A DNA stretch of 35,001 nucleotides, taken from Acidobacteriota bacterium (GTDB lineage: Bacteria > Acidobacteriota > Terriglobia > Bryobacterales > Bryobacteraceae). Under the pieces are notes generated by a model that saw only the letters and a list, made by a program, of their open reading frames with translations, had not been told where the DNA came from and did no database searches. Numbering within the stretch: the stretch's first letter is position 1; each line of letters starts with the position of its first letter. The stretch is from positions 1-35,001 of the forward strand of contig JACQDF010000109.1 in NCBI GenBank assembly GCA_016201205.1. Reading direction: 5' to 3'. Positions 1 through 35,001 of the stretch are shown here, in pieces. Both the position numbers and the translations under genes were made by a program.

Positions 1-407
1 ATCGATATCGCTCACCCGCCTGTCGCCGTTTCCCAACCCGTTGGCCCATTGCCTCTGGCACATTCAACATCGCCATCGGTTTCTACGTTTTTCAACTCTC
101 GCCAGCCCCATCCCCGCCTTACCCACCTCCGCGGCCCCCCCCAGTGTCTGAATCGCAGGTCACAAAAGCGAAGAATATTGACATTCTAATCCTGTGCCGT
201 TATTATTTATGCGACCGAAATTCTTGATGGATTTTTGCACAACAATTGCGTGCAGCAGTCGGGAGAATGGGTCGAAGTGTCTGACAAGAAGAAACCGTGT
301 CACTGAGTGACGTTCGGACTGATAGCTTTATCAGTCATTGCCGGATTCCTGACCTGGGTTCTCAAAGGTTGAGTCCGCCAAACTGAAGCCTCGGGAGGGG
401 CGAGCTT
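1..407. other. Gene-poor upstream region and long leader
   Basis: No convincing gene is seen here. The first 150 bases are C-rich and open in all three plus frames, so an open frame there carries little weight; frame 3 could be the tail of a truncated protein but has no recognisable motif. Bases 155-240 are much more AT-rich and hold the promoter at 178-206. Between that promoter and the gene at 408 lies about 195 nt of leader. In the leader, one plus frame reads a short polar stretch (GTG 250, or TTG 235) ending in TGA at 304-306, then directly GTG 307 followed by a hydrophobic 21-residue peptide (VTFGLIALSVIAGFLTWVLKG) ending at 370-372. It looks like a small membrane protein cut by a stop, but it lacks a good ribosome binding site. 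Confidence 0.4.
178..206 (+). promoter_or_regulatory. Near-consensus sigma70 promoter
   Basis: A perfect -35 hexamer TTGACA (178-183) is followed after exactly 17 bases by TATTAT (201-206), one mismatch from the TATAAT consensus. It sits in a local AT-rich patch within GC-rich DNA. Transcription would start near 213 and run into the Cys/Trp-repeat gene at 408 and its downstream partner at 1453. Such a close match to the housekeeping consensus is not seen elsewhere in the window. The function is inferred from sequence only. Confidence 0.7.
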
Positions 408-1430
408 ATGGCTTGCAAAGACACCGCCGGCCGCATGAGGGCCCGTTGCGCGCTGTGGGAAGCCACGCAACGCGCTCGATGTGATCAGTGGCGCACGGAC
501 TGGACTCAGCGCTGCGACGCTTGGCACACGGCCTGGACTCAGCGCTGCGCGGCCTGGCACACCGAAAGTCAGCAACGCTGCGATCGCTGGGAACAAGAGT
601 GGACGCAAACGTGTTCCAGTTGGGGGCCGTTCGCCATACTGTGTTTGCTCTGGGCTTGGGTTTCAACGTGGGTCTGCCGGGCGTGGTCATGGGTGACGAC
701 CACGATCTGCGATGTTTGGACCTGGGTATCGAGCACCGTTTGCGATCTATGGACTTGGGTCTCGAACACAATCTGTACGTTATGGGTGCTGGTCACGACC
801 TTCGTCTGCCGCCTGTGGGTATTCGTGGTGGACATCTGGTGCTCCATTTTCTGCGCCATTCGCCGGTTGCTGGCTCCAAACGAGTTCTCGCAGGCCAGAT
901 CGGAGTGTATTTACGGCTGGACGGCGCGTTATCGGATCGACGAGAATTCGGAGGAATGCACCCTACGCGTCACACTTCGTATCCGGCTGGTTGCTGATAC
1001 GGGAGTCAGCGCGACAGATATCGCCACTGTAACGGCGAGGTGGGAACCGGCCATCGAAGCGGCGTGGTCCAACCGTTTCCCGCTCGTGCTGAGTGATGGG
1101 ACCTGCCGCTGCAAGGGCTACACGGTGAGTGTGGATGTGCAGTTCGTGCAAACCGGCGAACATCATGTGGTGACGGTACACAGCGGTTCCGGCCGGGCCG
1201 ATATGGGAAACTGGTACGTCAACAGCACGGGCGGGACGGCGGCGCATGAGAGCGGTCACATGTTCGGGAATTCCGACGAATACGCCGATTCGAATTGCCC
1301 TAACCGCACCGTCACCTCGGATGGGAGCATCGTGCAGAACAGCCAAACGGGCACAGTGAGACCCCGGCATTATCAGGGGTTTGCGGATTGGCTTTCGAAC
1401 CGCACTTGCTGCACCTATTCGGTGGGCTAA
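408..1430 (+). CDS. Cys/Trp hendecad-repeat membrane protein with metzincin-like domain
   Basis: Not a family I recognise by name. Residues 3-150 are built from an 11-residue unit with Cys at position 1 and Trp at position 4. Cys falls at 3, 14, 25, 36, 47, 58, 69, then 79, 90, 101, 112, 123, 134 and 145; Trp follows three residues later in nearly every unit. Units up to residue 73 are polar (typical CDAWHTAWTQR), later ones strongly hydrophobic (typical CDLWTWVSNTI), so the same helical repeat appears to pass from a soluble stalk into the membrane. After a basic stretch (IRRLL, 151-155) comes a domain of about 180 residues with HESGHMFGNSD at 280-290. This fits the metzincin zinc motif HExxHxxGxxH/D with Asp as third ligand, and E281 as catalytic base. 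GSIVQNS further on could replace the Met-turn, but it lacks the Met. A Shine-Dalgarno GGGAGGGG (393-400) supports ATG 408. It is probably co-transcribed with the gene 22 bp downstream. A membrane-tethered zinc protease is inferred; topology and substrate are unknown. Confidence 0.8.
   Translation: MACKDTAGRMRARCALWEATQRARCDQWRTDWTQRCDAWHTAWTQRCAAWHTESQQRCDRWEQEWTQTCSSWGPFAILCLLWAWVSTWVCRAWSWVTTTICDVWTWVSSTVCDLWTWVSNTICTLWVLVTTFVCRLWVFVVDIWCSIFCAIRRLLAPNEFSQARSECIYGWTARYRIDENSEECTLRVTLRIRLVADTGVSATDIATVTARWEPAIEAAWSNRFPLVLSDGTCRCKGYTVSVDVQFVQTGEHHVVTVHSGSGRADMGNWYVNSTGGTAAHESGHMFGNSDEYADSNCPNRTVTSDGSIVQNSQTGTVRPRHYQGFADWLSNRTCCTYSVG
414..854 (+). repeat. 33-nt tandem repeats encoding Cys/Trp hendecads
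   Basis: About thirteen in-frame 33-nt units encode the 11-residue repeat. Neighbouring units are still similar as DNA: 498-530 and 531-563 match at 28 of 33 positions, and 708-740 and 741-773 at about 25 of 33. This points to growth by tandem duplication. One unit is 30 nt long (Cys69 to Cys79), exactly where the repeat changes from polar to hydrophobic. Confidence 0.85.
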
Positions 1431-1452
1431 GTAGCATCAGGAAGGAGAGATT

Positions 1453-1878
1453 ATGCCGGCGCAGGGGATTCAATTCGATCCGGCCAGGCTGCAGGATTTC
1501 GAGCTGACCGTGGAGGTGGGGGACACGTTTTCCGAAGACGGGCTCACGCGCGTGCGTCTGAACGGCGGCGGCCGGCTAGCCGTCGAGCAGCAACGCGAGC
1601 AGGAACGAGGAGGCGAGTTCCACACCGAGGTAGACCGCGACAGCATGGAGCGCCTGCTCCGTTTGGCAGCTCAGTTTGACTGGCAGCGGCGCTTCCCGTC
1701 GCGTCCTGGTTTGCCGGACGAAGCGGTCGTGCAGTGGTCACTCCGCGATCGGCAGGGTGGTACGGCGACCGTAAAGGTTTGGTTGCGCGACGCGGAAAAA
1801 GACCATGTCATGGCTCCGGTGCTCAATGTGCTCCGGCAGGGCGTAGACCGTGCGACTGGGGGCAAGTATTATCTTTAG
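1453..1878 (+). CDS. Small soluble protein, possible protease partner
   Basis: A 141-residue protein without signal peptide or membrane segment; ATG 1453 is supported by AGGAAGGAG just upstream. The layout is an N-terminal beta-rich part with a Gly-rich turn (LNGGGRLAVE), a helix near residues 60-75 (MERLLRLAAQFDW), then PDEAVVQWSLRDRQGGTATV and a C-terminal helix. This order (glycine turn, helix with a Leu-Leu-x-x-Ala pattern, a Pro-Asp-x-x-x-Tyr/Trp strand, final helix) recalls emfourin-type inhibitors encoded beside M4 proteases, but this is a resemblance of layout from memory, not a search result. It follows the metzincin-like gene by 22 bp, so the two are almost certainly one operon; an inhibitor, chaperone or immunity role is only inferred. 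Confidence 0.65.
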   Translation: MPAQGIQFDPARLQDFELTVEVGDTFSEDGLTRVRLNGGGRLAVEQQREQERGGEFHTEVDRDSMERLLRLAAQFDWQRRFPSRPGLPDEAVVQWSLRDRQGGTATVKVWLRDAEKDHVMAPVLNVLRQGVDRATGGKYYL

Positions 1879-1899
1879 AGGAGCGCAGGTTCACTTAAC

Positions 1900-2709
1900 T
1901 TAGGCCGGCGCTTCCCCGCTCCCCGCCGGCGTCCCCTCCTCTAACTCCTCGGGAAACACCGCATATCCTGACGGCGGCGGATATGCCGACTCGAGCCACA
2001 CCAGGCGCTTGCGCAAAAAGCGGCTGGGCAACTGCCGCGGACCGGTTTCGACATCGATGTCACAGCAGATGCCGTGCAGGTACAGGGTGAGCGTGTCGAT
2101 GAGGGAGTGGCGTGCGTATTCGCGAAACGCCTTCGAGTCACGCCGCACGTTGGTGGCGCGGCGGCGAAGCGCTTGCTTGTGGTGCCAGCTCGTTTCATCC
2201 ACTTCGCCGTGCACGTGGCCGCTCAATTCGTCGCCGAGCAAAGCGTGGTACTCGGCGCGCGTATCCGGGCCGAGAGCGCCTTCCGCCAGCGCGGCGATCT
2301 GATGGAAGAAGTGGTAATGGTAGTCCGCGACGTCCATGCCGCGAACAGCAAAAATAAGGGTTTCCCCCTGCTGAGTTCGGAAATGGAGGCAGGTGCTGGC
2401 CTTGTTCTCGGGTGGCTTCTCGAGCGAAATGTACTCGCGGCTTCCCGGCGGCAACGGACCGTGGCGTTTGTCCTTGCCGTTGGCGCGCTCCAGGTAGGGA
2501 ACCAGGATGATGAAGGCCTTGGGCATGGTCTGCACAATCTGCGGGGGGAGCGCCGCGATTGGCTCTTCGAGATACTCTTTTATGTCGTCTTCGGTCAGCG
2601 GAAGGCCGGCAAAGAAATAGGAGAAGGTGTTGGTGATCGGGACCATCTCCGCCCGGAACCGCTCGACGAACTCCGCAACGAGAATGCGGGCGAGATCGGT
2701 CTGTGACAT
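1900..2709 (-). CDS. Conserved-looking protein of unknown function
   Basis: A 269-residue soluble protein with no signal peptide or membrane segment. I do not recognise the family. The N-terminal third is rich in acidic and aromatic residues (FVERFRAEMVPITNTFSYFF), with a proline-rich centre. A central region has many His and Tyr residues (ADYHYHFFHQIA, near 130; HVHGEVDETSWHH, near 165), which could bind metal, but no known motif is visible. The C-terminal tail is Pro/Gly/Glu-rich. It is transcribed away from lpxB. The start ATG at 2709 has no Shine-Dalgarno sequence; instead TACCAT lies 11 nt upstream on the coding strand, inside the palindrome at 2713-2730. Confidence 0.65.
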   Translation of the reverse strand: MSQTDLARILVAEFVERFRAEMVPITNTFSYFFAGLPLTEDDIKEYLEEPIAALPPQIVQTMPKAFIILVPYLERANGKDKRHGPLPPGSREYISLEKPPENKASTCLHFRTQQGETLIFAVRGMDVADYHYHFFHQIAALAEGALGPDTRAEYHALLGDELSGHVHGEVDETSWHHKQALRRRATNVRRDSKAFREYARHSLIDTLTLYLHGICCDIDVETGPRQLPSRFLRKRLVWLESAYPPPSGYAVFPEELEEGTPAGSGEAPA

Positions 2710-2712
2710 CCG

Positions 2713-2730
2713 TTGCTACCATGGTAGCAA
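2713..2730. promoter_or_regulatory. Perfect 18-bp palindrome between divergent genes
   Basis: TTGCTACCATGGTAGCAA is its own reverse complement. It separates the unknown minus-strand gene (ATG 2709) from lpxB. On each strand it contains TACCAT, a possible -10 box, so it could serve as a symmetric two-way promoter core or as an operator for a dimeric regulator. The lpxB ATG at 2721 lies inside it, which is a reason to consider the later GTG 2760 as the true lpxB start. Confidence 0.5.
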
Positions 2731-3938
2731 GCCTCGTCAAACGGGGCGAATCAGACTCAGTGCAACCCCAATCGGTCTTTGTTTCGGCAGGTGAAGCTTC
2801 CGGGGACATGTATGCCGCGGCGCTGGTTTCAGCGTTGCGGGCCGAGTGGCCCCAGACGGAGTGGTTTGGGTGCGCCGGACCCAGGATGCAAGCGACCGGT
2901 GTGCGGGCCGTGGCCGATGCGCGCAGCCTGGCCGTGGTCGGACTGGTGGAAGTAATCTCCCACTTGCCAAGGATTTACGGGCAATACAGGAAGCTGGCGG
3001 CGGCTGTGGAACGGGAACGGCCCCAGGCTGCGATCCTGGCGGATAGTCCGGATTTCCACCTGCCGCTGGCCCGGCGTGTCCATCGGGCCGGGGTCCCGGT
3101 GATCTATCTGGTGGCGCCGCAGGCATGGGCCTGGCGGCAAGGGCGAGTCGAGAAGATGCGCGGGACCGTCGCCAGGCTGCTTTGCCTGTTCCCCTTCGAG
3201 GAGCCGTTTTACCGCGCCCGGGGCATCGAAGCTCGATATATCGGCCACCCCCTGGGGCATATGGTTCGGCCGTCGATGACGAAAGATGACTTCTTTTGCC
3301 AGTACAGGTTGCCGGCTGGCCGGCCGATGGTGGCGTTGTGCCCAGGGAGTCGCCAGGGAGAGATCGCCAGGCACTTGCCCATCCTGAAGCAAGCCGTGAG
3401 GCGGATCAGCGACGAAGTGCCGGCCACTTTTGTCCTGGCTGCCCCCTCCGGGTTCAGCGAGCGTGCCGGCGCTTCATTTTTTCAGGAACGCATTTCCGGC
3501 TCAGCCATCCAAGTGATTGAGGGGAAAACGTGGGATGTCGTGGCCCACGCCGATCTTGCCCTGGCAGCCAGCGGCACGGTAACGATGGAAGCGGCTCTGC
3601 TGGGGACCCCAATGGTTACGTATTACAAAGTGGCTGCATTGAGCTGGCTGCTGGGCCGCTGGATGGTGAAGGCGCCTTTCCTGACCATGGTGAACCTGGT
3701 GGCGGGGAGGCGGCTGGTGCCGGAACTGATGCAGAATGAAATGACAGGAGAGCGGTTGGCGCGTGAGACGGTCGCTTTGCTGAAAGACTCTTCCGCGAGG
3801 GAAAAGATGCGCCGGGATCTTCAGCAGGAAGTCGCCCTAAAGCTCGCCGTCGGCGAAGACCCGATGGAACGGGCGGCGCGCATCGTGAGAGAGTTTTTCG
3901 ATGAGCATTCGAGGAAAGTGGATGGCAACTGCGCTTAA
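2721..3938 (+). CDS. lpxB: Lipid-A-disaccharide synthase
   Basis: LpxB (glycosyltransferase family 19) joins UDP-2,3-diacylglucosamine and lipid X to form the disaccharide core of lipid A at the inner face of the cytoplasmic membrane. The N-terminal signature VFVSAGEASGDMYAAAL, the central LVAPQAWAWRQGRVEKM and IGHPLGHMV, LCPGSRQGEI, and the C-terminal ALAASGTVTMEAALLGTPMV are family hallmarks. Length fits (family about 380-400). ATG 2721 is the conventional start; GTG 2760 gives 392 residues and leaves room for a promoter, and GTG 2703 is also open. None has a good Shine-Dalgarno sequence. It overlaps the start of the next gene, suggesting co-transcription. Its presence shows a lipid A-containing outer membrane. 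No other lpx gene is in view. Confidence 0.95.
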   Translation: MVASLVKRGESDSVQPQSVFVSAGEASGDMYAAALVSALRAEWPQTEWFGCAGPRMQATGVRAVADARSLAVVGLVEVISHLPRIYGQYRKLAAAVERERPQAAILADSPDFHLPLARRVHRAGVPVIYLVAPQAWAWRQGRVEKMRGTVARLLCLFPFEEPFYRARGIEARYIGHPLGHMVRPSMTKDDFFCQYRLPAGRPMVALCPGSRQGEIARHLPILKQAVRRISDEVPATFVLAAPSGFSERAGASFFQERISGSAIQVIEGKTWDVVAHADLALAASGTVTMEAALLGTPMVTYYKVAALSWLLGRWMVKAPFLTMVNLVAGRRLVPELMQNEMTGERLARETVALLKDSSAREKMRRDLQQEVALKLAVGEDPMERAARIVREFFDEHSRKVDGNCA

Positions 3939-5883
3939 GACGGCCTGGGTGCTGGCGGCGCTTGGTGTGATCGCGCCCGCCCAGGAGCGAGACCGGCGCG
4001 ACCGTGTCGACGTCGAGAGTTACGTAATCGAAGCGGAGGTGAATCCGCGCACGCAGACGCTGGCGGCCAAAGCCGAGATGCGTCTGGTGCCGGTGGACGA
4101 CCGCATCACGAGCCTGACTTTCGAGCTGCACAACGCGCTCAATGTGTCGCGGGTCACCGATGCCGAAGGGCGGCAGATTCCCGCTTCGCGCTCGCAGCAG
4201 GATTTCACCCTGCGGCTGAACTTCAACGACCCGCTGGCCAAGGGGCAGGCGCTGACGCTGGTGTTCTATTACGACGGCCGGCTGGCGGGCGAAGAAGAAT
4301 CGCCAGTGTACGGCATCCGGTTTGCCGCCATCCAGCCCGACTACGCCTATTTGCTATACCCGGCTCGCTGGTTTCCGGTGAACGACTACCAGGCAGACCG
4401 GTTCAGCGCGGAGCTGAAGATCACTGTGCCGGCCGGATACCGGGTGCTGGGCAGCGGAATCGAGCGCAAAGAATCGGCCGGTGACAAGACGGTGTACAGC
4501 TTCCGCTTCCAGCAGCAGTCGTTCCCGGGAAGCATCGGCATCGCCAGAAGCGAGCCGGTGAGAGTCTCCTCGCAAGGCGTGACCAGCGAGCTGTTCCTGC
4601 GGAGCGCGGCGGCGGCCGCCCAAGCCTACGGCGAGGAGATCGGCAAGATTCTGTCCTTTGAGACGAGCCTCTTCGGGCTGGCGCCTTCGGCCAATCTGAT
4701 GGTGATGGAAACCGAGGATGTCGCCCCCAACGGGTACTCCGCGCCGGGCCTGCTGTTTCTGGCGCCGAAAGCGATGGGCAAGCAGCCAAACGTGCGGTTG
4801 CTGGCGAATCAACTGGCGCGCCAATGGTGGGGCAATCTGGTGGCGCCGGTCACCCGCAATCACATCTGGCTGGCCAACGGAATGGCCCGCTACGCTGAAA
4901 TGCTTTACCTGGAACAGACAGCCGGGCCGGCGGCGATGGAAAACGAGACGCGCGACGTGTACATCGAAGCGCTGACGGTCGAGCAGCCACCGCTTTCCCA
5001 ATCGGCGCGGTTGGAAGATTATTCCCCGGAATACTGGGCAGCCACTGGCGCCAAGGGCGCGGCCGTGATGAACATGCTTCGGTTTGTGATCGGCCCGGAG
5101 AACTTCACCAAAGCGATGAAGAGCCTCATGGACCAGTTCGCCTGGAAGGCGCTTCACACCGACGATTTGCGCAAGATCTGCGAGCAGACCTCGCGTGAGA
5201 ATCTGCAATCGTTCTTTCTCCAGTGGATCGAATCGACCGGGGCGCCGGAGTTCAAGCTCGAGTACACCGTGTTCCGAACGCAGAAAGGCTTCCGTGTGAA
5301 CGGAAAGATCGCGCAGGACCTGGACACGTTCCGGATGCCGGTGGAATTGCGCATCGAGACGGAAGGCAATCCCGAGGAAAAGCGTGTGGAAGTGGTGGGC
5401 ACCGCGTCCGAGTTCGTGGTCGAGACGTTCGGCAAGCCGAAGCGAATTGTCATCGACGCTGCCCGCAAGGTGCTCCGCTACGACAACCCCATCCGGGTGA
5501 TGGTGGCCATCCGCCGCGGGGAGCAGTTTGCCGAAGTCAGAGAATTCGGCGAGTCGCTGAAAGAATACCAGAAAGCGCTCGATGTGAGCCGCAACAGCTC
5601 GCTGGCGCACTACCGGGTGGCGGAGATTTTCTTCTTGCAGAGCAACTACCAGTCGGCGGCGAATGAATTTCGCGAAGCGCTGAATGGGGATCTCGAGCCG
5701 AAGTGGACCGAGGTTTGGTCGCACCTCAATCTGGGAAACATCTTCGACATCACCGGGCAGCGGGAGCGCGCCGTGAACGAATACAATCTCGCGCTTCGAA
5801 CGAAAGACAACACCCAAGGGGCGCTGGAAGAGGCGTCGAAGTATCTGAAGGAGCCGTACCAGCGCCCGCGATCGAGTCATTAA
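3922..5883 (+). CDS. M1 aminopeptidase-like pseudoenzyme with C-terminal TPRs
   Basis: A secreted or periplasmic 653-residue protein. The signal peptide is MATALKTAWVLAALGVIAPAQ. The body follows the M1 (gluzincin) layout: a beta-rich N-terminal domain to about residue 200, then the catalytic-domain equivalent. Where active M1 enzymes have HExxH-x18-E within HExxHxWxGNL...WLNEG, this protein has NQLARQWWGNL (N296, Q297, R300) and WLANG with N319. All three zinc ligands and the catalytic Glu are therefore replaced at exactly conserved spacing. It should not be a zinc peptidase; a binding or scaffold role is inferred. The last 130 residues hold TPR-like repeats (YQKALDVSRNSSLAHYRVAEI, then NLGNIFDITGQRERAVNEYN). 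ATG 3922 is preferred over ATG 3901 because AGGAAAG precedes it and the signal peptide begins there. It overlaps lpxB by 17 bp. Confidence 0.85.
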   Translation: MATALKTAWVLAALGVIAPAQERDRRDRVDVESYVIEAEVNPRTQTLAAKAEMRLVPVDDRITSLTFELHNALNVSRVTDAEGRQIPASRSQQDFTLRLNFNDPLAKGQALTLVFYYDGRLAGEEESPVYGIRFAAIQPDYAYLLYPARWFPVNDYQADRFSAELKITVPAGYRVLGSGIERKESAGDKTVYSFRFQQQSFPGSIGIARSEPVRVSSQGVTSELFLRSAAAAAQAYGEEIGKILSFETSLFGLAPSANLMVMETEDVAPNGYSAPGLLFLAPKAMGKQPNVRLLANQLARQWWGNLVAPVTRNHIWLANGMARYAEMLYLEQTAGPAAMENETRDVYIEALTVEQPPLSQSARLEDYSPEYWAATGAKGAAVMNMLRFVIGPENFTKAMKSLMDQFAWKALHTDDLRKICEQTSRENLQSFFLQWIESTGAPEFKLEYTVFRTQKGFRVNGKIAQDLDTFRMPVELRIETEGNPEEKRVEVVGTASEFVVETFGKPKRIVIDAARKVLRYDNPIRVMVAIRRGEQFAEVREFGESLKEYQKALDVSRNSSLAHYRVAEIFFLQSNYQSAANEFREALNGDLEPKWTEVWSHLNLGNIFDITGQRERAVNEYNLALRTKDNTQGALEEASKYLKEPYQRPRSSH

Positions 5884-5919
5884 ACACTTCTGCCGTTGCC
5901 GTGCTGCCCGGATGGGACG

Positions 5920-7176
5920 ATGGCAAACCTGATGAGAACTCCGGCCCGCTGGAGCTGGCTGCTGGTGGTTGCGGGGCGGCACAGCGGGGCCCATCACGAA
6001 GGGCGACGTGCTGTTGTTGCGCGTCTTTCTGCGCGGCAAGTCCCAGGGGGAGGAAAGCATCGCCGGTGCGACTGCCTATCTCCAGCGAAATTCCGGGGCT
6101 TTCGAGAAGGCGGCCACGTTCAACTGGAAGGCGACCGAGGACTGGCGGGAACTGGTCGTGCATTGCGGAACAGTTCGTCGAGATCGGCGGCCTGAGTGTA
6201 TGGAACTACCGCAACACGCGGAGCATCGAGTCGCTGCCGAAAACGAAGATCACTTACGCAGGCCGCGAGCCGGACGCGGAGTGGCGCGCGGCAGCCCAGG
6301 AACGGATCGACCGGATCCGGAAGGCCGCCTTCGCCGTGCGCGTGCTGGACGGGCAAGGCGAGCCAGTCAGCGGAGCGCAAGTCGAGATCCGGACGCGGCG
6401 ACACGCGTTTCCCTTCGGCTCCGCCGTCGCGGCAAAGGAGCTCATGGCCGGCGGCGGCGATGGCGACCGTTACCGCGCCGTAGTCGAGCAGCATTTCAAC
6501 CGCGTCGTCCTGGAGAACGACTTGAAATGGATGCCTTGGGAGGCATCCAGGAGCGGCACGAATTCCACTTATCGCATGGCGTGGACCGAGGCGGCCCTGG
6601 CGTGGCGCCGGCGGCGCGAGATCACGGTTCGCGGGCATTACGTTAAACACGGCGTCTGAAGTGCTTGCGTAAGACCGCTTGCTGACGCGCGCGGCTCCGC
6701 AAGGGCTTCCGAGCCGCGACCGTGAGAGAGCGGTTGGAAAAGTTATTTTAATGACAGACCCATATCGCCGGCTGGGGGGTCACGATGGAGAGCGCCCTGG
6801 GCGGCCCCGGCATCTATGCCGAGATCGTGCGCAAAGCCCGCTCGCTTGTGCCGCCGGGGATGCCTTTTTGGGTGAACGAAGAGATCGGGCCACCGGCTTG
6901 ACGGCGCGGGAAAGCGACTACTTGCGGTTGGTGAAGTTCCTTCTGGACAACGATGCGCCAGTCGAAGGGATGGGCTTGATGGGCCACTTCGAGGAAGGGA
7001 GCCTGCGGTTGAATTCGACGTCAACAGCACCGACGACCAGCTCCAGGCCGATTACCTCCGCGATGTGATGACTGCCGCCTTCAGCCATCCGTCGATGACC
7101 GCGGTTCTGATGTGGGGCTTCTGGGAAGGCCGGCATTGGAAGCCCAACGCCGCGCTGCGGCGCGTGGTGGCGCTCA
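5920..7176 (+). pseudogene. Decayed GH10 endo-1,4-beta-xylanase gene
   Basis: Pieces of a secreted xylanase lie in order in three frames. From ATG 5920 comes a signal-like start (RWSWLLVV). Frame 2 then gives a carbohydrate-binding-like part (ITKGDVLLLRVFLRGKSQGE, KAATFNWKATEDWRELV). Frame 3 continues with FVEIGGLSVWNYRNT, RHAFPFGSAVAA, FNRVVLENDLKWMPWE and ITVRGHY, ending at 6659. After a REP-like element the family resumes in frame 2 (HIAGWGVTMESALGGPGIYA, FWVNEEIG, ending 6901), then frame 1 (LVKFLLDNDAPVEGMGLMGH), then frame 3 (EFDVNSTDD, FSHPSMTAVLMWGFWEGRHW). GH10 matches are the RGH motif, NE, the Glu of EFD, and WGFW. At least four frame changes are seen, about 20 residues near 6170 are missing, and the segment holding the acid/base WDVxNE is gone. 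The 3' end runs into the converging lactonase gene. Confidence 0.85.
6674..6735 (+). repeat. REP-like imperfect inverted repeat, copy A
   Basis: The arms ACCGCTTGCT...GCGCGGCTC and GAGCCGCGACC...AGCGGT form an imperfect 24-bp stem around a short GCAAGGGCTTCC centre. It shares about 38 of 40 bases with the copy at 14391-14433 and matches the inverse copy at 27719-27772. It lies inside the broken GH10 gene, exactly where the acid/base segment is missing, and is followed by an AT-rich patch (6741-6757). Confidence 0.75.
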
Positions 7177-7992
7177 ATACGTGCGTGTTCCGTGCACCTT
7201 CGTGGCTACGGAATAGACGCTCGTGCCGGCGGTAATGTACAGGCCCCGGAAGCCGCTGCCCCAGTTCAGATTGCTTGGCGATTCCGGGATTTTCACCATG
7301 CCGAGCATCTCCCCGCGCGCATCGAAGACGGCCACGCCGGCGCCAGCAGCCACCCAGACATTTCCCATCTCGTCTGTTTTCACGCCATCGCCTTCCATCG
7401 GCGCGAAGTCGCGGCCGTTCTTCAGGCTCCCGTCCGGGGCAATCGGGTAGACGCGAATCTGCTTTTTGCGGGAGTCCACCACATACAATTCCTGCTGGTT
7501 GGGGGACAACGCAACTCCATTGGGGCCCGCGCAGTCGTCGGCCACCACGCGCACCGTTCCGCGATTCGCGGTTCCGCCAACACCCGTTCGCTCGCGCGTG
7601 ATCTGGTATACACGGCCTTTGGGCAAGTCGCTGAAATAGACGCTTCCGTCGATGGCGTACACCAGGTCGTTGGGAGCTTCCAGGCCGCCGGAGGCCAGCA
7701 CCGTGATGACGCCGTTTTTTTCGGTCCGCGTGATGCGGTTCTGCTCGCACGCCAGAAGCCGTCCCTGATGGTCGAAGGTGAGCCCGTTTGAGCGGTTGCT
7801 GTTCTCGCGGAACACGGCCAGCTTGCCGCGTTCCCAGCGCAGGATGCGGTTCTTGTTCATGTCACTGAACAGGAGAAAACCAAGACGGCTGAAAACAGGC
7901 CCTTCCACGAAACCGAAACCGCCGGCCACGCGCTCGACCTTAGCGTTGCGGTCCAGGCACTCCCAGAACTTCTCGCTTTTTGCTTCGATCAT
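7174..7992 (-). CDS. SMP-30/gluconolactonase family protein
   Basis: A six-bladed beta-propeller of the SMP-30/Gnl/LRE (SGL) family, which hydrolyses sugar lactones using one divalent metal. Family landmarks are GFVEGPVF (metal-binding E30), FSDMNKNRILRW, NRSNGLTFDHQGRLLACE, APNDLVYAIDGSVYFSD, AGPNGVALSPNQQELYV (second metal ligand Asn) and GDGVKTDEMGNVWVA (third ligand Asp). The 272-residue length is close to the usual 290-300. There is no signal peptide, unlike its two upstream neighbours. The start ATG 7992 lies 3 bp after the preceding stop, so it is the last gene of a three-gene operon. Its 3' end abuts the GH10 pseudogene. The actual lactone substrate cannot be told. Confidence 0.9.
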   Translation of the reverse strand: MIEAKSEKFWECLDRNAKVERVAGGFGFVEGPVFSRLGFLLFSDMNKNRILRWERGKLAVFRENSNRSNGLTFDHQGRLLACEQNRITRTEKNGVITVLASGGLEAPNDLVYAIDGSVYFSDLPKGRVYQITRERTGVGGTANRGTVRVVADDCAGPNGVALSPNQQELYVVDSRKKQIRVYPIAPDGSLKNGRDFAPMEGDGVKTDEMGNVWVAAGAGVAVFDARGEMLGMVKIPESPSNLNWGSGFRGLYITAGTSVYSVATKVHGTRTY

Positions 7993-7995
7993 CGT

Positions 7996-9186
7996 TCAGC
8001 TTCCGATCCCGGGCGCGTACCACGATTTTTCGGGCGCGTGGTATGACGCCGCCAGCTCGGGGGTCTCGATACGCCTGCCGCTCTGATGCCGTGACTCCAT
8101 CAAGCCAGCCAGCGCACCGCTCACCAGCAGAGTGCGCTCGACCGGATGCGATGGACGGCCCGTTTCGATCATCTGCCGGATGCCGTGCACCAGCATCGAG
8201 AAATTGTTGGAATTCCCGGTGGGGATATAGCAGAGCGTGCTGTCCACTTTTCCCTCCGCCCGGTACGCCACCAGGTACTCATTGACCAGCCCGCCCAGCG
8301 CAAGCACCGCGCCTTTGAATCCGTCGCGGTATTCGATGATCCCCAGAGCGGCGTTCTTCACCTGCTCGGGCTTCCCGGAACCGATCCGCTGGCCGCGCTT
8401 GAGGGCGGCATCGAGCAGGTCGCGCCGCCACAGGCCCTGCGCCGCCGCCTGCCAGACCGCATCGCCAGCCAACATCCCGACTGCCTTCACGCCGGATTCC
8501 GCGCCGCGCCGCCGCTCGACGAACGCCTGCAATGTCTCGAGCACATGGAAGATTCCACCGTCGGCGACCCAGCCTCCTCCCACCGACAGTGCGGATTCCA
8601 TCCGGATCCCTAAGGGCGGATCCAGCGCCGGCCGCCGGAATGTGACCGGAACACTGGACCCCGCCATCAGCGGGAAGGCGAGCTCGCGCGACCAGTCGTA
8701 CATCTGCTTCGCCTTCCTCCAGTCATAAGAGAGATGCTTGTCCACAAATACCGGGCACGCCCGGCCGCTGTGGCGGAATACCCGCACTACCTGCTCAAAG
8801 AATTCGAACCGGGGGTACAACTGCTGCTGCTTCTCGTTGTGCGGATAGTTGCCGTGCTCGCACACCAGGATCACGCCGTCCACCGCGAGATTGCCCGTTC
8901 CCAGCGTGAGCGCCTCGGCAATCGAGCCCGCCAGCCGGACCCCATAGGCGGACGCCAGACGCCGTCCGATGTCAGCCGGATGCAATTGGTCCATCCACAG
9001 CGAGGCCACCTCAAACGGAGGCTCGTAGTACTTGTCGTGGATCCAGTATCCTTCCAGGAACCGTGTGATGAAGTTGTCCGAGTGCGAGCGCACGTGATAG
9101 GTGCTGCTCAAACAGGCGATCTTCTTCTTGCCGGCGGCAGCAGCAGCAGCCGCGGTCAGAGCGTGAACGAACTCGCGACGCCTCAC
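7996..9186 (-). CDS. Exported protein, possibly Gfo/Idh/MocA-like
   Basis: A 396-residue protein with a basic start and a poly-alanine hydrophobic stretch (MRRREFVHALTAAAAAAAG) that resembles a Tat-type leader. After it comes KKKIACLSSTYHVRSHSD, then a region organised like a Rossmann N-domain (VDGVILVCEHGNYPHNEKQQ, PVFVDKHLSYDWRKA, FPLMAGSSVPVTFRRP). VDKHLSYDW stands where Gfo/Idh oxidoreductases have their EKP-like motif. No clear GxGxxG nucleotide motif is seen, so an oxidoreductase activity is uncertain. The C-terminal half has GGGWVADGGIFHVLETLQAFVERR. It overlaps the dipeptidase gene by 4 bp (ATGA) and precedes the lactonase by 3 bp. Metabolism of a carbohydrate or related ligand is inferred from its neighbours only. 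Confidence 0.7.
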   Translation of the reverse strand: MRRREFVHALTAAAAAAAGKKKIACLSSTYHVRSHSDNFITRFLEGYWIHDKYYEPPFEVASLWMDQLHPADIGRRLASAYGVRLAGSIAEALTLGTGNLAVDGVILVCEHGNYPHNEKQQQLYPRFEFFEQVVRVFRHSGRACPVFVDKHLSYDWRKAKQMYDWSRELAFPLMAGSSVPVTFRRPALDPPLGIRMESALSVGGGWVADGGIFHVLETLQAFVERRRGAESGVKAVGMLAGDAVWQAAAQGLWRRDLLDAALKRGQRIGSGKPEQVKNAALGIIEYRDGFKGAVLALGGLVNEYLVAYRAEGKVDSTLCYIPTGNSNNFSMLVHGIRQMIETGRPSHPVERTLLVSGALAGLMESRHQSGRRIETPELAASYHAPEKSWYAPGIGS

Positions 9187-10337
9187 CGTTCGGTCCTCCT
9201 TTCGTTCTCGCGCATCACCCGCAGCAGATTCAGCCCCATCACCTTGCGGATGTCTTCGTCTTTGTACCCCATCTCGATCAGCCCTTTCACCAGGACAGGG
9301 TACTTTGAGACATCTTCCATGCCCACCGGCACCATCCCGCTGACGCCGTCGAAATCAGAACCAAGCGCGACGTGGTCAGGGCCCACCAGCCTGGCCACGT
9401 AATCGATGTGCCGGAGCAGCTCTTTCACGCTCACCCGCGGCATGTAGTCGTAATAGCGCTTCTGGATCCGGCGGATCCGTTCCCAGTCGGTTCCCGCGGC
9501 TTTGATCTCGGCTTCCCGCTTCGGGCGGTTGCGAATGTAGACGTCGTGGGCGGCGGCATTCAGGTAGCCCGCATGGAAGTTGATGCAAATGACGCCGCCC
9601 TGCGCGGCGACGGCACGGATGATGCCGTCCGGCATGTTGCGCGGCACGGCGGCAATCGCCTTCACCGAAGAATGCGATGCGATCACCGGCGAGCGGCTGG
9701 TGTTCACCGCGTCCACGACGGCTTTGTCTGAAATGTGCGAGACATCCGCCATCATGCCCATTCGGTTCATCTCGCGGACCAGATCCTTGCCCTGTTGGGA
9801 GAGCCCGCCGTGGAGCGGCTGATCAGTCATCGAATCGGCGAAGGCGTTGTTCTGAAAGTGCGCCAGCGTCATGTAACGCACGCCGAGCCGGTGGAAATTC
9901 CTCAGAATGCGCGGGCTGCCGGCGATGAGGTGGCCCCCTTCCAGGCTCGCGAGCGCGGCCACTTTTCCGGCTTTGCGGATGCGGAGCACATCGTCGCTGG
10001 TGAAGGCAAACTCGATGCCGCTGGCGTTGCGCTTCACCTCCTGGTGCAGGCAATCGAGCACCTCGAGGGCGCGAGGCAGCCACTGCTCGGGTCCGAAATC
10101 CTGCGGCTGTGCGTAGATGCCGAACAACACCGCTCCCACGCGGCCCTCGCGCAGGCGCGGCAGATCCAGCTCATAGTAAGAGTGGCGCTCAGCGAGCCGA
10201 TAGCCTTCGTCGAGGAAATAGCGGGGCGTGTCGATGTGGGCGTCGAAGATGAGGATGTCCTCGATGAGACGCGCATAGCGGTCGTCCTGACCCGGGCATG
10301 CGGCCGCCAGCAGCACAAAGAGGCAAGTGCGCTTCAT
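9183..10337 (-). CDS. Membrane dipeptidase (peptidase M19)
   Basis: A secreted or periplasmic zinc dipeptidase of the renal dipeptidase family, which cleaves dipeptides including those with a D-residue. It has a signal peptide (MKRTCLFVLLAAACPGQ). The metal-binding features are all present: HxD in DAHIDT (H33, D35), the bridging Glu in ASLEGGH, His in MMADVSHISDKA, His in SPVIASHSS, and Asp in LGSDFDGV. Length (384) is usual. It is the first gene of a three-gene operon. Upstream on the coding strand TATACT lies 7 nt before the ATG; the intervening C/T-rich bases give no Shine-Dalgarno match. The last residues (ENERRTER) overlap the next gene. Confidence 0.93.
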   Translation of the reverse strand: MKRTCLFVLLAAACPGQDDRYARLIEDILIFDAHIDTPRYFLDEGYRLAERHSYYELDLPRLREGRVGAVLFGIYAQPQDFGPEQWLPRALEVLDCLHQEVKRNASGIEFAFTSDDVLRIRKAGKVAALASLEGGHLIAGSPRILRNFHRLGVRYMTLAHFQNNAFADSMTDQPLHGGLSQQGKDLVREMNRMGMMADVSHISDKAVVDAVNTSRSPVIASHSSVKAIAAVPRNMPDGIIRAVAAQGGVICINFHAGYLNAAAHDVYIRNRPKREAEIKAAGTDWERIRRIQKRYYDYMPRVSVKELLRHIDYVARLVGPDHVALGSDFDGVSGMVPVGMEDVSKYPVLVKGLIEMGYKDEDIRKVMGLNLLRVMRENERRTER

Positions 10338-10344
10338 CGAGGGG

Positions 10345-10350
10345 AGTATA
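10345..10350 (-). promoter_or_regulatory. TATACT -10-like box before dipeptidase gene
   Basis: On the minus strand TATACT is 7 nt upstream of the dipeptidase ATG. If used as a -10 element, transcription would begin at or within a few bases of the start codon, giving a nearly leaderless mRNA. No good -35 is seen. The same arrangement occurs before the receptor gene at 14465. Confidence 0.4.
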
Positions 10351-10375
10351 CTACGGCGGCGAAAGGTGGGGAACG

Positions 10376-10396
10376 GGTAGCCTGTCCCCGGTTTTC
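10376..10396 (+). repeat. Short dispersed repeat, copy 1
   Basis: GGTAGCCTGTCCCCGGTTTT matches a second site at about 22728-22746 (GGCTACCCTGTCCCCGGTT) in the same orientation with two differences. Here the upstream arm (GGGGAACGGG) is degraded, so only a weak stem can form. It lies in the gap between two divergent genes. Confidence 0.5.
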
Positions 10397-10436
10397 CTGT
10401 GCTAGAGTGATTCAGATCTAATAAAAGGAGGGTCCA

Positions 10437-10904
10437 ATGCCCTTTTGTGCCAACTGTGGCGCCGCTGTGGAAGGCAAGTTCTGCCCCAAATGCGGGGCGT
10501 CAGCTCCTGGCGAGACGCCCCCGGCAGGCGGACCGGCCCCATCCCAGCCGCCGGCCGCCAGCGCCAATGCGCTGCCGGACAACGCTGCTGCCGCTCTGTG
10601 CTACATCCTGGGCGTCATCACCGGAATCCTTTTCCTGACGCTCGAACCCTACAACCGGAACCGCGACATCCGCTTTCACGCCTGGCAATCCATCTTCCTG
10701 TTTGTCGGCTGCCTTGCCATCTACTTCGCCGAAATCGTCGTGGCCTGGATCCTGCCATGGTTCCTGATGGCGATTCTCTGGGTCGTCATGCTTGCCGTGG
10801 GCATGGGCTTCTTTGTGCTCTGGCTGGTGCTGATGTGGAAGGCATACAACGGGCAGAAATGGGTCCTGCCGGTGATCGGGCCGATGGCTGAGTCCAAGGC
10901 TTAG
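10437..10904 (+). CDS. Zinc-ribbon membrane protein, DUF4870-like
   Basis: A 155-residue protein with an N-terminal zinc ribbon (C4, C7, C16, C19 in CANC...CPKC), a Pro/Ala-rich linker (about 22-45), and three hydrophobic segments: residues about 50-70 (LCYILGVITGILFLTL), 80-102 (IFLFVGCLAIYFAEIVV) and 105-140. The sequence NRDIRFHAWQSIFL between segments 1 and 2 is typical of the small DUF4870/Tic20-like membrane family. Function is unknown; the ribbon probably faces the cytoplasm. A strong Shine-Dalgarno AGGAGG (10426-10431) lies just before the ATG. The next gene begins about 40 bp later on the same strand. Confidence 0.8.
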   Translation: MPFCANCGAAVEGKFCPKCGASAPGETPPAGGPAPSQPPAASANALPDNAAAALCYILGVITGILFLTLEPYNRNRDIRFHAWQSIFLFVGCLAIYFAEIVVAWILPWFLMAILWVVMLAVGMGFFVLWLVLMWKAYNGQKWVLPVIGPMAESKA

Positions 10905-10946
10905 ATTTTGCGTAGCCGGTCGCCCGGACGGTGCGTCCTAAGATTG

Positions 10947-11951
10947 GTGCGTCCCTTTCTGATCCAGTTGCTTCTGGGCGGCTGCCTTTTCGCCCAGAAC
11001 CCGAAGGTTGGCATCATCGAGATCTTCGGAGCCCGCAAAGTGCCTCAGGAGCTGATTCGTAAGGCGCTGGGTGCGCTCGAAGGAGACTCGCTGCCGCCCT
11101 CGAAAACGCAGGCCGAATCCCGTATCGAGGATCTGGATGGCATCGTCCGCGCCAGCCTCGAGGCCGTTTGCTGCGACCAGGGCAAGGCGATCCTCTATGT
11201 CGGCATCGAGGAGCGAGGCGCGCCTCACTTCGATTTCCATACCCCGCCCGGCGGCGAACTCAAAGTCCCGGACGAAGTCGAGAAGGAATGGACCGAGTTC
11301 ATCACCTCGATATCCGTGGCTGTGCGCCGCGGGAATGCCGAAGAAGACCTGTTGCAAGGGCACTCGCTGATGTCCGATCCGGATGTCCGCCGCAGCCAGC
11401 AGAGATTCATCGAGCTGGCCGCGAAACACTTCGACCTGCTGCGGGAAATCTTGCGAAAAGCTGCCGATGAGCAGCAGCGGGCGATCGCCGCCTTCGTGCT
11501 GGGCTATTCGTCCAGGAAGAAACAAGTGGCCGATGACTTGCAATACGCCATGCAGGATTCCGATTCCACCGTGCGCAACAACGCGATGCGCGCTCTGAAC
11601 GCCATCCTCGTGTTCGGGCAAAAGAACCCTGACGCGGGCATCCGGGTCTCGCCGACCTGGTTCGTCGAGATGCTGAATTCCGTGCACTTCACCGACCGCA
11701 ATAAGGCGTCGATCTCTCTGGTGAGCATCACGGAAAAGCGCGACCAGAGCACACTGAGCTATCTCCGGGAGCGCGCCCTCGGGTCGCTCACCGAGATGGC
11801 CGGCTGGCGAAGCCTGGGACACGCCCTGCCGGCGTTCATCCTGCTCGGCAGGATCGCCGGTTTGCCGGAGGAGCAGATCCAGGAGCTTTGGAAGCAAGGC
11901 AACCGCGAGGAGCTGCTCAAGAAGGTCAAGGAATCCGGCCGCCGCAAATAA
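10947..11951 (+). CDS. Exported POTRA-like and HEAT-repeat protein
   Basis: The N-terminus from GTG 10947 (MRPFLIQLLLGGCLFAQ) is a signal peptide; an upstream TTG at 10908 is open but gives a long Arg-rich extension, so the later start is preferred. Residues about 20-100 look like a POTRA domain: VGIIEIFGARKVPQELIRKA, GDSLPPSK, then a final strand AILYVGIEERG. POTRA domains normally sit in outer-membrane assembly proteins such as BamA. Here, instead of a barrel, about 200 helical residues follow, with HEAT-like repeats (RAIAAFVLGYSSRKKQVADD, STVRNNAMRALNAI). A periplasmic adaptor or scaffold is inferred. I do not know a named family with this combination. No strong ribosome binding site is seen. 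Confidence 0.7.
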   Translation: MRPFLIQLLLGGCLFAQNPKVGIIEIFGARKVPQELIRKALGALEGDSLPPSKTQAESRIEDLDGIVRASLEAVCCDQGKAILYVGIEERGAPHFDFHTPPGGELKVPDEVEKEWTEFITSISVAVRRGNAEEDLLQGHSLMSDPDVRRSQQRFIELAAKHFDLLREILRKAADEQQRAIAAFVLGYSSRKKQVADDLQYAMQDSDSTVRNNAMRALNAILVFGQKNPDAGIRVSPTWFVEMLNSVHFTDRNKASISLVSITEKRDQSTLSYLRERALGSLTEMAGWRSLGHALPAFILLGRIAGLPEEQIQELWKQGNREELLKKVKESGRRK

Positions 11952-12010
11952 TCAGGAGCGGGGTTAAGGATTCTTCCGCGGTTTCCCGCTTTGCCGGTAT
12001 AGGGTACAAC

Positions 12011-12829
12011 ATGGCGGCGAACCCCAATCTCGGGCGCTTCCGGATCCTCCGCGAATTAGGAAGGGGGGCCATGGGGGTGGTTTACCTGGCCGAAGACCCT
12101 GCCATCGGCCGCTTCGTCGCCGTTAAGATGATCAATCTCGAGGCTTTAAGCGAGCCCGGCGAAGCCCGGTTGCTCCGCGACCGCCTCGTGCGGGAAGCCC
12201 GCTCGGCGGGCATTCTCTCCCATCCCTCCATCGTCACCATCTACGACATCCACTCGACCGAGGCCGGCTCCTCGATCGTGATGGAGTTCGTCGAGGGCGT
12301 GACCTTGTTCGACAAGATGCACCGCGGACGCCTCGAGAAGAGGGAGGCGCTGTCCATCCTCGCCCAGACCGCGGCCGCTCTCGATTACGCACATTCCAAA
12401 GGCGTGCTCCACCGGGACATCAAGCCGGCAAATCTGATGGTGAACAGCGCCGGTTTGGTGAAAATCACCGATTTCGGGGTGGCGCGGCTGATCTCGCAGA
12501 AGACGGCCACCAGCAATATGGTGCTCGGGACGCCGTGCTACATGTCCCCGGAGCAGATTGCCAATAAGCCCATTGGGCCCGCCACGGACCAGTTTGCACT
12601 CGCTGTGGTCGCCTTCGAGCTGCTCAGCGGGAGCAAGCCGTTTGCGGCGGATTCGGTATCCAGCCTGCTGTACAACATCGTGTACCAGGCGCCCGCTTCG
12701 ATCTGCCAACTGAACCCCGCTCTGCCTGGCGAAGAATCCCCAGGAGCGCTACGCCTCTTGCAGCGCCTTTGTGAGCGCCATCCGTGCCGCCTGCTTCGCA
12801 CAACCCCCTGGCTCGCGACGATTTCCTAA
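12011..12829 (+). CDS. Ser/Thr protein kinase, C-terminus frameshifted
   Basis: A PknB-type (Hanks) kinase domain. Starting at ATG 12011, the Gly-rich loop is LGRGAMGVVY (16-25), the ATP lysine K39 is in VAVK, the catalytic loop is HRDIKPAN (D136), the metal-binding DFG is at 154-156, and MSPEQ (to E181) stands for the APE motif. The reading frame is sound to LNPALP near 12727, then becomes out-of-family (EESPGALRLLQRL...). In the +1 frame the expected kinase end, LAKNPQERYASCSAFVSAIR, appears at once (12726 on) and leads into the TM-PEGA part at 12771-13244. About ten residues normally lying between LP and LAKNP are missing, so a small deletion shifted the frame. TATAGG lies 7 nt before the ATG. 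Either a recent mutation or a sequence error; all catalytic residues remain. Confidence 0.88.
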   Translation: MAANPNLGRFRILRELGRGAMGVVYLAEDPAIGRFVAVKMINLEALSEPGEARLLRDRLVREARSAGILSHPSIVTIYDIHSTEAGSSIVMEFVEGVTLFDKMHRGRLEKREALSILAQTAAALDYAHSKGVLHRDIKPANLMVNSAGLVKITDFGVARLISQKTATSNMVLGTPCYMSPEQIANKPIGPATDQFALAVVAFELLSGSKPFAADSVSSLLYNIVYQAPASICQLNPALPGEESPGALRLLQRLCERHPCRLLRTTPWLATIS

Positions 12830-13244
12830 GAAGCTCGCAGCGGCGCTTCTGGCTGTGCTGGCGATCGCGGCGGGCGCGTCGCTGGAGCGGTCGCTGCCCG
12901 ACCCCGCCGGCCCCGTTGCCCCACCAATGCCCGGACGGCCGCCGGCGCACGTCGATCCGAAACAGCCACCCGTGCCCCCGCGCCCACACCTCGGGCGGGT
13001 GAACCAGCCGAGCCCCGAGCCGGAATTGTTCCCCGTTGCGGTTACGACACAACCGGCCGGCGCCACGGTATCCGCCAATGGCAACCACTGCACCGCTCCC
13101 TGCCAGCTCGATCTGCCTCCCGGCAGCCACCTTGTGACGGCTGAGCTGAACGGATTCCGACTGGCACAACAACTGGTGCGTGTTCCAAAACAGCTTGAAG
13201 CGGTCATCCCTTTGGACCGGCTGGACGCGGAGGGCCCGCGATAG
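12771..13244 (+). CDS. Separated TM and PEGA tail of the Ser/Thr kinase
   Basis: This frame is open from 12714 and begins with the last helix of the kinase domain (LAKNPQERYASCSAF), so it is the continuation of the kinase gene rather than an independent one; GTG 12771 is simply the first start codon. It contains a transmembrane helix (KKLAAALLAVLAIAAGASLE), a Pro-rich linker of about 50 residues, and a PEGA domain (VTTQPAGATVSANGNHCTAP ... LDLPPGSHLVTAELNGF). In intact receptor kinases of this type the PEGA domain is outside the cytoplasmic membrane and may sense ligands. It is tail-to-tail with the SIS gene, 3 bp apart. Confidence 0.75.
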   Translation: MSAIRAACFAQPPGSRRFPKKLAAALLAVLAIAAGASLERSLPDPAGPVAPPMPGRPPAHVDPKQPPVPPRPHLGRVNQPSPEPELFPVAVTTQPAGATVSANGNHCTAPCQLDLPPGSHLVTAELNGFRLAQQLVRVPKQLEAVIPLDRLDAEGPR

Positions 13245-13247
13245 CCG

Positions 13248-14312
13248 CTACAGAGTCCGTGTCACCTTGGTCAGGGTGCGCGGGCGATCGGGATCCAGCC
13301 CTTTCTCTTCCGCCAGGCTGGCGGCGAGCAATTGCCCCGGAATGATGTAGGGTATCGGCGTGTAGATCTCGACGGGCAATGGGCCCTTTGTGGAGAGCCT
13401 GGCCGGCACTTTGATGACGCGGCTGCGGTCCATCGAGGCAGCTTCGCGATTGGACGCATCGGTGAACAGCAGCGTTTCCGCCTTCAACTGGACCAGCTTC
13501 TGGCGCATTTCCTTGATGGAAGCCCAGGTCACGCCGGGAGGAGCAAAGAGAAAAACAGGAAATGCCCGCTCCACCATGGCGATGGGGCCATGCAGGAAAT
13601 CCGCCGAAGAAAACCGCTCCGCCACCACGTAGCAGGTCTCCATCAGCTTGAGGGCGAACTCGAAGGCATTCGAGTAGTTGAGGCCGCGGCCCACCACCAC
13701 GGTCTGCTCCATGAAGCGAAAACGCCCTGCCCGCTCGGCGATCTCCTGCTCGAGCTTCAACGCAGCCGCGGCCCATTCCGGCAGCCGGCGGAGATCGTCA
13801 AGCCGGATTCCTGCTCCCAGTGCGTAGGCGAGCAGATAAAGCAGGAGCAGTTGGGCAGTGTACGTCTTGGTGGCAGCGACGCTTTTTTCACGTCCGGCGT
13901 GCACCAGGAAGGTATGCTCAGCCAGCCCGGCCAGCGAGCTCCGCGGTTCGTTCGTGATGCCCACGGTCAGGGCGCCGCCCTGCCGGGCGCGCTCGATGAC
14001 CACATTGGTGTCGGTGGACTCGCCTGACTGGGAAATGGCAACCACCAGCAGATCGCGAACCCGGAGGCGCCCGCCATAGAGAGTAGAGATGGAAGGCGCC
14101 GCCAGCGACACGGGGATGCCAGTCGTGATCTCGAGCAGGTAACGGCCGAACTGGGCTGCGTTGTCCGAGGTTCCGCGAGCGGCCAAGACGATCGTTCTCG
14201 GAGGGTTCGAGGCCAGCCGCCGTCGCAGGCTCTCGAAGGCGCGGTGCTCCAGGCGCAGGGTGCGCTCCAGAGCCGCCGGCTGCTGCCGGATCTCGTCCCG
14301 CATCTTAGACAT
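13248..14312 (-). CDS. Double SIS-domain protein, GlmS/NagB-II-like
   Basis: A 354-residue protein with two sugar isomerase (SIS) domains, like the isomerase half of glucosamine-6-phosphate synthase but without its glutaminase half. SIS 1: IVLAARGTSDNAAQFGRYLL, then VVAISQSGESTDTNVV and VGITNEPRSSLA. SIS 2: VVVGRGLNYSNAFEFALKLM, SADFLHGPIAMV. Proteins of this form act on amino-sugar phosphates, commonly as a glucosamine-6-phosphate deaminase or as a related aldose-ketose isomerase (AgaS group). ATG 14312 is chosen because the frame upstream to 14402 runs through repeat DNA and gives an unrelated Arg-rich extension. TATCCT lies 9 nt before this ATG. No partner transporter or nagA is adjacent. 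Confidence 0.87.
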   Translation of the reverse strand: MSKMRDEIRQQPAALERTLRLEHRAFESLRRRLASNPPRTIVLAARGTSDNAAQFGRYLLEITTGIPVSLAAPSISTLYGGRLRVRDLLVVAISQSGESTDTNVVIERARQGGALTVGITNEPRSSLAGLAEHTFLVHAGREKSVAATKTYTAQLLLLYLLAYALGAGIRLDDLRRLPEWAAAALKLEQEIAERAGRFRFMEQTVVVGRGLNYSNAFEFALKLMETCYVVAERFSSADFLHGPIAMVERAFPVFLFAPPGVTWASIKEMRQKLVQLKAETLLFTDASNREAASMDRSRVIKVPARLSTKGPLPVEIYTPIPYIIPGQLLAASLAEEKGLDPDRPRTLTKVTRTL

Positions 14313-14390
14313 AAGCCTACGAGGATAGCATCCGCCAAGTAGCTGTCTTCCTGCGAGGATTGAGCGCATGACCCGCGTGGCGGTCGGGAC

Positions 14391-14433
14391 TCGCTTGCTC
14401 ACGCGCGCGGCTCAGCAAGGGCTTCCGAGCCCC
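14391..14433 (+). repeat. REP-like repeat, copy B (half element)
   Basis: The stretch from GCTTGCTCACGCGCGCGGCT to the GAGCC near 14430 matches copy A (6674-6735) at about 38 of 40 bases, including the centre GCAAGGGCTTCC. The right arm (CGCGACC...AGCGGT) is missing here. It lies between the divergent SIS and receptor genes, only about 32 bp before the receptor ATG. Confidence 0.7.
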
Positions 14434-14449
14434 TAAGCACCCTCGGGTG

Positions 14450-14455
14450 TATACT
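14450..14455 (+). promoter_or_regulatory. TATACT -10-like box before receptor gene
   Basis: TATACT lies 9 nt before the receptor ATG at 14465, again with no Shine-Dalgarno sequence between. A -10 role would give a leader of only a few nucleotides. No -35 match is seen at the proper distance, where repeat copy B lies instead. Confidence 0.4.
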
Positions 14456-14464
14456 CCTTGAAGC

Positions 14465-17400
14465 ATGCGCTTCTTGGTCTTGCTCATTCTTACAGTGACT
14501 CTGTCCGGCCAGTCGGATCGAGGCGTCATCACCGGAGCAGTGACGGATGCGACCGGAGCATCGATTCCCGGCGCCCGTGTTACAGCGGTTCACGTTGCCA
14601 CCAACGTGGAATACGCCACTGCCACCGTGGACAGCGGCGACTTTGCCATCCCGGCGCTGCCGGCCGGCAGCTACCGGCTCCGCGTCAGCCGGGATGGTTT
14701 CAAGACCACGGTGCGAGAGAGCGTGCAACTTGCCGCCGGTGGTGAGGTCCGGCTCAATCTGACGCTCGAGCTCGGCTCGCTCACCGAATCGGTGCAGGTG
14801 ACCGGCACTCTCGAACAGTTGCAGACCAGCAACGCCCGCATCACGTCCCAGGTGGCCAACAAGATGGTGGACCAGCTTCCGCTCGTGGTTGCGGGCGCCA
14901 TGCGCAACGCCATCGATCTGGCCATGATCACGCCGGAGGCGAAAAATCCGGCCGGGACGGGCGTGGGGGACGACAACACATTTGCCCTGGGTGGGGGGCA
15001 GGTGGCGGCATTTGGGATCACGCTGGACGGAATCTCGGCAAACATCTCGAGATACTCGTCGGTGAGCCTGGTGGCGGTAAACACGCCATCGCTGGACGCC
15101 ATCACCGAGTTCACGGTCGAGACCAACGGCTTCAAAGCCGAGTTCGGGCGTGCAGCCGGCGGCACGATGACATTTGCATCGAAATCGGGCACAAACGATT
15201 GGCACGGCACTGCGTATGAATTCATTCGCAACGATGCATTGGATGCCCGGCGTTTCTTTGAAGCCCGGAAGGGATCTTACAAGCAGCACGATTTCGGCTG
15301 GAGCGTGGGCGGGCCCATCCTTTTGCCCAAGCTGTATGACGGCCGGAACAAGACCTTTTTCTTTGCCGCCGGCGAGTGGTTCCGGAACCGTGTCGGCGCC
15401 GCCAGCCAGTTCTTCAGCGTGCCCACGCCTGAAATGTACCAGGGGGACTTTCGCAACTGGGTGGACGATGCCGGGCGGCGGCTGGCAATCTATGACCCGG
15501 CGACGACCCGCTCCAACCCCAGCGGCGTCGGCTTCATCCGGGATGCGTTCCCGCAGAATGCCATTCCCCTCGCGCGGTTCGCCAGTTTCTCCCGGGCCGT
15601 GCTGAAGGAGGTTGGCAATATCGCCTTCCCGAATAACGGCGCCGCTCCCGGCACAAGCAGCTATGTGCGGAACAACTACATCAACACGACGGGCACGTTG
15701 ATGGAGCCGTGGAACAAGTTCAGCATCAAACTGGACCATAGCTTCGGAGCCAACGATAAGCTCGGCTTTCTGTTCAATCGGGGCAAGCACAACATCGAAC
15801 CGGGTCTCCAAGGCTTCCCGGGCCTGCCTGGTCTGCTCAATACAACAAGTTTCGAGACGTACTTTGGCGATGTCTATCGCGCCACTTACAGCAAGGTGAT
15901 TCGCCCGCACATCGTGAATTCGGTTTACGGCGGATGGAACACGCTGCAATCCGACAAATACAATCTCAACGCAACCGGCGGCTGGAAAGCGCGCGGCGTT
16001 TGCCTCATCAACGCCTGGGACTGCGACCGCAACTTCGTGCAGGTGCAGTTCTCCGATCACGCCGCTTGGGGCGGTTCGGCCGGCGACGGCGCAGGCAACA
16101 AGGTGTACTCGTTCGGCGACGACCTGACCATCATTGACGGCAAGCACACCTGGAAGATTGGCTACCTTTACGAGCGGCTGCACTTTAACGGGTTCGGCCG
16201 GCAGACAATGTCCGGGCAGATCCGGGGAGACCGTCGCAGCACCAGCATTCCGGGCAACAATAATCTGTCACAAGGCGGCGGCAGCGGTTTCGCTTCCTTC
16301 CTGCTCGGAGAGTCATTCTCGGGCGGCACCGAGGATGACCGGTTCGTCGGACAGCAGTTCCTCAGCCACTCCTTCTACATTCAAGACGACTGGAAGCTGA
16401 CGCCGCGTCTGACGCTCAACCTCGGCCTGCGCTATGAGTTCACGCTTCCGCCGCTCGAGCAGAAAGACAAGTGGAGCGACCTGGATCCGGTGCGGCCCAA
16501 CCCGGGCGCCGATGGTTTTCCGGGAGCTCTGCGTTTTGCCGGCTTCGGGCCCGGCCGCGAGGGCGCACGCACCATCACTCCAGGCTGGTATGGAGGCATT
16601 GGACCGCGCGTTGGGCTGGCTTACGGGCTGAACAACCGCACCGTCCTTCGCGCCGCCGCCGCCCGCAGCTTCGGCGTGGTGAAAGCGGTGACCGGGAGCA
16701 CGCACTTCGACGGCGCAGTGCTCGTCTTCCGGCCAACGTCGACGGACAATGGCATTACCCCGGCGTTCCGCCTGGACCAGGGCCTCCCGCCTTATCAGAA
16801 ACCGCCCAGCACCGATCCGGCCTTCGCCAACGGGAACAACGTTGCCTGGTGGAACAATGAAGCGGTCCGCTTGCCGGAGAGCTACGATTGGACGTTTTCC
16901 ATTCAGCGCCAGGCGACCGCGAACACGGTCGTCGAGGCTTCCTACAACGCCACCGTGGGAGCGCACCTGGTGGCCGGCCTTCTCGCCTACAACCAGCTCC
17001 CCTTCAGCGTTTTTCAGCGCTATGGATTGTCCATTCTCCAGAGCAATATTGACTCCGGCGCCGCACGCGCCGCCGGCATTTCGCCTCCTTATCCCAGTTT
17101 CCGGGGAAGCGTGGCGCAGGGACTCCGGCCCTTCCCCCAGTACCTCAGCCTCGACACCAGGGCGGGCAACGGCGACAAGAGCGGCCACTCCAGCTATCAC
17201 GCCTTGGTCCTCAAGCTGGATAAACGGTTTTCACGCGGCTTCACGGTTCAGGGGTCGTATGTGCTGTCGAAGCTGATCACCGACTCCGACAGCTACAACG
17301 CCGACAATTCGGCCTCAGACCATTACAACCGGCGGCTGGAGAAGTCGATCGGCCAGTACGACCAGACACACAGCTTCAAGATGAGCTACGTATGGGAGCT

Positions 17401-17920
17401 TCCGTTTGGCCGCGACAAACGTTTTCTTACGGGCGGCGCGGGCGCGTGGCTGCTCGGCGGCTGGCGCGTTTCCGCGATTCACATGCTTTCAAGCGGCGCC
17501 CCGCTCGAATTGGAAAACAACAACGTGTTCAACCTGTTCAACGGACGCAATCCGGCGTGGGTGACCAGCTACGAAGGCTGGACTACAAATCTCGACAACC
17601 CGAACTGGCTGGGCGGCGACCGCTTCTTCCAGCCCCGCCAGTTTTTCGGGGACCAGCCGCGCGACCGGCTGGGCAATGCCACCCGCCACAACCCCAAAGC
17701 GCGCACGTTCCCGAACTTCGCGCATAGTGTATCGGTGGCGCGATCCTTCCGCGTCTCGGAGCGTTTGCGGATTGATCTGCGCGGTGAAGGCTTTAACATC
17801 TTCAACTCGCCGCGCTTCACCACCGGCAGCCGGACGATCGACGATCCGAACTTCGGCGTGGTCCGCAGCCAGATCAACGAGCCACGCCGGATGCAGGTTG
17901 CGATGAAGGTTTATTTCTGA
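14465..17920 (+). CDS. Oar-like TonB-dependent outer membrane receptor
   Basis: A 1151-residue outer-membrane protein of the large Oar/CarboxypepD-reg type abundant in Acidobacteria. A signal peptide (MRFLVLLILTVTLSGQ) is followed by a carboxypeptidase regulatory-like domain (ITGAVTDATGASIPGARVTA, PALPAGSYRLRVSRDGF, to about residue 95), a plug-like domain with GGGQVAAFGITLDGISAN and EFTVETNGFKAEFGRAAGGT, and a long beta-barrel region. Typical barrel pieces are DWHGTAYEFIRNDALDARRF, FYIQDDWKLTPRLTLNLGLR and the C-terminal EPRRMQVAMKVYF ending in Phe. Such receptors are thought to import oligosaccharides or other large nutrients; the ligand is unknown. The 3' end overlaps soxD, on the opposite strand, by 10 bp. 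Confidence 0.93.
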   Translation: MRFLVLLILTVTLSGQSDRGVITGAVTDATGASIPGARVTAVHVATNVEYATATVDSGDFAIPALPAGSYRLRVSRDGFKTTVRESVQLAAGGEVRLNLTLELGSLTESVQVTGTLEQLQTSNARITSQVANKMVDQLPLVVAGAMRNAIDLAMITPEAKNPAGTGVGDDNTFALGGGQVAAFGITLDGISANISRYSSVSLVAVNTPSLDAITEFTVETNGFKAEFGRAAGGTMTFASKSGTNDWHGTAYEFIRNDALDARRFFEARKGSYKQHDFGWSVGGPILLPKLYDGRNKTFFFAAGEWFRNRVGAASQFFSVPTPEMYQGDFRNWVDDAGRRLAIYDPATTRSNPSGVGFIRDAFPQNAIPLARFASFSRAVLKEVGNIAFPNNGAAPGTSSYVRNNYINTTGTLMEPWNKFSIKLDHSFGANDKLGFLFNRGKHNIEPGLQGFPGLPGLLNTTSFETYFGDVYRATYSKVIRPHIVNSVYGGWNTLQSDKYNLNATGGWKARGVCLINAWDCDRNFVQVQFSDHAAWGGSAGDGAGNKVYSFGDDLTIIDGKHTWKIGYLYERLHFNGFGRQTMSGQIRGDRRSTSIPGNNNLSQGGGSGFASFLLGESFSGGTEDDRFVGQQFLSHSFYIQDDWKLTPRLTLNLGLRYEFTLPPLEQKDKWSDLDPVRPNPGADGFPGALRFAGFGPGREGARTITPGWYGGIGPRVGLAYGLNNRTVLRAAAARSFGVVKAVTGSTHFDGAVLVFRPTSTDNGITPAFRLDQGLPPYQKPPSTDPAFANGNNVAWWNNEAVRLPESYDWTFSIQRQATANTVVEASYNATVGAHLVAGLLAYNQLPFSVFQRYGLSILQSNIDSGAARAAGISPPYPSFRGSVAQGLRPFPQYLSLDTRAGNGDKSGHSSYHALVLKLDKRFSRGFTVQGSYVLSKLITDSDSYNADNSASDHYNRRLEKSIGQYDQTHSFKMSYVWELPFGRDKRFLTGGAGAWLLGGWRVSAIHMLSSGAPLELENNNVFNLFNGRNPAWVTSYEGWTTNLDNPNWLGGDRFFQPRQFFGDQPRDRLGNATRHNPKARTFPNFAHSVSVARSFRVSERLRIDLRGEGFNIFNSPRFTTGSRTIDDPNFGVVRSQINEPRRMQVAMKVYF

Positions 17921-18450
17921 ATTCTTCCGACGTCAGGCCGCGGATCGGCGACGAAGCCGTTGCGATTGGGCATTCGCACTTTGGGCAGCGTCTTCGCATT
18001 CATCACCTGCTTCTCACCGGCGATGCCATTGAGATGCAGGATATACGCCACCACCGCATATACCTGGGAGTGGCTCAACTGCCCGGGCTCGTGGAACGGC
18101 ATGGCTCGATGGATGTAATCCCACAGCGTGGGCGCGTAAGGCCAGAAACTCCCCACCGTCTTGCGGGGTTTCGGGGTGTTCAGCGTGCCCTGGCCACCCG
18201 CCAGCGCCGGCGCATCGCCGCCCTCCCCTTTGGCTCCGTGACATTTCGCGCACCTGCTGCTGAAAACTTCGCGCCCCTCGATGGCCGTGCCGGATCCCTC
18301 CGGCAAGCCGGTCCCGTCAGGGGCCACGATGATGCCCAAAGCGCGAATCTCTTCCGGCGAAGGTGCACGGCCTACTCCGTATTTGGGCGTTTGCGCCCAT
18401 AACCCAGCCGCAGCCAGCAGGACCGGAAACAACACGCTATGCGTCGGCAT
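17911..18450 (-). CDS. soxD: SoxD-like monoheme cytochrome c
   Basis: A periplasmic c-type cytochrome of 179 residues: signal peptide (MPTHSVLFPVLLAAAGLWAQ), one CAKCH heme site and a likely distal Met in AMPFHEPGQ. The surrounding sequence follows SoxD closely: YGVGRAPSPEEIRALGI, APDGTGLPEGSGTAIEGREV, PALAGGQGTLNTPKP, KTVGSFWPYAPTLWDYIHRA, and a C-terminal IRMPN-like VRMPNRNGFV. SoxD accepts electrons from the molybdenum protein SoxC during sulfane or sulfite oxidation. Classical SoxD of alphaproteobacteria has two hemes; this short form has one. The start overlaps the end of soxC by 14 bp, implying translational coupling. The 3' end overlaps the receptor gene. Confidence 0.88.
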   Translation of the reverse strand: MPTHSVLFPVLLAAAGLWAQTPKYGVGRAPSPEEIRALGIIVAPDGTGLPEGSGTAIEGREVFSSRCAKCHGAKGEGGDAPALAGGQGTLNTPKPRKTVGSFWPYAPTLWDYIHRAMPFHEPGQLSHSQVYAVVAYILHLNGIAGEKQVMNAKTLPKVRMPNRNGFVADPRPDVGRIQK

Positions 18451-19651
18451 TGGTCACGCTCCCATCGGCTTGCACTTTCCACAGCTTGATGCCGTTAAAG
18501 TGATACCCGGAATTCAGCCCCCGCACCTCGATCAGGGCTTGCTTGGACGGCTGCACGTATCCGCTCTCGTCGGTCGCGCGCGAGGCGAGGACTGCCTGAC
18601 GCCCGTCCCACGTCCAGGGCAAACGGAAGCGAGTGAACGCGATCCGAAGGCGCGGCTCCTGAAGCTGGGCGTTCCGCCAACTGCGTCCTCCGTCGGTGGT
18701 TACCTCCACCCGCTCGATCCGGCCTCGCCCCGACCAGGCCAAGCCCGTGATCTCGTATAGTCCCGCGCCATTCAACTTCTGCCCGCCGGAAGGAAACGTC
18801 ACCACCGACTTGGCCTCCATGACGAAGGTAAACAGCCGGGCCTTTCCATCCGGCATCAGATCGCTGTACCTGGCAGTCTCATCGCGCGTCATATGCGGCT
18901 GGCCGGTTACCTTGAGCCGCTGGAGCCACTTCACATGAGTCGCTCCCTCCCACCCTGGAACAATCAGTCGCAAAGGATATCCCTGCTCGGGGCGAATCGG
19001 CTCGCCATTCTGCCCGTAGGCGAGCAGGATGTCCTCGATCGCCTTGGCCAGCGGAATGCTTCGTTGCATACGGCAGGCGTCCGCTCCTTCGGCGAGGATC
19101 CAGGAAGCGCCGGGCCGGACTCCGGTTTCCGCCATCAGCAAGGATAGAGGCACGCCGGTCCACTCGCTGCAACTGGCCAGGCCATAACTTCGCTGCGCGT
19201 CGGACCCGGTCTTCGGTCCCCATTCGCCGCCGCTGTTGCCTCCGCATTCCACCACGTAGATCCGGGAAACGGAGGGGAGCCGCTTGATCTCCTCGATGGT
19301 CAGGATCAGCGGCCGCTCGACCATTCCATGGATCACCAGCCGGTGGCGCGCGGGATCGATGTTGGGCACGCCCGAGTGGTGCCGCTCGTAATGCAGCGCG
19401 GAGGGAGTGAGGATGCCGTACGAATCGCCGAGCGGCGTGCCGCTCGAGCCTGCCTCAGGGGTCTTGGTCAAACGAACCGACCGCCCCGATTTCTCAAACG
19501 GCGATCGTTCACCATAAGCGCTAAGCGGCTTGCCCAGCCGGCGGTCGCTTTCCTCCGCCCGGGCGGATTCCTGACGCGCCGCCAGTCCGCCACCGAGGGC
19601 GGCCCCGAGCTGCAACAGCCGGCGGCGGCTCGATGGTTGATTTTTCTTCAT
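18437..19651 (-). CDS. soxC: SoxC-like sulfane/sulfite dehydrogenase, molybdopterin subunit
   Basis: A 404-residue molybdopterin oxidoreductase of the sulfite oxidase family. The twin-arginine leader SRRRLLQLGAALGGGLAA marks Tat export of the folded cofactor-bearing protein. The molybdenum Cys is in VVECGGNSGGEWG; further SoxC hallmarks are SCSEWTGVPLSLLMAETGV, YPLRLIVPGWEGATHVKWL and the C-terminal dimerisation domain with IERVEVTTDGGRSWRNA. ATG 19651 is chosen over GTG 19666 since GAGGGG lies 8 nt before it. It forms an operon with soxD. No soxXYZAB is visible in this window, so whether the pair works on SoxY-bound sulfane or on free sulfite is open. Confidence 0.9.
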   Translation of the reverse strand: MKKNQPSSRRRLLQLGAALGGGLAARQESARAEESDRRLGKPLSAYGERSPFEKSGRSVRLTKTPEAGSSGTPLGDSYGILTPSALHYERHHSGVPNIDPARHRLVIHGMVERPLILTIEEIKRLPSVSRIYVVECGGNSGGEWGPKTGSDAQRSYGLASCSEWTGVPLSLLMAETGVRPGASWILAEGADACRMQRSIPLAKAIEDILLAYGQNGEPIRPEQGYPLRLIVPGWEGATHVKWLQRLKVTGQPHMTRDETARYSDLMPDGKARLFTFVMEAKSVVTFPSGGQKLNGAGLYEITGLAWSGRGRIERVEVTTDGGRSWRNAQLQEPRLRIAFTRFRLPWTWDGRQAVLASRATDESGYVQPSKQALIEVRGLNSGYHFNGIKLWKVQADGSVTNADA

Positions 19652-19771
19652 GGCTTTACCCCTCACGAAGATTCTACTTCAGAACTTCGGCGTGGTCCCT
19701 CCATTATTTCCCGTTCATAATCGCGACACAGACGCCCCACTGCGCGTTTGTACAGGCGGAGGAGAACAACA

Positions 19772-20080
19772 ATGAGGAAGCTGGCACAGGTAGGGATTCT
19801 GGCGGTGATGGCCGGGGCGTTGAGCGCATGCTCGGGGAGGACCGTGGTCGCGGTAAGAGCGCCTGCGCCGCCGAGACCGGTAGCGGTCGGCGTGGTCGGC
19901 GTGGCGCCTGGCCCAGGGTACGCTTGGGTGGACGGGTACTACGATTGGCGCGGCGCGCGCTATGTTTGGATGCCTGGCGCTTGGGTCAAACCCCCGCGGC
20001 CGCACGCGGTTTGGACACCTGGATACTGGCGCCCGCATGGCCACAGCCACGTCTGGGTCGCCGGCCACTGGAGGTTCTAA
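19772..20080 (+). CDS. WxxGxW-repeat lipoprotein
   Basis: A 102-residue probable lipoprotein. The leader MRKLAQVGILAVMAGALSAC ends in a lipobox (LSAC) with Cys at residue 20. After an Ala/Pro/Val-rich linker come repeats of the YxWxxGxW type: YAWVDGYYDW, YVWMPGAWVKPP, AVWTPGYWRPHGH and HVWVAGHWRF. This is the small envelope family often annotated YXWGXW repeat-containing; its function is unknown. GGAGGAG 9 nt upstream supports ATG 19772; an in-frame start at 19748 is less likely. The stop overlaps the pirin stop on the other strand by 4 bp. Confidence 0.8.
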   Translation: MRKLAQVGILAVMAGALSACSGRTVVAVRAPAPPRPVAVGVVGVAPGPGYAWVDGYYDWRGARYVWMPGAWVKPPRPHAVWTPGYWRPHGHSHVWVAGHWRF

Positions 20081-20772
20081 TCCGGCAGATCCAGCAGGAT
20101 CAGCACGGAAGCATCCAGGGCCCGGATCTTCAGCTCAGCTTCGTTGTCGATCCGCGCCTGATCGCCCGAGGACAACCGCCGGCCGTTCAGCTCGACGTCG
20201 CCACTGGGAACAAACAGGTAGGCCTTGCGCCCGGGAGCGCTGTGATGCTCGACGGCTTCCCCGGTGCGCAATTCGGAAAGATAAATCGTTGCGTCCTGAT
20301 CAATGGCCAGAGTTCCCGGCACATCGCCCGAGCTGACCACGGCAAGCAGCTTCCCCTGGCGATCCGGGAACGCCCGCTGCTCCCAGCGTGGCGTGCTGCC
20401 CCGATTCCGCGGCCGGATCCAGATCTGCATCAACCGCATCTTCCCGGAAGACGACGGATTGGACTCGGAATGCCGGATGCCTGCGCCGGCCGACATCACC
20501 TGCACTTCTCCGGGGCGCAGCACATGGCGCGAGCCGATGCTGTCTGTATGCTCGAGCGCGCCTTCCAGCACTACACTGATGATCTCCATGTCGCGATGAC
20601 CATGCATGGGAAAGCTGCCGCCGGGCTGGATGATGTCGTCATTGAAGACGCGCAACGCGCCCCATTGGAGATTGTTGGGATCGTAGTAATGGTCGAAGGA
20701 GAAGTGCCAGCGCGCCGACAGCCAGCCGAAGTCGGCGTGATGGCGATCGGCGGAAGCGATCGTTTGGATCAT
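20077..20772 (-). CDS. Pirin family protein
   Basis: A bicupin of 231 residues in the pirin/YhaK group. The N-terminal cupin carries the metal-binding set H57, H59 (PMHGHRDMEI), H101 and E103 (AGAGIRHSESN). The start (DFGWLSARWHFSFDHYYDPN) is typical of the family. The second cupin (residues about 150-231) has no metal ligands in the expected places, as is usual. Some members have quercetin 2,3-dioxygenase activity, others regulate; the role here is unknown. It stands alone, 16 bp downstream of the end of sthA on the same strand. Confidence 0.9.
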   Translation of the reverse strand: MIQTIASADRHHADFGWLSARWHFSFDHYYDPNNLQWGALRVFNDDIIQPGGSFPMHGHRDMEIISVVLEGALEHTDSIGSRHVLRPGEVQVMSAGAGIRHSESNPSSSGKMRLMQIWIRPRNRGSTPRWEQRAFPDRQGKLLAVVSSGDVPGTLAIDQDATIYLSELRTGEAVEHHSAPGRKAYLFVPSGDVELNGRRLSSGDQARIDNEAELKIRALDASVLILLDLPD

Positions 20773-20788
20773 GCCGTGTTAGATGCAG

Positions 20789-22195
20789 CTAGGAGCCCAA
20801 ACGATTGATGCCGTCAAACGCCGCTGTCTTGTAGCATTCCGCCAGCGTGGGGTAATTGAATACGGTTTCAATGAAATAGTCGATCTTGCCGCCGAAGGCC
20901 AGCACCGCCTGGCCGATATGCACCAGCTCGCTGGCGCCTTCCCCAATGATGTGCACGGCCAGCAGCTTGCGGTCCTGCGAGGAAAAGATGAGCTTCATCA
21001 ATCCCGTCTGGTCGCCGATGATCTGCCCGCGGGCGATCTCTTTGTAACGCGCTTTGCCGATCTCGTAGGGCACGCCTTCCTGGGTCAATTCCTCCTCGCT
21101 CCGGCCGACCATCGAGATCTCGGGAATGGTGTAGATGCCGTAAGGGAACAATTCCGGCACCGAGCGCGCTTCCACGCCGAACGCATGACAGGCGGCGATG
21201 CGCCCCTGCTCCATTGAGGTGGAGGCCAGGCTGGGAAAGCCGATCACATCGCCGACGGCATAGAGATGCGGCGCTTCGGTCTGATAGCAGTTACTGACTT
21301 TGAAGCGCCCTCGGCTGTCCGGATGCAGCCCGGCCGCTTCGAGGTTCAGGCGGCTGGTGTTGCCCGTGCGGCCGATGCTGTACAGCGCTTTCTCGGTGAT
21401 AATCTGCTTGCCGCTGGCAAGTTGGATGCGGACACGCTCGCCTTGATCGTCGTTCAAAGTCTCGATGCCGCTGACCTCCTCGCCCAGCCGCATGGTGACC
21501 CGATTCTCGCGCATCTGATAGGTGAGCGCGTCGGCGATCTCCTCGTCGACAAACGGCAGCAGGCGCGGGCGCTTATCGATGACGGTCACCCGCACGCCCA
21601 AAGCGGCGAACATGCTGGCGTACTCGCAGCCGATGACGCCTGCGCCCACCACGGCCAGCGTCCGCGGAAGCTTGTCCAGCTTCAGGATATCGTCGCTCGT
21701 AAATACGCGCCGGCCGTCAAACGGTATGTGCGGATCCGCCGCGGCCTCGGTCCCCACGGCAATGACAATCACCCGGGAAGTCACCGTCCGCGCCGTCCGG
21801 TCGGCGTGTTCCAGGCGAATCGTATGCGGGTCGACGAAGGCGCCTGTCGCCGAAATCACTTCCACCCGGTTGCGCTGAAGCTGGTGCTGGGTAACGTCGA
21901 TTTCATGCCGGATCACCTGGTCGGTGCGGAACAGCAGGTCCGCCATGGTGATGTTTTGCTTGACAGCGTAGGATTCGCCGTAAAACTTCCGCTCGCGGTA
22001 GCCGGACAGGTACATCACCGCTTCCCGCAATGTTTTGCTGGGAATCGTGCCGGTATTGATGCACACGCCGCCAACGACCGTCTTGCGTTCGACAACGGCA
22101 ACACGTTTGTCGAGCTTGGCGGCCTGGATCGCCGCTCGCTGGCCCCCGGGGCCCGACCCGAGAACAACCAGATCGTAATCGTATTCCGCACTCAC
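20789..22195 (-). CDS. sthA: Soluble pyridine nucleotide transhydrogenase
   Basis: A 468-residue FAD flavoprotein of the disulfide reductase superfamily that exchanges hydride between NADPH and NAD+ in the cytoplasm. FAD binding: DLVVLGSGPGGQRAAIQAAK. The redox site reads CINTGTIPSKT, with one Cys and Thr where disulfide reductases have the second Cys; this marks SthA rather than lipoamide dehydrogenase or mercuric reductase. NAD(P) binding: VVGAGVIGCEYASMF. C-terminal: HIIGEGASELVHIGQAVLAF. Start is GTG 22195 (MSAEYDYDL) with AAGG shortly before. The His-Glu pair used by classical disulfide reductases at the C-terminus is replaced (FNYPTLAECYK), which also agrees. Confidence 0.93.
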   Translation of the reverse strand: MSAEYDYDLVVLGSGPGGQRAAIQAAKLDKRVAVVERKTVVGGVCINTGTIPSKTLREAVMYLSGYRERKFYGESYAVKQNITMADLLFRTDQVIRHEIDVTQHQLQRNRVEVISATGAFVDPHTIRLEHADRTARTVTSRVIVIAVGTEAAADPHIPFDGRRVFTSDDILKLDKLPRTLAVVGAGVIGCEYASMFAALGVRVTVIDKRPRLLPFVDEEIADALTYQMRENRVTMRLGEEVSGIETLNDDQGERVRIQLASGKQIITEKALYSIGRTGNTSRLNLEAAGLHPDSRGRFKVSNCYQTEAPHLYAVGDVIGFPSLASTSMEQGRIAACHAFGVEARSVPELFPYGIYTIPEISMVGRSEEELTQEGVPYEIGKARYKEIARGQIIGDQTGLMKLIFSSQDRKLLAVHIIGEGASELVHIGQAVLAFGGKIDYFIETVFNYPTLAECYKTAAFDGINRLGS

Positions 22196-22291
22196 GATAG
22201 ATCGCCTTCTTTCTGAATCTTGCCGGAAATTCGGACACCGGCCTCCCTCATTATGCTCTATCGCGTGGAGGGCGGAACGATTGAGAAAGCG

Positions 22292-22639
22292 CTACTCGAC
22301 TGTCACCTTGACCGGTTGCTCGATCAGCTTGGGATCAGCGCCGGCTGTGAGCAGCATCAGAGCCCACCGGCCTGGCTTGGCCGAAGCCGGGATCTTGAAC
22401 TTGATGGCCTCGGCCTTCTGATCCACCACCGGTAGCTTGATGTCATTCTTGCCGTCGGTGAGGTAGATCTCCGCAACGTGCTTCTTGTCGAGATTTTCCC
22501 CGTTCACTGTCAGCTCATCGCCAGCCTTGCCGGTGCCGGGCTCGACGGTGGTCATCTTTGGCATCCCCTGGGCCATTGCCGGCGTCGCGGCAGCCAGGGT
22601 GAGAACAAGAAAGACACAGAAGCAGGCAGAGAGCTTCAT
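22292..22639 (-). CDS. Small exported IPT/TIG-like protein
   Basis: A 115-residue protein with a signal peptide (MKLSACFCVFLVLTLAAA ... AMAQ) and a single immunoglobulin-like beta domain resembling IPT/TIG folds: TTVEPGTGKAGDELTVNGEN, then AEIYLTDGKNDIKL, KFKIPASAKPGRWALML and KLIEQPVKVTVE. ATG 22639 is chosen since AGGAGAAC lies just upstream; the longer frame to 22681 begins within basic non-signal sequence. The role is unknown; a periplasmic or surface binding module is inferred. No partner gene is adjacent. Confidence 0.75.
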   Translation of the reverse strand: MKLSACFCVFLVLTLAAATPAMAQGMPKMTTVEPGTGKAGDELTVNGENLDKKHVAEIYLTDGKNDIKLPVVDQKAEAIKFKIPASAKPGRWALMLLTAGADPKLIEQPVKVTVE

Positions 22640-22720
22640 GGGTTTCGTTCTCCTGGATAATGCTATGACGATTGAGGGCACGAATGCAAGGGAATACGGG
22701 GAGACAGAAGGGAAAAGCGG

Positions 22721-22742
22721 GGGGACAGGCTACCCTGTCCCC
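22721..22742 (-). terminator. Perfect hairpin after response regulator gene; repeat copy 2
   Basis: GGGGACAGG-CTAC-CCTGTCCCC forms a 9-bp perfect stem with a 4-nt loop, 12 bp beyond the stop of the minus-strand regulator. Read in that direction it is followed by CCGCTTTTCCC, a weak T-run, so it may act as a terminator. The right arm plus flank (CCTGTCCCCGGTT) recurs at 10381-10393, so it also belongs to a dispersed repeat family. Confidence 0.55.
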
Positions 22743-22754
22743 GGTTCATGCTCT

Positions 22755-23495
22755 CTAACGCTCCGGCCGAATGTGCAGCCCCTTGTGAATCGCATACAAG
22801 GCCAGTTCCAGACGGTCGGAAACGCCAAGCTTATCGAAGATATTATGCAGGTGGTTCTTCACCGTCTGCTCGCTGATAAACATCTTCTCGGCCATTTCCT
22901 TGTTCTTGTAGCCCTGGGCGACCAACTGCACGATCTCGCGCTCGCGGGTGCTCAACGGGGAGCGTTCACGGCCCTTTCCGTTGATGGCCCCGCCCATGGA
23001 CTCGCCGGGAACTGCGAACTGTCGCATCACGGCGGCGGTCGTATGGGAATCCAGCCAGATTTCTCCGGCGTAGACCTTCCGGATGCTCTTGGTAATCAGT
23101 TCCGTCGCGGTCTGCTTCAGCACGATGCCCGAGCAGCCCAGTTTCATTGCCTGGACAAATTCGTTCTTGTCCTCCGAGGCGGTCAGAACGATAACTTTGG
23201 TGCGCCGTCCGCTCTGCTGAAGGCTCTGCAAGACGCTGAGCCCGTCCAGATTCGGCATGCGGAGATCGAGCAGGAGGATGTCCGGTTCCTGTTCCTGCAA
23301 GAGTTCGAGCACCTGGCGGCCGTCACTAGCCTCTCCTACCACCTTGATGTCGTCCTCCAGGGACAGGAGCTTCCTCATCCCGTCCCGAACGATCGGATGG
23401 TCATCGGCGATGACCACGCGGATCGTTTTTTCCTCCCGAGGTTGTTCGGTTTCTGGTTGCGTGTTTTCTGACAGAATGGCTGTGCCCTTATCCAT
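22755..23495 (-). CDS. NarL/FixJ-type response regulator
   Basis: A 246-residue two-component regulator. The receiver domain (about residues 25-140) has the acidic pair in VVIADDHPIVRDGM, the phospho-acceptor Asp in ILLLDLRMPNLDG, the Thr of VIVLTAS and the Lys of GIVLKQ. The LuxR-type helix-turn-helix (about 180-240) reads LSTREREIVQLVAQGYKNKE then ISEQTVKNHLHNIFDKLGV. ATG 23495 is preferred over the upstream in-frame start because AAAGGAAG lies about 7 nt before it. No histidine kinase is adjacent, so it is an orphan within this window. Two similar sites CCCCTAGAAC (about 23561) and CCCTTAGAAC (about 23603) lie upstream and might be control sites. Confidence 0.93.
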   Translation of the reverse strand: MDKGTAILSENTQPETEQPREEKTIRVVIADDHPIVRDGMRKLLSLEDDIKVVGEASDGRQVLELLQEQEPDILLLDLRMPNLDGLSVLQSLQQSGRRTKVIVLTASEDKNEFVQAMKLGCSGIVLKQTATELITKSIRKVYAGEIWLDSHTTAAVMRQFAVPGESMGGAINGKGRERSPLSTREREIVQLVAQGYKNKEMAEKMFISEQTVKNHLHNIFDKLGVSDRLELALYAIHKGLHIRPER

Positions 23496-24136
23496 AGCCA
23501 CTTCCTTTGGTACGTCCAAATTGTAATGTGAGTTTTAGTACCGGGTCAATTCCGGTCACCCCTAGAACGATGTGCGATTCCACCACGGAAGAATCTAGGT
23601 ATCCCTTAGAACTTCCTCGGCTCCTAACTTAGTTTGAAGTTAAGGGAACAGTGCTACGAAAGGCAGCGGAGCCCTTCGCCAACGAAACAATCTCTGATTC
23701 TCCAGGCTCCTGCCAGCGTCAAGTGTTTCATCATAGCAGATCACAACGACAGGCAAACGGGCGGCCCTCCACTGTCTAATATCTGTATATCATTGGGGTT
23801 AGCTGCTCTGTTGCTGGTTCCCCCCGCCCCGGCCCGGCTCCAACTCACCACGTACGAGGGGGCGTCACTTGCTCATGCGAAAAAACACTGGTTGATTCCA
23901 TCATTGCCCACCAACATCTAAGACCCACCCCGCAGTGGGCTGATGAGCCGCGGCTGTCAGACCCGCACCCAATGTCCACCAAGGACCAGGGGCAAGTGTC
24001 CGTTGTGGGCGCCTCTTCCAAGGAACACGCGCAAAACGGCCCGCGCCCGCGGCAGCGACACTACGGTGTTCCTCAAGGCTATGGCGCCGCGGGGCGCGGC
24101 CTTTGCGCTTTTGAGACAATAGAAGCATCACCTTCC
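23496..24136. other. 640-bp gene-free region before metH
   Basis: No convincing gene. The half near the regulator (23520-23800) is AT-richer than its surroundings and holds small inverted repeats: ACCGG-7-CCGGT (23540-23556) and TAACTT-6-AAGTTA (23625-23642). A 95-codon plus frame from TTG 23634 has one hydrophobic stretch but no homologous look and no ribosome site. The half near metH is GC-rich and strongly foldable, including the hairpin at 24021-24073. The metH frame stays open upstream to 23972, but that stretch reads as low-complexity and is not part of the family. I looked for cobalamin, SAM and SAH riboswitch cores and found none. Confidence 0.5.
24021..24073 (+). other. Hairpin in metH leader
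   Basis: AGGAACAC (24021-24028) and GTGTTCCT (24066-24073) are perfectly complementary, closing a 37-nt GC-rich interior which can fold further (GCCCGCGCCCGCGGC). It ends 63 bp before the metH ATG. It could be an uncharacterised cis-acting RNA or a terminator-like attenuator without a T-run. It matches no riboswitch consensus I know. Confidence 0.35.
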
Positions 24137-27100
24137 ATGGAAGCTCGGCAAGTCCGCAGGCAGGCTCTTTACGACGCCCTCGACGAGCGCATCCTCGTTC
24201 TGGACGGCGCCATGGGGACCATGCTCCAGCAGGCCAGCCTTACTGCGTCCGACTTCGGCGGGCCCGCGCTGGAGGGCTGTAATGAGCACCTGGTACTCAC
24301 CCGGCCCGACGTCATCCTCGGCGTTCACCGGGCGTATTTCGAGGCCGGCGCCGATATCGTCGAAACCGACACCTTTGGCGGCACACGCATTGTGTTGGGC
24401 GAATACGGGCTCCAGGATAAAGCCTGCCAGATCAACCGGCGGGCGGCCGAGCTGGCACGCCAGGCAGCAGAGGAATTCTCGACGCCGGGGCGGCCACGCT
24501 GGGTAGCCGGCTCGATGGGCCCCACCACCAAAGCCATCACGGTCACCGGCGGCGTCACCTTCGAGCAGCTTGGCGAGAATCTCTACGAGCAGGCCCTGGC
24601 GTTGATCGAAGGCGGGGCGGATATCCTCCTGGTTGAGACCTGCCAGGACACTCGCAATATCAAGGCGGCGCTGCTGGCGATTCAGCGTCTGGGGCGCGAA
24701 CGCGGCGAACGCATCCCAACGATGGTGTCCGTCACCATCGAGCCGATGGGCGCCATGCTCGCCGGCCAGACCGCCGATGCCCTCTGCGCGTCCCTCGCTC
24801 ACGCCGATCTGCTTTCGATAGGCCTCAACTGCGCCACCGGCCCGGAGTTCATGACGGATCACATCCGCACGTTGCACGAGATGGCTTCGACGCGCATCTC
24901 GTGCTATCCCAACGCGGGCCTGCCGAATGAAGAGGGCCGATATCTGGAAACCCCGCAGTCGCTGGCCGTGCAACTGGAGCGCTTCGCCGGCCACGGCTGG
25001 CTGAACCTGGCCGGCGGCTGCTGCGGCACCACTCCGGCGCACATCGCACAACTGGCGCGAATGGTCAACGGCAAGAAGCCGCGTGCGATCAAGCCGCCGT
25101 CGCACCGCTCCTACTATAGCGGCATCGAATTGGTCGAGGCCGAGCAAAGCAATCGCCCGCTGATTGTCGGAGAGCGCACCAACGTCATCGGCTCGCGCCT
25201 GTTCAAGAACCTGGTCGCCCAGGACAAGTGGGAGGAAGCCACCGACATCGCCCGCCGCCAGGTGCGCAATGGCGCTCATGTGGTCGACGTCTGCCTGCAA
25301 TCGAGCGAGCGCGACGAGATCAAAGACATCCCGCCGTTCTATGAGCAACTGATCCGCAAGCTCAAAGCTCCCATCATGATCGACTCGACGGACGCCCGTT
25401 CGGTCGAGCTGGCGCTCACCTACTGCCAGGGCAAGAGCATCATCAACTCGATCAACCTCGAAGACGGCGAAGAGAAATTCGAGCGTTTGTGCCCGATCGC
25501 GCGGGCTTACGGCGCGGCCGTGGTGGTGGGAACCATCGATGAAGATCCCGTGCAGGCTCAGGCCTTCACCCGCGAGCGGAAGCTGGCGGTGGCTCAGCGC
25601 TCGGTGAAGCTGCTCACCGGGAAGTACGGCATCCCGCCGGAAGATATCGTCATTGACCCGCTGGTGTTTCCCTGCGCCACCGGCGATGAGAATTATGTCG
25701 GCGGCGCGGTCGAGACGATCGAGGCGGTGCGGCTGGTGAAGGAACACATCCCGCACGTCAGGACGATCCTCGGCATCTCGAACATCAGTTTCGGCCTGCC
25801 GGCGGCGGCCCGCGAGATTATCAATTCGGTCTTTCTGTACCACGCGACCAAAGCCGGGCTGGACCTGGCGATTGTGAACGCGGAGAAACTCGAGCGGTTC
25901 GCATCGATTCCCATCGGCGAGCGGCGCCTGGCCGAGCGCCTGCTGTTCAACACGCCGCCCGAGAACGTGCCGGAAGGCCACAAAGACGCAGAATCGCTCC
26001 AGACGACGCCGGAAGACTGGCGCCGGCAGACGCGCGAGCAGAAGATCGCCATCAACCAGTTCCACATCGCCGCGATTGCCGAGCACTTCCGGCAGGCGAC
26101 AGCAAAAGCAAAGCAGAAACCGCGGGATCTGCCGCTCGACCAGCGGCTGGCCAATTACATCATCGAAGGGACCAAGGACGGCCTGATCGCCGATCTCGAC
26201 CGCAAACGGGCCGAAGACGCGGCGCCTCTCGACATCATTAACGGGCCGCTGATGGCGGGCATGGATGAAGTCGGACGCCTGTTCAACAACAATGAGCTGA
26301 TCGTGGCCGAAGTGCTGCAATCCGCCGAGGCGATGAAAGCCGCTGTCGCTCACCTCGAGCAGTTCATGGAGAAGGCCGAGACGGCCACGCGCGGCAGGAT
26401 CATCCTCGCCACCGTGAAGGGCGATGTGCACGACATTGGCAAGAACCTGGTCGAGATCATCCTGTCGAACAACGGTTACCGGGTGATCAATCTGGGCATC
26501 AAAGTGCCTCCGGAGGAGCTGATCAAGGCATATCACCAGCACACGCCGGACGCGATCGGTTTGTCGGGGCTGCTGGTGAAAAGCGCGCAGCAGATGGTCG
26601 TCACGGGAGGGGACCTGCGGGATTCAGGCATTCATGCGCCGTTGCTGGTCGGCGGCGCGGCGCTTTCCGAAAAATTCACCTGCACGAAGATCGCCCCGGC
26701 CTATGGCGCGCCTACGTTCTACGCCAAGGATGCGATGACAGGGCTGAAACTGCTGAACGAAATCATGGACGCGGGGACCCGGGAACAACTGCTGCGTTCG
26801 CACACGGTGGCCGAAGGCGTCCCTGCCGCTGAAACGGCGCAAGCGGCGGCCGCACCGCACGCCGATATCCGCAGCCCGAAGGTGCGCCTGGTTGTGCCCC
26901 TGCCCCCTGCGCCATACCTGGACCGGCGCGTGCGCACGTTTCCCAACCTGACCGAGATCTGGAGCTACATCAATCCATACATGCTCTACGGGCGGCATCT
27001 CGGCTACAAAGGCAACTTCGAGAAGAGCCTCCACGAGCGCGAGCCGAAGGCGCTCGATCTGTTCCACCAGGTCGAGCAGGTGAAGAAGCGCGCTGCCGCC

Positions 27101-27697
27101 TTCATGAAGATCCGTGCCGTGTGGCAGTTCTTCGAGGCCGAGCGCGACGGCAACGCCATTCACCTGTTCGCCCCCGGCGCTTCCTCGCCGCTCGACACGT
27201 TCCGATTCGGCCGGCAGCCGAAGTCCGACGGGCTGTGCCTGAGCGACTACATTCTGGACCCCGAGGATGGCCGGCGCGATCATCTGGCGCTGTTTGTGGT
27301 AACGGCGGGCGAGGGGATTCGAGCGCACCATGAAACAGCCAGGCAGGCGGGCGAATACTTTTACTCGCATGCCTTGCAGGCGCTGGCGATCGAATCGGCG
27401 GAAGGCTGCGCCGAGTGGCTCCACCGGCGGTTGCGCGAAGAGTGGGGCTTCCCCGATCCGCCCACGCTGACGATGCAGGAGCGCTTTACTTCGCGCTATC
27501 GCGGCAAGCGCTACAGCTTCGGCTATCCCGCATGCCCGAACCTGGAGGATCAGCAAGGAATCTGGAAGCTGCTCAACCCGGAAGAGATCGGCGTACGGCT
27601 CACCGAGGGGATGATGATGGATCCCGAGGCCAGCGTGAGCGCGCTGGTGTTCCATCATCCCGATTGCGCCTACTTCACTGTGAAAGACGACCGCTGA
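24137..27697 (+). CDS. metH: Cobalamin-dependent methionine synthase
   Basis: A full-length 1186-residue MetH, which moves a methyl group from 5-methyltetrahydrofolate through cobalamin to homocysteine. Modules in order: homocysteine/zinc domain (ILVLDGAMGTMLQ; zinc Cys in GLNCATG and GGCCGTTP), pterin domain (RPLIVGERTNVIGSRLFKNL ... INSINLEDGEEKF), cap domain (GTKDGLIADLDRK, MDEVGRLFNNNELIVAEVLQ), cobalamin domain with the lower-ligand motif DVHDIGKNLV, and the reactivation domain with SAM-binding RYSFGYPACPNL. All key motifs are intact. ATG 24137 fits the family start; the open frame further upstream is probably leader. A possible -10-like GACAAT lies 17 nt before it. It seems monocistronic, with repeat copy C just after the stop. 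Confidence 0.97.
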   Translation: MEARQVRRQALYDALDERILVLDGAMGTMLQQASLTASDFGGPALEGCNEHLVLTRPDVILGVHRAYFEAGADIVETDTFGGTRIVLGEYGLQDKACQINRRAAELARQAAEEFSTPGRPRWVAGSMGPTTKAITVTGGVTFEQLGENLYEQALALIEGGADILLVETCQDTRNIKAALLAIQRLGRERGERIPTMVSVTIEPMGAMLAGQTADALCASLAHADLLSIGLNCATGPEFMTDHIRTLHEMASTRISCYPNAGLPNEEGRYLETPQSLAVQLERFAGHGWLNLAGGCCGTTPAHIAQLARMVNGKKPRAIKPPSHRSYYSGIELVEAEQSNRPLIVGERTNVIGSRLFKNLVAQDKWEEATDIARRQVRNGAHVVDVCLQSSERDEIKDIPPFYEQLIRKLKAPIMIDSTDARSVELALTYCQGKSIINSINLEDGEEKFERLCPIARAYGAAVVVGTIDEDPVQAQAFTRERKLAVAQRSVKLLTGKYGIPPEDIVIDPLVFPCATGDENYVGGAVETIEAVRLVKEHIPHVRTILGISNISFGLPAAAREIINSVFLYHATKAGLDLAIVNAEKLERFASIPIGERRLAERLLFNTPPENVPEGHKDAESLQTTPEDWRRQTREQKIAINQFHIAAIAEHFRQATAKAKQKPRDLPLDQRLANYIIEGTKDGLIADLDRKRAEDAAPLDIINGPLMAGMDEVGRLFNNNELIVAEVLQSAEAMKAAVAHLEQFMEKAETATRGRIILATVKGDVHDIGKNLVEIILSNNGYRVINLGIKVPPEELIKAYHQHTPDAIGLSGLLVKSAQQMVVTGGDLRDSGIHAPLLVGGAALSEKFTCTKIAPAYGAPTFYAKDAMTGLKLLNEIMDAGTREQLLRSHTVAEGVPAAETAQAAAAPHADIRSPKVRLVVPLPPAPYLDRRVRTFPNLTEIWSYINPYMLYGRHLGYKGNFEKSLHEREPKALDLFHQVEQVKKRAAAFMKIRAVWQFFEAERDGNAIHLFAPGASSPLDTFRFGRQPKSDGLCLSDYILDPEDGRRDHLALFVVTAGEGIRAHHETARQAGEYFYSHALQALAIESAEGCAEWLHRRLREEWGFPDPPTLTMQERFTSRYRGKRYSFGYPACPNLEDQQGIWKLLNPEEIGVRLTEGMMMDPEASVSALVFHHPDCAYFTVKDDR

Positions 27698-27718
27698 TCG
27701 CTCTAAACTAGTGTTATG

Positions 27719-27772
27719 CCGCTCCCTGACGGTCGCGGCTCTGTTTCGGAACCGCGCGCGTAAGCAAGCGGT
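27719..27772 (-). repeat. REP-like imperfect inverted repeat, copy C
   Basis: On the minus strand it reads ACCGCTTGCTTACGCGCGCG ... GAGCCGCGACCGTCAGGGAG, the same arms as copy A with a shorter, different centre. The two arms pair as an imperfect stem. It starts 21 bp after the metH stop and may also act as a transcript end or stabiliser. It lies in opposite orientation to copies A and B. Confidence 0.75.
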
Positions 27773-27797
27773 CTGCGGGACGGCAAACTAGCATTGT

Positions 27798-29567
27798 ATG
27801 CGCGCGTGGATGCTCGTGACGGCGCTCGGGGCGAGGACGGTGGCGGGGCAGCAGACTTGCCCGCCCACGCCCACATACTCGCCTTGCGAGCTCGTCTTCG
27901 AGCTGAACGAGCAGGAAGCGGCAGCTCATCGGGATCCTTACCAGACGGTGGAGCTTCGCGCGGAGCTGCGGTCGCCGAGGGCGAAGACGATTCTCATGCC
28001 CGGCTATTGGGACGGCGGGCGGCGGCTGGTGATCCGCTTCACTCCGGTGGATCCGGGCGCTTGGGACTTCCGGATCACGAGTAACATCGAGCGCTTCAAC
28101 GGCAAGCAGGGGCAGATGCAGGCGACCGATTCGCCGGACCCGGGGTTCCTCCTGCCGGCGAACGTGCACCACTGGATGGCGAGTGAATCCCGCAAGCCGC
28201 ACCTCTGGATGGGCGATACCTTCCTCGAGTTCGGCACCGCGCCGCAGCAGCAGTTTGACGCTTACGCGGAAGCGCGAGCGAAGCAGAAGTTCACCCACGT
28301 GCGTGGCCTTCTGGTGGCTGGCAAGCTGGCTTTTCCCGGTGGCCGGCCGGAGGCTGCGTATTTTCAGCAGCTCGACAGCCGCATCCTGGCGCTCAACAGG
28401 AAGGGTATGTTCGTGGACCTGGTGGTCGCATCCGGCGGAGGGCAGTTGACGGAGCTGTTTCCGGGCTGGCAGGAGCGCGAGCGGCTGGCGCGCTACATCG
28501 TCTCGCGGTATTCGGCGTTTCACATCACCTGGCAGTTGCTGGGCGAGTTCGAATCGCATGACGGCGGCCGTGCGCTGCTGAAGGAGCTGGGCGTTGTGAT
28601 CCAGAAGCACGATCCCTACCAGCACCCGCGCTCGACGGGGACGCTGGCGTCCTCGGCGGCCGCCTCGCCCGACGGCTGGATGAATTACGTGGTGCATCAT
28701 GCCTTTGACGACACGGTGGGAGCCGTCGAGCACCAGGTCTTTCCCGCTCCGTTCGTCAACACAGGCTTCGCAGCGGAAAGCGCTGCCGGGGCTGATGCGT
28801 TCCGCAAACGGCTGTGGCAGGCGTCGATGAACGGGCAGTATCCGGCGGGCATGCTGGATATACAGAATCTCGACTCGGCGGGCGCCAAAGCTGCGAAAGC
28901 ATGGTACGAGTTTTTCGCGCGCACACGCTACTGGGAACTCGAGCCCTATTTCGACGTGGACGGCGCTCGAGCGCTGGCGCTGCCCGGCGTCGAGTACATC
29001 CTCTACATCGAGAGGCCCGGCCCGGTGGAGATCCTCATCGAGAAGCACACCTACGATGTGTTCTGGATGAATCCCGCGACCGGAGAAACGACGAAGGAGA
29101 AGAAGGATTTCAAAGGCAGCGACCGGTGGACGGGCGAGCCGCCCTCCAAAACACAGGACTGGGTGCTGCACCTGTCGCGTGAAGGGCGCAAAGAAGGCAT
29201 GCTGCGCTCCTATAAATTCGAATCGCGGCCCAACCTGATGCAGGAAATCGAGCAGAACCCGCAGAAAGCGCCCTTCGACATCCTCGAGCCGTCCCGCGAC
29301 GTGCTGTCGCTGAAGACGCCATCGAAGTACCAGGCCAAGCTGCGCCGCGAAACGCGCGGCACGCGCCAGATGATGTATTTGTGGACCGGGGAAGTGCCGA
29401 CCGAAGGCCGCGGATATCGCGTCGTGGGGACAGGCGCCGAAGGCACGCTGAGCATCCCGCCCGACCTGGCCAGGCAGTTTCCCGCTGTCTTCAACTTGCG
29501 AATCTACGCCCTCAACGCGGTGGGAAAGGTGTACGCCGTGGACAAGGTCTACCGGTTGACGGAATGA
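27798..29567 (+). CDS. DUF5060/DUF4038 apiosidase-like glycoside hydrolase
   Basis: A 589-residue probably secreted glycosidase. The start has a weak signal-like stretch (MLVTALGARTVAGQ; ATG 27798, with ATG 27810 also possible). Residues about 28-110 look like the DUF5060 beta domain (PYQTVELRAELRSPRAKTIL, MPGYWDGGRRLVIRFTPVDP). The middle is a TIM-barrel of the DUF4038/apiosidase-like type: RKPHLWMGDTFLEFG, FTHVRGLLVAG, MFVDLVVASGGGQ, FHITWQLLGEFESHD (a candidate Glu), HPRSTG. A beta-rich tail (PGVEYILYIERPGPVEI, YDVFWMNPATGE) resembles the putative collagen-binding domain that follows such barrels, and a further beta domain (about 490-589) ends the protein. It probably removes sugars from plant or bacterial glycans; the linkage is unknown. 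Its stop overlaps the tsaB start (ATGA). Confidence 0.82.
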   Translation: MRAWMLVTALGARTVAGQQTCPPTPTYSPCELVFELNEQEAAAHRDPYQTVELRAELRSPRAKTILMPGYWDGGRRLVIRFTPVDPGAWDFRITSNIERFNGKQGQMQATDSPDPGFLLPANVHHWMASESRKPHLWMGDTFLEFGTAPQQQFDAYAEARAKQKFTHVRGLLVAGKLAFPGGRPEAAYFQQLDSRILALNRKGMFVDLVVASGGGQLTELFPGWQERERLARYIVSRYSAFHITWQLLGEFESHDGGRALLKELGVVIQKHDPYQHPRSTGTLASSAAASPDGWMNYVVHHAFDDTVGAVEHQVFPAPFVNTGFAAESAAGADAFRKRLWQASMNGQYPAGMLDIQNLDSAGAKAAKAWYEFFARTRYWELEPYFDVDGARALALPGVEYILYIERPGPVEILIEKHTYDVFWMNPATGETTKEKKDFKGSDRWTGEPPSKTQDWVLHLSREGRKEGMLRSYKFESRPNLMQEIEQNPQKAPFDILEPSRDVLSLKTPSKYQAKLRRETRGTRQMMYLWTGEVPTEGRGYRVVGTGAEGTLSIPPDLARQFPAVFNLRIYALNAVGKVYAVDKVYRLTE

Positions 29568-30229
29568 AGATTCTGGCCCTCGATACGACGAGTGAATTCG
29601 GCAGCCTGGCGCTGGCCGAAGACGGCACGGTGTGCGAAGAAGTCGTGCTGCATTCACCGGATGGCTTCGCGCATGTCCTGTTCGAGCAGTTGGAGAAACT
29701 GCTCCGCCGTCATGGCTGGACGCTGGCGGAGCTGGATTGCCTGGCGACGACGGCTGGGCCGGGGTCCTTTACCGGCGTGCGCGTGGGGCTGACCGCGGTG
29801 AAGGGGATCGCCGAAGCGCTTGGCAAGCCGCTGGTCGTGTTGAGCAATCTGCATGTGCTGGCGAGTTTTGGAAGCGCGCCGCTGCGGGCGGCGCTGCTCG
29901 ATGCGCGCCGCGGCGAGATCTTTGGCGCGGTGTACGATGCCGCCGGCCGGCTCGTGCTGGAAGAGGTGGTGATGAAGTTTCCCGATTGGCTGGAGCGGCT
30001 TCCGGAAGGAGTGGAATTCGTCACCCAGGCAGCCGCCGTTTTTGAGCCGATGTTGCGCGGCACGCGATTCGAGCATCGAGTGGTCACAGAGGCGCCGCGG
30101 GCGCTGGCGGGCGCGGTGGCTCGCATCGCTTGCCAGGCGATGACCGCCGGCAAGACGCAGGATGCTCTGCTGGCGGACGCGAATTATGTGCGCCGCTCTG
30201 ACGCCGAACTGCTCTGGAAAGATGCCTGA
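29564..30229 (+). CDS. tsaB: tRNA threonylcarbamoyladenosine protein TsaB
   Basis: A 221-residue ASKHA-fold partner of TsaD in making t6A37 of ANN-decoding tRNAs. Markers: MKILALDTTSEFGSLALAED, the helix HVLFEQLEKLLRRHGW, TAGPGSFTGVRVGLTAVKGI and the conserved RAALLDARRGEIFGAVYD. Length fits. The ATG overlaps the stop of the upstream glycosidase by 4 bp, so it may be translated by coupling although the two functions are unrelated. Its 3' end overlaps by 46 bp the gene on the other strand whose C-terminal part is a RimI-type acetyltransferase; tsaB and rimI are neighbours in many bacteria. Confidence 0.95.
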   Translation: MKILALDTTSEFGSLALAEDGTVCEEVVLHSPDGFAHVLFEQLEKLLRRHGWTLAELDCLATTAGPGSFTGVRVGLTAVKGIAEALGKPLVVLSNLHVLASFGSAPLRAALLDARRGEIFGAVYDAAGRLVLEEVVMKFPDWLERLPEGVEFVTQAAAVFEPMLRGTRFEHRVVTEAPRALAGAVARIACQAMTAGKTQDALLADANYVRRSDAELLWKDA

Positions 30230-32313
30230 GCGGCGGCCGCGGCAATGCGCATGACGACCGCCGTCTCGGGTGGATCGTCGTAGTAGTGATGGCGGCGGGC
30301 GGTGTTCTCAAATCCCATCCGCTCGTAAAGGCGGCGGGCGGCGGTGTTTGATTCGCGCACTTCGAGGAACACGTCGCCCGGCTCGCCGCTGGCCAGCAGC
30401 CGGCGCATCAGCATCTGCCCGATGCCCTGGCAGCGATGCTCGGCGGTGACGGCGATGTTAAGAATCTCGCGCTCGCCGGGCGCCGTCTTGCGGGCGACGA
30501 TGAAGCCGGCGACGGCGCCGTCGCAAACAGCGACATAGAACTCGTGGCTCAGGTAAAGGCCGGGATCCCAGCGCGACGAGCGCAGTGCTTCGGACTGGAT
30601 TTCGCGCACTCGAGCGATGTCCGCGGGCACGCCAAGGCGGAGGCTGATCCGCTGCGGCAGGATTTCATGGAAAAGCGCGCTCTGCATGTCGCTGATCCTG
30701 GACCAATCGTAGCGCTGCTCGACCTGCCGGCGGGCCGCGGCTCGAAGCCGGCGCCGCAAACCGGGGTCGGTGGCAAGACGGGCGATGGCTTCCGCGAAGT
30801 CGCCAGCGCCATCTGCAATCCAGAGATGCTTGCCATGCTCGACCTCAATGCCGCCGCTCCCGGACGTGGTAGCAACGATGGCGCGCTCCATCGCCATCGC
30901 TTCCAGCACCTTGAGGTTCGTGCCGGCGGACACCAGCGTCGGCACAACCACAATGTTGGACTGCTCGTAGAGCGGACGCACATCAGCGACAAAACCGCGC
31001 ACCCGGATGCGCGGGATCGCCGGAATGGAACCTTGCCAATAGACGTGCGGATCGGGGCCGGCGACGACAGTGACCGTCATCTCCGGAAAGCGGTCTTCGA
31101 GCAGAGGCCAGACCTGCTCGATGAAAAAGCAGAAGGCGGTGATGTTTGGAAAGTGGCGGAAGGAGCCGACGAAGAGAAGACGCTGTCCGGGTGGCTCGGG
31201 AGTGGGCCGGAAGCGGGCGAGGTCGACGCCATTGGGGATGACACGGCACGAAGCGTGTGCCGCGAGCCGGGCATCTTTCTCCGACATGGTGATGACGCAC
31301 CGGTAGCGCTTCAGCGCGTTTCGCTCGAAGCGATGCCATCGCCACCAGTTCCACCACGAAGCCGGCGTGCGTTCGCGATCGTGGACCTGGCGGTAAAGGT
31401 CGAACGTGATGTCGTGCTCGACAAGGATGTCGCCCGGATACGAGGCCAGTTGCGTGAACTCCACTTGCAGCAGCTCGATGCGGTGCTGGCGGCACAGTTG
31501 TTCCACCAGACGGCGCATGGGCGGGGAATCGTACTCCCGAACCTGTGGCGGCAGCAGCGTGGACCAGTGCGGCTCCCGATAGCGCGGCTTGCTGACCATA
31601 GCGATCAAAGAACAGTGATCGAGCAGCGGCTTCAGGTCTTCCAGCCGCTCGTGCTCACGAAATGCGAATAGATAGACATCGAATTCCAGGGCGATCTCGC
31701 GGATCAGATGATACAGGCGGACAGCGCCGCCATGAGAGAGGGGCCAGGGGACAAATGGCGTCAGGATGCCGATGCGCCGGCGGCGCGGGTGCGGCGGGCG
31801 GCCTTCAAGCGCTTGCGGGTCGTCAGGGATGGAACTGTGATCGTGCGTCAGCCAGCCCAGCCATCGCGGCCGCAGCCAGATGCGATCGAGCGGAACACCG
31901 CGCCAGAAGAGCCACGACGCGATTGCCGTGCGGATCCGCAGGTGATGCCGCTCGAGGTTGCCGTTGTAAGCAAGGATCCTGGTGGGGGAGAACAGGAAAG
32001 CGGCGCGGCGGAGCGGGCTCGAGGGGCCGAGCAGGACCGGGGCCATGCCAATGCGACAGCGCCGCAGCGCGCGAAAAAGCTGCGCCAGCAGAGAAAGCGT
32101 GCCGCCCGCGTCCAGCGAAACCGGCGTGACGCCCTCGATCAGAGGCAATGGCTCGAGTCCCGCAAGAAAGTGGCGGCGGTCCGGAAGCAGCCGCCGGACT
32201 TCGTCCACCATGCCACGAATCTTTTCCTCCGGGCCGGTCGCAAAGGAGACGACCACAGCGTGCGGGTGCTTGCCAAGCAGGCGGAAGAGAAGCTGTTTGG
32301 CTTGCTGCTTCAT
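30184..32313 (-). CDS. Glycosyltransferase family 4 fused to RimI-type GNAT
   Basis: One 709-residue frame with three parts. Residues 1 to about 165: an unassigned domain (HAVVVSFATGPEEKIRGMVD, FSPTRILAYNGNLERHH). About 170-540: a GT-B glycosyltransferase of the group 1 (GT4) type, with RIGILTPFVPWPLSHGGAVR, VIPNGVDLARFRPTPEP, RLLFVGSFRHFPNI and VVPTLVSAGTNLKVLEAMAM followed by TTSGSGGIEVEHGKH. About 555-690: a GNAT domain with the RimI hallmarks EREILNIAVTAEHRCQGIGQ and FLEVRESNTAARRLYERMGF; RimI acetylates the N-terminal Ala of ribosomal protein S18. The last 20 Ala/Ser-rich residues are antisense to the tsaB end. ATG 32313 overlaps the MFS stop by 4 bp; the frame further upstream is a shadow of the MFS gene. 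Joining these two activities is unusual; a single-base error joining two genes cannot be excluded. Confidence 0.85.
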   Translation of the reverse strand: MKQQAKQLLFRLLGKHPHAVVVSFATGPEEKIRGMVDEVRRLLPDRRHFLAGLEPLPLIEGVTPVSLDAGGTLSLLAQLFRALRRCRIGMAPVLLGPSSPLRRAAFLFSPTRILAYNGNLERHHLRIRTAIASWLFWRGVPLDRIWLRPRWLGWLTHDHSSIPDDPQALEGRPPHPRRRRIGILTPFVPWPLSHGGAVRLYHLIREIALEFDVYLFAFREHERLEDLKPLLDHCSLIAMVSKPRYREPHWSTLLPPQVREYDSPPMRRLVEQLCRQHRIELLQVEFTQLASYPGDILVEHDITFDLYRQVHDRERTPASWWNWWRWHRFERNALKRYRCVITMSEKDARLAAHASCRVIPNGVDLARFRPTPEPPGQRLLFVGSFRHFPNITAFCFFIEQVWPLLEDRFPEMTVTVVAGPDPHVYWQGSIPAIPRIRVRGFVADVRPLYEQSNIVVVPTLVSAGTNLKVLEAMAMERAIVATTSGSGGIEVEHGKHLWIADGAGDFAEAIARLATDPGLRRRLRAAARRQVEQRYDWSRISDMQSALFHEILPQRISLRLGVPADIARVREIQSEALRSSRWDPGLYLSHEFYVAVCDGAVAGFIVARKTAPGEREILNIAVTAEHRCQGIGQMLMRRLLASGEPGDVFLEVRESNTAARRLYERMGFENTARRHHYYDDPPETAVVMRIAAAAAQASFQSSSASERRT

Positions 32314-33503
32314 GACAGGGGGCGCATGGCGACGCGCAGGATGAGCCATCCGGCCAGCGGCAGAAATGCAGTCAGCACGCAGACGGGCGGGAAGCCGTAG
32401 TGATCGACCAGCCTGCCGACCAGCGGCGCATAAAACGTCTGCATCAGACCGAAGCCGAAGGTGATGGCCGCGACAGCGAAAGCGGCCCGGCCGGCGCCGT
32501 AAATGTCCTGCGGGAGCGCATACACGTTGGCGCTGGCGGCGACCGAGAGGAAGAAGCTGACAGAGACGATGGCAGTGGCGGCGGCGGGCCCGGCCACGTA
32601 GGGCGCCAGCAGCGTGGAAAGCAGGCCGGCGCCTCCCAGAAGAATCGTCCGGCTGCGCGCCTGCATCAGGGAAGCGCCCGCGGCCATCCATTTCATTGCC
32701 ATCCAGCCTCCAAACAAGCCGCCGGCAGAGGCCAGCACCGGAGGGATCCACGCGTAGCGCTGGTTCGCTTCAAGCTGTGTGAGATGATGCTGCTGGACCA
32801 GGAAGATGGTGGTCCAGTTGCTCCACAGGCTGTAGACTGTCATGACAAGAACGTTGCCCGCGATCAAAGACCACAGGCGCGGATCGCGAAGCATGTCTTT
32901 CGGCGTGGCAGCGTGGGCGTGGGCGGCTGTCTCGGGAGGAACGCGCGATGCGATCAGGCGCCAGAGCGGAATCCACAAAAAACCGAGCGCCCCGGCGCTC
33001 ACGAACGCCGCACGCCAGCCGTACTGGGCGGCCATCCAACCGGCGAGCAGCGGCGCGCCCATGCTGCCAAGGCTGATGCCGACCTGATTCACGCCGGTTC
33101 CCAGCGCTCGTTCTTGCGGATGGAGGTAGGTGGCGCTGGCCTTGCCGAATGCCGGGATGCCGCCGGATTGCGATGCGCCCAGCAGGACACGGCAACCAAG
33201 CAGGCCGAGAAAGCTGTTCACCAGTCCCGTGCCGACGCCCGCCATCGACCACACTGCGATGGTAAGCGAGGCGCCGCGCGCCAGCCCCACGCGATCGAGG
33301 AACAGACCGGCGGCGGGAGCCGAAAGAGCATAGGCCAGTGAGAACGCCGATTGGATCCAGCCATAGTCTTCGTTGGAAAGCTGGAATTCGCTCTGAAGCT
33401 GCGGCGCGAGAGCAGCCAGCATCTGGCGGTCCAGGTAATTCACCGCGGAGTAGAGAGTAAACGCGAAGATCGCGAGCCACCGCGCGGGAATTCGGATCGC
33501 CAT
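32310..33503 (-). CDS. MFS transporter, ACS-like
   Basis: A 397-residue major facilitator with about twelve hydrophobic segments. The first helix carries ALFAF-like FAFTLYSAVNYLDRQMLAAL, and the loop 2-3 region reads LFLDRVGLARGASLTIAVWS. The combination NYLDRQ, GWIQSAFSLAYALSAPAAG and SGGIPAFGKASATYLHPQER resembles the anion:cation symporter branch that imports sugar acids such as hexuronates. ATG 33503 is chosen over the longer frame to 33575 since the latter runs through the upstream gene; it lies 1 bp after that gene's stop, and the glycosyltransferase start overlaps its end. The three are therefore one operon. The substrate is inferred only from family resemblance. Confidence 0.88.
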   Translation of the reverse strand: MAIRIPARWLAIFAFTLYSAVNYLDRQMLAALAPQLQSEFQLSNEDYGWIQSAFSLAYALSAPAAGLFLDRVGLARGASLTIAVWSMAGVGTGLVNSFLGLLGCRVLLGASQSGGIPAFGKASATYLHPQERALGTGVNQVGISLGSMGAPLLAGWMAAQYGWRAAFVSAGALGFLWIPLWRLIASRVPPETAAHAHAATPKDMLRDPRLWSLIAGNVLVMTVYSLWSNWTTIFLVQQHHLTQLEANQRYAWIPPVLASAGGLFGGWMAMKWMAAGASLMQARSRTILLGGAGLLSTLLAPYVAGPAAATAIVSVSFFLSVAASANVYALPQDIYGAGRAAFAVAAITFGFGLMQTFYAPLVGRLVDHYGFPPVCVLTAFLPLAGWLILRVAMRPLS

Positions 33504-33504
33504 A

Positions 33505-35001
33505 CTAGCGGAATTCAACGAGGACAACGTCGCCGGCAGTGGCCAGCTTGGAATCCGGACGTGGCTTGAATTCAAGCGTTACGCTGCGCGGCGGCTTTTG
33601 CGGACCGCAGCCGAACGAAGCCTGGCCTCCGCCCAGGATGACGATTTGAGCCGAGTCGCGGATCAGCAGAGCGGCAGGCTTGCCCTCGGCGGATTGGATG
33701 TGGATGCGGGCCATCGTTCCGAGGCAATCGACCTGGACAAGCCGGCCGCTGATTCTCTGCGAAGGCTGCTTGTCGTCCCACCACGCTTCCACCTTCCGTC
33801 CGGGATCCGGTGGAGTATGGTCGCGATTGGCGCGGGCTTCGGCGGTGCGGATGCTGTTCAAAGCTTCTTCTTTGAGGCGGTCGAGCTCACGCTGCCGCTC
33901 ATCGGCGATGCGCTTGCGCTCAGCGGCTTCGCGCTCCTGTCGCTCTTCTTCGAACTGACGCCGGGCCTGACCTGCCAGGGCGCGCTCGGCGTCGGTGGCG
34001 GCGGCCAGCTCGGCGGCGAACCACGACTTCGACGCTTCGGCGAATTCCTTGGCCTCGAATTGCGCTCTTCCGAGCCGCTGCCACAGAGCGCTGTTGCGCG
34101 GATCCAGCGCGGCGGCGGTCTTGAGGTAGAAAGCCTGCCGCTCGGGGGTGGCTTCCAGACCGGCGAGTGCGATGTACGGCTCGGCCCATCGAGGATTGCG
34201 TTTGCCGGCTTCGACATACGCGTTGCGCTTTGCTTCCACATCCTGAACCAGACGGCCATATTCGAGATGCACACGCGGGCTTTTGCTTCCGGCGGCAACG
34301 GCCTGCTTGAGCCACTCGAGCGCTTCCTGTTTGCGCTGTTGCGCCGCGGCGGCGAGGCCGAGCCCTTCAGCGCCTTCCAGCGTGCCGGCCGGCGAAAGCC
34401 TGGGATTGCCGCTCGAGTCGGCCAGTGAGGCGGTGACCCGCGCCGTCTCGACCGGGCGCATCGAAAAATCGCGCTCGGAAACAGCGCGGCCCGAAGTGCT
34501 CACCGGCGCAAACTGCCCGGCGGCGAAGTATCGATCGATCTCCTTTTCCAGCACGTCCTTGGCCTGGCCGACCGAGTTGCGGAAGGCTACCTGTTCGCCG
34601 GCCCCTTGCTGGAGATTGTTGAGCAGCACGCGGAAACGGCTGCCATATTCGGGATTGGTGGCGAAGTAGTGGACACGGGCCCAGCCGCGTGTGCGCTCAG
34701 CGGACGGCGGCGGATGGCCGAGCATGAACTTCGGGCCAGTGGCGTCGATCATCGAGAGGAAGTCGAGCAACCCATCCTCCCATTCTTTGGACATCCGGCG
34801 GGCATTCGATTCGAGCAGAATCCGCGCCACTTCTTTGAGCCACAACCGCGAGGGCGGCGTGCCGGCGGGAAGGACGCTGAGCCAGGCGTCGCGGCCAGGC
34901 GCAAAGGCGGGCTTGACCGCAGGCGCGCCCTTCGGCACGAGAACGCGGATCGTCCACACCGAGACCGGATCCTGTTTGCCAAGGTAGCCGCCCAGCACGT
35001 A
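33505..35001 (-). CDS. TPR-containing protein, N-terminus beyond window
   Basis: An open frame that runs off the right edge; the codons at the edge read YVLGGYLGKQD, so the true start lies outside. The visible 498 residues contain an N-terminal part resembling DUF1570-type or related TPR proteins (LWLKEVARILLESNARRMSK, then ARVHYFATNPEYG), a TPR array (about 215-345: EALEWLKQAVAAGSKSPRVH, ERQAFYLKTAAALDPRNSAL), a highly charged likely coiled coil (RRQFEEERQEREAAERKRIA ... LDRLKEEALNS, about 345-390) and a C-terminal beta domain (RISGRLVQVDCLGTMARIHI ... VVLVEFR). Probably exported, like homologous-looking proteins, but the signal is not visible. It is the first visible gene of the operon with the MFS transporter and the glycosyltransferase. 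Confidence 0.8.
   Translation of the reverse strand, partial: YVLGGYLGKQDPVSVWTIRVLVPKGAPAVKPAFAPGRDAWLSVLPAGTPPSRLWLKEVARILLESNARRMSKEWEDGLLDFLSMIDATGPKFMLGHPPPSAERTRGWARVHYFATNPEYGSRFRVLLNNLQQGAGEQVAFRNSVGQAKDVLEKEIDRYFAAGQFAPVSTSGRAVSERDFSMRPVETARVTASLADSSGNPRLSPAGTLEGAEGLGLAAAAQQRKQEALEWLKQAVAAGSKSPRVHLEYGRLVQDVEAKRNAYVEAGKRNPRWAEPYIALAGLEATPERQAFYLKTAAALDPRNSALWQRLGRAQFEAKEFAEASKSWFAAELAAATDAERALAGQARRQFEEERQEREAAERKRIADERQRELDRLKEEALNSIRTAEARANRDHTPPDPGRKVEAWWDDKQPSQRISGRLVQVDCLGTMARIHIQSAEGKPAALLIRDSAQIVILGGGQASFGCGPQKPPRSVTLEFKPRPDSKLATAGDVVLVEFR

Follow-up and report, generated by a model that had tools for sequence, protein, structure and literature searches.

A predicted Cys-ladder helical hairpin joined to a metzincin-like protease in an Acidobacteriota genome

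The window, by which we mean the whole stretch of 35,001 nucleotides analyzed, carries near its start an intact gene for a protein that joins a Cys-rich N-terminal region to a metzincin-like protease domain, followed by a gene for a smaller candidate partner. The features of both genes, together with genes for a short ACGC-motif protein found beside relatives, are collected in Table 1. A 269-aa gene on the reverse strand (1900-2709) was unmatched in Pfam and NCBIfam at E ≤ 1 and adjoins lpxB (2703-3938), and positions 27798-29567 encode a DUF5060/apiosidase-like protein with a putative collagen-binding domain. No Rfam family matched window positions 1-3000 at its gathering threshold.

Table 1. 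Features of the protease and partner genes in the window, and ACGC-type genes at other loci (locus named before its coordinates)
Feature	Position	Strand	Remarks
Ladder-hairpin protease gene	408..1430	+	Intact ORF, ATG start, 340 aa; 139 homologues (E ≤ 1e-3)
Polar arm, residues 3-70, Cys 3, 14, 25, 36, 47, 58, 69	414..617	+	AlphaFold2 helix 3-70; polar by hendecad position in relatives
Predicted hairpin turn, residues 70-78, SSWGPFAIL between C69 and C79	615..641	+	Helix break 71-72; mirror axis 74 from Cys positions
Hydrophobic Trp/Val-rich arm, residues 73-154, Cys 79, 90, 101, 112, 123, 134, 145, then linker Cys 149	624..869	+	AlphaFold2 helix 73-154
Metzincin-like protease domain, residues 155-340, 7 further Cys	870..1427	+	
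HESGHMFGNSD, predicted zinc site HExxHxxGxxD, residues 280-290	1245..1277	+	H280, E281, H284, G287, and D290 in 39/39 rows of alignment A1
DGSIVQN, Met-turn position	1320..1340	+	Val309 in window copy only; Met in 38/39 rows of A1
Partner gene for a 141-aa protein, candidate inhibitor of the protease	1453..1878	+	20 database proteins at E ≤ 1e-3; the top one is apparently the window protein itself
ACGC gene	L018 9612-9881		Then kelch enzyme at 9883
ACGC gene	L020 9885-10154		Same arrangement as L018
ACGC gene	L019 8580-9020		Overlaps phosphoesterase start at 9004
ACGC relative	L001 835-1290		After protease and partner

As the initial annotation had stated, Cys recurs every 11 residues through the N-terminal region; all positions given there were exact, and the sole departure is one step of 10, from residue 69 to residue 79. 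The Trp three residues after Cys, said to occur in nearly every unit, is present in 12 of 14 (the exceptions being C3 and C145). The longest exactly spaced chain has seven Cys residues and is found twice, flanking the 10-residue step, whereas the longest in 20,000 shuffles of the protein was five. This difference, and the existence of 139 homologues, led us to reject a chance or low-complexity repeat. Short arrays of 33-bp DNA repeats (2.2 and 2.6 copies) indicate that ladder units do duplicate. Recent DNA repetition as the sole cause was rejected because the other 38 rows of alignment A1 (39 rows with the window protease), at 42-84% identity, retain the Cys pattern.

Ladder Cys residues are kept in 33 to 39 of the 39 rows, except for C3 (23 rows, with 13 gaps), compared with 20 to 39 rows for the 12 Trp residues examined; Cys is thus the better conserved feature. 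In addition, a Trp-poor subfamily (10 proteins counted) retains the Cys ladder. Trp stacking, suggested earlier for the anchor, was therefore rejected as an essential feature. It is known that 11-residue Trp repeats occur in tape-measure proteins.

The predicted fold of the C-terminal domain is that of metzincins, and its zinc site follows HExxHxxGxxH/D, with the Asp form in all 39 rows, so that the earlier proposal of a metzincin-like domain with Asp as third ligand is borne out as a prediction. The A1 homologues retain both the HExxH site and the 11-residue Cys spacing, the joint loss of which would have counted against the first reading of the gene. Matches of the window protein to the metzincins snapalysin and ADAMTS/adamalysin lie below Pfam and NCBIfam cutoffs, and it differs from them in being joined to a ladder hairpin and in having Val at the Met-turn. 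Relatives of the domain also occur at the end of a Tox-PAAR-like protein (L010, 1420-3204), which a second gene adjoins (382-1377), and within giant Streptomyces plasmid proteins annotated as EndoU and protein-glutamine glutaminase (L015 and L016).

In the AlphaFold2 model, the N-terminal region forms two helices with a break between them, and this model aligns over 151-153 residues with the known helical hairpins 1qu7 and 6rw9. Foldseek alone gave no PDB match for the window protein at E ≤ 0.001. By sequence, the window protein was unmatched in the PDB, a phosphoesterase hairpin had one irrelevant match (E 0.44), and the match of the A1 profile to CMC4 was not significant (E 2.7). The Cys residues are mirror symmetric about the break, with 3 and 145, 14 and 134, 25 and 123, 36 and 112, 47 and 101, 58 and 90, and 69 and 79 each summing to 148, a symmetry also seen in relatives. 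A perfectly even chain is always mirror symmetric, so symmetry alone proves little; it counts here because the switch from polar to hydrophobic character, an independent marker of the turn, coincides with it and because both sides change together in evolution. Residues 1-154 are probably an antiparallel two-helix hairpin with seven interhelical disulfides, which as a prediction from model and sequence is well supported; the disulfides themselves are likely. The 11-residue helical periodicity proposed at the outset, with Cys aligned on one face, holds up, and of the options then raised for the Cys residues, a disulfide ladder is a prediction that the analysis supports. As the turn contains W-G, a WXG100-type secretion leader was considered as a possible parallel.

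To compare the two arms, we combined the listed homologues of the window protease (120 of 139 at E ≤ 1e-3) with those from a second search (120 listed of 299 matched), whose query was the N-terminal 145 aa of a phosphoesterase at L011 (itself P0121 in the set, named Geothrix sp.). The 240 listed proteins included 236 with a countable chain, and the turn was placed by motif or by the polar/hydrophobic switch. Both arms had the same number of Cys units in 212 of the 236, in pairs from 3+3 to 9+9. When arms were re-paired within turn class 20,000 times, equality fell to 114.0 ± 5.6 proteins, with a maximum of 139. With the turn rule set differently, equality was seen in 149/233, 199/238, 205/236, and 207/236, and for the first three, which were also permuted, the observed value exceeded every permutation. 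Counts include an extra N-terminal Cys, 4-8 residues ahead of the chain, in 21 proteins; leaving it out under the rule that gave 205/236 reduced equality to 186/236. Six of the 24 proteins with unequal arms were flagged by rule as N-terminally cut, and 18 are real or unexplained exceptions, such as P0142, P0180, P0188, P0189 (7+6), and P0236 (7+5). The mirroring extends to odd steps. Reading outwards from the turn, one protease subfamily has steps of 1, 7, 11 and so on in arm 1 facing 4, 7, 11 and so on in arm 2, and in another turn class 8, 11 and so on faces 6, 11 and so on.

The covariation was also followed on trees. In the phosphoesterase tree (FastTree, 68 rows, 650 aa), change was concordant in all seven independent pairs at one threshold (sign test, P = 0.016) and in the one pair (1/1) at the other. 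For the protease tree (110 rows), concordant pairs averaged 2.3 of 5 and 2.9 of 3, with no discordant pair, which was not significant. The fewest changes were 16 and 15, and 18 jointly, in the protease tree and 13 and 16, and 17 jointly, in the phosphoesterase tree. One continuous rod would not require the arms to covary in unit number.

The hairpin matched no Pfam or NCBIfam model above cutoff in the members scanned. By hand count, the 120 listed phosphoesterase-module matches comprised 70 proteins with PF04185, 38 of kelch type, 2 with PF00082 (subtilase), and 10 with none of these; names among these carriers include Geothrix, Ilumatobacteraceae, Jatrophihabitans, Burkholderiaceae, and Verrucomicrobiae. 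The fusion partners are phospholipase C-like PF04185 phosphoesterases, propellers of the kelch/copper-oxidase-like type, subtilases, and further domains resembling metallopeptidases, as in P0233 (HELGHACNLWH) and P0183 (HEGFH). For P0129, the nearest NCBIfam model was phosphocholine-specific phospholipase C, and P0165 lay weakly near radical copper oxidase GlxA, both below cutoff. The hairpin is mostly N-terminal and in a few proteins C-terminal (subtilases P0204 and P0234, and P0183). By sequence comparison, the hairpin is a portable module that is reused on several unrelated enzymes. No description of it was found in the open-licence PMC literature, among the matches listed.

Listed homologues of the window protease come from metagenomes and from metagenome-assembled genomes named Euzebyales, Gaiellaceae, Actinomycetota, and Bacteroidales, and a Dehalococcoidia contig (L001) encodes the C-terminal part. 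Among 396 sampled genomes of the window's phylum (up to five candidates scored per genome), 7 had A1 profile matches at E ≤ 1e-10, covering the hairpin in 3 (G000, G205, and G384); in the phylum of L001, 1 of 400 genomes matched (G396, C-terminal part). All six plasmid matches to the window protease were restricted to the protease domain, a phosphoesterase hairpin had no plasmid match, and the single viral-contig match to the window protease (L013) was mainly to the protease domain. Six viral-contig loci matched the kelch part of P0135, not its hairpin, and P0152 had no viral-contig match. Because such matches lie mostly outside the hairpin and no phage match was found, a phage or plasmid origin was rejected. 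So was a known anti-phage defense system, as a PADLOC scan of six proteins matched only the subtilase domain of P0204.

Averages by hendecad position in equal-arm proteins showed that Cys0 and W3 lie on a face common to both arms, and that the outer face is polar in arm 1 and hydrophobic in arm 2 (V6, V10, W5, and A/L2). Interface-scale sums per 11 residues were +4.29 and -2.97 for arms 1 and 2 in 56 proteases of turn class A, +2.54 and -4.46 in 102 enzymes of class B, +4.70 and -4.27 in 25 proteases of class B, and +2.21 and -0.05 in the 10 Trp-poor proteases, which form class C. The nonpolar phase was favored in 97% of 19-residue windows across arm 2 of the window protein. From these averages, the prediction for most members is an amphipathic plank ~100 Å long (68 residues × 1.5 Å). 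It is possible that the hairpin anchors the attached enzyme on membranes, a reasoned guess to which we give slightly less than even odds.

A homologue of the downstream partner also lies 3' of the protease in the Dehalococcoidia contig. The AlphaFold2 model of the partner was nearest to Mago nashi and matched emfourin weakly, and its profile had no match in the PDB. We rejected an emfourin identity by sequence, as a scan of 21 partner members against Pfam at E ≤ 10 returned no emfourin match. Protealysin, the protease of the emfourin operon, presumably belongs to another protease clan than the window protease. The likeness is one of arrangement: in the window, as in the protealysin-emfourin operon, a metalloprotease gene adjoins a small gene, which in the operon encodes the inhibitor (PMC9505478). 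The difference is that the window partner is not recognizable as emfourin and that the fold match is weak. There is perhaps an even chance that the partner inhibits the window protease.

The ACGC genes abut ladder enzymes at three loci of two Geothrix-type genomes of one genus (G205 and G384). Their products are short, with invariant ACGC..G and GK..G motifs and two hydrophobic stretches judged by eye, and are apparently membrane proteins. Three members scanned had no Pfam or NCBIfam match above cutoff (Phage_holin_3_6 reached E 0.057 for one), and a search of PDB chains with the family profile gave nothing at E ≤ 10. The profile A3 found two copies in G205, one in G384, one in G396, and none in G000 at E ≤ 1. 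Across the 396 genomes of the phylum, with 10 candidates scored per genome, it found only those three of G205 and G384 and one weak match with a stop (G265). As these sequences had gone into A3, their recovery is no news; the absence of further credible copies is informative. By analogy, the ACGC protein might be an oxidase for the ladder, which is doubtful.

Taken together, our reading is that the window encodes a disulfide-ladder hairpin that holds a protease at the membrane, with an inhibitor as partner and an ACGC oxidase in relatives; we put its probability at about 0.52. Each Cys of the polar arm would be bonded to its mirror Cys on the Trp/Val-rich arm, in the seven pairs that sum to 148, making a rigid ladder. 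An 11-residue repeat spans three helical turns and puts each Cys on the same face, which gives two straight helices in register, stapled about every 16 Å. The greasy face of the hairpin would hold the metzincin-like protease at the membrane surface, and the partner, likely cytoplasmic, would inhibit the protease until export. In relatives, oxidation of the ladder may be assisted by the ACGC protein, in the way that the Mia40 CPC motif serves twin CX9C hairpins (PMC12114033).

Alternatively, the ladder could be a delivery device, whose greasy arm enters a neighbor's membrane with a toxic enzyme while the downstream gene encodes an immunity protein. Protease and partner recall the protealysin-emfourin operon, which has been proposed to act in competition (PMC9505478), and relatives of the protease domain stand behind the Tox-PAAR-like domain and in the giant Streptomyces proteins. 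We think this unlikely, however, as such toxin-like contexts are matched by the protease domain only, and by ORF list the phosphoesterase and kelch loci show an ACGC gene and no partner-like gene. Less likely again, the hairpin would be a surface-active coat that brings enzymes not to bilayers but to air-water interfaces or to lipid droplets and other hydrophobic particles. Hydrophobins and phasins are parallels, and one strongly aromatic face, predicted disulfide rigidity, and degradative enzymes as cargo would suit it, but the small gene with two hydrophobic stretches that abuts ladder genes at three loci points to a membrane step. Pairing of Cys between chains, in a disulfide-crosslinked homo-oligomeric rod or barrel of parallel helices, is improbable: Cys on a constant face would line a parallel coiled coil too, and a hydrophobic outer face favors association, but neither equal unit numbers across the turn nor mirrored odd steps would be required. 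The single helix of the initial annotation, a polar stalk running directly into a membrane anchor with reduced Cys residues binding metal or heme, is very improbable and was rejected, because although arm 2 is hydrophobic enough for the membrane phase across 82 residues and Cys could remain in the reducing cytoplasm in a protein without a signal peptide, the model has two helices where one over residues 3-150 had been expected (break at 71-72), aligns with hairpins, and belongs to a family whose arms covary, and 82 residues (~120 Å) far exceed one bilayer crossing.

If the disulfide-ladder reading is true, no other single hairpin would, to our knowledge, have so long a run of interhelical disulfides. 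The ladder would be a natural, rule-based scaffold, with 11 residues per rung and arms nearly always matched, reused for very different enzymes, and a rigid amphipathic plank ready for protein engineering. Two testable questions would follow: by which route disulfide-rich proteins with no signal peptide are exported, and whether helical hairpins in bacteria have CXC-type oxidases of their own.

Among known folds, hendecad coiled coils have a three-turn repeat that holds one residue on one face. The ladder shares their 11-residue repeat and differs in having Cys in each repeat and a predicted intramolecular antiparallel pair. Twin CX9C/CHCH proteins (COX17, CMC4, and the CHCHD family) are also antiparallel helical hairpins with nested mirror Cys pairs, here a prediction only; in CMC4 the disulfides C7-C38 and C17-C28 have a constant position sum, and Mia40, membrane anchored in yeast, oxidizes such hairpins (PMC12114033). 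They have two CX9C rungs, compared with CX10C and three to nine Cys units per arm in the ladder, which is bacterial, has one hydrophobic arm, and is fused to enzymes. The ladder thus resembles a much extended CHCH hairpin in its working and is not a member of the CHCH family. Likewise, the Mia40/CHCHD4 relay uses a CXC oxidoreductase (CPC), whereas here an ACGC gene is adjacent, an analogy and not homology. A bolder and unlikely extension is that the system is a bacterial counterpart of the Mia40/CHCH relay, in which a membrane-bound ACGC protein would oxidize portable CX10C hairpins. These hairpins would be amphipathic planks of a new class, stapled by disulfides and with as many as nine rungs, and would take proteases, esterases of phospholipase-like type, and copper-oxidase-like enzymes across and onto membranes without a signal peptide. 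Alpha-hairpinins share a helix-loop-helix with a fixed Cys motif and, unlike the ladder, are short antimicrobial peptides with four Cys residues (PMC11591084 and PMC7191063). The nearest family model to the module, DUF1218, was found below cutoff on L012 (E 0.027), where a second gene from the same genome as the window (1201-2094) has a short Cys ladder inside a protein with VHESRHI.
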